A stretch of DNA of 64,000 nucleotides from Acytostelium subglobosum LB1 (lineage: Eukaryota > Evosea > Eumycetozoa > Acytosteliales > Acytosteliaceae). The DNA lies in assembly GCF_000787575.1 (NCBI RefSeq), contig NW_012236499.1, positions 62,001 through 126,000 of the forward strand, read 5' to 3'. The position numbers and the translations under genes were made by a program. Positions 1 through 64,000 of the stretch are shown piece after piece. Positions within the stretch are counted from its first letter, which is position 1. Each line of letters begins with the position of its first letter. Below the pieces are notes generated by a model. It saw nothing but the letters and a program-made list of their open reading frames with translations. It had not been told where the DNA came from and did not search any database.

Positions 1-742
1 GCTGTTGATATTGATATTGATATTGATGCTGGAGGTGCTGCGGGTGGTACTGCGGACTGATGCGATCGAGTGAGCCGGACCGTGTCGTGGTGGTCGTGGT
101 TGAAGGTGACTTTGAAGCACCCACGCCAGCCGTAGGCGATGTAGGACTTCTCATTGGACTTCTCATGCCGCTACTACTGCTGCCACTGCCGCCACCAATG
201 CCGCTGCCACTACTCCCGCCACTCCTGTCAGTCGGACTCTTTTGCGAAGGCCTGTCAACAACATTCTGCTGTAGTTGAAGGTGTTGCTGTGAGTCTGGTG
301 AGCTTGAGCTCTTGGTATGTCGGAGTGTCTGTCGTGGNGGAGGACAGCCATTGGCGCCAAAGGTTGTGTCGATATACAGTGGCCGCCTGGATGTCCTCCT
401 AGAGTGTAGACTCACTCCTCCACCTTGTTCACCGCTATTGTTCAGTGAATTATCCAATGAATTTGTGCTAGATGAAGATGTAGATGTAGATGTAGACATT
501 GTGGTTGTTGTTGTAGTTGTCGTTGTAGTTGGCGCCACTGGCTGTGTCTTTGGGATAGTCCCATTAGTGAGCTCGTCCAACATTGAAATGATCTCAGCCG
601 ATGGTGTCCTATTCTTATTACTTGTATCAACCTGTTGTTGTTGTTGTTCTAGTTGTTGTTCTAGTTGTTGTTGAGGATGATGAAGTAGGTCCATGACTTT
701 ATGCTGCGGAGGCGGCTGTGAGTCGCTCAGCTCGTGCTGCAT
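1..742 (-). CDS. N-terminal part of a low-complexity protein, cut by the window edge
   Basis: One frame stays open from an ATG at 742 to the left edge without a stop, so this is the 5' part of a gene continuing outside the window. The roughly 247 residues are typical of dictyostelid regulatory proteins: a Gln-rich stretch (residues 25-37), a Thr run (about 75-85), Ser runs, a Gly/Ser segment, and basic-Ser/Thr motifs such as RRTSRRPLYID and SGSLDRISPQ that could be kinase or 14-3-3 sites. No catalytic domain is visible in this part, so function is unknown. The N at 338 falls in a Pro codon. Counting it as a real base keeps the Ser/Pro/Gln-rich frame open, while dropping it leads into a less convincing Ala/Val-rich frame that stops. 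An AT-rich TATAAAG lies just upstream of the ATG, but a 5' leader intron ending nearby is also possible. Confidence 0.7.
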   Translation of the reverse strand, partial: MQHELSDSQPPPQHKVMDLLHHPQQQLEQQLEQQQQQVDTSNKNRTPSAEIISMLDELTNGTIPKTQPVAPTTTTTTTTTTMSTSTSTSSSSTNSLDNSLNNSGEQGGGVSLHSRRTSRRPLYIDTTFGANGCPXPRQTLRHTKSSSSPDSQQHLQLQQNVVDRPSQKSPTDRSGGSSGSGIGGGSGSSSSGMRSPMRSPTSPTAGVGASKSPSTTTTTTRSGSLDRISPQYHPQHLQHQYQYQYQQ

Positions 743-1561
743 CGTCGACTGACTCCAGACAAGCTTCTTTATATGATTGATTGATTGTTGGTGTAGTTAT
801 ACAACTACCTGCGCTGCGCCAGAACAATAAGAGTTCTCAATTTGATTAATTGACACTGACTCTGTGCGTTATTGTTGTTGTAATTGCTGTTATTGATTAT
901 ACACAATACGATTAATAGAATTCTAATTTGATTGAGATAATGTTGATGTTGATGTTGATGTTGGTGTTGATGTTGGTGATGGCCCGTCCCACTATACCAC
1001 CACCATCAATCAATCAATCATCAACATCATCATCATCATATACACTTACCTTGCAGTCTGCAAACAAACCATTAATACTGTTGTTATGGTAACAACTATA
1101 TACTGTAGTTGATGCGCAACCACGAATGAATGACTCCCCTTCCAAGTAGGGCTCGAGATGATGTGTTGGATTGTGTGGAGTGTGTGCGTAAAGAGATGTA
1201 ATTGTGTGTATGTGTGTATTTGTTTGATTGAAAGTCGTGTTGTGATGATACACACACACTCAGACACAAACATCTATCAACACAAGTTATTCATGAATGA
1301 GGGAGAGATGGAACATCTTCAAACACCTCCTCTGGAACATACACAAGATGGAGGAGGCCAGAGCGCAACATCGGGGCGGGTCCTTGGCCCAAAAGACAAG
1401 GTCGTGGTGAACTTTTCACTCGTTCCATCGAGAAATGAGATGTATTGATGGTCGACCATAGAATGGGGTTCGACCGTGAAGTGCAAGTTGTAAAAAATGA
1501 GCTTCGTGGGGGCTGGAATGATCCCTAAACACACTGACTGTCCCAGTGATTTTAAGTATGG
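743..1561. other. Intergenic region with a possible 5' leader exon and intron
   Basis: A strong minus-strand 5' splice site (TGCAAG|GTAAGTG, intron starting at 1049) is followed on the sense strand by an AT-rich tract with CAATCAATC repeats and an AG at 750-749, seven bases before the ATG at 742. This fits a leader intron of about 300 nt for the gene at the left edge, with a 5' exon somewhere in 1050-1260. The exon carries no frame I trust. The rest, 1260-1561, holds the palindrome-like GGAATGATCCC at 1515-1525 and nothing else I can name. Confidence 0.35.
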
Positions 1562-3014
1562 CTAAGGTTGTTGTTGCTGCTGTTGCTGTTGCTGCTGCTG
1601 CGTCATTGTGAGCAGGTCTTCAAGTCCATTTCGTCCCTTGCCCTTGTGTTCATTTGATTTCTTCTCAAAGATGTGTCCAAGTAATTTGATGGCCTCGATC
1701 CTCCTCTTGCGATCATGTTTGCTAACGTCAGAGCTCTTCTTCTTGCTCATGACATTCTCGCATACCTCTCTGACGGCCTTGTCAATGTCCAATCGACCCA
1801 ACTTCCATATAAGCTTCAGGCCCTCCTTTAGCAAACCTTCGGTGGACTCGGGCGCCGCTGTCTCCAGCTCTGGATTCATCTGGTTGACCTGTCCTTGCAG
1901 CTTCACCGCTGACTTTACCAGCGAGTAAACCTCGCCGACCTGATGTCCCTTCTCCTGGATCTCGTGGAAGAAACCAAAGAACGACTGTTGTTTGGCTTCC
2001 TGAATATATACATAGCCTAGAAGTGCTAACAAATCTGGACCACCTGGAGCCTGTGCCATCTCTGTTGCTTGTTCCGTCATCTATTTGTTGGTGATTGATG
2101 ATGAAGTTGTGGTTAGGGGGTTACAAATGATCAATCAATCATTCACTCCAATCATTGACTTACAATTTTCTCAAAGCTTGATTGATTGCCATTGACGTAG
2201 GGCTCGACCATTATGATTAGTTGTTTGGTCAACTGGTCAATGCGTTCCTTGTGCTTCTTCTCCATCTCTTCAGGATTGGGCTGAGGGGCCTCTCCAGCCG
2301 TAGTCGCCTGTGCAAACAAATCGTAGAATGTTAGATCGCCAAAGAAGTTCTGGAATTGGCCACCGCCAAAGACCATTCGGAACAACTGGACTGGATCAAT
2401 CATGTTCTCATTGAACGCGTCGAAACCAAACTGATCGTACTGTTTCCTCTTGTCGGGGTCTGACAGCACCTGGTACGCCTCACTAATCTTCTTGAACATC
2501 TCCTCTGCATATGCATCGTTCCTGTTCTTGTCCGGATGATACTCTGTCGCCAGTTTATAATAAGCCTTCCTAATCTCTGCCTGTGTAGCAGTCTTGCTCA
2601 CCTTTAACACCTCATAGTAGTCGACCTTTTCTTCGCTCCTTGCCACGACCGGCTTGGTCAATGCTTGATTATTATGAGGTGTAGGCATTGTCTTTCTCAT
2701 CTACATTGGTCATTGGTCGAGTGTCGAGTCAATCAAGTTAGCTCTGAACGTTGTCGAAGCCATTGAAAGAAAGAAAGACCTACAGTCTGTGCTCGCTCAA
2801 GGAAGTCTGGTCGTTCGAAACATGAAGCAGTGCTGCCTCCAGAGTCGATTATAAGATGTTTCAATTGCTGAGTAGACATTGTATTGATATCATCTTCACT
2901 CATCTGAGTGATATGTGGCAGAGGTGGCTGTGGACGATGTGCAGTCGTCGTCGTTTCCGACATTGATGTTGAAGTACCATCCATTGTTGTTGATGATGTT
3001 GAGAAAGTCATCAA
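1562..3014 (-). CDS. DnaJ (Hsp40) protein with C-terminal DnaJ-X domain
   Basis: Three exons, 3014..2784, 2700..2164 and 2080..1562, with two phase-0 introns of 83 nt each, give 428 residues. Residues about 47-77 form a SAP-like helix pair ([20 protein letters not shown]). A J domain follows at about 104-168, starting VDYYEVLKV and carrying the HPD tripeptide (YHPDKNR) needed to stimulate Hsp70 ATPase. Exons 2-3 carry the DnaJ-X region, including [20 protein letters not shown], and the protein ends in an 11-residue Gln run followed by Pro. There is no Gly/Phe region or zinc finger, so it is a type C/III J-protein. DnaJ-X proteins are co-chaperones, in yeast and plants often tied to peroxisome or ER membranes. 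No signal peptide or membrane helix is visible here, so a cytosolic location is inferred. Confidence 0.92.
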
Positions 3015-3870
3015 ACCTAACTATATATTTATTTATTTATTTATGTTATCTGTTTAGATTGATATATTATTATTGTTATGATTATTAGAGTACATGTCAA
3101 TGTCATACACACATTGTTGTGAATGAATATGAATGTGAACAAACACAACTATGTAATAAAGTGTTGTCACCCACAACTCTTGTGTCTTCTCATGAAGTGT
3201 TGATGTGGATTCTCCTAAATTCATTCTTCATTACAACATCATTCAATCATACATGTAATAACTACTATTAAACATATAACGACAAGGTATAACAACAAAC
3301 AAAGTTATTGTAATTGTAATGTATTGAAGTAGAAGGTAATACCTTTCCTACACAATACCATACTAAAAGGTCAGACCCTTCCTTGACGCTAACTCCAAAG
3401 ATAGACTCTTTGTCGAACCATGTAGGTGTACATGCTGGTCAAAGGACCTCTGAAACTTTGGTCCCTGGACGAGCCATGTCCATCACCACATCATCACTCC
3501 CAAGAAACGTAAATTTTAAATGCCCATGCAAAGATCTGATGGGAGAATATCTTAAATATCCGAATGCGTAGGCTGAATTAGATTATTGCCATCGAGTAGA
3601 CACTATAACTCTGCTCGCTAAACAGGCTGATAATCATTAGATACTGTCCTCTAGATGAGGTGGTAGAAGAGTATCGTGATAGAGTGACCCATCCATCTTG
3701 ATCAACAGAGCCACAACAAAGTGTTTGTTTCCGATGGATGGTTTGAGGAGATGGTTGATGATTGAATGAATGAATGAATGATGTGGACCCTTCGTCATCA
3801 TCAATGTCATTCATGTTGGCAACTACATAGTCTTGTCATATTACACCTACATACCTCTACAACTTACATC
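3015..3870. other. Intergenic region between the DnaJ gene and ComC-like copy 1
   Basis: AT-rich divergent promoter region. No open frame has convincing codon use. A GAATGAATGAATGAATG run lies at about 3764-3781. An in-frame ATG at 3778 precedes the preferred start of the next gene, but the residues between are not signal-peptide-like. Confidence 0.5.
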
Positions 3871-6800
3871 ATGACATTACAACATCAACAACAACAATAT
3901 CATGTCATCCTCATGCTGGTGTTGCTATTGTTGTCAATCATGGACACATCAAAGGCACAACCAAAGCTGGATAGCTTAACAAAGGCGTATACAGCAACAG
4001 GTGATTGTACCATTACTATCAAACTTCAATATTTCCAGAACTCTACCATTGTAGCCATTAAAGTCGATGGATCGTCAACTAACGAATCAATGGCCAACAC
4101 TCTCTTTAATGGATACCAATACGTTAAGTTCCTTCATACTTTCCCTCAAGGACCTGCACAACTACTCTCTGGCATTGCCTATGATGATATGGGCTCCCAA
4201 TCACCATGGCAAGTCAATGTATTATGTGATGGTAAGTTGTCAACTTGGTGTACCATGCCCATCAATCACATCACATAACTTCACATAGCTAACACATCCA
4301 CCATCACCACCTCCTCCGCCACCAACAACAGTCCTTCCTCCTCTCACAATGAGCGGATACACTGGAGGATTCATCAACACAATGGCCACACCTATGAAGG
4401 GTCAGCCCCCAATGAGGATCAATGTCTATCAGTCATATGTTGTGGTCAATGGCTCTATTGACGGCGCCGATATGACATATACTTGTACCGCCAACTGCTA
4501 TGTATGCTACCCCATCCTCAACAAGCAACTGGGCCCTCAATCATGGCTGGTCCAAGTGATGATCTACCCAACACCCAAGTGTATGGATAGCACTGTCCCC
4601 AACTACGCATCGCCATTTACAATTGTTATGAACGTTGCCAATAGGAATGCTTCGCTCACATTCCCTGCTCTTGTGAATACCACCACCTCCGTGACTCAAC
4701 AGTTTGTAGAGTATAACTACGACATTGGCACTGGAATCGTTCCAACGAGATACGATCCAAACTATTACGCGATGGCCACTTCACAGCCAGGTGCCGGCAC
4801 ATACTTTGTCAGTACCAACATGACCCTCAACCCCAACGTAGCCCAGGCCTTCAATATCCTCTTTGAGTACAAGTCTATCAAGCCGGTATTGAACATGCCA
4901 AATGGAGACATACGTACCCTGATTCTGTCCAAGGTCAGCAGCGCAGAGTTGCTAGTCTACGAAGCTGTGGACATGCCCCTGAGCATCAAGAATTACACCA
5001 AGACGACTGGTGCACCTGCACCACCCACACCAAACATCAGTGACATCTTGGAGGGTGTGTCGTCGACGAGCTTCAAGACAAGGTTCACGCTGCCAAGCTA
5101 TCGCCAGTGCACCTATGGCTACTCACCATCTGTGGAGGGCTGGACTTCAGCCATTCAATATCCATTTGGAGTGATTGCCGTTCAAGACAATGGCGCCACA
5201 GACATGGCGTTTAGTTTCTTTGCTTCCAAATACTCTGGATCCAATGCCTACGCCATCGACTGCTACTTTGGCAGGGTCAATATCCCAATGCCAGGTCCAT
5301 TCGTTAATGGTAAGTAACTCCACTAATACGCCAAAGATTCAATCATTCACTCTCTCAACAAATCAATCAATCAATCAATCAAGATACTCGCCCTCCAGTT
5401 GTAAAGACATGGAACTTGACACAAGTCTCTGCACACTTATACGTTGTTCGCGTTAACATTGTTGATGATCTTAGTGGCTTTGGAAGGATGATGCTATACT
5501 TTGAGACTGGAGACATGATCGACATCACAATTGAAGACTTGATTGAAGGCGACAGTCTGGATGGCACATATGAGAAGGCATTCATGATCTACAATATAAC
5601 CAATCTTGTCAATCCCAAGTACTCATACATCCTGTCCGACCGTGTTGGTAACTCACCGATTGCCGACAACGCACCATTAGGCTTCATGACCAGTAGCTGT
5701 AAGTCATCATTCATCCATCAGTCCACTGGTTCACTCAATCACTCATACTTACACTTGGCATGCTGGCGAATAATATATAGTTAGGATTGGCGCCGATGAC
5801 TTGACAGTGTTCTACTTTGATAAGTATGAGATGGACGTCAGCTCTGCACCAATGAACAACACACTATACCTGGCCTCGCCCAGGGCTAAACCAAATTGGA
5901 AACCAATCATATTCTTTGGATCGATTGACGATAACCCTAACTACATGGCCACTGGCTACTACGACGCGAAGCTCAAACTCTTTGTAATACCATTCACAGT
6001 GCCAGCGCGCACGATGACCACCAAGATGAAGTTCTTTATCAACTTCCAACTGTCTGACTTTACAACTGCCATGCGATGGTTCCAACAAGACTCTGCCTCA
6101 ACCAACTTGGTGATTGACAGTGCACCCATCCAAGCACTCTTCCCCAGCACCTCCATTGTCAACATCATATCACAGTGTAAGTATATATTGTGGCGCTCCA
6201 TGGACGACTACTAATTGACTCATTAACCAATCAATCAATCAATCAATCAATCAGACGGCGATGAATTGCCACCACAATTAGCCGGTATTGATGCTCATCC
6301 TAGCCTAACTGTGACATTGGATGCTAACTCTCAAGCGACCATTGGTTGGAACATTTCGATAAGGGACGAAGGCAATGGGTTTGCTCGTGGAGTGTTCAAC
6401 GTTATTAGTACTGTAGATGGTACTCCACGTCGCTTCGAGTTTACCCCTGCCAACAGGACGAGTGGCGATGACCAGTATGGCAATTACGAGATACGATTCC
6501 AAGTGGACTCCAAGGGTCGCAATCAGACCTACACCTTCTTGGACATTGAATTGTTTGACAAGTCCATGAATCGGGCCCTCTACGAGTCTGCAGTCGAGAC
6601 ATTCAAGACCCTTTCACCAATAGCATACATCATCAGTGACTATGTCCATGAGTTCAACATCAATGTCACAACATGTAAGTGCCTATCCGCGCCTAATCAT
6701 TCAATCATTCAAAGACTCACTCGCTCACTCAATCAATCATGCTAGACCAAGTACCATCGGACAGTTGGCCGAGACTGGAGAGTCTTCAGTTCACTCGACA

Positions 6801-8490
6801 ATACGTGGACGTTGGAACACAATACAGAGATGTTGAAGTCTTCTTCACAGTGAGGGCATATGATTACAGCTTGAGACACATGCCCTGTGTATACCTGACT
6901 GGCCTCGTTTTTGAGATCTACAAGATGGAGGCGCGACTGGTCAATGTCTCGGCGGACAATGTCTATACATTCACAGCCACTGGCTACCTGCCCTACGCGT
7001 TTGCAACTTCCACTGGTAATGGCGCACAAGTAATCCCATCACCCATGACGGCAATGGTGTCTCTGTATGGTCTGATGGACACGAACCAGCACATGGTTGG
7101 ATACAGCAACGACCAACTACCAGGTGCCAATGTACAAAAGACACTGCTGATCACTTACACTCACAACAATCCAGTGTTGGATCGATACATTGTCGATACA
7201 GATGGCATTGTCACGGTGTTTGGCAAAAACTTTGCACCCAACTGCTCGCTTGTCGCCTTCGCTGGCGACCAGCCCGACTTCCACTTTCCACCAAACACCT
7301 CAATATTCACAAGAATCGATGGCGTCTATGTGATCGCCACCTTCTCATTCAACCTCACCGAGCCCACATCCTTGTACATTCAGATGCGAAACAATGATAC
7401 ACTCATATCCAACAACCTTCTGTTCAACTATGTGCCACAGGGAGGCAATGTTACCCCACCCGTTGACCCACCTGGACCAACAATCAACTGCACTGGCACT
7501 GGCAACCCTCCCTGCTCAGGCAATGGCGTGTGCTCGCCGACCTTTGGCTGCCAGTGCAATGGCACATGGTATGGAGATGATTGCTCGTCACATGCTGTGC
7601 CAACAACACCCGTGATCAATCCCGACAGTCCGACGACTGTGTACACATTCAACATCAGTGGCCTGACGATCGTGGGCGAGATCGAGGTCATCAGAGTGCG
7701 CGTGCTCGATCAACTTGGCGCAGAGTTGGTGGCATATCCGCTCAATCAATGGAATGTCTCGACGATCACCAATCAATCATTTGACTATGTTTCCGCGTTT
7801 GGACAGAATTCTGGTGCGAGGATCAAGGTGAATGTGCGATGGTTCACTGAGGACGAGGACATTAAGTTCGCTGGCGACATACTCCCAATGAAGAAGAACA
7901 CGATCAAGTACACCATCACACTGTCCAACTACACATTCCCAAGCCAGTTGGATTCGATGCAAGTTGTGATGCGTGCCACCATCAACACCACCGATGCAAA
8001 CTCTTGCTCAGTTCAGCAATATGGCTTTGCCAATCAGAGCGATGGCGACTTGTATTGGATGCGTGTCAAGGTGCAGAGCTACAGTGTATATGGCCACTTC
8101 ATCCAGAAGGCATTGGTTGATGGCAGGCCATCAAGGATAACCAACGTGCTACTTGATGAGACTACCCAGATTGTGAACAACAACACTCAATCATCACAAA
8201 CATTGATCGGCATTAATGTACATGCCTTTGAGAAACAGGCATTGATGGATCCTGACTTCCAACTATTGCTGGACATTGATGATGCTAAGGACGTTGATGG
8301 AGCGATATGCAAGCGTGGATCAAGTGGAACCAAACTATCTGGATTGGCCATCGCTGGAATCGTTGTCCTCTGTGTTGCTTTTGTAGCCGCCATTGTTGTT
8401 GCCATCGTCTTTAGAATGAGGGCCAATCGACGACAAAAGAAGGAGTTGGGCAGGATCAATGTGAGGTTAGCTCAGATGAATCAGAAATAA
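3871..8490 (+). CDS. ComC-like EGF/TIG transmembrane protein, array copy 1
   Basis: Six exons, 3871..4231, 4332..5309, 5384..5698, 5781..6176, 6255..6674 and 6746..8490, all joined at phase 1, give 1404 residues. The start is the ATG that puts a hydrophobic signal core (VILMLVLLLLSIM) at the N-terminus, ending near SKAQ. The middle exons encode repeated beta-rich extracellular segments with many N-glycosylation sites. A TIG-like stretch (GIVTVFGKNFAPNCS, about 963-1055) precedes one EGF module (NPPCSGNGVCSPTFGCQC, about 1070-1105). The conserved C-terminal domain (about 1110-1345), a membrane helix (IAGIVVLCVAFVAAIVVAI) and a basic tail follow. The closest family I know is D. discoideum ComC and its EGF-like relatives. 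A role in cell-cell communication is inferred. This copy has no intron between the EGF and C-terminal domains, and its exon 2 equals exons 2+3 of copies 4-6. AATAAA overlaps the stop. Confidence 0.85.
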
Positions 8491-8961
8491 AGTTGTATTT
8501 ATTGATTGATTTGGGATCATTCTAGTCTAGTGGACATGTTTGAATAGGGTCTGAAGTACGGAAATGACCAAAAAAGGAAAGGGTTAGATCACATAAAAAA
8601 AAGATCGTTTTTTGGTCAAGTTAGAATCCCATGGGATACATAAAAATCATGATTATTGTGCTCAGAATCTACACCTATATTTAAACTGTTAAAGATGGAT
8701 GAATAGTAGTAGATCTGGACGACTTCTGATGACTTGACCGATGACCCGGGTGTGAAGGGTGGGTCCTCTGCCACCTCCATCCCATCGTCCCCATCCCACA
8801 TACAATCATCCCCTCTCCCAACAACTACGCTTTCAACGCAAACCACATCATCATCAACATCCCTCCTATCATCATGGACACTGTCAACTCCAACATCAAC
8901 ATCGACATCAACATCAACAACAACAACAACTACAAGTACAAGTACAAATACAAATACAAAT
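8491..8961. other. Spacer between array copies 1 and 2
   Basis: About 470 bp holding the 3' end of copy 1 and the promoter of copy 2. TGACCAAA at 8565-8572 resembles an element upstream of copy 4. The stretch 8880-8960 is a CAACAT/ACAAGT-type simple repeat giving an open Thr/Ser-rich frame upstream of the true start. That frame has no ATG, so I treat it as leader. Confidence 0.5.
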
Positions 8962-11900
8962 ATGGCATCAATCAAAGTGATAATGATGATGTTGGTGATG
9001 ATTATGGCGATGACATCACTCATTGGACGAACACATGGCCAAGTGATCGATGTTAGATTTGTGTTGGAATATTATAACGCTATACAATGTAATGTTCAAG
9101 CGTACCTGGTCGTCAATCATACATTGCCCATCACTGGAATACAGGTGGTTGGCCAGGCCAACCCCACTATCAACAATATCAGGATGTTCAATGGTCAACA
9201 GTATGTCATGTTTGGCCAACGAGTGGCCACGCAGGCTGCGCCCTACCACTATGACGCTAGTGTCGTTGATAGCAACAATGATACCCTGCCCTGGAACGTC
9301 ACGTTCTCATGTGCCACCCTCCCCACGCTGTCCCTCAGCATGCACTCTGGACCCTTTGTCCGGAATAGGGTGTTCCCAGCCACGCTCAGGGTAACCCCGC
9401 CTACCACTGACAACTTCCAAGCGACTGTGCTGGTCAACGATCCATTCAACGAGATGTTTGGAGAGTACACGTGTGCATCACAGCTGTTCGTGTGCCAGTT
9501 ATCATCCTACCGAAAGGGCCCTGCTGGTGCCGCCACTTCCAGCCTCCTTCTGGTGCTTCTCTACCCCAAGGCCACAGACGTGGGCGACTACACCCAGCCC
9601 ATCAATCTCACCGTCACCAACACCTTCCGTACGGCCAACATTATCTTCCCGCCGCTGACCAACAACACAGCTACAGTGACAGACAGTGCCAATATATTTC
9701 TGAATCAATATGAGACTGGAGTAGTCCTAAAGAGACCCAATCCCAACTTTGGAGCCATCATCACATCAAAGAATGACAATGGACTGTACTTTGTAAATAC
9801 CAACGTATCTGCCAGCCAGCAGTTCCTGTCATACTTCAAAGCGTTCAAGCCTATTCAGAGCTATATCGATGGTCGCGTCGACAACCTCATGCTGGCAACC
9901 ATACAATTCAACCAAATCCAGATATTTGAGGCCTTTACCTCTCCTTCTCCATTCATCCCTTACATCAAGCCACCATGTAAGTGTCACTTTATCATCAATC
10001 ACACATCTCAGCTCAATTAACCACTCATTCAATCAATAATGGAGCGATTCCAATCACCCGCTCACTCGCTCAATCACACTTGATCAATCAATCAACCAAC
10101 ATGGAATCATTCCAATCACCCATTTACATTTGTACCATTCCATAACATCAATTACTAACTCAATCAATCAATCAATCAATCTAGATAAACCTCTTTACAC
10201 CCAATCCAAACCACTACAAGTAACGAATTGGACTGAAGGTACACAGTTTGGATCCAGCTTCCTCTTGCCAAACTATCGGTCATGTTATTTTGGATACCTA
10301 ATGCTATTAGTGGGTCAGGACGACTCATTATACTATCCATTTGGCGTAACCAATGTTGCTAATGGTGGCAACACCACCATCTCCTTCACCTACTACAACT
10401 CTGCCTATACCCTTCCAAACTCAAGGACTCTCCTTGACTGCTACTATTCCTCTGTTGGTGTTTATTGGCCAACACCATTCAATCTAAGTATGTTAGTGAC
10501 ACTCATACTCATTCATTCAATCGATTACTAACTCGATCAATCAATCAATCAAACAACTACAGCTGATAATACACCACCTGTTGCAGAATTATTCGAGATA
10601 TTGCCACTTGGTGGTACAAGGTTCTTGTTGAGGGGGACGTTTAGTGATGCTGAATCTGGAGTGGCGAGGATAGCGATGTACTTCTCATCTGGTACGTTGT
10701 ACTACGTTGATATCACTGACTTGTATGATGGCAATCAGAAGTATGGCAAATATGAGAAGCTACTCGAACTCAACTATAAGCCTGGCGATACTGTCAAATA
10801 CGATGTGATGATGATGAATGGCGCCTCCAACGTATCACCCTCCAACGTTGGATACAACTCATTCCTCCAAACACCACAAGGTTTCTCCACTGGCAACTGT
10901 AAGTGACACGTGGCCATCACTCAATCACTCGCTCAATCACTCACTCATTCAATCAAACATGGTATTTTAGATGTCGTTGGCGCTGAAGACTTTACAGTTT
11001 TCTACTTTGACAAGTATGAGATGAATGTGACCACGACATCCATGAACAACAAGTTGTACTTTGGTTGTCCAAAGATATTGCCAAGCTGGAATATAACACT
11101 ATTCTATGGATCAGAAAGAGAGAATCCAAACTACATAGCCTACGGTACTTACGATGTCGACCTCGGTCTGTTCGTCGTTCCATTCACTGTTCCAGCTCGT
11201 ACAATTACACGACAGATGCAGTACTACATCCGTGCTATGCTGCCCCCTGGCGACACATTCTCCGTCTTCAAGACAAAGGACATCACTGGCTTTGTTGGTA
11301 CCCTATCCATCGACGGCACACTCCTCCAGAAACAGTTCCCAACAACATCAATCGTCAACATCAAGTCACAACGTAAGTCATTCATTCTTGGAATGATTCC
11401 ACCCCGATCAATCACTCACTCACTCATCTCCATCACATATTCAAACACACTATAGTTGGTGATGAGATGCCACCCATGATCACTGATTGCACTGCCATGC
11501 CTGGTAAGACAGTGGACTTGACAACTGGAGGAAATCAATCAATTGGCTGGAAGTTCTTTATACAGGATAGTGGCAATGGATTCTTAAGAGGTGTGATAAG
11601 AGTGATCAGCGAGATTGATGGTGAGCCGCGCAGATTCGAGTTCACACCGGCCAACAGGACAGGTGGCGATCAATATGCTGGCTACTACCAGATCATGTTT
11701 GGCGTTGACTCCAACTTCCGTAGTCAGACCTTCACATTCCTGGATATTGAACTATTCGACAACTCTATGAATCGTGGCTTCTACTCATCTTTTGATGTCG
11801 ACACCAGAGTTATATCTCCCTTAACCTTCAGCTTGACAGCAACCAGAGTACAAGAATTCAATATCAAGTTGCTAACAGGTATGTTTGGCCGCACCTTTGC

Positions 11901-13860
11901 CCTCTCTCATACCCTCGCCCTAACCTTGCCCTCGCCCTCGACCCCAACCCTCAACCCTCGCCCCAATAGCCACAACTGATGTAACAGCACCTGTTTTGGA
12001 GACATTGGAACTCCTCACACCGAGAGTGGACGTCGGATCACATGCAAGGAATATTGATGTCAGGTTCACTGTTCGAGAGTCTGGCACTGGATACAGCAAG
12101 CGCCACATGCCATTGGTCTATCTTACAGGTTACGTACATGAGACCTACAAACTGACAACAACATCAATGTCACAAGTAGATGATGTATACACGTTCACTG
12201 CATCTGGAATGATTCCATATGCATTCGCGACCATGACCAGTGGCGCGGTGATTGGTGGATCAACCTTGGCATTCATCTCGGTCTACGGCTTGGTGGACAA
12301 CAGTCAGAACATCAATGGCTACAGCACTGAGGACCTGCCCGTCACGCCACTGGTGGCGCGGACCGTCGAGATAGTGTACACGCACATCACACCAATTCTC
12401 GAGAGGGCAGTGCTTGGCCAAGGCGTGATAACAGTCATTGGCAAGAACTTTGGACCCACGGCAACATTGGTCGACGCACTCAACATTGGCAATGCAACAG
12501 TATTGTTCACCAAAACGTTTGGTTCAGTTGTGATTGCAGTGTTCAATGTATCCAATCAAGTGCATGAGAACAGGACATTGACGATACAACTTAGGAATCA
12601 GCCTGACAACTCAACATACTACTCCAACAATTTGACCGTCAGATACGTCCCACCACCCAATATCCCTGTGATCACATGTCCAGGCACACCACCATGTTCC
12701 GGCAATGGCTATTGTTCGCCAACCTTTGGATGCCAATGCATTGGTACATGGTATGGAGATGACTGTTCATCACGTATGTATCTCGCTTAATCATTGGAAC
12801 TATCCCACTCAACCACTCAATCACTCAATCACTCAAACACACTTCCATCACTCAATCATACAACCACTCGATCACTAACTGGAACTATCCCAATCACTCA
12901 ATCACTTAATCAATCAATCAATAATGAACAGAGGCGGTACCAATTGCCCCAGTGATCAATCCAGAGAGCCCATCAACAGTATACACATTCAACGAGACAG
13001 GTGTGATCATTGTTGGTGAGATAGAGATTGTGAGAGTGAGGGTGTTGGATCAACTTGGTGCAGAGTTGGCATCATATCCTTTGAATCAATGGAATACATC
13101 AAGCACATCCAATCAATCACGAGACTATCTTGCTCAATATGGTCCCGATGATCTTAGTAACGTCGGTTTGATCAAGGTCAATGTACGATGGTTCACAGAG
13201 GATGAGAATATAACATTCGCAGGCGACATACTCCCGATGAAGAAGAACACGATCAAATACACCATCTCACTGTCCAACTACACATTCCCAAGTCAGTTGG
13301 ATTCGATGCAAGTTGTGATGCGAGCCACCATCAACACGACCGATGCCAACTCATGCTCCATCCAACAGTATGGCTACACAGATGATAGTGATGGCAACAA
13401 GGACAACCTGTTCTGGATGCGTGTCAAGGTGCAGAGTTACAGTGTGTACGGCCACTTCATCCAGAAGGCGATGGTTGATGGCAGAGTGTCAGCCGTGTCC
13501 AACGTGCTCCTCAATGACACGGTGCAGACTGTGAACGACACTCAATCATCACAAACACTGATTGGCATCAATGTGTCGGCATTCACAAGACAAGCCTACT
13601 TGGACCCAGACTTCCAACTGCTGCTGGACACCGATGATGCCAAGGGCATGAATGGCGCATTCTGCAAACGATCATCATCATCATCATCAAAGTTATCACC
13701 ACTGGCCATCGCTGGAATCGTTGTATTATGCATTTGCTTTGTGGCCGCCATTGTAGTGGCCATTGTGATGAGGAGGAGATCACTTAAAAAGGAACAGAAA
13801 GAAGTGAAGCGTATCAATATGAAGCTATCACAACTCAAATCACAACAAAATCAAAGTTGA
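8962..13860 (+). CDS. ComC-like EGF/TIG transmembrane protein, array copy 2
   Basis: Seven exons, 8962..9976, 10185..10487, 10563..10898, 10971..11372, 11456..11878, 11970..12773 and 12932..13860, all phase 1, give 1403 residues. The first ATG in frame starts a signal peptide with a Met-rich core (VIMMMLVMIMAM) ending near THGQ. Domain order matches copy 1: beta-rich exons, TIG-like segment (GVITVIGKNFGPT), EGF module (CPGTPPCSGNGYCSPTFGCQ), C-terminal domain, membrane helix (AIAGIVVLCICFVAAIVVAI) and a Lys/Arg-rich tail. Its exon 1 is exactly the length of exons 1+2 of copy 5 joined (1015 nt), so an intron has been lost or never gained here. The intron before the TIG exon carries a telomere-like CCCTNN tract. 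The Thr-rich frame 5' of the ATG is excluded. Confidence 0.86.
11911..11966 (+). repeat. CCCTCG/CCCTAA-type hexamer tract inside an intron
   Basis: Degenerate hexamers of CCCTCG, CCCTAA, CCCTTG and CCCCAA type fill most of the intron 11879..11969 of array copy 2, on the coding strand. Similar tracts sit in introns of the genes at 47232 and 41262 and near the GBF gene. Confidence 0.7.
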
Positions 13861-14915
13861 TTATTCATTCAATCAATCAAATAATAAATATGTTACAATT
13901 GAATTATTAAAAATAATATTAAATTATTTTGTATTCTATTATTATCTAATAACCCAGGATTTAATTAGAGGGTTAGTTAGGTACAAACTTAAATATTGTG
14001 GGATAATGGATCGTTCCTTGTTACACATCAGATGAATTGGGTTGGGTTATGGTAATAAAATGGATTGATCAATAACTAATCTATATAATATTCTTTTATT
14101 AACATAGATTATATAATATTTTTGTAAGATGCTAAGAGATCCTACTAAATTTTCTTTAGCTGCTAAGATCTGCAGTCCAGAAAAAGTAGCATTACTCAAG
14201 AAAGATGAACGTGTCTGTTCTGAGTTAAAAAAGGGTGCCCAAAGTCTAGGTCAACTCTCAATCAATAAATCAATTATCCATCAAACTTTCTTTCAAATAA
14301 TTAATATTCTTAAGTAAATAAAATAAATATAATATTAAATTCAATCGATCCAACGATCACAAATCAACCAATAAAGATGATGATGTTCGAAAGGTCGACC
14401 CCTCGTGCCTGGGTGGTGGAGTATATTTTGCAAGGGTACCGTTGGATCAACTACATTAAAGTGATTGATTTTAAAGAGATAGAGAAGAATGGAGTGATTG
14501 AGAAATGTTCTATCCTTTGCTCTCTATTATTGATTCGTATTGATATCTACCTTAGGATATTGTATCACTGTGTGAATATTTGAAATAATGTAAAGTAGTG
14601 AATTAATTCAAATAATATCTTAACCAGTGACAATATTGTCTAAATAAATTGTAATATTTATCAATAAATCAGAGATTAAAAGTAGTTAAAGACTATTGTA
14701 ATCAATCTAGAATGAAGTTTGATAGAGATATTTATTATTGGGTTCCAGTATAATTAAATTATATAAGGAGTATTCAAACTACTTCAAATACCACCTACAC
14801 CTTCTAATATTATCTTGGATGTGTTTATCAGATCATAAGATTGAAGTTATAGTAATTTATCAATCTTACAACAATGATTAGTGTCAATTGAGAAAATGAA
14901 ACCTAAGTTATTACT
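13861..14915. other. AT-rich insertion flank, no confident gene
   Basis: More AT-rich than the array, with short frames at 14129..14317 and 14377..14583 that match nothing I know. A perfect 9-bp inverted repeat, GATCCAACG at 14347-14355 and CGTTGGATC at 14440-14448, encloses about 84 nt of higher GC, which could be a folded RNA or a relic element. I found no clear terminal inverted repeat for the neighbouring transposase. Confidence 0.4.
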
Positions 14916-14942
14916 CACACCCACTCATTCCCAATGGGTGTG
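14916..14942. other. 8-bp stem-loop 3' of the transposase gene
   Basis: CACACCCA at 14916-14923 and TGGGTGTG at 14935-14942 form a perfect stem with an 11-nt loop, 27 bases beyond the transposase stop. It may be part of a subterminal repeat or a 3' processing signal. The arms also resemble G-box half sites. Confidence 0.4.
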
Positions 14943-14968
14943 TCATATGCACGTCATTCAGAAGAATG

Positions 14969-16312
14969 TCATTCATTCTTGACAAGCAGACTCTTTGCGA
15001 TCGACTTGACATAGTTACGATGAGACATTGGATCTTTGACATTCCTTGTATACATTATATAGGAGTTGGTAAGGGCATAGGAAATGTATCCAAGTTGTTG
15101 ACTCTGTTGTTGTGAGGAATGGGGATGGTCATGCCAGAAGTAAGTTGCAAGTTGGTTGAACTGATCAAGACCTCTCTTGGTGTCGTCATACAAATCTAGT
15201 ATATCCTGTCGTTCAGATTGTAACCTTCTCTCTGGAGATTCCTGGACATCGAAGAAGGTTGTCGCGAGCTGGATTATTTTCTTGTTGTGGTAAGCTGCAG
15301 CAATTATGCCTTCCTGTGTAGCAAACCTGGAGAGACCTGGAGGCAAACAATTAGCTATTCCAACCTTGTAGACCTCTGAGGGCAGTCTGCCCTTTTTAAT
15401 ACAGAGAGTTGCTTCGATGCCAATAAGTTTGAGTCTCTTGAGTTGAGCAAAGTTTGAGAACTTGCTGTCAGCAGTGAGGTGGTAGTGTTTGTCTTTATCG
15501 AGTGGCATCTTCTCAATCAATTGGGCCAAAGCTATCTCTCCTGTCGCCTCCTTTGATGGCATCATCCCAAGCAAATAACGTGTATCTGTGTCACCAATAG
15601 TGTTGATTTCAAACGCCCACTTCTCTGGCTTCTCCTTGTTGTAACTGAGGCCAGCATGCATTGTTGGTTTTGCTTTGATCCTTGACTCATCAATGGTAAG
15701 AAAAGTGCCTGGCGACAGGTGATGTAGGAAGTTGGTCTCGAGGATGCTTCTCATCTTCTCCAGGTTGATTGTCAAGTGAGGGTGGATGACGCTGAACCGG
15801 TCCTTGCCCATGGCCTCACCCTTCCCAGGATATGTATACGAGTACTCTCCATGGGAGAAGAGGTCCGGGTGGTTGGAGATTCCCATAACAACGCTGACTA
15901 GTATCAACCCAATGTATGTGTAGACTTCCTTTGATTGTAGCTTGGCTGCATTCTGAAATTGATCGAGTTTGTTCGAGTCATAAAGCATCCTATCTACCAA
16001 CTTTTGATTAACCATGCACTTGAAGTAGTCAATTGGATTCACTGACGTTGGAATGTTCTTCCATGATGGTAGATGAGGTTCGTACTTGGGTGTGAATATG
16101 GGGTCCTTGATCGTGGTCCAACTATATCTCTTGAGAACCTCCTGCAGGACAGGGTACCTAGTAAAATGTTAATGAACATGTTTGAGAGCATCATTATCAT
16201 ATCAAAACACATACTCTGGAAACCCTCCTGGGATTGCACATGAAGGTTTTTTCTTCTTCTTCTCTGGTTTATCCTCTTCGTTCGATTCTATATCTTTCCT
16301 TTTCTGTGACAT
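14969..16312 (-). CDS. piggyBac-type (DDE_Tnp_1_7) transposase
   Basis: Two exons, 16312..16215 and 16157..14969, with a phase-2 intron of 57 nt (GTATGTG...CTAG), give 428 residues without a stop or frame break. A Lys-rich nuclear-localisation-like stretch (PEKKKKKPS) follows the start. The family entry motif VNPIDYFKCMVNQKLVDRML is clear, with acidic residues at TIDESRIK, LTADSKFSN and DDTKRGLDQFNQ matching the DDD positions. The C-terminal segment GYISYALTNSYIMY fits the family's last core helix. It is shorter than insect piggyBac and shows no Cys-rich C-terminal finger, so it is either a compact dictyostelid type or a domesticated copy. It lies antisense inside the ComC-like array. TTAA target duplications and end repeats could not be identified by eye. 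Confidence 0.85.
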
Positions 16313-17401
16313 TGTCTTTGAATGAATGAATCCAACTAGATAATGATTGAATAAATGGTGAGTGATGTGNGTGTTTTTGAAAATACACCTCACACTCTTT
16401 CACTGACTATTCCAGGAGTTGTAAATATAATTCCAACAGTCATCAGGTGATCAATAGGTATCATATTAGAGTACATTAATAGGTGAAGAGTTATGAGATA
16501 TTATTAACAACGAATAAGGGCCAATAAAAAAAAAATTGTTCATTATAATTCTTTATCTCAAGGAATTTTGAAACTGTCTACTTTATTAAGGATTAGATCT
16601 CTACTACTTGAGTAATTTAATCCAATTGGTTAGACCATTCCAAATGTTCATCCGACCAAGATACATCGAGATAGATAATTTCTTGATGTATTTAAAAAAT
16701 TGATTGAATGAAGTATCATTTTAAAGTATCATTCAATCTAGATATATAAATAAGATCGAGTCCAGAGTATAGAATAATTTATTAATAACGTGAATTATGT
16801 TTGTGAATTATTATCTTAGCAAGAATACCAATGTGATTATCTGATGAAAAATAAAAAGTTTGCTCCCACCCAAACACCAAGAGTCGACCAAGATTTCAAA
16901 AAGACGACATTTTAATTATCGGGTTCAGAACTTTTATGTTTTGTGGGCGCCGACTTTAGGTGATTCGAAAGTGTTCCTTTCAAAAGAAAACACTCACTTT
17001 CATCATCTTCGAAGTAGATTTAATTAGATAATTACAACAACAGATATTGTTTAGGATTTTATTGTTGTCGATGGATGGTCACACTCAATCAATGATCAAG
17101 CCAAAGATAGGAAATGAAAGTTAGTGTGTATGTCTCTTTCTGTGTCCTTCTAACTTTAACAGACATACACACACATCTTAGGATGGATATTATAATGATC
17201 GTATGCTGATGATGATGATGATGATGATGAACCAATCTCAATCTTTGGCCCAGAGTCTTAGAGTAATGGGTAAGACATGTTCCATCAATTCCGTCCTCCC
17301 TATGACCCCTTATGTTGTTCCCATCACTCGGTATTAACTCATTCAATAACTCAATCATTCAACCAATCATCCCAACTCACAAGGTGTACACATAACTTTA
17401 A
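16313..17401. other. AT-rich flank between the transposase and array copy 3
   Basis: AT-rich DNA with an N at 16370, an A run at about 16528, and a TGATGATGATGATGATGATG run at about 17206-17230. No gene is supported. The last few hundred bases should hold the promoter of copy 3. Confidence 0.45.
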
Positions 17402-20400
17402 ATGTCACATACTACTACTACTACGCTCATCTTCATTGTTGTTGTACTCTTGACATCATCCTCAACATCAGCGGTTGTAGTCTTGGGACAACCATGGTCT
17501 GTCGAGACAAGAACAATCGTGGAGTATTCGTCACCTGGTAGTTGTAACTTAAAATGTACAATTATAACAAATAACACGGAGACGTTACAATTCAACACAA
17601 TCGATAATGAACCATCTAGAAATACAACGTTCAACGTCTTCACTTTCAACGGTCTCCAATACATCCAATTCATGCAGTTCTACCTCGCAGCCCAGCCCAA
17701 TCCATTCATCATCAACGGTCACTTCCTAACCGTACCACCCCTCAGCAACACCGTTCGCTGGAACACTACATTCCTCTGTGATAGTAAGTAGTATACATGC
17801 CCTGGAATGATCCCATACTTACCCCCCCGCTCATCCACCCATCCATTCAGCCCCTCCACCACTGATCTTGAACAAGTACAGTGGACCATTCGTGCGGAAT
17901 AGGGTCACACCGGTACTCAATGCCAGCCCTGGCAATTATGACTCGTTCCAGACTTTGATAACGATCAATGATCCACTGAAAAATATCTATGGATTTTATT
18001 TTTGTTCCTCGCTGGCGTTCAAGTGTCATATGCTGCCAATCAGATCGATCACAGCCGATACCACTCTGTTCCAAATGGTCATCTACCCATCCAACCTGGC
18101 CAGCAACTACACTGGCTACACCTCGCCAATCAACATCACTGTCTCCAACTCTGGCCGTGCCACCAGCATCTTCTTCCCGCCACTCGTCACCACTACCACG
18201 TCCCTCACCAAGAGCTATGAGGTCTTTGACTACAACGTCGGCACTGGACTGGTGCCCACCCGCGTCGTCCCCAACTTTTCCGCAATGATCACCTCGACCC
18301 CTGACGCCAACTACTTCATCCACCCCAACTCCACATACCAAAACGATATCCTGTTCTACTATCGCGCCATCAAGCCTGTGATGAACACGGCGGATGGCCA
18401 CATTCAATCATTGGTGCTGGCGGCCGTCCGCTCGACCTGGATGCAGCTGCTAGAGATCACTGATCGTCCACTTAGCTTGAGCAACTACACGCGTGCCTAC
18501 CCCGACGACTACAACACCTACAATGCTGATAGGAGTGCGGTTGTGCCGTGGCTGGAGGGCAAACAGTTCACGACCAGCTTCGACCTACCCAGCTACAGGT
18601 ACTGCAACTATAGTTATGGATTGCTGTTCCAGAGCTGGGGCCAAGACGTCTCCTATCCATTTGGTGTGACACATGTCGACCGTGGCAACTTCTCACTTGC
18701 ATTTACCTTCTATGCCAATAGCTACGTCCCCATTGGTACTACCATCAACTTGGATTGCTACTTCGCTCGTCCATTAATCTCATTCCCACCTCCAGAGAGT
18801 TGTATGTACACTCACCCGGCCATCACTCCAACCACTCGGCCATCACTCCCTCACATGGTAAACTAACATGTTCACGCCCAATCAAACGTTCAATCAATCA
18901 ATCAGCTGACTTGATTGAAGCTAGGATTGAGGAGTTTGAGTTCAAACCATTCGCAAACAATATTTACTTGGTTCGAGCACATATATTGGATGACCTATCT
19001 GGCTTTGGAAGATTGTTGATATACTTCTCAACTGGAGAGATATTTGATATGGACTTCCACGACATTTATGCTGGCGATAAGTTTGATGGATATTATGAGC
19101 GAGTGTTAATACTCAACAATCGTACAACCTCATTGCCATTGTACTCCATGTACCTAATGGATCGCGGTGGTACCATGGCCCAACTCGACTTTGGATGGAG
19201 CACATTGACTGGATCCCCACTTGGCATGGCCACAGCCAACTGTAAGTCTCACTCCAGGCCATCACTCAATCACTCAATCATACTAACTCACTCATTCAAT
19301 CAATCAACCAGATGAGATTGGAGTTGAAGACTTGACAGTGTTCTACTTTGACAAGTATGTTATGGATGTGAGCAATGGATTCATGTCGAACTTGTTGTAC
19401 TTGGCATCGCCAAAGATTTATCCAGAATGGGTGGTGGCGATCACCTTTGGTGCCACTCAAGAGAATCCGTATTATGAAGCAACGGGCTTCTATGATTATA
19501 GTCTGGGAGTATTTGTTATCCCATTCACTATACCTGCACGTACAATGACACATCAACTACAATACTACATCTCAATCAGACCTCCCGTCTATGGAACATT
19601 CTCCAAGTTCCGCCAGCTGGCAATCCCCAGCCTAACTGGCGCCATGGTCATCTACCTCGAGCAACTCTACAAACAATTCCCCAACACATCAATCATCAAC
19701 GTTATATCAACGTGTAAGTATTGGACTCGCGCCAGACAATTTCGAAAAAACCAAATTNTGCGGCCAGTGGTTGGCAACTCGCCAGACTCTCAACCGTGAA
19801 GTGCACTTACCACTCATTCAAATTTCACTTCCACTAACATAACATTATATTATTCATTCAAATCATACTTAGTTGGTGATGAGATGCCACCAATGATCAC
19901 CAATGTTCGAGCATTCCCAAGTGTGAGCCCAGTGTTGACTGTTTCCAAACCAACTGCGACCGCCGTGTTGTCCATCGGCTGGAACATTACGATCGTGGAC
20001 CAGTTGAATGGATTCCTACGTGGAGTGATCAGTGTGAGCAGTGATAGGGATGGACTTCCAAGGACATTTGAGATCACTCCAAATGATAGGATTGCTGGTA
20101 CATCAATGAATGGAACCTATCAGATTATGTTCAATGTCACTTCAGACTATGGCAATCAGACCTTCACCTTCATGGACATTGAACTATTTGACACTTCAAT
20201 GAACCGTGGCAAATACACCACATACGAACGCACTCAAGAGACACTCTCGCCAATCGCCTACATCCTCAAAGATCCCCTTCAAGTGGCTCAACTCAACATC
20301 AACTTGACAACATGTAAGTGTTGCGACCATCCTAGACTGAATGGAATGATCCCAAGATATTAAAACACACACTTACTCATTCAATCAATCAATCAATCAA

Positions 20401-22258
20401 TCAATTATAGCATCCAAGGATATCACGCCACCATCGTTGGAGTCTTTGGAGTTGCTCACTCCAGAGATTGATGTTGGTACGTTTAGACGTGAGGTGAGGG
20501 TCGAGTACACTGTGCGCGACGCAGGTGGTATGAGCCCTCGTCACATGCCATGTGTCTGTCTCACTGGATACATATTCGAGTTGGTCAAGCTTAGGTCAAC
20601 CTTAATCAAACAAGCTGGTGATCTGTACACGTACTCTGCAACGGTCGACCTACCCTATGGCTTCGCATCGGCCACCAGTGGCTACGCTGACGGCAAGAAT
20701 TCATACGCCTACGTCTCTGTCTATGGTCTGATTGACAAGAGCCACAATACTATTGGTTACAGCACTGACATGCTTCCCGCCAATGGACGTGTCAACTCCA
20801 CCCTCGCCATCACCTACTCTCACGACACACCAATAATCGAGAGTTGTACAGTTGCCAATGGATTGGTGACGGTTGTTGGCAAGAACTTTGGCGACAATGC
20901 CACTTTGGTGGACTTGGGCACACGCCCCAATATGCCAAAGATCGTGTACACCAAGGTCAAGGGATCGGTTGTCATTGGAGTGTATAGCTTTAACTATGAT
21001 CAGACCAACCCAACCACATTGATACTGCAGGTGGAGAACCGTCCAGGCAACGCCACCTACAACTCCAACGTCCTTCAAATTCAATACTACCCACCTGCCA
21101 AAGTCCCACAAGTCCAATGTCCAGGCACACCACCCTGCTCCAACAACGGAGTCTGCTCTCCAACCTTTGGATGTCAATGTTCCGGCACATGGTACGGAGA
21201 TGACTGTTCATCGCGTATGTATCCCCTCACTCAATCAAACAATCAAACAATCAAACAATCAAACAATCAACAATCACAGTCATTGACCTCCCCACCCCTC
21301 CATCAATGATACAGAGGCTGCTCCAAACACACCAGTGATCAATCCAGATACTCCAACAACGGTGTACACATTCAATATTAGTGGAATGACGATTGTTGGT
21401 GAGATTGAGATTGTGAGAGTGAGAGTGTTGGATCAACTTGGTGCAGAGTTGGCATCATATCCACTGGGCCAATGGAACACGACAATCACATCCAATCAAT
21501 CATTTGATTACTTGTCCAACTTTGGAAGTGACGCCAATCCCAACAATATGGGCACGATCAAGGTGAGCGTGCGATGGTTCACCGAGGACGAGGACATCAA
21601 GTTTGCAGGTGACGTGCTCCCAATGAAGAAGAATACGATCAAGTACACCATATTGGTATCCAACTACACATTCCCAAGCCAGTTGGATTCGATGCAAGTT
21701 GTGATGCGCGCCACCATCAACACAACCGACTCCAACTCGTGCTCCGTTCAACAATATGGCTACACCGATGGCGTCAATGGCAACAAGGACAACCTGTTCT
21801 GGATGCGTGTCAAGGTGCAGAGTTACAGTGTGTATGGCCATTTCATCCAGAAGGCGATGGTCGATGGCAGAGTGTCTACAGTGTCCAACGCATTGCTCAA
21901 CGATACAACGACGACCGCCCAATCCGCCAACGACACACAGTCCTCCACTCAAACCTTTATCGGTATCAATGTGCCATGGTTCGCAACACAAGTCATCATG
22001 GACCCCGACTTCCAATTGCTCCTGGACACTGATGATGCCAACACCATTGATGGAGCACTATGCCAACGATCATCATCATCAGCCGTCAAGCTATCACCTC
22101 TGGCCATCGCTGGTATCGTTGTCCTCAGTGTTGCCATTGTCGCGGCCACAGCCACCGTCATAGCCATCCGTCTAAGGACAGCGCGTAAACAAAAGATTGA
22201 GGTTGATCGTATCAACCTTAGGATGTCCGGTGTCCAATCATCCAATCAAGTTCAATAG
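17402..22258 (+). CDS. ComC-like EGF/TIG transmembrane protein, array copy 3
   Basis: Seven exons, 17402..17783, 17851..18801, 18906..19241, 19312..19713, 19873..20313, 20411..21214 and 21315..22258, all phase 1, give 1419 residues. The ATG opens a signal peptide (LIFIVVVLLTSSSTSA). The second exon begins just before YSGPFVRNRV, a motif kept in copies 2-6 and altered in copy 1. TIG-like GLVTVVGKNFGDNAT, EGF CPGTPPCSNNGVCSPTFGCQ, the C-terminal domain, a membrane helix (AIAGIVVLSVAIVAATATVI) and a basic tail follow. Exon 2 corresponds to exons 2+3 of copies 4-6, as in copy 1. The intron 19714..19872 contains the conserved intronic element and an N at 19758. Divergent antisense frames over exons 2, 6 and 7 are shadows. 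Confidence 0.86.
19754..19804 (+). repeat. Conserved intronic element, copy 3 version (short)
   Basis: The sequence around GGCCAGTGGTTGGCAAC, CGCCAGAC and CTCAACCGTGA matches elements in the equivalent intron of copies 4, 5 and 6. This version lacks about 11-13 nt of the central loop. GGTTG can pair with CAACC. Confidence 0.65.
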
Positions 22259-22786
22259 TTGTACAAGTAAGTAGTAGTTGGAATCATTCCTCACGTTAAT
22301 AATAAAAGAGTGCAAAGGTCGGTATCGACCGGTTTTTGATCAAAGAACACATCACATCACATAACCCCCATTTGGTGACCAAACTGTTTGTGTAAGTGTG
22401 ATTGTGTTTGATCATTCGGGTCCCGAAAATAGCCTCTTTGTTGGTAGTGGCTTGATTAATACTAACGGCAACATAATAGTAATTATGATGATGATATCTA
22501 ATTATAATATCAAGATCATTTAAAGATAGTATGGTTCTCTAGATGATGATGGTTGTTGATCGAAGCAAGCACGAGGATGATATATTAACAAGATCTTTAT
22601 TAATATTGATGATGAGTCGGTAATACCTACTACCTACCAACCTTCCACACTCACTCCCAATTAGCCGGCTCATCGATCAACACTACACTACACTACAACT
22701 TCCAACATGCGCACTACAATGGTACTCATTCAACTCATTCAATCAACCAATCACTTCACTCAATCACTCAATCATTCAAACATACA
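22259..22786. other. Spacer between array copies 3 and 4, with a hairpin and a palindrome
   Basis: GGAATCATTCC lies at 22280-22290. A perfect hairpin, GGTCG-GTAT-CGACC (22317-22330), is followed by TTTTT. TTTGGTGACCAAA at 22371-22383 is a perfect 6+1+6 palindrome about 410 bp before the next ATG and could bind a dimeric regulator. The remainder is AT-rich promoter DNA. Confidence 0.5.
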
Positions 22787-25700
22787 ATGTCAACTTCATC
22801 AAACATGATCACGATGATCATCATCATCACTCTGATGATCATGACATGTGGCATTCAAGGTCAATTGCTTGATAGTAGTTATGTGGTGCAGTATACACCT
22901 TCTACATTATGTGATGCCAAGATTACGTTGGAAATGAATGGTGATGAACCCAATCCCACACATATAATGATCAACGGAACGACTCCACCCAACATGACAC
23001 TGAAGCCAACAATATCATTCGCCGGTGCCAAGTACATCCAATTCTATCTCTCTGGCATCACACCACAAGCAGATCCAATCTACCTCAATGGATCTGTCAA
23101 CATGGGTATCGTCACGGTCTTATTCACCTGGGAGATGTACATTGCTTGTCCACGTATGTTGTCCATCCTTCATCGTCCATCATGTTGCCGTTCAGTGGAC
23201 TAACATACTTCCAAACGATCAAACATACTCAGCCCCACCTCCATTGATCATCAACTTGTTCAGTGGACCATTCGTGAGGAATAGGGTGGAGCCAGTGTTG
23301 GCTCAACAACCAGACAAGTCTGATGTGTTCCAGTCTATTGTGGAGGTCAACGATACATTGAATGGAATGTATGGTAATTATTTATGTAGCTCAAAAGGCT
23401 ATATATGCTCATCTGTGCCAATGAGACAGACCAAACACCAGACTATCCTGCTCCAAATGTCCATCTATCCACTGCCCATCATTGCTGGCAGCGAGAACTT
23501 CACTGAACCCATCAACATCACTGTCACCAACACTGGACGTACTACATACGTCATCTTCCCGCCACTGGTCACCAACACAACGGTCAAGACCAGGGCCATG
23601 GTCATCTTTGATTACACACGTCCGACTGGAGTGGTGCCCTCACGTGTCAATCCCAACTATGCAGCATTGATCAACTCCAATTCACCCGAGGCCATCTACT
23701 TTGTCTATCCCAACGTATCATTTACAAACGATCTACTGTTCTATCCCAAGGCGATCAAGCCTGCGATGACCTTGCCAAATGGAGACACGCTGAACCTCAT
23801 CCTAGCTGGCATTGAATATCAAGCCATTCGACTATATGAGGCTCTGGACAATGCCCGCAACATCAACAATGTAACCCTCAGTGTTCCACGTATGTGATCA
23901 CACTCGCCCAAACGATCACCGGAACAATTCCAATCGATCATTCAATCAGTCAATCAATCATACTAAATCCACTCACTCACTCACTCATTCAATGAATCAT
24001 ATCATTAGCGTATGTTATTCCAACTTCAGCATTATTGGCGCAGACCACACCTTGGGCAAATGGCATACAGTTTAGAACAACATTCGTGTTACCAAGCTAT
24101 CGCAAATGTTCATACAACTACGGTCCACAACTCCCAACGAACGACAATTCATTTGCTTTCCCATTTGGCGTACAGAGAGTAGCATCAGGTGGCAACGTCT
24201 CAATGTCATTCACATTCTACATCAATGGATACGAAGCCGTTGGCACCATCCTAAGCTTGGACTGTTACTTTGGTGATATCCGATTATCAACGCCGGGTCC
24301 AATCAATCAAAGTATGTCATCACATCACTCCAACTTAGACCAACACTCACTGACTAACTCACTCACTCAATCAATCAATCAATCGATCAGCTGACAAAGG
24401 GGCACCTGTTATTATATCATTTGAAATTGGACAAATTGGTGGCAATATGTTCTTGTTGCGAGCACATATTACTGATGACTTGAGTGGCTTTGCCAGGTTG
24501 TTTGTATACTTTGCAAGTGGAGAGTTGTTGGACATCAACTACCTCGACCTCTACAGTGGTACATCACAAGATGGCTACTATGAGAAGTTGTTTATACTCA
24601 ACAATCAAACAGTAACCACACCAAAGTACAGTATATTCATCATTGACTTTGCTGATAATGTCGATCAAATCGATACCTACTCCAACTCACTCTCTGGCAC
24701 ACCCTCCACAATGTACACGGCCAGCTGTAAGTCCATCCACTCAATCACACTGTCAATGGAACTATTCCATCACTCACTCACTCACTCAATCATTCATTCA
24801 GATATTATTGGCGCCGAAGACTTGACTGTATTCTACTTTGATCAGTATGTGATGGATGTTAGCAACACATCTTTAAAGAATAAGGTGTATTTGAGATCAC
24901 CAAAGATAAAGAAGGACAGTAGGGTATCAATCAACTTTGGATCAATCGATGAGAATCCAAACTATGAAGCAATTGGAAAGTATGACATTGGTTTAGACAT
25001 GTTTGTAATCGAGTTCACTATACCAGTTCGCACGATGACCCGCCAGCTCCAATACTACATCATTATCAACCCATTCTGGAACAACCTACTCAAGAAATAT
25101 GTTGCAAGTCTACCTAGCACAATTGACAGCTACGTCATCTATCACGACCTCCTCATCAAACAATTCCCCAACACATCAATCATCAACATCATTTCCAAAA
25201 GTAAGTGTTCAAAAATTTATGCGGCCAGTTGTTGGCAACACACCGGTAACTCGCCAGACGTTCAACCGTGGGGGTGCCACACAAAATATTTTCAAAATGT
25301 TACTAACAATAGCTTTAATCATACTCATTATAGATGGAGATGAAATGCCTCCAATGATAACAAAGATTGCTGCATATCCAAGTACGGCGCCAGTGATGAC
25401 AGTGGCAGGTCAGATGGAGATTGGCTGGAACTTTATCATTGAGGACCTGTTGAATGGATTTGATCATGGTGTGATGAATGTCATCAGTGATCTGGATGGC
25501 CTCGAGCGTACATTCACATTCACCTCGGATGATCGTTTAAGTGGAACGCCACAGGGAGGCTGGTATCAGATACGATTCAATGTCTCATCAGACATGGGCA
25601 ATCAAACATTCACATTCCTCAACATTGAACTATTCGACACTGGAATGAATCGTGCCTACTACCATACCGATACCCAGTACCTCACCACTGTCTCGCCAAT

Positions 25701-27784
25701 TGCCTACGTCCTATTCAATGGTACCATGACCAATGAGTTGAACATGAAGTTGACAACATGTAAGTGTGTGACTTGATCAATGGGTGGAGGTGGCTGGAGG
25801 GAGCTTGGAACTATTCTAATCAATCAAATATACCATTACTAACACTCATTCATTCATTTCAATCAATCACTGGAACCATTCCATTCCAATCACTCTCACT
25901 CACTCAATCAATCAATCATATTCGCAGCATCACAAGACTTTACCGAACCAACTGTGTGGACTGTGTCTGTTACTACCCCATATGTGGATGTTGGATCACA
26001 TCAACGATTGGTTACCATATACTTCACTGTGAGGGAGGCAGGTGGAATGAGCCCCCGCCACACTCCTTATGTCTACCTGACAGGATATATGTTTGAACTA
26101 TTCCAAATTCAAGCGGAACAGCTCAATCGATCCGGCGACCTATACACCTACATGGCCAGCGCACAGCTACCCTATGCTTACGGATCGACATCATGTCGCC
26201 TGAGCAATGACACTGCCACCACATCATACCTATTCGTGTCCATCTACGGCCTGGTGGATGTGGCACAAAACACGAGAGGATACAGTACTGAAGAATTGTT
26301 TTATAATGGAATGGTAGACAGGGTGGTCCAAGTCCAGTACAATCATCTCACACCAATCATTGAGACATACATGATGAGTCCAGTCGACGACTCTGTGGTC
26401 ACACTCATTGGCAAGAACTTTGGGTCGGATTGTGTGATGCTGGAGACGAGTGGACGCACCAATGTGACGATAAGATTCGTCAAACTCTCTAGCTCGGTGG
26501 TATATGCTGTGTACCGCATCAAGGTGATCTCGGACAACCCGCTCACAAGCCCACTGTTGTTGACGGTCCAGATCAAAAACCAACCAGAGTACTACTCAAA
26601 CACTGTGCCAATCACATTCAATCCACCTCCAGTCATACCAACAGTCAAGTGTCCAGGCACACCACCCTGCTCCAACAATGGAGAATGCTCGACCACCTTT
26701 GGATGCCAATGCTACGGCACCTGGTACGGAGATGATTGTTCATCGCGTATGTATTCCACTCACTCACTCAATCAATCAATCAATCACTGACCTCCCCACT
26801 TCCAATGATACAGAGGCTGTTCCAAATGTTCCAGTGATCAATCCTGATACACCAACAACAGTGTATACATTCAATACGAGTGGAATGACGATTGTTGGTG
26901 AGATTGAGATTGTGAGAGTGAGAGTGTTGGATCAACTTGGTGCAGAGTTGGCATCATATCCACTTGGACAATGGAACACGACAATCACATCCAATCAATC
27001 ATACGATTACTTGTCAATGTTTGGAAGCGATGTCGACAACATGGGCATGATCAAGGTGAATGTACGATGGTTCACGGACGACTACAACATTTCATTCGCC
27101 GGTGATATACTCCCAATGAAGAAGAACACGATCAAGTACACCATCACACTGTCCAACTACGCATTCCCTAGCAAGTTGGATTCAATGCAAGTTGTTATGC
27201 GAGCCACCATCAACACGACCGATGCCAACTCATGCTCCGCCGAACAATATGGATACACTGAAGGCGCCGATGGCAACAAGGACAACCTGTTCTGGATGCG
27301 TGTCAAGGTGCAGAGTTACAGTGTGTACGGCCACTTCATCCAGAAGGCAATGGTCGATGGCAGAGTGTCAGCTGTGTCCAACGTGCTGCTCAACGACACT
27401 GTTCAGACTGTGAACGACACTCAATCATCACAAACACTGATTGGCATCAATGTGCAGAGCTTCACCCAACAAGCTGTGATGGACCCTGACTTCCAACTGT
27501 TGCTAGACACTGATGATGCTTCCACTGTGGACGGTGCTGTCTGTTCCAAAGGTGGCAAAGGTAGATCCAAACTATCAACACTGGCCATAGTTGGAATCGT
27601 TGTACTATCAGTTGTAATTGTAGCTGCCATTGCCGTTGGCGTTGCCATGAGGATGAGAGTGGTGCGTAGAGAAAGACATGAAGTGAACCGCATCAACATG
27701 AAGATGAACCGCCTTTCCGAATCAGTGGAGAGCAACAACAACAGCAATCTCAAGACAAGCAAATCATCACTTATAACTAATTAG
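22787..27784 (+). CDS. ComC-like EGF/TIG transmembrane protein, array copy 4
   Basis: Eight exons, 22787..23153, 23233..23889, 24009..24311, 24391..24726, 24802..25200, 25334..25759, 25928..26746 and 26814..27784, all phase 1, give 1425 residues. The signal peptide has core MIIIITLMIMT ending at IQGQ. The eight-exon layout is shared with copies 5 and 6. EGF module CPGTPPCSNNGECSTTFGCQ, C-terminal domain, membrane helix (AIVGIVVLSVVIVAAIAVGV) and the longest cytoplasmic tail of the array, ending in Ser/Asn-rich sequence. The TIG-like segment reads SVVTLIGKNFGSDC. The intron 24727..24801 is 75 nt and has no in-frame stop, so its retention would add 25 residues. The conserved intronic element lies in intron 25201..25333. 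Confidence 0.86.
25211..25280 (+). repeat. Conserved intronic element, copy 4 version
   Basis: AATTTATGCGGCCAGTTG, then TTGGCAACACACCGGTAACT, CGCCAGACG and TTCAACCGTG align with the element in the same intron of copies 3, 5 and 6. One arm of the outer stem is altered (G to T), so pairing is weaker here. Confidence 0.7.
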
Positions 27785-28257
27785 TCGCGCCATTGTATAA
27801 CTATGACTTGGTAAACTGTAGAACTGTAACTTTTACAATAAACCTGGGAAAATGATCGTGATGGATGGAGGGGTTCCAAAAGGCACACTACAAGACTAAG
27901 AATAGGATCTAGATTTTTGTGTAGATACTTTAGATTGTTTGTTTTACTTTACAAGATGAAAGATCAAAGGGTCACCAAAATGTACTTTATCGACCTATCT
28001 ACCCATCAACATTGTTGACACATTTAAAATCCGAACGAGAGATGGCTTTAAGCCAGCCACATCATCATCCTCCCTTCTTATTACGGGGCAGTTCCTGCCC
28101 CAACAACCTTCTCCTAACCATCATTCTCTTTACAACTTACTTACAACCATTCAATCATTCAAACATAAATTATTATCTATCTTCACTCACTTACTCACTC
28201 ACTCACTCATCTAATCAACAAATCAACATACTCTACTTCAACTAAAAATATTCAGGA
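27785..28257. other. Spacer between array copies 4 and 5
   Basis: AATAAA near 27837 serves copy 4. A block at 27912-27936 (GATTTTTGTGTAGATAC...) is repeated upstream of copy 6 at 33369-33393 with a few differences. GGGTCACCAAAA at 27969-27980 resembles the palindrome before copy 4. CTCACTCACTCACTCA runs lie just upstream of the start. Confidence 0.5.
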
Positions 28258-31200
28258 ATGATACAACTACATCATGTCCTGTCGATCAGTATATTGATAG
28301 CAGTACTATTGTTGATGAATGGTGGTTGTATATCAGGACAGATTATAAGTACAACAGTAACATTGGAGTATACAATTCAAGGTTATTGTAATAGGAAGTT
28401 CACTCTAGTTGCCAATCACACTAGACCCGTTACATGGGTCAGTATCGATGGAGTTGGCAATGCCTCCTCACTCGTCCCCTTCATGTTTGGAAGTCTACAA
28501 TACATCATGTGGACCGACTACTATCAAGCCCCAGTTCCCCTCACTATCCTCTACACTGGCAACGCATACGACGATCTCAACCAACCCATGACCTATTCTC
28601 TGAACTTTACTTGTCCTCGTAAGTTTGATTGATTGAGTGATTGAGAGTGTGTGCGGCCCTGGTATGATTCCATCCTTCAACCCATAAACTAACTCAACCA
28701 ACCACAAAATCAAATCAATCTCAAGCTCCACCAATACTATATGTTAACAGTTATAGTGGACCATTAGTGAGGAATAGAGTGGTACCAATGATGTTATATC
28801 CCCCTGGATTCACTGATGGTTTCCAAACTGTTGTCAAGGTTAGTGATCAATTCCTCCCAATATATGGAGAATACTTGTGTTCGGCATTGGGATACACTTG
28901 CTTGATGTACACTCTGAGAGCCGACCCCGAGAACACAGGTACCTTGGTTCAATTGTATATTTATCCCGACATCGCCTTGGTTGAGTTTGATAAATATCGT
29001 CTGCCAATCAACATCACGGTGACCAACACTGCTCGCAAGGCATGGATCATCTTCCCAGCACTGGTAACACAAACAACGCAACTGACCCAGGGAGTAGTAG
29101 CATTCAACTATAACATGGATATTGGTCTCGTCCCAAGGAAATTCAATCCCAACTTTGCGGCCGTGATCACTCACACACCTGGCGCCACATACTTCCTCAA
29201 TCCCAACGCATCAGCACCATCGGCCATGGCATGTTTCAAGGTTGTCAAGCCTGTCACCAACTTAGAGGACGGGACTGTACGCACTCTCGCAATCTCAGTC
29301 ATCACAACCGTCAAAATGATGTTGTTGGAGGTCACCAACAACCCCGTATCCATCTACAACTACAACCTACTCACAACAGGTAAGTGTTGTCCACACTCTA
29401 TCATACACTCAATGACTAACTCAATCAACCAATCAATCAATCAATCATACTTCTAGACCCAATAACTAAACCTGCCACAGTTTCAAATGTGATTGGATTG
29501 AATAATGGCCAAAAGTTTACATCAACCTTTATCTTGCCAAGTTATGTAAGGTGTAGTTTTACAAACGCACCTACAGGACTATGGTTTGGATCAGAGCTCA
29601 CCTATCCATTTGGTGTCACCAATATTGTATCGGGTGGCAACACCACACTATCCTTCACATTCTCCGCCTCAAACTTCATGCCCTCCAATCTACTTCAAAT
29701 GGATTGTGCCTACGGCACTGTCACAATCACAACCCCGATCGCATCTAACAGGAGTAAGCATCCCTCCATCAAACATCTACTCACTCATACTCATACTCAT
29801 ACTCAATCAATCAATCAAATATTCAGCCGATATAAAGAGGCCATCAGTTGAAGCATTTGAATTGGTTCCACTCAAGGACAACTTGTTCATACTCCGTGCG
29901 ACCTTTGTGGATGATATGAGTGGATTCGCAAGATTACATATTTACTTCTCAACTGGAGAGATATATGATGTGGACTACCGTGACCTGTATTCTGGAACAA
30001 ACTTGAATGGAAATTATGAGAAGTTGATCACACTCAACTATGCAACAAACGAGACACCAAAGTTCTACATGTTCCTCACGGACTATTCCACCAACATGGG
30101 TCCAAACGATCTAGGATATTCAATCTCTGGCATGGTCCAAGGATTCAAAACTGGAAATTGTAAGTTGTTGGCCAGGTCAGTGGTCAGGTTGGAATGATTC
30201 CCTAACTCACTCAATCAATCAATCATTATATTAGATATTATTGGCCCTGAAGACTTTACATTGTTCTACTTTGACAAGTATGAGATGGATGTAAGCAATC
30301 AGACAATGATGAACAAGTTGTATATCAGGTCGCCAAAGTTGAGAAATAGATGGCAGGTAACGATGACATATGGTGCAGTTGAGGAGAACCCTTTATATCA
30401 AAACAAAGGAGTGTATGATGCTAGTCGTGATCTCTATGTCATAACATTCAATGTTCCAGCGAGGACTATGACCAAACAGATGCAATACTACATTACTCTC
30501 AAACCAGCCAAGACGGTGAACTCACCTTCCAACTATTCGCCAGACCGTTCGTTCTACCTTCCCAACTTGGTGGGATCAATCATTATCAACAGTGATCAAC
30601 TGATCAAACAATTCCCGTACAGTTCAGTCGTCAACATCAAGTCAACATGTAAGTTCCAATTTATACAGCCACTGGTTGGCAACAGGGCGGTAACACGCCA
30701 GAGGCTCAACTGTGAGCGGTACCTCTGTCCACTCACACTCACAAACTGAATAATCATTCAAATATAGATGGAGATGAGTTGCCACCAATGATCACGTATG
30801 TCATGGCAGTTCCGAGCAATACACCGGTGATGACAGTGGCTGGAAATATGGAGATTGGCTGGAACTTAACGATTGGGGACCATTTTAATGGTTTCCATCA
30901 TGGAATTATAAGAGTGATAAGTGATGTGGATGGATTCGAACGTACAATCTTGGTCAACTCTAGCAATAGGATTGAGGGCAATGAGACCATTGGAGTCTAC
31001 CAGGTACTATTCAATGTGACCTCTGACTTCAAAACTCAAACATTCACATTCCGTGACATTGATCTGTATGACAAATCAATGAACCTTGCAACCTACAGGT
31101 CATTCGAGCGTCAATTCAAGACCCTATCACCCTTGGCCTACATCGTGGATTACATTGACTCTGTCCTTCAGCTCAACATCAAACTGACCACAGGTAAGTC

Positions 31201-33181
31201 ATTCAATCACATTCTCTGGATCAATCCCAATCACTCAATCACTGACTGACTTGACAATTCCAATCATGCATCACATCAAATTAATAACTCACTCGATCAT
31301 TCACTGGAACCATTCCAATCACTGACGATCAATCAATCAATCATTCAAACTCCAAATAGCATCCAATGATGTTACACCACCTGTTCTCGAGACTTTGGAT
31401 GTACTCACACCTATTGTGGATGTTGGATCAACAGAAAGATGGGTCAAGATTCAATTCACAGTTAGGGATGCTGGTGGAATGAGTCCAAGACACAACCCAG
31501 TAGTATACCTTACAGGATACTTATTCGAAACATTCAAGATGGTGGCAGAGATATATGGTCAGAACGCCGATCCAAACGTGTACACATACCAAGCCATTGG
31601 AGAACTACCTTATGGCTTTGGATTCACAAGTGCCGGACAAAACATTGACTCACCCGAAGTTTATATATCAGTATATGGATTGGTGGACAAGAGTCAGAAC
31701 ATCAATGGGTACAGCACTTCTATGTTGCCAAACAATGGATTGGTGACCAGCACCATGGGCATCAAATTCACACATATATCACCAATCTTTGAGGGATACA
31801 TGCTTGATCCAAATGGTGCACCAATCATCACGGTCTATGGAAAGAACTTTGCAAAAGATGTTATGATGGCTGATACCGCCAATCCCACCATCTTCAACAA
31901 GACCTTTGGATCAGTTGTTGTTGCGGTGTTCAACTTCACCACACCTACTAATGAGCCCACTACCATGGTCGTCTTACTCAAGAATTTCGACGGCACATAC
32001 TATTCCAATCCGATCGGTATCAGCTACTTCCCACCCGTCGTCGTGGTCATACCCACAGTCAATTGTTCAGGCACGCCACAATGCTCCAACCATGGAGAAT
32101 GCTCTCCAACCTTTGGATGTCAATGTTACGATGGATATTATGGAGATGATTGCTCATCAAGTATGTATCCACTCACTCAAACATTCGTCCTAGGAATTAT
32201 TCCACTCGCACAGTCATTGACCTCCCCACCCTTCCATCAATGAAACAGAGGCTGTTCCAAATGTTCCAGTGATCAATCCGGATTATCCGACAACAGTGTA
32301 TACTTTCAATTCGAGTGGAATGACGATTGTTGGTGAGATTGAGATTGTGAGAGTGAGAGTGTTGGATCAACTTGGCGCTGAGTTGGTATCATTTCCAATC
32401 AATCAATGGAATGTTTCCAGTCCAAGTTCGACAGGTTATGCTTATGACTATGTCTCTAACTTTGGTCCGAATAACGGTGCTACGATCAAGGTTGGAGTGC
32501 GATGGTTCACAAAGGATGAGAACATCACATTCGCAGGCGACGTGCTCCCAATGAAGAACAACACAATCAAGTACACCATCACGCTGTCCAACTACGTGTT
32601 CCCAAGTCAACTAGATTCGATGCAAGTTGTGATGCGAGCCACAATCAACACGACTGACCCCAACTCATGCTCCGCCGAACAATTTGGATACACCGAAGGC
32701 AACAAGGACAACCTGTTCTGGATGCGTGTCAAGGTTCAGAGTTACAGTGTGTACGGCCACTTCATCCAGAAGGCGATGGTCGATGGCAGAGTATCAGCCG
32801 TGTCCAATGTGCTGCTCAACGACACGGTGCAGACTGTGNAACGACACTCAATCATCACAAACATTGATTGGCATCAATGTGCAGAGCTTCACTCGACAAG
32901 CTGTGATGGACCCAGACTTCCAACTGTTGCTGGACATTGATGATGCATCAACTGTGGATGGTGCTGTCTGTTCCAAACGTAAAGATGGTGGTGGTAGTGG
33001 ATCATCCAAACTATCAACACTGGCCATAGTAGGTATAGTTGTACTCTGTGTCGTTATAGTTGCTGCCATTGTAGTTGCTGTTGTCATGCGTATGAGAGCA
33101 GTAAGAAGAAGACAAAGCGAAGTGCACCGCATCCAAATGAAGCTGAATCGTTTGTCCGAACAACAACCACAACAACAATAA
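28258..33181 (+). CDS. ComC-like EGF/TIG transmembrane protein, array copy 5
   Basis: Eight phase-1 exons: 28258..28618, 28726..29379, 29457..29753, 29827..30159, 30235..30648, 30768..31193, 31360..32160 and 32249..33181. The last exon has an extra N at 32839 inside GTG-N-AAC. Ignoring that one position the gene reads 1405 residues and aligns with copies 2, 4 and 6 (TVQTVNDTQSSQTLIGIN), so the N is probably an assembly artefact rather than a mutation. The signal peptide has core SISILIAVLLLM. TIG-like PIITVYGKNFAKDV, EGF CSGTPQCSNHGECSPTFGCQ, C-terminal domain, membrane helix (AIVGIVVLCVVIVAAIVVAV) and a Gln-ending tail. The N-terminal third is closest to copy 6 (GVGNASSL...FMFG..QYIMW), pointing to the most recent duplication. 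Confidence 0.85.
30656..30725 (+). repeat. Conserved intronic element, copy 5 version
   Basis: AATTTATACAGCCACTGG, TTGGCAACAGGGCGGTAACA, CGCCAGAGGCTCAACTGTG. It sits in the intron 30649..30767, starting about 8 nt after the 5' splice site. The outer stem pairs GGTTG with CAACT through a G-U wobble. Confidence 0.7.
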
Positions 33182-33653
33182 TATTAATCACATAGTAATA
33201 ATAATAATCAATATTATCCATTATTCTTGTTTGTTTCAAAGATGTAATTGAACTTGAAAGAATAACAAAGGGGGTACCCTTCAAAAAATAGTCTAATTAT
33301 GTCATAATATCTTTAAAATCCAAAGGGGGTTCCAGAAGAAGTTTACTCAAGGAACATGACCAAGTCCTGATCTTTGTGTAGATAATTTGGATTTATGAAG
33401 TGTCGGGGGTGTAGACCTGGCCAAACTGTTCTGATCTTAAGAATGAATGCCTCAGTATGGTATCACTTTAATACCTTTTGATACCTCCGAGCTATCATCA
33501 CCCCAGTCAGAGGTTTATCAATGAACACTTTTGGGTCCAACAACTACCATCTCCATGGTATAACATTATTACCTACATTGATCACTTTCTCCATCAACCT
33601 ATCATTATAACTCAAAATTATTAATTAATTTATTCAATCAAAGAAACAAAGAG
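33182..33653. other. Spacer between array copies 5 and 6
   Basis: Contains the GATCTTTGTGTAGATAATTT block (33369-33393) shared with the spacer before copy 5, and GACCTGGCCAAACTG at 33416-33430, similar to sequence before copy 4. AT-rich promoter DNA otherwise. Confidence 0.5.
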
Positions 33654-36600
33654 ATGAATCCAATCAGTACATTGATATTAGTACTATTGTCGATCAGTTG
33701 TAGTTGTATATCTGGACAGGTTGTTAGTACATTGGTAACATTGGAGTATACAGCAACAGGTGGATGCAATGAAAAGTTCACACTTATAGTTGCCAATCAT
33801 AGTAGACCCATTACATGGGTCAGCATTGAAGGTGTTGGCAATGCCAGCTCCCTCTACTCCTTCATGTTTGGAGGTCTACAATACATCATGTGGAACAAAT
33901 TGAATGCACCTCCAACTACAGGTGTCGTCCCCTACGTCGGTAACGCCACCGACGATCTCAACCAATCCATATTCTATAGTCTGCGATTCAGTTGTCCAAG
34001 TAAGTAGACAGGTTTGATTGATTGAGTGTTTGAGTGGGCCGGGAATGATTCCATAATCAAACCATAAACTAACTCAATCAATCAATCAAACAATCAAGGT
34101 CCATCAACTTTAAATGTCAACATGTATAGTGGACCATTAGTGAGGAATAGAGTGGTACCAATGATGTATCAAGCTCCAGGATATACTGATGGATTCCAGA
34201 CAATAGTAAAGGTGAATGATCCATTCCTCCCACAATATGGAACATACCTGTGTACGGCATTGGGATACACTTGTCAATTGTTCACTCTGAGACCAGACCC
34301 ACAACAAACAGGTACCTTACTTCAATTGGTAGTTTATCCTCAATTCACATTGTATGAGTTTGATAAATATCGATTGCCAATCAACATCACGGTCACCAAT
34401 GCTGGTCGCCAAGCATGGATAGTCTTCCCAGCACTGGTAACAACATCAACGCAACAGACCCAGTCCGTCTTAACATTCAACTATAACGTTGGAACTGGTG
34501 TCATTCCAACAAGATTCAATCCAAACTATGCAGCAATGATCACTCATACACCTGGCGCCACATACTTCCTCAACCCCAACTCTTCAAAAGTCTTGGACTA
34601 TGCATATTTCAAGGCTATCAAACCTGTCCTTAGCTTACCCGATGGATCCCATCACACCCTCGCACTCTCTTACATGAACACCATCAACATGATGTTGCTG
34701 GAAGCTTTAGACCGGCCCATATCCATCAGCAACTACACAGTACTCACCAAATGTAAGTGATTAGGATCAGTCCTGGAACCATTCCGACTCACCCAATCAA
34801 TCAATCAATCATATATAGTTGGACCAAATTCTTTGGCAAATATAACAAATATTATAGGATGGCCTAATAATGCGAGACAGTTTACATCAACGTTTACATT
34901 GCCAAGTTATGTGAAGTGCCAATATTCATTCCAAGGAACATTACAAATAACTGTATTCGACTTCGCCTATCCATTTGGTGTGGTCAGCGTAGCATCCGGT
35001 GGCAACACAACATTGTCCTTCACATATTCTGTCTCAAGCTTCATGCAAAACTACATACTAGGTATGGACTGTTACTTTGCCGGTCTCACCATCCCTCTTC
35101 CACTTCCTTCAAACACAAGTAAGTATCACTCAATCAATGACTCATATACTCATACTAAATCAATCACTAACACAATCAATCAATCAATGACACTCAGGCG
35201 ATAAGCAGTTCCCAATAGTCCAAACATTTGAATTAGTTCCACTCAAGGACAACTTGTTCTTACTTCGTGCGAGGATCACTGATGATATGTGTGGATTCTC
35301 AAGATGGCACTTGATATTCTCAACTGGAGAGATATATGATGTGGACTACCATGACCTGTATTCTGGAACAAACTTGGATGGACAGTATGAGAAGTTGATC
35401 ACACTCAACAATCAAACTAATGAGATACCAAAGTTCTACATGTTCCTCGTGGACTATGCTACCAACACTGGTCCAACCGATCTTGGATATGCACTCTCTA
35501 ACCTTGCTCAAGGTTTCTACACTGGAAATTGTAAGTTGATTAAACCTGGAAGAGGCCTGGGGTGGGCTGGAATGATTCCATCACTCACTCACTCAATCAA
35601 TCAATCATTCAATCAATCAATCATGATATATAGACTTACTTGGCGCTGAAGACTTGACAGTGTTCTACTTTGACAAGTATGTGATGGATGTCAGCAATCA
35701 GACAATGGAGAACAAGTTGTACATCAGGTCACCAAAGATCAAACAAGGATGGCTGTTGTCACTCTCATATGGTGCAGTTGAGGAGAACTCTTCATATCTA
35801 AACTATGGATCTTATGATGTCAGTCTTGACCTTTATATCATAACATTCACTGTACCAGCGAGGACTATGACCAGACAGATGCAATACTACATCACATTCA
35901 GAAACCTTAATCTGTACAACTACAACTACTCGCCAGACCGCCTATCAGCAGTACCCAACATGATGGGAACGTTCCTCATCGACAGTGATCAACTTATCAA
36001 ACATTTCCCAAACAGCTCAGTGGTCAGCATCAAGTCGACATGTAAGTTCCCATTTATGTGGCCACTGGTTGGCAACACGGTGGTAACTCGCCAGACGCTC
36101 AACCATGAGTGTCCCCTAGTCCACTCACTCACACATATTTTCAATCATTCAAATAATTCAAATAGATGGAGATGAAATGCCACCCATGATTACTAGTGTC
36201 AAGGCGATACCAAGTGTGATGCCAGTGATGACAGTTGCTGGAAATATGGAGATTGGCTGGAACTTGACGATTGAGGACCAATTGAATGGTTTCGATCATG
36301 GTGTTATAAGTGTGATCAGTGATGTGGATGGATTGGAACGTATATTCATTATCAACTCTGATAATAGGATTGATGGTACAGAGTTGTCTGGAGTCTATCA
36401 TGTACTATTCAATGTGACCTCTGACTTCCGAGTCCAGACATTCTCCTTCCGTGACATTGAGCTGTTTGACCATTCAAATAACCACGCCACCTACAAGTCA
36501 TACGAACGTCAACCAAAGACCATCTCACCTTTGGCCTACATACTACAGAGTCCAGCACTGGTCAATGAGCTCAACATCAAACTTATTGGAAGTAAGTAAT

Positions 36601-38477
36601 TCAATCACTAAATCACTCGCTGAGTCAATTAAGAGAGCTCCATCACTAATTAGAACTATCCCAATCAATCAATATAGGTCCAAATGATGTTACACCGCCA
36701 GTCATTGAGACAATGGAAGTCATGACACCAGTAGTGGACGTGGGATCTACTAATAGATTCGTCAAGATACTCTTCACAGTTAGGGATGTTGGTGGAATGA
36801 GTCAAAGACACTACCCAATTGTATACCTAACAGGATATATATTCGAGACTTTCAAGATACCTGCAGCTCTAGTCCATTATGACAATAATGGTCTCTACAC
36901 ATACACAGCTTCAGACGAACTACCCTATGGCTTTGCTGCCACAAGTGCCGGACCAAACAGTACCACAACCAATGCATATATATCAGTCTATGGATTGATG
37001 GATAAGAGTCAGAATATCAATGGATACAGCAATGATATGTTGCCAAACAATGGACAGGTGAACAGTACTGTGGCCATTACATTCACTCACACAACACCAA
37101 TCATTGATGGATACTGGCTTGATCCCATAGGTGCACCGATCATCACTGTTTTTGGAAGGAACTTTGCACCAGATGTTGGTATGGGAGATATCGTGTCGGC
37201 TCGTGGCAACAACTTCACCAGGACATTTGTATCGAATGTGATAGCCGTGTTCAGCTTCACCATGGCAACAGTGAGTCCACAAACAACCATGGTCGTCTAC
37301 CTCAAGAACTACAACGATGTATACTTCTCCAATCAAGTCACTGTAGTCTATATCCCACCAGTTGTAGTACCCAAACTCCTCTGCCCTGGTACTCCACAAT
37401 GCTCCAACCACGGAACATGCTCTCCAACCTTTGGATGTCAATGTTATAGTGGATATTATGGAGATGATTGTTCATCACGTATGTTCACTTTATCCACTCA
37501 ATCAATCAATCAATCACTAACCCATCAAAATTACAGAGGCTGTCCCATACACTCCAGTGATCAATCCAGATAATCCAACAACAGTGTATACATTCAATAC
37601 GAGTGGAATGACGATTGTTGGTGAGATTGAGATTGTGAGAGTGAGAGTGTTGAGTCAACTTGGTGAAGAGTTGGCATCATATCCAATCAATCAATGGAAT
37701 GTTTCCAGCACAAGTACGACAAACTATTCATATGACTATGTGTCTGCCTTTGGACCAAAGGATTCGGGCTCCACGATCAGGGTCAATGTACGATGGTTCA
37801 CAAAGGATGAGAACATAACATTCGCAGGCGACGTGCTCCAGATGAAGAACAATACGATCAAGTACACCATCACACTGTCCAACTTCGCATTCCCAAGTCA
37901 GTTGGATTCAATGCAAGTTGTGATGCGTGCCACCATCAACACCACCGATGCCAACTCGTGCTCAGTCCAACAATACGGCTATGTGGATGGTGATGCCAGT
38001 GACTTGTACTGGATGCGTGTCAAGGTGCAGAGTTACAGTGTATACGGCCACTTCATCCAGAAGGCGATGGTTGATGGCAGAGTGTCAGCCGTTACGAACG
38101 TGTTGCTCAACGACACTGTTCAGACTGTGAACGACACCCAATCATCCCAAACATTGATCGGTATCAATGTGCCCTGCTTCAACGATCGTGCCATCTTGGA
38201 CCCAGACTTCCAGCTCCTGTTGGACGTTGACGATGCAAAGGATGAACCAGGTGCAGTTTGCAAGTCACCATCATCGCGCACTTCGGACAAGGGACTGTCT
38301 GCACTGGCCATCGCTGGTATCGTCGTACTATGTGTCGTGATCGTGGCTGGTATCACAGTGGCCTTGGTGATCACACTGAAGAAACATCGCAACCAAAAGA
38401 ATGAGGTCAATAGGATCAACATCAAGTTGAACAGTATGAGCGAACAAAGTAGACATGATGCGGAGAAGGTACAATAA
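33654..38477 (+). CDS. ComC-like EGF/TIG transmembrane protein, array copy 6
   Basis: Eight exons, 33654..33999, 34099..34752, 34819..35118, 35198..35530, 35634..36041, 36166..36591, 36678..37478 and 37537..38477, all phase 1, give 1402 residues. The signal peptide is compact (core STLILVLLSISCSC, ending ISGQ). TIG-like PIITVFGRNFAPDV, EGF CPGTPQCSNHGTCSPTFGCQ, C-terminal domain, membrane helix (AIAGIVVLCVVIVAGITVAL) and a tail rich in Lys and Asn. The intron 36042..36165 carries the conserved element. The gene ends only 53 bp from the stop of the opposing GH18-like gene, so the two 3' ends must share or overlap polyadenylation sequence. This is the last copy of the array. Confidence 0.86.
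36051..36115 (+). repeat. Conserved intronic element, copy 6 version
   Basis: CATTTATGTGGCCACTGG, TTGGCAACACGGTGGTAACT, CGCCAGACGCTCAACCATGA. Outer stem GGTTG/CAACC and inner GGC/GCC can form a hairpin. It starts about 9 nt after the 5' splice site, as in copy 5. Confidence 0.7.
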
Positions 38478-38530
38478 ACAAACAACAACAACACTTTGTT
38501 ATTGTTAAGATCTTTAAAGACAATAGTCAC

Positions 38531-39484
38531 TTATCCAAGGTATGTCTCGGAGCCTTGCTCAAGTCCAGTGCAATCGTTGCAGCATGCGTTTGGTGCGGCA
38601 CAACCACCAGCCCAGAAGCTGATGCCACGGGTCGACTGCTGGCCGACCCATCCGATGGTCTGCTGCAACATGGTGCCCTTGAAGCTGTCGCAGTTGGGCG
38701 AGCCGTCGCATGAGTAGAGACTGACGACCAGGTGATCTGGATTGATGGGTGGGATGTTGGCCCAGCTGGCACCAGTCAGATGCTCGTCCCAGTACTGGGT
38801 GGCGTCGGGCAGCGAGCCGTATGGGGAGGAAGTGACCATTGCGTTGATCCAGTTGATGAGGCCCTCCTCGAGCCACTTGGCAGACCACAGGGAGACGGAA
38901 GTGAGGTAGCCGGTGCCGGCGCCAGTGTCCACGGTCAGCAGCGAGGTGTCTGCTGCGGATGTCGAGTTGTCCATGGGGAAGACGGAGCGGTATGCCTTGA
39001 CGAATGCGTCAAGCTTGGGTGTGGAGGCTTCGTTCTCGTAGTCAATCTCAATGCCTACGCCAAACTGTTTGGCGATGGCGGCGGCGTTCAAACCGAGGGT
39101 CACAGGGTCCTTGCCCAAGGCGTCGTCCCACTCGCCCGACCATGACTCACCTCCGATCGAGAACATCACAGACAGGCCCTTGGACTGAAGGTATTGGACG
39201 AGTTGGAGGGTGATTGCAGGGGGAACGGCGGCAACACCTTGGGTCAGCACGTTGATGGGGTTGAGGAATGAGAAGATGAACAGGTTGGCAGTTGGTTTGC
39301 CATCGCCACGGTTGACCACCCAGTCCAAGTAAGAGGTGTTGACGGGGGCTTCCCACATGCAGGCATCGACTCCACAGTGCCACAATGAGTAGACCTTTCC
39401 CAAGTTGGATGGGGTGGCTGTTGACATTGTCAACAACAATGTGATTGTCAATGAGACAAGCGCAAGGTATGAGTATAACTTCAT
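38531..39484 (-). CDS. Secreted GH18 (chitinase-like) protein with a degenerate active-site motif
   Basis: A single exon of 317 residues. Residues 1-23 are a signal peptide (LALVSLTITLLLTMSTAT). A TIM-barrel GH18 pattern is visible: strand 3 motif VMFSIGGESWSGEW (SxGG) and strand 4 motif FGVGIEIDYENE. The family consensus is DxxDxDxE. Here the first Asp is replaced (V or G) and the second is Glu, but the last Asp and the catalytic Glu (DYE) remain. It may therefore be a weak chitinase, another endoglycosidase, or a chitin/N-acetylglucosamine-binding lectin. The C-terminus is Cys-rich (CAAPNACCNDC). It converges on array copy 6. CAATCAATC repeats lie on its coding strand immediately before the ATG. 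Confidence 0.78.
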   Translation of the reverse strand: MKLYSYLALVSLTITLLLTMSTATPSNLGKVYSLWHCGVDACMWEAPVNTSYLDWVVNRGDGKPTANLFIFSFLNPINVLTQGVAAVPPAITLQLVQYLQSKGLSVMFSIGGESWSGEWDDALGKDPVTLGLNAAAIAKQFGVGIEIDYENEASTPKLDAFVKAYRSVFPMDNSTSAADTSLLTVDTGAGTGYLTSVSLWSAKWLEEGLINWINAMVTSSPYGSLPDATQYWDEHLTGASWANIPPINPDHLVVSLYSCDGSPNCDSFKGTMLQQTIGWVGQQSTRGISFWAGGCAAPNACCNDCTGLEQGSETYLG

Positions 39485-39490
39485 TCTATA

Positions 39491-39523
<33 letters not shown>

Positions 39524-40432
39524 ATGATTGAATGAATGAGTGAACGCAAGTTGAGGCCTTTTGTAATGATCGGATCATTCAGGTCAGTACAGTTCACTCT
39601 TGGGTACCGTCGATCCCAATCTTTGCGGGCAGTACAAGAGGTAGTAGGAACATTAGTCGGATAGGATAGGTTGGCTTGGTGAGCAAACAAAGATATTTTA
39701 AGCGAATTGATGGGAATGGATTGGCATTGGGCAGTTTCAAAAAAGTGATGGTCAAGGACACCTTTCTGCGGTTGATGGGCACGAGTCAAGTGCGGATAGG
39801 ATTGAGTTGATTCTTGGATACCAGGTATCCAACATCGTCGGGGATGGGCAGATTTGACATGATCAATCAAGTCAAGATATTACTTCATGTAAGCGACTTA
39901 AAAAAATGTGACCCTCTAGCTAAGGTCATGTTGTGATCAACATCAAGATCTAATGTTTACCACAACCTCATCATTATCTTCATCAACATCATTACACAAC
40001 AAAATCCAACTCAAAAGATATATATCGCATGATGCTGTTGGTGCTGCTCTTGATGGACCTATGTGATTTATTCTGTAGTAATAATATTAGTAGTTTCGAG
40101 AACTCTCCATAAACAACAATAATAAAGAATAATTCATTATCTACATGTAATAACTTTGTGCGTATATTATAACTAGTATGAATGAATGAATGGGGATGGA
40201 GGGAAGAACATCTCTCCCTCACCCCAAGTGACACCAATAATACTTGAACAAAAGCACTTTACTTTGAATAGTTTGGGTCACAATCACCCACCTTTCATCT
40301 AATCTGTTGTCAACAGAACACACACAAGTCATTAATCAGTTCACTCTCTTTGATGCTAAGATACCTTGTTAGATATAGAATATAGATATAGAATATAGAT
40401 AGAGATAGATATACACCAATCATATATTGAAG
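39485..40432. other. Intergenic region upstream of the GH18-like gene
   Basis: A 129-codon minus frame spans 39481..39870, but its end is only translated CAATCAATC repeat (INQSINQSINQS) and the rest has no recognisable domain, so I do not call it. An ATAGAATATAGATATAGA repeat lies at about 40374-40412, just upstream of the next gene. Confidence 0.45.
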
Positions 40433-40873
40433 ATGATGAAAAAGCTTAATACTCAATTCAATGCTCCTCAACCAAAAGAGCCAACAACTCCACAAAACAA
40501 TGCCAGCATATTGGTAAACCTTGTAAATAAGTATGTTGCCAATGATTGAACGAATGATTGATTGAGTGAAGGATGAGATCTAATCAAAAAGGCTACGTAC
40601 ACAACAGTAAGAACATCATAATGAAGGATGGAACATTCAATTTGGTCAATGGCAAGTTGCCTCTGCTACAAATCGCCAGACAGTTCCAGGTCAAGGATCT
40701 AGTATGGACTGATTGTGATTATATTCTGAAGCCAGATGATCAAGGTCTAAGTGACATTGGTATGTGTTGTCATTGATTCATTCCATTCATTCATTCCATT
40801 CATTCATTGACACAAATACTATACAGCATTCACAAGCATGCAGAAGGTCAATGTAACAGGAACACCATTGTAA
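40433..40873 (+). CDS. Small three-exon protein of unknown function
   Basis: Exons 40433..40530, 40578..40759 and 40827..40873 give 108 residues. An alternative acceptor at 40572 adds two codons and leaves an intron of only 41 nt. The protein starts MMKKLNTQFNAPQPKEP, then has a compact region with beta-rich character (KNIIMKDGTFNLVNGKLPLL, then FQVKDLVWTDCDYILKP) that could be a small ubiquitin-like or KHA-like fold. I do not recognise the family. Support comes from three exons joining in frame, codon use, and a stop 15 codons into exon 3. The first intron is unusually short for a dictyostelid. Confidence 0.6.
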
Positions 40874-41261
40874 TGTACAACACATAGTTGCGGGCAAGCA
40901 AGCAACCTATAAACTGACCAGGTAATTGATCGATCAATTGGTGACATGTCCAAGTTTACAAGTAGTACAATACCAATGCATGCTTGGCTTGGCTCTCTAT
41001 TTATTATTAAGTTTGTTTGGGGTCGTGCGCTATGTATAGTAGGTGAGTAATGAATGGTAGAATGGGGAATAAATAGGTAATGTATATATGGATTGGATAG
41101 GTAGATGGTAACGCTCGTCGACGGGCGGAGGACGTGTGGAGTTGGTATGGTATGGAATGGAATGGATTATTATTACACATGACTGACTGGATGGATTGGA
41201 AGCTGGTGTTGATGAAGTGGAGATGGTGGATAAAACGCTAGAGGAGGAGAGGTGGAGGGTA
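40874..41261. other. Convergent intergenic region
   Basis: Three-prime flanks of the small gene and of the receptor kinase. GGTATGGAATGGAATGG repeats occur near 41148. No gene is supported. Confidence 0.5.
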
Positions 41262-44200
41262 TTACAATGTTGACAGGATCGTTTCCAGTCTAGGTATAAT
41301 ATCATCGAATGGTGGTCTGCTGTTTGGATCTGGCATCCAACACTCATTGATCAACTGAACAATTGGTTGTGGTGCATTCTCCATGCCTCTAGTTGGTCGA
41401 TTACCTGCAATAATATATCTTGGAATCTCTGTATTTGATTGATTGATTGGATTGATTGATTGTTAGTACATGGTGAGTGTTCCAGGAGGACTGATCAGTC
41501 GCGCGACACATACCCCAGTTATTCTTAAACTCAGAGAATGGAATCTCTCCAAGGATGAGCTCGTAGAACATCATTCCAAACGAGTAGACATCAGCTGACT
41601 TGTCGTATGATCTCTTGTCCAAGATTTCCTGTGTTTGATTGATTGATTGTTTGAGTGAGCATGAGTGATTGGATGATTGATTGGATGATTGAATGGTCCA
41701 TTGGAACTTACATTGGCCATGTAAATTGGAGTACCGATACCGGATGTAATCTGCTCACTCTTGATCTCATTGATCTCTTTGCTTGTACCAAAGTCAGTGA
41801 GCTTGACACATACTGGTGCGTCCGCGGCAAGACTGACGACTAGGATGTTGTCGGGCTTGAGATCACGATGTAGGATACCATTGAGATGCAAGAAGTTGCA
41901 GCCCTTGGCCGTGTCCAGACAGACGCGGATGATCTCCTTGAGAGTGAGCTTCCTGTTTTGTTTGTAAAGCACCTTGCCCAAACTGCCCATGGCGATGTAC
42001 TCGCTGACCAGACAGAGGTTGACGCTGGTCTTGACCGAGCCGACGAACGACACGATGTTGGGGTGACGCAGCTTGTTCATCAGGTCGACCTCGCGGTTCA
42101 CCTCCTCCAGCAACTCCTTGGACAGGTTCTTGGTCTTGAGCATCTTGACGGCGACCTCTTGGCCACGCCAGACGCCACGGTACACAACTCCAAAGCCTCC
42201 CTCACCAATGTTGTCGTAAAAGACGATCTCCTCAAAGTCGATCTGCGTGCTCAGAACACTCTCCAGATGCAGGAAGAGGAATGTGTGGCCAAAGCCCTCG
42301 ACTTGAACGGCGAACTTCTCCATCAGCTTGGTGGTGCACAGCAGCTCGGCGGTGAACGTGACCGTGGCCGATTTGCCGGCCTTGAGTGTGATCATCTTCT
42401 CGTCACTGTCGATGAGAGCCGACGACGACGATGGTGGCAAAAAGATGTTGACGTAGACGTTCTTGTCGGTCTTGTTGGTGATCAGCACGTAATCCTTCAT
42501 CTGCTGGTTGATCTCGCACTTGTTGTTGCCCATGCCAAAGTCCAGACGAGTGATGCTGAATGTGAGCGGGAAGGTCGCGTGCTCAGCAGCGTAAAAGTGA
42601 GACTCTTGGATCAGAGAGAACACATCGCCATGCAGGCGGTACTTGTCCTGGTTGATCACTGACGAGTTGGATGACTTGAGCATTGAGCGACTGGCATTGG
42701 GTGAGCCCTTGCTCGACAGACGTCTGTTGTTGTTGCTGTTCATTGGCGATGACGAGGAGCGTAGCTCGACATCATTCATCCTCTTTCCGGGGCTGGTAGT
42801 CATGCGACGTTTGCGCCAGAGTATGAAGGCGACAATTGCCGCCACAATGATAAAGAATCCGACGATTGGGATGGCAATCTTGATTGCCATATTGCTGTTG
42901 CCACTGCTGCCGCCACCATTGGTAGGTGTATTGATGGCACCCATCGATGCGAACGACGCGCCCACCAAGTAGACGTTGTTGCTGGACGACCAGTAAACGG
43001 TGAATGGCTGTGAGTTCGAGTGCATGACTGTCGTAGTGAACACCGAGGTCTGGACGGTGGTGTTGGACTGCACCTTGCCCAGAGAGACCACCATTGGGGT
43101 ATCAGTGTCTACGCCCGTACCGATGACTGAGTAGAAGCCTGGCGCTGTCACGAGGCCGGGCATGGCAGGAGTCTGCCAGTACACAAAGTAGAGATTGAGT
43201 GTGAGTGCCTCGTTGGCTGGCACGGTCAGCTTGGTGTTGGTAACTGCTGTCGAAGACGACACACCAGTGGAGAACGTGGCAAAGATGGGATCGCTCGAGA
43301 GTTCTGATGGCATGTTGGTGCTGGGCAATGCGCTCTGATCGCATCCATTGGTCGAGGAGCATGTGACAAAGCTCTGTGAGGCGCCATTGTTTGGAACGCT
43401 GATGTCGCCAGTGGCAAAGCTCCAGCCGCGGTAGAAGCTATTTGTGGCGCCCCTCACGGCAACGATTGGTGCAAACTCGACGCCGAGATCCGACTGCGTG
43501 CCGGCCGTTAGCTGGACGGACGACCTGAAGCGGTAGGTGCCGATCGGGAGCATTGGCGCTGTGGCACAGCGTCCGTTAGTGTCGACTGTGACGCGTACCT
43601 CTGGTACCTTGCCTTCGGCCTCAGTGAACACACATTGGTAGTCTGGAGAGGCATTGGCAATGGTCAGAGCCAATGTCGTCGTGACATTGTCATTGACAAA
43701 CACCTGGGCAGATGGCTCAGTGCTGAGCAGTGCGAGTGGAGATAGCGTGGGACGGATCACGGCCATGTAGTTTGTCGCTACGACGTGGCCAAAAGATCCG
43801 AGCTGGCCGGTGAACGAAGTGCTGTTGGCGGTGGACAGGAAGTTGACCTGTGCACTCGAGTTGATAAAGGTGGCGGGCGAGGCATAGGTAAAGTTGGACG
43901 ACAAGGTGATGAGTGTGTTGACCGCGCCGTACACAATGCCGCCAGTGGCAGCCGAGAAGTTTGAGTTGGAGATGGTCACCTGGCTGTTGGGCAGGTTGAG
44001 CAACAGTGGCGTCTTGAATATCAGGTTGCTGAGCAACACGTTGCCACGCTCAGCCGAGTCGATGGCGATCGAGTACTGCGACGAGCCAAGCTCCTGCGCA
44101 TTGACAATGTTGAGTGCTTGGACGAATCGTGGACCGCTGGCGGGGTACCACTGGCTGCTGCCGAGCATCAGGTCAAAGTTGTAGCCAGTGACGGATGCAC

Positions 44201-45622
44201 GGTTGGGCAGGGCGACGTAGGAGAACAGGGCACCCTGTACATTGCCAAAGAACAGATCGTTGTTCGACTTCAAGTCGGGGCTGAGCGTGGTGAACACGTT
44301 GCCCTGGGCGCCAAAGTCCATCGTCTGGTAGTTGTCCTTGCGTGGCACAAGATTGTGGTTGATGGGGAAGTAGACATTGCCGCTGGACTCGATGTGCTCC
44401 GTGCCCCAGTCGGCCAAGACCATGCTGGATGCATTGCCAATGAGTATAGAGTTGGTGATCTTGAGACTGCCGTGGTGCACACCGATGACGGCGCGCGAGG
44501 TCGATGTGGACTGCGAACGGATAAAGGTGTTGGTAATATCGAGCGTGGCGCCAAACGCGACGTCGATGCAGTTCCTGGAGCGCTGGTTGGTGCCGCCCGC
44601 CGTCGAGTTTAACACAATATCGTCGTATGGCGATGCGGTGGTGAGGGGCGCGCAGTTGATCACGGCGTTACTAATGGACACCCTGGAGTTGTTGGCAAAG
44701 AAGTAACGACCTCCCGATAACGTGCTGGTTGATCTAAGGTAGCCCATGTAGAAGGGGCCGCCTGACGTACCCGAGATGCTCGCGCAGTAGGTGAGAGCGG
44801 TCGTGGCCGGGGTGGTCGAGATCACCCCCATGTTGGCGTTGTAGAGCGTGACGGGTGCGTTTGGCGCGGACTTGAACGTGGTGCACACGGATGTTGGGTC
44901 TGTGGTGTTGGCCTTGGTGGGCAACATCTCAAACTTGTTGTTGGCCAGGTTCACTGAGACGTTGCCACCGAGCGCAATAATGCCTGGCGTGAACTTCATC
45001 TGATCGGCATAGATCTTTTCGATAGACTCGCTAGTCGTTGACGAGGTGATCTTCAATGATCCTCCATCCATCACCACAAGCAATACTGTGTTTGGGACAA
45101 TCAATCCATCTTGCTTCAAAGCCTCTCCATAGATGCACACCGCGCTATATGGGAAGCCAGTGAAATCAAAGTCCATTGTCCAGGATATGCCTATACAATG
45201 TGTCAGTGAATGATGTGTGAGTGAGGGCGAGGGCGAGGGCGAGGGTGGGGTCGCATCGTGAGCTTACCTTTGGGGACAATGACAAAGGCTTTGGTTCCTT
45301 TGTCATTGGATGAGGTGATGGTTTGGGAACCAGCTTGGGTGCAAATGTTGGGATAGTAGACATCCTTGAGGAATTGGTAGTTGGTGGTGTCGGCGGGCAG
45401 AGTGTCCCATGGCGCCAAAAGGCCAGTAGCCACCGATGCTGTATTATAAGAGTCGGTGGACATGTTCACTTTGAAGAACATATCCACGTCAGTCAATCCC
45501 TGAACTGTGTTGGTCCAGGATGCCTGTACCATCGACGCTGCCATTGTTATCAACACCAACAACAGCATCACAAAGTTGTTTGGTGAGCCCCTACCTTGTG
45601 GGGCTGCACTAAAGTATATCAT
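41262..45622 (-). CDS. Receptor-type TKL serine/threonine kinase with beta-helix ectodomain
   Basis: Four exons, 45622..45268, 45190..41712, 41628..41514 and 41404..41262, give 1363 residues. A signal peptide (MLLLVLITMAASM) opens a long ectodomain of repeated short beta-strands (NSQVTISNSNFSA, ALGGNVSVNLANN), looking like a pectate-lyase-type beta-helix, followed by a malectin-like segment. The membrane helix (IVGFFIIVAAIVAFILW) is at about 885-908. The cytoplasmic part has a Ser-rich linker, an MSP/Ig-like domain, and a kinase from about 1101 to the end. The kinase carries GEGGFG, VAVK, HRDLKPDN and DFG. The usual APE reads ANE across the exon 2/3 junction. The C-terminal exons supply DVYSFGMMFYELILG and CWMPDPNSRP. 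It belongs to the TKL group, close to the D. discoideum receptor kinases (drk type). Ligand unknown. It is divergently paired with the gene at 47232. Confidence 0.9.
45221..45248 (-). repeat. CCCTCG tract in intron 1 of the receptor kinase
   Basis: On the coding (minus) strand the intron 45267..45191 contains a run of CCCTCGCCCTCGCCCTCGCC type, the same unit and orientation as in introns of array copy 2 and of the gene at 47232. Confidence 0.7.
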
Positions 45623-47231
45623 GCCTTAAAAGAGTGTTAAGATTCGTTTGATTGATTGATTGATTGTTTGGTTTGATTGAATTGACAAGTCGAATGATAA
45701 TGTCGATTGATTGATTGATTTGAGCCAGTCAGCCAGTCAGCCAGTCAGTTGTGTTGAATGTGTTGATTGAGTCGAGAGTCTAGTCGAGACAAATCGTGAT
45801 TCTTGATCAAGTATTGTATCTAACTTCTTGTATTGTACAACTAAGGTGTATATTACTACAACTACTACAACTACTACACTAATACTAATACTAATACTAA
45901 TATTACTTTGGTTGTGTTTTTAGATCAAAGACAAGAACAGATCCCACCACACACTCACACACATACTACGACTTGTCTGAGACCTCTGCCCTTTGAAAGT
46001 GAAACTGACTTGGATATGTCCAACTCTAAGACACACACACAACACCAAAAACCTTTTGCGATGAAGATTTTTTTTGGTTTTGTGATCATTAGGGGGGGGT
46101 ATGATGGTGCCTAGGTGGACCTACCTTGCCTCCTATTCATTCATTCTACTACTTCGATTCAATTGATCTGAACTAACGTTTAAGGATGTATGTGGTGATA
46201 GTTGAGTTGTGTTGTTTATTCAATCGTTCCTCCCTCTCCATTATTATTATTCATTCAATCAATCAAACAAACAACAGACAATCAATCAATCAATCAATCA
46301 AACATAAATGTATAAATATATAACTTATTTGTTAAACAATGTTTAGCCAGAATAACTTAAAAGTATGTTTGACGGAGAAGTTGGTTGGTTGGTGTTCTGG
46401 TCATAGTTGAGTGAGATCAAAAGGGGGTGGAGACATTACATTCGCATTTTATCATCGGATAGAAGGAAGGAATCACCGGGCCTAGGAAGGGGCACATGTC
46501 TATGTGATTGGTGGTGGATAGCCCACTGCGAGTGTTTCTTCAAATATTCAATCAAGATGATGCTGCAGGACCAGACCTGACTTATTACAAAAGAGGAATG
46601 TTCATAGCGGGACATGATCATGATCATCAACGTGTTGTGGGCAAAGACTGGTGGTGAACACGCCCCTCTCAAACACACGCCTTGGACAAACAAACAAACA
46701 AACAAAGATCAATCGCATTCGCTGGTCTGGTCCAAGGTGTTTGTTTGGTGAAGTTAGTTAGATCCGGACCTGTGGGGGTGGTCCACGCCCCTAAGCAACA
46801 CAAAGATCTATGATGGGTGGCGGGGGTGGGCGACCTCTGTTGATCAACTTATTGTTGAGAAAATATAAAAAAGATTTGAANGGTGATGCGGAAGGTCTCC
46901 AAATGAGGTTTTCTTTGGTCTCTTCCTCTGTCTCTCACTTGGTCTGAGCTAAACACTTCATTCACTCACCTCCACCAAACTCTCTCAATCATCTTTGCAC
47001 ACACACATAATAATAATTATATTCATTCATACATACACACAGAGGTAGATAGAAGTAGAAGGCTAACTGCCCTTTTCTTCCCCTTCCCTTTATTATTATT
47101 ATTATTATATTATATTATACATACCTTGTATCATTAATTTTAATCTGTTGTGTCTAAAACACACGGATCGACCGACCGACTTAGTGACCGACACAAACAA
47201 TCACACATACATACATATCGACAAATCAAAA
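45623..47231. promoter_or_regulatory. Divergent promoter region between the kinase and the GPI-anchored protein gene
   Basis: About 1.6 kb with no credible frame. It holds CAATC repeats next to the kinase start, AGCCAGTC repeated three times (45724-45748), ACTACTACAACTACTAC and ACTAATACTAAT runs, an N at 46881, and G-rich motifs TGTGGGGGTGG at 46771-46781 and GGTGGCGGGGGTGGGCG near 46815, which resemble G-box sites for GBF. The common region makes shared regulation of the two genes plausible. Confidence 0.45.
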
Positions 47232-50200
47232 ATGTTGTCCAACAAGATCAATGTATTCTTGTTGACTGCTGTGTTGATGACACTGATGTCTTTCCCCAGT
47301 CCAGCTGGTATGTCTTTATCAAAAAAAAAATCAACCCTTGCCCTCGCCCTCGCCCTCGCCCTCGCCCTCGACCCTCAACCCTCGACTCTCGAACTAACCA
47401 ATGTACCAAATCAATTAATAATATAGCATCACAGGGAGAAGGACCAAATTATGACTTTAGCTTGAGTACTCAGGTCAATATCTCGGGAATGATGCATTTC
47501 CAGGTTAACTACTTCCCAGATCTATCTCCACCACAGTACACTTACTATCCAAACTTGGACAATCCCTATTACAATTACTCATATTATACACTGCCATTGA
47601 CGAGAAGACAGTACCGCTTCTCCACACCTGGCTCCTATGTATATACGCTCACCAGCGACACGACAGACACGACGCCACCATTCGTCTTCCCACCACCCGA
47701 TCAATTCTTTGGCTCCGAATGTCAGTTCTTTATCGATTCGGGCGTTACGGTGACGATCCGTTACAATCCAAATCTATACACAGCACCCGCATTCATTGTC
47801 AAGGCTGGTGGCACTATCATTCTGGACCCTAACAGCGACGTGTATTTCACGCCCACCCAGCTGGTGCTCGAGCCCGGCTCATCTTTCATCTCGCAGCCCA
47901 ACCCAACCGTCAACCACACGATTGCGCCCGGCTTCAACTCGGTGCAGACCTCGTTCTACAGGTGGATCGACCCATGGCAGTCGACAACCTTCCTCTGTCT
48001 CGGCTGCAACATCACCATGATCAGCTCGGACGGCGCTATGGGTGTGCCAGGCGCGTTCGTCGCTCTCTTTGATGACATCTTCTTGTGCGCCACCCTCGTG
48101 CCGCCCCAGACCATCAGCTACTTCAACAACGGTCCCAAGACATTCCTCGCACAGACCTCGCAGAACGACTACTTCCAACTGGACCTCTTCACCAAGAGCA
48201 ACCTGTTCAACAACTCTGGTACTACCGGCTGGTGCTACGACTACCACAACAAGATGGTACCCGCACCCAACCGTCTGGCCTTCATGGACTACACTAACCT
48301 GTACGGCACGACATTCGTCTACCACGACGAGCTGAGGAACGTCCGTGTGACACCCGTCAAGAACATCTTTGCAATGACCGTCACTGGCCCCGCCAACGTC
48401 GTTATCAACGGAGTCTACTTCTCTGGCGTCGGCATCACCAGTCCCAACACATTCCAAAACTCCATTCTGAACCCCAACGGCACTGCCACCCTGGGCAAGA
48501 ACATCGCCGATCGCTACGGAATCAACTTGCTGCACGTCCAGAGGCCCGTGTCCATCACCAACTGTGTGTTCACCGATCAACAAATGATTGACAGCTCATT
48601 CCTCATCAACTTCACCGGCTACCTGGGCAACCCACCCCTCCCCTCACGTTTCCTCCTGGCTGCCAAGCGATCGTACGGCATCATCGCCGGCAACTCATTC
48701 ATTCTCAGAACACCCAACACCACTGCCATTGGTCTTCTCCATGGAACTGAGAGCTTCTACTTCTACGGAAACTCCTTCACCACCAACACCTTGGCCAAGG
48801 TCACCACCGCTCCGTAAGTTGATTGGATCGCGACAACCCTCGACCCTTGACCCTAACCCTTAACTCAACCTCTTTAGACGCGACTACCCTGACTTTGCCC
48901 CAGGCAACACTGGTATCTACTCAGTGTCACCATTCTCCAAGTTTGACTACAACACATTCGAGGGTGGCTTTGTTGGTGCCTGCATGCTCTTTGAGCCATT
49001 GCAGAACCGTGCTCAGCTGTTGGGCCTCACCACCGAGTACCTGGTTGGCAACTACTCTGGCCAGGTCATCAACAACAACGATCCATCATGGGTCACCTGG
49101 AACAACTTCCTCTACTACGGCGTCACCAACCAGTACCACTTCCGTCGCGCCATGCCCCGCATCCGCTACCCCATGTCGGCGCCACCCCTCACCTTCCGTC
49201 AGTCCGGTTCGTTCTTCTTTGCCTCCTTCGGTGGCAACAACGACATTGTCGACTCGTCCACCAACTTTAACTACGAGCTCGTCTTTGACAACTGCAACAT
49301 CACCAAGAAGATCCGCCCCACCATCCTGTACGGCGATGGCACCAAGATGTTCAACCTGCCAACGTTCGTGGGCACATACCGCGGTATGACCTTTATCAAC
49401 ACCAACGTCACCTATGGTTTTGGCCGCTTTACCAAGGCCAAGGTCACCGGCATGGTCACTCTGATCAACACCCGCATCACCGACTCGGCCGACATTGCCT
49501 CCGTCTTTGCCAACGTCGCGCCACAGCTGTTTGTTCTCAACTCGGGCAGCACGATCGTCGACAACACTGCATCGGCTCCACTCTCGGTCAACTTCTCGAT
49601 GCCAAACCCAGGCACCCCACTGCCCGCCGCCGCCGTGAGCCTGCTGCAGAGCATCGACACGATCAACAGCTTCAACTCGACAGTCTTTGTCGACGACCAG
49701 CCAGTGTCCACCAACTTCAACGCCAGCAAGGGCATCTTCTTCAGCGACTCTGTCCAGGTGCCATGGACCCCTGGTTACCACAAGCTGCGCACGCGTCACG
49801 TGCCCACCTACGTTGTGATCAACGGTGCATTCGACGTGCCACAGTACTCGCTCACCTTTGAGGCTGGCTACTTGACCAACGTTCTGGTGCCATTCAGCTA
49901 CGCCTTCTACCTGGGTATCGATGTCTCTGAGCCAACAACAGTCCGCAGGACCCCATTGCCAGTGCTCGGCAACTCGTACACACGCTGCCAATGGATCAGC
50001 GCTTGCCAGCTGTCTGGCGGTCGCTTCGGCAACTTCTCCACAGCCCTCACATCGATCTCCAACAGCACCACAACTGTCTCGGATGCCGCGTCCGTGTCCA
50101 TGCTCACCACATACTATGGTGACGACGCTGGAAGCACCTCGTCCATGACCTTGACGCTGCCCCAGGGCTACTACCAGGCCTTCTTCTACTTCACCAACCC

Positions 50201-50759
50201 AACAGCCGTGCCTGCCGCCAACCGCGTGCAGACCACCTCGCTTCCACGTTACTCGGTGAGCATCAACGGTCAGTTCCTCCCACCCCTGACCACCTGGCTG
50301 TCACCCTTCCAGCAGTTCGTCGTGTCCGAGCCATTCCTGTTCAAGAACGAGCAGGCCACTCCACAGCAGTTCGTGATCAAGTGGGGCTACACTGGATCAT
50401 TCATTCCACTGGCTGGCGTTGAGATCAGATCATCGATCACCACGCCCTTCCCCATCCCCAATGACCCAATCACCACGACCACCACCACCACCACCTCAAC
50501 TACTAGTACATCGACGACCTCAACTACCGCCCCCGCCACTACCTCTACCACGTCCACGACCACTGCCACTACCACGGCAGAGGATCGACTACCGGTCAGT
50601 CGACATCGACCACTGGGCGGCCAGACCACCACTGGCGGCACGACCAAGTTCATCTCACTGGTGTCGACCATCACCACCAGACACAGCTCATCGTCCACCC
50701 TTGCTGTCAACATCGTCGTAATCATAATCTCAATGATTGCCACTATGTTGTTCGTGTAA
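47232..50759 (+). CDS. Secreted, probably GPI-anchored beta-helix/malectin-like protein
   Basis: Three exons, 47232..47307, 47427..48813 and 48878..50759 (phase 1, then phase 2), give 1114 residues. The signal peptide (INVFLLTAVLMTLMSFPSPA) ends at the first intron. The ectodomain is rich in Asn-glycosylation sites and short beta-strands (VVINGVYFSGVGI, NVTYGFGRFTKAKVTGMVTL), suggesting a beta-helix. A malectin-like segment follows (MTLTLPQGYYQAFFYF, then RYSVSINGQFLPP). A Thr/Ser-rich stalk near 1005-1040 and a C-terminal hydrophobic tail with no basic residues after it (VNIVVIIISMIATMLFV) indicate a GPI signal. Both introns carry CCCTNN hexamers. Within the stalk, about 50582-50625, the frame looks locally shifted (EDRLPVSRHRPLGG). 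The plan parallels the neighbouring kinase ectodomain. Function unknown. Confidence 0.82.
47333..47390 (+). repeat. CCCTCG/CCCTCA tract in an intron
   Basis: Intron 47308..47426 is largely made of CCCTTG, CCCTCG and CCCTCA hexamers on the coding strand. A shorter CCCTTGACCCTAACCCTTAA tract lies in intron 2 (48836-48864). Confidence 0.75.
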
Positions 50760-52227
50760 TAATAACAGTATCCAATTAATCCCATCCATCCATCTTTTTT
50801 TCCGATCGCTTCATCCTCCGATCATTCATTCAATCAATCAATCAGATTAGGCAGCCATTCGACAAGGGTTTGCCATCCCATCCCATCCATCCATCCGGAC
50901 GTCCACTCAATCAAATAAACAAAGACCATACTTATACCAAACAATCGATTTATTAATCAGTCCAGCCATCAAATAAGGCAACACAATCAAATGGGTAGTG
51001 GTAAACATTTGGTTCCTGTGTGTGTGAAGATGCAAGTGATGATGAAGATGATGACACACCACACCACACGATGCAAATGTAACATCATCGGTGATCAAAT
51101 TGTTTACCACTAACCCATTGAATGAGTTGTAACTTTAACTTGCACGAAAGAACGAAACGAAAAGAATTAGGGAGATCAAGTATAGTCCCGAAAGTGCAAA
51201 GATACATTGTGTGTATTAATCAATCACATCCGAAGGAGGAGGAGTCTTGGGTTCTAATGTCGACTAATATTATGAGTGAGGTGGTCAACATTTTAATGTC
51301 ATCATTGGTAATTGGATGGTCATCACCTCATCACAATCGGTGAAGTGAAGAGAACCCACCCAGGTTGTAGTACCTGACCAACCGAGCGACCGACCGATCG
51401 GTCACACAAGATGGTGTTGGTTCGTGTCATCACAATCGTTCAACCAACCATCCACCATCACCCATTGATGGTGGTGGGTCAAGTTGAGTTGAGTTAACAA
51501 ATCACGTGGCTTTCGATTTGTGAATCGGAAAAGTGATCACTTTGCGCTACTACTATTGTGTGCTTATTATTACAACAACAACAATACAAATGAGTAGTTT
51601 ATAGTAATACTTGTACCATTGTGTACACATCTAGATCACGAATGGGCGAGGAACCCAATGAAGGACCTCATTCGTGTTCAAAAAAAAACTCAAAAGATAT
51701 TTGATGGATAAAATTTTATCCGAGAATCAGGCCTTCGACCCCACAAACCATAAACTAATCTTTGCAGCCCACTCTAAAGTGAGTGATTGATGAGTGAGTG
51801 AGGGGTGGGTGATGGGAAGTTTGATGGCTCATTTCATCCACCCACCATCCAAGTCGAAATGAGTGAGTTCCTGATGGTTTAAGTCGCTGTCACTCACATC
51901 CATCACGTCCATCACATCACATCCCATTCACCCACAACAACAATATGACCAACCACTCACGGCGCCGGCTGGTAAACAATACTTGAACAATAACAACGAC
52001 TCTGCAAAGGACCTACTTCGCCATTTCGGCCGATGGGACCTGATCAAAGATGCCTCGCTTGCATCCCCCTACTACGTTCATTCATCCAATCATGTCCGAC
52101 ACCCCATCACTGTTCCTTTGCTTCAAAGACGACTCTCCCATCCATCATCTCCTACTCACTGATAAATGTTGAATGAATGAATAACTTCACGCGCTACACA
52201 AGTGTCTCCGCCAGGCGGAGAGCGACA

Positions 52228-52240
52228 GTGTGGGTGGGGG
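52228..52240 (+). promoter_or_regulatory. G-box-like element
   Basis: GTGTGGGTGGGGG resembles the G/T-rich G-box bound by GBF in D. discoideum cotB/CP2-type promoters. It lies about 2.3 kb before the GBF start. Match by eye only. Confidence 0.3.
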
Positions 52241-53020
52241 CTTGGGTAAGGGTCCACTTATTTATCCCTTTTATGTTGACAATCTATTCCTTTATTCGTT
52301 GGATATCATATCATACCATCTTCATTCATTCATTAACATTATATTCATCTCGTCGTCGTTATAACAGGTACAATATACGTATCAACAACATATTTTATAT
52401 TTATTTATTTATTTATTTATTTATTATTTATTCCATCCTCCACCCCCTTCCCCATCAATCACTCACTCACCCAACATCATCAACCCAACTCAATCAACAT
52501 CATTGTACATACCTTCAGTTTGTCAACTTCTTCTTCCTCTTCTTCCTCCTCCACTTCCCTTCATTCTTCTTCCTCTTCCACTCAATCAATCAATCAATTA
52601 ATTTCTCAATTCATCCAACCCTGCCCTACCCTACCCTAACCTGCCCTACCCTACCCCAACTTGTCCATAACATCAGACACTTCCATCCAAATCCACAAGT
52701 TCCGTAAGTGTTGTTGCCAATAATAACATCAATCTCTAAACTACCTTATTCAATCAACTTCCCTCCCTTGGAAACTACCATACTTCACTTTATGTCCTCC
52801 ACTCACTCAATCGATCAATCAAACTCAAACAACTCAACATACACCCATCCACCCATCCATCCATCATCAATTACTTATTGTGTATCATCCATTCGTCCAT
52901 TCAAACACCCAAATCATAATTTATCCACTTTATTCCATCCCATCTTTGACTGACTTGCCTGACTTATTGACTCGCTCTGTCGAGTCGTCGTTGGGATGTG
53001 GGTAAAGGTGTGTTGTGGCG

Positions 53021-53038
53021 ACACACCCACAACCCACC
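53021..53038 (-). promoter_or_regulatory. G-box/CAE-like element
   Basis: ACACACCCACAACCCACC is CA-rich like the CA-rich elements and reverse G-boxes of GBF-dependent promoters, about 1.5 kb before the GBF start. Match by eye only. Confidence 0.3.
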
Positions 53039-54507
53039 ACGCAGAGGAACGACCCAACCGCGGTCTCCAATTAATAATGCCGCCACACACAGAGAGGTCT
53101 ATGACCTCCATCGATCAATTACCAAATCTAGATTTGGTATAAACGATTCCTTTAAAACTGGAGGTTGTTTAATTGGCGACATGCCTGTCCTCTTCCTCAT
53201 GTCCCAATCAAGCCATGAGCGACCTGATTTGGTCCTTCGTTGTTTATCATGCCCACTCACACGTTTTAGTTTGTTTTTAGTTAGTTTTTGTTTTTAGTTT
53301 CGTTTGGGCCGCCTGACGTGAGTGAGTGAACCTGATGGGCCTCGACGAGTGTGTGTTTCTTTGATGGATGCAAATCACGCGCCACTTGTAACCTTAGTCA
53401 CACACATAGCCACGCACACATAAATACCCCCACTCACCACCAGCAACCCGTTTGATTTCATTGACACTTGGGCTCACACTCGCCGTCCTGTCGCCTCCTC
53501 TGATGCAGCAGCGTCCTTCGCGTATAACAATAACAACAACAACAAGAAGGTCATCACCAAGCAAGCAGCAGCATCATCACCATCGCAGAAGCTGCGAACC
53601 AATCATTCAATCATTTGATTCAAGCAAACAACTTCTTGTCTTGTCCTCCTCCATCCATCTCCATCTCTACATCTCCTCTCTCTTTTGTGTGTGTGTTGTT
53701 TAGTTTATTAGTTTGTAAATGGTGTAATACCCTTCACCATCATTCAATCAATCAACTACAATCAATCAGTCAATCAGTCAAGGCCCTCAGTCCAGACCGA
53801 CACTCATCACTCATACACACATACACACTCACTCTCAAGGTCTTGACTTCATCATCATCATCAATCAACAACAGCAACAACAACCCCCACACGTCCATCC
53901 ATCCCATCTTCTCATAACCAGACACGTTTAGTCCAGAACAGAACCCCCCCTCAAACACACACATAAACATACTTCCTGATCACACACACAAACACACCCG
54001 ACACATCCTCAGCCCCGGCCCCAAGCCCATGCATCATTCAAAAGTTAAGATAGATAGATAGATGAACTAACAGTCTATTTACCATTTTATACCTATAATA
54101 TATTTCATACTTTAGCAGATATCTTATCATATTCATATTCATATTATATATATATATTATTATATACTATTTATTCAATCAATCAATCAATCAATATTTG
54201 TAAATATATATTTCAACACTGCAACAACTTCAACAACAAATCACTTGGTTCAACACATAGACATAGTCATTGTTTGTGTGCACTATATCATATCCTGAGT
54301 CCAATCAACTCAGATACCCAACCTGTTCATTATCCCTACAGCGTCCACTCATCCAACTCAATCAATCAATTAATCACTTTCCAAAAAAAAAAACAAAAAA
54401 ACAACCAAAACAATTAATTAATATATATTTACAATTATTATTTATTTATTATTATTATAACAATATATATATATATATTTATAGTATACTATACACCTAT
54501 TATTATT

Positions 54508-57236
54508 ATGGGACCAGTTGACATTAATAATCCATCTTCATCACATCACCACGTTAACTTCAATATCAAAATGTCAGCGTCACATGGAGGAGGCCATCAT
54601 GGCCACCAGCAGCCTCATCATGTAATCAAGGAAATTACAAACAATGCCAATAACGCCAATAATGATCATGGACAACATGGACATCATCAACAGCAGCAAC
54701 AACAACAACAGTCGCAACAACAACAGCATCACAACACCAAGTTTGTGTTGAACAATAAGTTCCAGGTGCCTTACAATCAGCACTGGGCTTATGCCAACAC
54801 ATCATCCAACAACGAGTCCAATTCCATTGACAAGGTATGTGTGATATGGAATGATTCCAGCCCTAGCCCCAGCCCCACCCCCACTCATACTAACACACTC
54901 ACCCACACACATAGCTCCCACTATCATTGCCAAATATCCCGTCACTGATCGGAGGCCAACATCATGCCATCCATATGCAGGGCGGTAGTAGCAGTGGTAC
55001 ATCGGGCTTTATCCAGTTTTCCCAGTTCCAACCAGAGTCTGCCACTTCCAAGCAGCACATACTGGCGGGCTGGGAGGATGGTGCCAGTGGAGGCCATCAC
55101 TCATCAGCGCCATCATCTCCAGAGTCCAGCAGCAACTCAAGCGCCACAAACACAAACAATAGTAGCAATCAATATCAGATACAACATGGAGGCTACGCGC
55201 AACCCCAATCACAGCCACAACAACAACATCAACAACAACCAAGCCACTACTCCACGCCAAACTCATCGCCCAACACATACGCAGGAGTGGCCACTGCCTC
55301 GTCGCAGGGCTACTCGACATCGACATCGAACGCGACAGCGTTTGGCCACGCACTCTCTGACGACAATGAGCGCGAGAGCAAGAGGAAGACTTCATTCAAA
55401 TCCGTTCCAACATCAGGTGGCAGCGGCGGCAACGAGCCCGTCCAGCAGCAACAACAACAGTTTGCCATCAACTACCAGCATGTGTACCAACAGCCACAGC
55501 AACAACAGCAACAGCAGCAGCAACAACAACATCAGCTACATCACGAGGCCTCGCAGCCTTCAAAAAAGATCAAGCAAACAACTACATCTGCTGCTGCCGC
55601 TGACCTGTCCACTAGCTTCTTCAATACGCCACCACCCACCATGTTTGAAACGGATCGAGTCTCCTCACTCAACTCATTCTCCACACTGCGCGCACTCACT
55701 CACGGAGAGTCGGCACCAGCACCCTCGCTGTCCATGTCGCTGCCCGCGTCGCCCATCCATCACCATCACCACCACCTTCATGGCGTCTCACCCATCATGC
55801 GTCCACTGAGCCCTGACTCGGGATCGTCGCTGCTCGCTCTGCAGCACCACCAGCCCGTGCACCAGCAGCATCAGCATCAGCAACAACACCTGCCTCAGCA
55901 GCCACCCGCGCTGGCCATGTACCACCACCACCACAACACCGCGCAATCCAACAGCGGCGGCCACATGAGCCACACTCACTACAGCGCGCCATCCTCGCCC
56001 AACCACCACCCAATCAGCCTGCCACTCTTGTTGACCGCCAGCCAGAGTCTGCCCGGCACACCCACACGCTCCGCCTCCATGGCCGACCTGTCGACCTCAT
56101 CTTCCATGCTCGTGTCGCCCATTCACCACACCCACCACACTGTGTGCAGCTGTCTTGCCGCCAAGCATGTTAAGCCCAATGGCGCCGAACCTGGCAGCAA
56201 GCCAGGCTCGCCCGGCTCGTCCAACAACACGGTCGAGTGCGAGGAATTCAACGTGCCACTCGAGTACTTTGAGGAGTGGATGGAGACCGAGGGCAAGCTG
56301 TCTGGCGTCACCTACATCAAGTCGGGCGGCAAGGTCATTGGCGCACACGCCGACCGCAAGACACTCAACCTCAAGAGCGAATACGAGAAGCCCCGCAACG
56401 GAGTCGGCATCCGCAAGACCAAGCGCGAGCTTCTCTGGACCCAGAAGTACGTGTGCTCGCGCGCCGGCGCTCCTAAGAAGAAGCCCTCGGCTGCCGCTGC
56501 CGCCGCTGCGCTCGCCAGCAGCGACGAGGAGGGCAAGGACTCCACATCCACCTCATCCCCAGTCTCCACCGCGTCGACCCCACGCAAGAAGTCCGTCTCC
56601 AAGAAGTGTGGCTGTCAGAGCCGCATCGTGATCTCTGTTTACGCCGACGACAAGTCGCTGGCGGTCGTGCGCAAGATCGCCGATCACAGCTCGCACATGA
56701 CCCCCCAGCAGCTCGAGTTGATCAAGCTCAACCAGCACCGTCACTTCTGTCTCGTGCACCAGGGCAGTCTGCTACCCCACCACCATCACCACCTCAGCCA
56801 GCCCTCCTCCTCCTCCTCTTCCTCATCACATCATATCAACGTTGTACATAACATAATCAATCATTCCAATACCAACAACAACCATCATAATGTAAACAAC
56901 AATAACAACAACAACAACATCCACACAAGCAGTGACAACATCCACTACTTCCAAACAAGTTACCAGCAGCATCAGCAGCAGCAACAACAACAGCATATGG
57001 TGGAATCATTCCACTCACCTCCTCTGATGGCTCAGCAACACCAGCACCAGCATGCCCAGCACCAGCACCAGCAGCAGCAGCAATCACCTGTGACCTTCAC
57101 AACCAACCCACCAAACTTTGGCCACCATCAGCATCAACACCAGCAACAACAACATCACACGATGGTCAAGAAGGAGCAGTTGTCCATCAGCGATCCAATT
57201 CATTATCCACCGCGTTTCAATCTCAATTCCAATTAA
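54508..57236 (+). CDS. gbfA: G-box binding factor (GBF) transcription factor
   Basis: Two exons, 54508..54834 and 54915..57236 (phase 0), give 882 residues. The N-terminal half is His/Gln/Asn/Ser low complexity. The DNA-binding region, residues about 514-727, matches D. discoideum GBF: HTVCSCLAAKH, then VECEEFNVPLEYFEEWMETE, GKLSGVTYIKSGGKVIGAHA, KYVCSRAG, KKCGCQSRIV and HRHFCLVHQG. It supplies the Cys and His residues of the two finger-like motifs. An Ala run plus acidic stretch (SAAAAAAALASSDEEGKD) splits the domain, which I take as a linker insertion. GBF is the cAMP-induced activator of post-aggregative genes and binds G-rich boxes. The tail is again Gln/His/Asn-rich and ends near a KKEQLS motif. 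The long upstream region with G-box-like sites would fit autoregulation. Confidence 0.93.
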
Positions 57237-57919
57237 TTCCAATTATCATCATTATTGTATAGAACAATTCCAATCCAATCCAATCCATTCCAATCCATGT
57301 CAATCCAATCCAATCCAATCAAAGTTGTTCTCCAGTCCATCATCATCATCATCATTCATACATACACAAACATATACACTGGTTATATGTCCATACACAA
57401 CCAAACCTTAACTTATTTAATTAATCAATAAACATACACAATCAAATACTAAGTCTTTCAAACCCTTACCCTACCCTTGCCCTAACCCTTGCCCTTACCC
57501 TAACCCTTACCCTTGCCCTAACCCTCAACCCTCACACAATTCAAAACAATCCTTCAATTTTCCTTTTTGTTCAATGTTTCAGCAAAAGCGTGTGTTTTGA
57601 AGACACTTGAACTTATTTGTTGTTTGTATAAGTTGTAGTTTATCTGTATATATATAATAATAATATATACAACATAGTGAACATTATAACATCATCATCA
57701 CCTTTATACTTATATAAATAATATAATATAGAAACCTCTTTGGTTGGTTGGTTGGATAAAGATTGATTGATTAATTGATTGATTGATTGATTGATCGATC
57801 GAATATACAACCCAAAGAANGACGGCAAACTTTGAGCAACAAAAGAAGCAGCAGCAATAGCAGCAGCAGCAGCAACAGGCAGTAGTTAGATAGTCAAGTT
57901 CAAAGCAGCATTATACCTT
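57237..57919. other. Spacer between the GBF and TRIM37-like genes
   Basis: CCAATCCAATCCAATCC runs (57268-57320), AT-rich tracts, GATTGATTGATTGATTGATC at about 57776-57796, an N at 57820, and a CAGCAGCAG repeat just before the next start. The GATT run is on the plus strand here, an exception to the sense-CAAT bias seen elsewhere. Confidence 0.5.
57461..57533 (+). repeat. Telomere-like CCCTAA/CCCTTG/CCCTTA tract
   Basis: About twelve degenerate hexamers of the C-rich strand of a TTAGGG-type repeat, 225 bp 3' of the GBF stop. It is interstitial, with genes on both sides, and of the same unit class as the intronic CCCTNN tracts. Confidence 0.7.
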
Positions 57920-60900
57920 ATGACTTCGAAGGGATCAACATTGGAATCCATTCATGATATCATAAAATGCTCCATCTGTCTTAACTCTGCGGAGAACCCT
58001 CGGTTCTGCCCCGTTTGCTCCGCCCTCTTCTGCATGCATTGCATCAATGTATGTACACCTTACATCCTTGTTGCCCTCTCCATCTCTCTCGCTTGACTAA
58101 CACACAGAGCCATCCATCATCAATCTTAGAAATGGATACAACACAATCCTACATGCCCTGCATGCAGAGGAAAATTGAACCACGATAACCTGAGCTCTAA
58201 TCTTATCGTTGCCAACATCCTCAATGTATGTTACACATCACTCATTCATTCATTCATTCATTCGATCACTCACTCATTCATTCAATCACATGATCAATCG
58301 TATCACAGGAGCTTACAAAGTCACAGGAGTATCTTCAACCGGATCATTGCACTTCACATCACTTTGACATGATATACTATTGCAACAATTGTCAAGAGTC
58401 GATATGTCCAGATTGTTATCTCTTCCAACACAAGGATCACTCAATCGAGAAGGTCTCAGTAATCTACAACAAGAACTTGGAGATAATAAGAGTCGAGGAA
58501 GAAGCACTCAAGTGAGTACTCAGGTCATTCATTCATTCATTCGTTCATTCACTGACTCGTTCAATCAAACATATATTTAGGAAGAGACAAGAGGAACTAC
58601 ATGAGCTATCATCCTTTATCGACTCTGACACCAATCAACTATATCAGAACAAGAGAGAGATTGAAGATGTCATTGATAATGTAGTAGGTGACATGAAGAC
58701 CAGACTAAACAATGAGTTTGAACAAAAGTATTCAATCATATCAAGTAAGTGTCTTACACGAATGAATGAATGAATGAATGATTGAGTTAATGACGCTAAC
58801 GCTAACGCATGCACATCATCAGGTTCACAACAGAGATTGAATGGAGAGTTGACACATATGGATGATATGTATGAACAGTTGATCAGTCATTATAAGAAGT
58901 CCCCGGGCGACTTTATACAGTCGAGCGTTCAGTTGACAAAGAACTTGCAAGAGGTGCACAAGAACTCGATACTGGAGATATACAAGCCGGTCAACACGGA
59001 TTTGACGTCAGAGATAGCGCCACCATTTGAGCATCGTCTGCTCAAACTCAACGGCTTCCTCCAGGCGCCAAAGCCATTCGCCAATCGCATCGAGTATTAT
59101 GGCACGACTTGGGAGCTGACGTGTGGCGTCGACGACGACAACCTGTTCATCAATCTGAAGCTGCTCGACACGCCCGTCGAGGCCAAGTACACGTACAGGT
59201 TCACGATCATCAATCAAAAGTCCAGCCACAACAAAGTGTACGAGTCGTCGTTCCCCCTGCACATCGGCAAGTCGTTGCTCATCCCCAACTACTCGACGAA
59301 GGATCTGCTGATCGAGGATGGCTACCTGCTGCCCGAGAAGGACATCCTGCTGCTGCAGTTCTCGTTCAAGCCGCTCAACTTTTGTCACCTGACCAACGAC
59401 CTCAAGTACTACATCACAATGTTGGAGACACAGAACAGCATGCTGCGCAGACATCAGCAGCACTCTCATTCACACTCGCACTTCTCTGGAGGTGGCAGTG
59501 GCAGTAGCAGCAGGCTGGCGAGCTCTTACGATGTGGACCGATCGCCTGGCGTCATCACTGACGAAGAGTACTTTGGCGACGATGAGAAGGAGTCTGCGCC
59601 CAAGCCTCAGCGTCCAGCCAAGCGATCCAGACGCAGTCCTACCGCATCACTCTATCTCAATTTAAAGTATAGTGAGGATGATGACTTTGATGACTTTGAC
59701 GAGGAACAGGCTGTTGATCAGATTGATGATGACCATGATGATGATGACGACGACGATGATGAGGATGACGATGAGTCGTCCACTTCATCTTCCTCATACT
59801 CTGATGATCAACAACAATCAATCTCTGGCACAGAGAGCGAGGAGTTGAACGTCAAGCCCACCTACTCATACAAGTCAGTCTATGGCTACAAGCGTACAGG
59901 CATCAGCAGTAGTGGTGGCAGCAGTGGCGGTAACAAGAGTAGCAGCAACAGCATTGGCAACAGCATTGGCAACAGCATTAGCAACAGCATTAGCAATAGT
60001 AGTAGCAGTAGTATAATCAACTCCAATCATCTAGACCTTGTAAATAGTAGTTGTCAAATAGATCTAGACAGTATAGACATAATCAACAATATCAATGGCG
60101 GTAATAACAACAACAGCAACAATAGTAGTGGCGGTGGCAATGGCGATGGCAATGACGACAGCGACATTCTAAACAATGACAGTATAGCTTCACAATGGGA
60201 CCTACAGTCCCAATTCAACTCCTTAAACCTAGGGTATGTATATCATCACTATCACTCAATCACAATCAATCAAACATCTGACTCACTCAATCAATCAATT
60301 AGCGGAAAGTGGCGGTATGATTACCACAGACACAACAACAACAACAACAATGAGAGTAGCGATAACAACAACAACAATAATAATAGTAGCAGGAGCAAGT
60401 TCAACTATCTATCAGAGATTGACGATAGCATTCGCATCCTGGACCAGTCTCATGAGAACACTGAGAACGAGATGGGCTATGAGGAGATGGAACCGATTCC
60501 ACCAATCATCATACCGCCCACCTCTCCCATCACCAAGACCAAGACATCTACCTCGCGAGCACCAAGATTACCACCTCGTCCACAACTTCTCACCTCTGCC
60601 AACATCGATGATCAAGTGGATGATGTAGAGGAAGACAACAACGACCAAGATGAGGACGAGGATGATGAAGATGATCAAGGAGATGACGAGATGCCTGACC
60701 ACTATGATGTATCGAACGAAGAAGTGGACAATGAGGATGATAACGATGATGATGAACAACAGAGTCACAGTGACAATGCGGACCAGGATGAGGATGATGA
60801 AGAGATAATCTATAGCGAAGACAACACTCATGAAGATTATGATATTGAACCATTCGACTCTGACGTTGAGTTCCAACCGTATAATGAGGACGAAGAGATA

Positions 60901-61107
60901 TACATCGATCCTACACATCTATCAATATTCAATGTCAGTCCTACACTTGTTGGACACTTCAAACAGCAGAGCAGTGGCAGTGGTAGTAGTAACTCACCAC
61001 CATCATCATCAGCACCACCTCAACTCAATCATTCCTCAACCTTCCCGTCCACCATTCCTTCCATCCCCTCCTCCCCTTCTTCCTCCAACTTGTCTCATCA
61101 CGTCTGA
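57920..61107 (+). CDS. TRIM37-type RING/B-box/coiled-coil/MATH E3 ubiquitin ligase
   Basis: Six exons, 57920..58048, 58130..58225, 58309..58511, 58581..58744, 58823..60233 and 60303..61107, give 935 residues. A RING finger (IIKCSICLNSAENPRFCPVC, then CMHCINKWIQHNPTCPACRG) spans residues 14-60. A B-box (CTSHHFDMIYYCNNCQESIC) and a coiled coil follow. The MATH domain lies at about 282-400 (YTYRFTIINQKSSHNK...ITMLETQ). The order and the linker between coiled coil and MATH (LQEVHKN...DLTSEIAPPF) closely match animal TRIM37, a ubiquitin ligase acting in chromatin and centrosome control. The remaining half is acidic Asp/Glu, Ser and Asn low complexity. The last intron is 69 nt, a multiple of three with no in-frame stop, so its retention gives 958 residues. 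Confidence 0.9.
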
Positions 61108-61270
61108 AGTCAGATGTGCTCTACCTCCTCCTCTTCCTTCCTTTTTTTTCCAACCTCACTCAATCAATCAATCAACTTACATACATAACAACACCAATTC
61201 ATTCAATAAATGATGATGTCTTTTTTATTTATTTAGATTATTATTATTCAATCAATTAGATCAGACTTTT
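61108..61270. other. Three-prime flank of the TRIM37-like gene
   Basis: AATAAA at 61205-61210 and TTTTTT/TATTTATTTA tracts suit 3' end formation. No other feature seen. Confidence 0.5.
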
Positions 61271-61309
61271 AACCCATAAATCAAAATTGAAACCAAAAAT
61301 CGAGATATA
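61271..61309 (+). promoter_or_regulatory. Candidate external Pol III promoter of tRNA-Sec
   Basis: AACCCATAAA at 61271-61280 lies about 60 bp before the mature tRNA start. As I recall, it matches the Dictyostelium upstream sequence element (DUSE, core CCCATAA) found before snRNA and class I RNA genes. GATATA at 61304-61309 lies about 30 bp before the start, the place of a TATA box. Vertebrate tRNA-Sec genes also use a PSE plus TATA. The assignment is by position and motif only. Confidence 0.5.
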
Positions 61310-61337
61310 CAATTGTGATTGGTGGGAGTGTGTGATT

Positions 61338-61424
61338 GCTGGGATGATCTACCATGGGTGGTGGCTAAGACTTCAAATCTTAGGCTCCCGAGAGGGAGAG
61401 GGGTTCGATTCCTCCTTTCTAGCG
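61338..61424 (+). tRNA. tRNA-Sec: Selenocysteine tRNA, anticodon TCA
   Basis: 87 nt that fold as a eukaryotic tRNA-Sec. The acceptor pairs nt 1-9 with 78-86, with two G-U pairs and the U-U mismatch also found in human tRNA-Sec. The D arm has a 6-bp stem (12-17/22-27) and a 4-nt loop. The anticodon stem is 6 bp with loop CTTCAAA and TCA at 61373-61375. The long variable arm is CTCCC-GAGA-GGGAG. The T arm has a 4-bp stem (GGGG/CCTC) and loop TTCGATT, and the discriminator is G. The 9+4 acceptor/T-stem layout and 6-bp D stem separate it from serine tRNAs. It is charged with Ser and converted to Sec through PSTK and SepSecS, and decodes UGA in selenoprotein mRNAs. A TTTT at about 61482 could terminate transcription. 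Confidence 0.94.
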
Positions 61425-61467
61425 TCAATCGTCGTCAAACGTAGGTGGGATTATTCCACCCTTTTAT

Positions 61468-63844
61468 TTATTTATATTGTCCCCAATCATCACGACCGAT
61501 TGGAAAACCTAGACTTGTTTGTTTCTCTCTTTGATGTTTTGAAAGGTTGTAGTCATATAGATGATGTTGTATATCTTTATGAATAATTGGTATTAGATCA
61601 TCCTTGATACGTTTACGATTATGTTCATCCAATTGATTGAGTAACCAATCGATCATCTTAGTTTGGTCGTGTCCATTTGTTTTTGCCAAGATCACAAGAT
61701 TATCTTTCCAACATGCCCTGACATTGTCACTACCTCTTCCATGTTTGGTATCAACAATCTTGAATATATACTCCAATAACTCCAAATTACCATTGATCAC
61801 TGTATTTTTGATTTGTATCCTTAACCTGATGAGTGATTGGCGTTCATTACCAACATGATGATGTGTATAATAATGTTTGATAAGATCAATCTGATTGCTC
61901 AATGAGGCTTGATTCAACATTGGACCAAACATTGTGTTGAGTTGACTTTTGGTCAATGGACAATGTGCCAATACATAGTCAAACATCTCTACACTTCCAA
62001 TGCAACCAATTGCTGACCACAATGTTCTTGTGCTAAAGTCTGCCAGATGATGCTGTTCCACCAACATCTCGATCACTCCATCGTGTGGTCCACCCTGCAT
62101 CATTGCGAAAGACAACAGTTCATTGCATATCTCTCTTGTAAAGCATTGTGGACGATGTTCCAACAACACCTCGATGACGCCCTGGTCACCTGTTGCCGCA
62201 GCCACAAATGCCAAGATGTCCACTGATGAATAACATATCATGTTTGGTTGTTTCCTAAGTACATGTTCCAACAGTGTTTGGACATTAAGAAGTCGAGAGC
62301 ATCAATCGATCCCTCAAACAAATTAGATGCGAGTATTTTGTTTGTGTTCAATTTTGGCCATGTTCATCAACTTGATCACATCCAGACTTGTATCGGGATC
62401 GTCTGATTCCAGGAAAGTCGTGTAGGGATCAGTCTCAATACAGTATTGAGATCTGAATTGTTGGAGGTCCAGGACAAACTCAGCCCGTGGCAAGCATTGG
62501 ATGGCCACCTTGGTCTGCATGATATTGCCATGTTTGATCAATGAGTCAAACAGGATACGAATATATAAACAGAAATATCCACGTGATGTTCTTCCATTGT
62601 TGTGAGGGAAGTCTTCATGTTTAGGTAGTACCTTCCACAAGGATGGGTCCATCAAGCATGATATAAGGACATAATCGCCGGTAGCAATATACTCTCGTAT
62701 ACATGTTGCCATGATAGAAGGCTGGCTACCCGATCCAGTATCCTCAGCCACCCCCTTGAGAAAGGCATGCATTACTGCGCGTCTTGTATGATCGTCCAAG
62801 ATGGAATGGTCAATGACATTGTTTGGACTAATTGCCTTGAGTGTCAACTCCCAAGTGATGGCCAACATATTTGTGATCCATTGATTGATTGATTATTATG
62901 TGGTATGATATTCCAGTGCATAAGACGCTCGATGTTGGCAAGGGGCCGGGTGAGAGGATGTGTTGGTGGAGTGTTCGTGTGAGTGCATGACGGACAGCCA
63001 GGACACTTAACATCATCATCTCCAAACAATCCATCAATGATAACTTGATCGCAATCAGATATGGAGGTTGTCTTTACGGGCATTGTATCTGACATCCTTA
63101 ATTAATTAATTCTGGGATATGTCCAAGTATGTAACGAAGGTTATCCCTGAGATGAGGTTCTCTCCATATTGTTCTGCAGTCTCTGATCATACTTGTTACT
63201 AAGTGTTCATTAGGTTATGATGACGATGATGGAGTCAACTGCAGCATGTCGGTGAGGTACCTTGCCATGGGGTAGCGACGATGATCAATGGCCAGCGTGA
63301 TCAATCTACTCATGTCGACTTTAAACTTGATGGGCTCTGTCTGGAACAACAATGTTTGAACGATGGCCATGTTGCCAGCGATCACTCCATTGTCAAGCAT
63401 TGAAGGGTGAGTAAAGTATTGTTTGAAAGATGCATAGAGTTGATTGAATGTGTTGGCGTCAAGATCACTCGACAAGCATATCATCCTGATTGCTTCAACA
63501 TTGATGTTGAGGTGGAGGCCTAGTTTGATGCGATCGCGCAGCAGACCAAAGTGTCGATGTTTGACGATGGCCTGAGCATCAGTCCAATGATGATACTTCG
63601 TTCGAAATAGAGGTAGTTTGGAGCATGTCCACTCCCATCCCTCCTTTTTGTTATGATCATGATCAGTTAAGAATGGAGGGTTGTTGGCCACATGATCAAA
63701 CATTGAGTACAACTCTGATGGTGATAATACTGAACCTGGAATACTTCGAGATAACCTTATTATCCTCTTTAACAAAGTCCTATTTATCAACACACTCTTT
63801 ACAATACATTGATCATTATGTGATATCTGAACATTCTGGACCAT
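61468..63844 (-). pseudogene. Decayed dictyostelid ankyrin-like repeat gene
   Basis: Minus-strand pieces in the same order as a large dictyostelid ankyrin-like family. The N-terminal piece, 63844..63215, contains VKSVLINRTLLKRIIRLSRS and GVIAGNMAIVQTLL. A middle piece starts at 63095, another covers 62868..62323, and the C-terminal piece, 62271..61468, contains DILAFVAAATGDQGVIEVLL. Breaks include an in-frame TAA at 63217-63215, after which the same frame continues for about 38 codons, and frame changes near 63100, 62325 and 62290. An intron begins GTTAAGT after GDDD, and its expected 3' end reads AAATATG instead of AG. A short frame between the last two pieces (ASNLFEGSIDALDFLMSK) is also family-like. 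Either this is a pseudogene or several sequencing indels are present. Two adjacent partial genes are less likely. Confidence 0.65.
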
Positions 63845-64000
63845 TATATATCTTGTTAGATTGATTGTTTGTTTGGAAGAGTGATTGAATTGAATGAAAG
63901 GTATTTTTTTTATCATCAATCCCTTTTGGGGGTCATCTAATCAAACAAAGAAATAAAGATAAAATGGACACACCTTTGGATATCAATGGACATAGATAAA
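63845..64000. other. Right edge, promoter side of the ankyrin-like gene
   Basis: AT-rich with a T run at 63905-63911. An in-frame ATG at 63919 would add 25 residues (MMIKKIPFIQFNHSSKQ...) to the ankyrin-like piece. Nothing else is visible. Confidence 0.4.

What the first reader, a model, noticed from the sequence alone, without database searches (positions are those of the whole stretch)
61271..61424. tRNA-Sec gene with a PSE/TATA-like external promoter in an amoebozoan
The tRNA has every hallmark of eukaryotic tRNA-Sec, including the 6-bp D stem and 9+4 layout. About 60 and 30 bp upstream sit AACCCATAAA and GATATA, at the spacing used by vertebrate tRNA-Sec genes. If real, DUSE-driven type-3 Pol III transcription of tRNA-Sec would link the amoebozoan and animal modes of expression.
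Basis: partly seen in the sequence, partly recalled or inferred. Interest (0 to 1): 0.75.

Follow-up and report, generated by a model that had tools for sequence, protein, structure and literature searches.

The report
tRNA-Sec gene with snRNA-type upstream promoter
In a social amoeba, the one selenocysteine-tRNA gene found carries, at the same distance upstream (within a base or two), the promoter element of the U6, SRP and class I RNA genes, which the 63 ordinary tRNA genes examined lack there; this suggests that it is switched on from outside the gene, as in animals.

Summary
The tRNA is real: 61338-61424 (+) is tRNA-Sec by ARAGORN and Rfam (68.2 bits); a DNA search found one copy in the 30.7 Mb genome. 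The upstream AACCCATAAA (61271-61280) is a dictyostelid DUSE. Its CCAT lies at -64, as in this genome's U6 and SRP RNA genes; in five class I RNA genes it lies at -64 or -63 (start choices uncertain by 1-2 nt). A matrix from those seven genes, without tRNA-Sec, scores the tRNA-Sec site above every other position in about 0.5 Mb. None of 63 listed tRNA genes has CCATAA near -64; 62 of 63 have an A box at position 8, tRNA-Sec does not. U2 carries the element at -56 in 2 of 4 copies. The genome encodes SNAPC3 and SepSecS. GATATA is present but not above chance. Best reading: DUSE/SNAPc-driven, type-3-like Pol III transcription starting at or near G1. No other dictyostelid genome could be searched and nothing was measured: conservation, polymerase and start are inferred. 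My searches found no DUSE-tRNA-Sec report, but the 2005 paper on D. discoideum tRNA-Sec was not seen.

The parts
61338..61424 (+). tRNA-Sec gene (anticodon TCA), including the discriminator base
   Evidence: ARAGORN; Rfam RF01852 68.2 bits (61338-61423); pairing; one copy found by DNA search
61271..61280 (+). DUSE (AACCCATAAA), CCAT at -64 from the tRNA 5' end
   Evidence: same place as in U6, SRP and class I genes; score reached by no other of 500,278 positions
61304..61309 (+). GATATA, possible TATA element at -34 to -29
   Evidence: not distinguishable from chance
61402..61412 (+). Intragenic B box GGTTCGATTCC
   Evidence: No full A-box match in the gene; a 7-letter partial match (TRGYNNA) lies at tRNA position 25, not at position 8, where 62 of 63 ordinary tRNA genes have it
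61462..61465 (+). First T4 run downstream, possible Pol III terminator, 37 nt after the tRNA
   Evidence: median distance in 28 ordinary tRNAs is 4 nt
61444..61460 (+). Small 7-bp hairpin just before the T4 run
   Evidence: z -1.54, 19 of 200 shuffles fold as well, so not significant

Best explanation
The tRNA-Sec gene belongs to this amoeba's DUSE class of small-RNA genes. The DUSE at -64 is bound by a SNAPc-like complex (inferred; a SNAPC3 homologue is encoded), which places TBP/TFIIIB at about -30 on AT-rich DNA and recruits RNA polymerase III to start at or next to G1 of the tRNA (inferred from the spacing shared with U6 and SRP RNA). The missing A box makes ordinary TFIIIC-led initiation unlikely; the intact B box may still help. 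Shown here: the gene, the element, its spacing, its absence at that place from the ordinary tRNA genes examined, the lack of an A box at position 8, SNAPC3. Inferred: bound factor, polymerase, start site.
For: CCAT at -64 in tRNA-Sec, U6, SRP RNA and class I copies 1, 3, 4; at -63 in class I copies 2 and 5. U6, SRP, U2, U5 and RNase P genes were found by RNA family, without regard to DUSE. Matrix from U6 + SRP + 5 class I: tRNA-Sec 19.35 against leave-one-out 4.2 to 18.6 for the training genes, and no other position of 500,278 reaches it; adding the two doubtful class I candidates leaves only tRNA-Sec and the U6 gene itself, a training gene, at or above the tRNA-Sec score in 494,152 positions. 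Ordinary tRNAs: 0 of 63 with CCATAA near -64 (two have it elsewhere in 130 bp, at -37 and -104); their best matrix score is 10.6, at -89. No A box at position 8, B box intact. Letters ATT|G around +1 in tRNA-Sec, U6 and SRP (noticed after the fact and dependent on my choice of U6 start). [quoted passage not shown] SNAPC3 present.
Against: TATA element not above chance. First T4 is 37 nt downstream and only four T long; median 4 nt in 28 ordinary tRNAs, though two of those lie at 30 and 40. [quoted passage not shown] discoideum (PMC7919456, passage), so DUSE alone does not fix the polymerase. Start points used for the comparison are uncertain: the U6 start I took is 1 nt after, and the class I starts (AAG/GAG) are 2 nt before, the Rfam model starts. 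The class I genes were first found with a pattern that asks for CCATAA, and the later DUSE-free pattern was derived from those hits. U5 (-61) and RNase P (-98), counted from the model starts, are not at -64. No other species compared. In D. discoideum the tRNA-Sec gene was in no nucleosome-free region at any stage analysed (PMC13063481, passages), which the authors read as repression.
Confidence: 0.8

Rival explanations
1. Hybrid promoter: TFIIIC bound at the intact B box does much of the work, and the DUSE sets the start site or adds strength. This overlaps with the best explanation and differs in weight.
For: B box GGTTCGATTCC is intact. AT-rich -30 sequence (TAAA in 26 of 63) is also found in front of ordinary tRNAs.
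Against: No A box at position 8, where 62 of 63 ordinary tRNA genes have one; the conserved T loop alone would preserve the B box.
Confidence: 0.3
2. RNA polymerase II transcribes the gene from a DUSE promoter of the U2 or U5 kind and the ends are trimmed.
For: DUSE is used by Pol II snRNA genes too (PMC7919456 passage; U2 and U5 here). The Pol III-like terminator is short and distant.
Against: Spacing equals U6, SRP and class I (-64/-63), not U2 (-56); the U6 and SRP genes and the five class I genes are followed by T4 to T13 runs. U5 at -61 from the model start is between the two.
Confidence: 0.08
3. The DUSE is a chance match and tRNA-Sec is an ordinary internal-promoter gene.
For: AACCCATAA..TATA combinations occur at 11 places in the genome with no enrichment over the reversed control; with U6 and SRP alone as training, 11 sites, tRNA-Sec and U6 itself among them, reach the tRNA-Sec score.
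Against: Position match; with seven training genes no other of 500,278 positions reaches the score.
Confidence: 0.04

Closest known systems
Vertebrate tRNA-Sec (TRNAU1) type-3 Pol III promoter (PSE + TATA, SNAPc, TFIIIB with Brf2)
   Same: External element some 50-70 bp upstream that is shared with U6; no standard A box, B box kept (vertebrate part recalled); a SNAPC3 homologue is encoded here
   Different: DUSE has its own sequence; TATA not established; Brf2 is reported only in vertebrates (PMC4671959, abstract and passages), so Brf1 would have to serve (inference); no DSE looked for
DUSE promoters of dictyostelid spliceosomal and class I RNA genes (PMC7919456, PMC3188802; passages)
   Same: Motif, orientation and distance, compared within this genome
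   Different: The product is a tRNA with an intact intragenic B box; possible terminator further away
Ordinary tRNA genes of this genome (type 2 promoter, A and B boxes)
   Same: Product is a tRNA; B box
   Different: No A box at position 8; DUSE upstream; longer distance to the first T4 than in 27 of 28 inspected

Membership tests
Eukaryotic tRNA-Sec | TCA anticodon, 6-bp D stem, 9+4 acceptor/T layout, long variable arm | tested here: met
   one U-U mismatch in the acceptor
Eukaryotic tRNA-Sec | Sec synthesis machinery in the same genome | tested here: met
   SepSecS PF05889, 430 bits, one open frame; SBP2, EFSec and PSTK not searched
DUSE gene class | DUSE about 60 bp upstream of the RNA start | tested here: met
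DUSE gene class | Transcription depends on the DUSE | not testable with these tools
   No expression data at hand
Type-3 Pol III promoter | PSE-like element upstream, shared with U6 | tested here: met
   Same motif and distance as U6
Type-3 Pol III promoter | TATA box near -30 | tested here: inconclusive
   GATATA present, not above chance
Type-3 Pol III promoter | SNAPc subunit encoded | tested here: met
   SNAPC3 PF12251 in three neighbouring stretches, best 7.4e-28; two of them read through one stop each, as a search that ignores introns may give. Other subunits not searched
Type-3 Pol III promoter | Pol III occupancy and start at +1 | not testable with these tools
   Needs experiment
Type-2 tRNA promoter | A box and B box inside the gene | tested here: not met
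   B box present, no full A-box match; only a partial 7-letter match at position 25
Conserved dictyostelid feature | Same element at the same spacing in other dictyostelid tRNA-Sec loci | not testable with these tools
   No dictyostelid genome but this one was at hand; for a scan of other collections

The most novel reading that the evidence does not exclude
tRNA-Sec has been under an snRNA-type, SNAPc-dependent external promoter since the common ancestor of Amoebozoa and animals, so that it travels with U6 and SRP RNA rather than with the other tRNAs; and in dictyostelids the choice of Pol II or Pol III is set by an 8-bp difference in DUSE-to-start spacing (-56 versus -64).
Probability: 0.3. 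Interest if true: 0.65.

Novelty: new member of a known kind. Interest (0 to 1): 0.48.

Why it matters
If it holds across dictyostelids, the external promoter of tRNA-Sec known from animals would also be found in Amoebozoa, and whether it is ancestral or arose twice could be tested. It would also offer another reading of why the D. discoideum tRNA-Sec gene was in no nucleosome-free region at any stage while most tRNA genes were (PMC13063481, passages): it may use another promoter class.

Tried and rejected
Cross-species test: the pattern CCATAA..CTTCAAA..B box was scanned in viral contigs (4 hits) and genome contigs (72 hits). I examined only the 4 viral hits: ARAGORN gives a tRNA in 1 of 4, L091, which Rfam calls an ordinary tRNA (RF00005, 7-bp acceptor); I take its similar spacing as coincidence. 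The 72 prokaryotic hits were not examined.

TATA matrix: no support for the GATATA. Hairpin before the T run: not significant. Pfam on three neighbouring frames: 0 families each.

Class I genes: the DUSE-free pattern gave 35 matches; 6 were already in fetched loci, 13 more were fetched, 16 were not looked at. Of the 19 looked at I took 7 as candidates. Five were used. L072 (cI_6) had no Rfam match at E up to 1 and was used in the matrix (tRNA-Sec 19.1) but not in that. L023 (at -66) was in neither, although its Rfam score (32.3 bits) is above that of L028, which I kept (30.0); putting both back leaves the result standing. Of the five used only cI_1 passes the Rfam cut-off of 41.5 (43 bits); the other four score 30.0 to 40.4. 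PMC7919456 predicts 18-39 class I genes per species, so I saw a part.

The background holds loci fetched because they carry DUSE-like patterns, which makes that test stricter; some of its loci overlap.

Papers: ten searches. DUSE together with tRNA-Sec was not found in print in this library. Shrimali 2005 (D. discoideum tRNA-Sec) was seen only as a reference; Aspegren 2004 and Hinas 2006 (DOIs recalled) are not held; so an earlier report is not excluded.

Full report
WHAT IS THERE. The stretch 61338-61424 on the + strand is a tRNA-Sec gene by two methods (ARAGORN; Rfam RF01852, 68.2 bits against a cut-off of 47). Checked pair by pair it has a 9-bp acceptor with one U-U mismatch, a 6-bp D stem, a 6-bp anticodon stem with TCA, a 5-bp variable arm and a 4-bp T stem. 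A search of the 30.7 Mb genome with 230 bases of this region found this copy only. The genome also encodes SepSecS in one open frame, so the tRNA has a use. Genome size (30.73 Mb) and base composition (window 41-52% GC by 4-kb stretch) fit Acytostelium subglobosum (30.9 Mb, 55.0% A+T; PMC4334915, passages); I take the species as probable, not proven.

THE UPSTREAM ELEMENT. AACCCATAAA lies at 61271-61280, with CCAT at -64 counted from the tRNA's first base. This fits the published DUSE, [AT]CCCA[AT]AA, said to sit about 63 bp upstream of many small-RNA genes of D. [quoted passage not shown] I asked where the element sits in other genes of the same genome. U6, U2, SRP RNA, RNase P and U5 genes were found by RNA family and so without regard to DUSE. 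Class I RNA genes were found first by a pattern that asks for CCATAA and again by a pattern of the RNA alone, derived from those hits, so they are not wholly independent. Five were used; one passes the Rfam RF01414 cut-off (43 bits) and four do not (30.0-40.4 bits).

SPACING. CCAT is at -64 in U6, SRP RNA and three class I genes and at -63 in the other two. tRNA-Sec is at -64. These numbers hang on where each RNA starts: I took U6 at GGCTCC, 1 nt after the Rfam start, and class I at AAG/GAG, as in PMC7919456, 2 nt before the Rfam start. U2 has it at -56 in two of four copies; the other two lack a clear DUSE. U5 has it at -61 in two of two, counted from the model start. RNase P has it at -98 from the model start; an extended P1 helix would put the 5' end about 33 nt further up and make the distance about 64-65, an after-the-fact inference. 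So tRNA-Sec groups with U6, SRP and class I rather than with U2. [quoted passage not shown]

CHANCE. A matrix over -68 to -51 from U6, SRP and the five class I genes, without tRNA-Sec, gives tRNA-Sec 19.35 bits; of 500,278 positions in the window and 57 loci, both strands, only tRNA-Sec itself reaches that. Some of these loci overlap, L020 holds the U6 gene, and many were fetched because they carry DUSE-like patterns. Leave-one-out scores of the training genes run from 4.2 to 18.6. Without aligning the two -63 genes, three positions reach the tRNA-Sec score, itself among them; with U6 and SRP alone, 11 do, among them tRNA-Sec and the U6 gene itself. With the two doubtful class I candidates added, only tRNA-Sec and the U6 gene itself do, of 494,152. 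Against this, the exact DUSE-TATA combination is not enriched in the genome (14 rows, 11 places, against 38 rows for the reversed pattern): only position makes the case.

ORDINARY tRNAs. The tRNA model listed 63 genes (a lower bound: 63 of 926 first-look candidates were scored); all 63 were read, with 61 distinct 60-bp upstream stretches. None has CCATAA near -64; two have it elsewhere in 130 bp (-37, -104). The best matrix score among them is 10.6, at -89. An A box (first seven letters, TRGYNNA) sits at position 8 in 62 of 63. tRNA-Sec has no full A-box match and a TRGYNNA only at position 25; its B box is perfect.

WHAT IS NOT SHOWN. GATATA at 61304-61309 is real, but on a matrix of the -36 to -25 stretch of eight DUSE candidates (one later dropped) it does no better than 47% of all positions, and TATA is found in 6.7% of AT-matched windows and in that stretch of 8 of 63 ordinary tRNAs. 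The first T4 run is 37 nt downstream, against a median of 4 nt for 28 ordinary tRNAs. U6 and SRP are followed by long T runs, class I copies 1 to 5 by runs of four or five T or more shortly after their ends.

MECHANISM. The most likely reading is a gene-external, SNAPc-dependent Pol III promoter: a SNAPC3 homologue is encoded, and tRNA-Sec, U6 and SRP share the -64 spacing and, with my U6 start, ATT|G around +1. Since Brf2 is reported only in vertebrates (PMC4671959, abstract and passages), Brf1 would be the partner here (inference). The B box may assist. Pol II transcription is less likely, because of the spacing.

COMPARISON WITH THE LITERATURE. Selenocysteine tRNA is listed among the RNAs with a type 3 promoter (PMC7279448, passage), and human TRNAU1 is occupied by SNAPc, BRF2 and Pol III (PMC3499247, passages). 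DUSE is established for dictyostelid small RNAs. I saw no paper joining the two, but the 2005 tRNA-Sec paper was not seen. In D. discoideum the only tRNA-Sec gene was outside nucleosome-free regions at all stages analysed (PMC13063481, passages), which fits a different promoter class as well as repression.

VERDICT. It is a new member of a known gene class, of moderate interest.

Noticed in passing
L051, L053, L054, L056, L057, L058 (tRNA loci): In 6 of 9 inspected copies of one tRNA gene (anticodon loop CTCTTAA, probably Lys) the 5' half of the gene is repeated upstream, once (4 copies) or twice (2 copies), at an exact 67-bp period; L050, L052 and L055 lack this.
   Followed up: partly
L010, 1390-1461 (-): A DUSE-like site precedes what looks like a C/D-box snoRNA; Rfam gives only a sub-threshold match to DdR12 (32.5 bits, cut-off 70, E 0.51).
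   Followed up: partly
L003 and L004 (contig C44): Two partly degenerate U6-like copies, below the Rfam cut-off, lie within 8 kb of the full U6 gene and share its 3' half and downstream sequence.
   Followed up: no
L070, L071: Two of four U2 genes lack a clear DUSE but keep TTTAAAG at about -30.
   Followed up: no
L091, 639-734: A viral contig carries a tRNA with TCA anticodon, possibly a UGA-reading tRNA.
   Followed up: no
window 61107-61468: The tRNA-Sec gene sits between the 3' ends of two open frames that face each other (58837-61107 + and 61468-62271 -), so no mRNA promoter is expected there; neither frame has a Pfam match, so that they are genes is unproven.
   Followed up: partly
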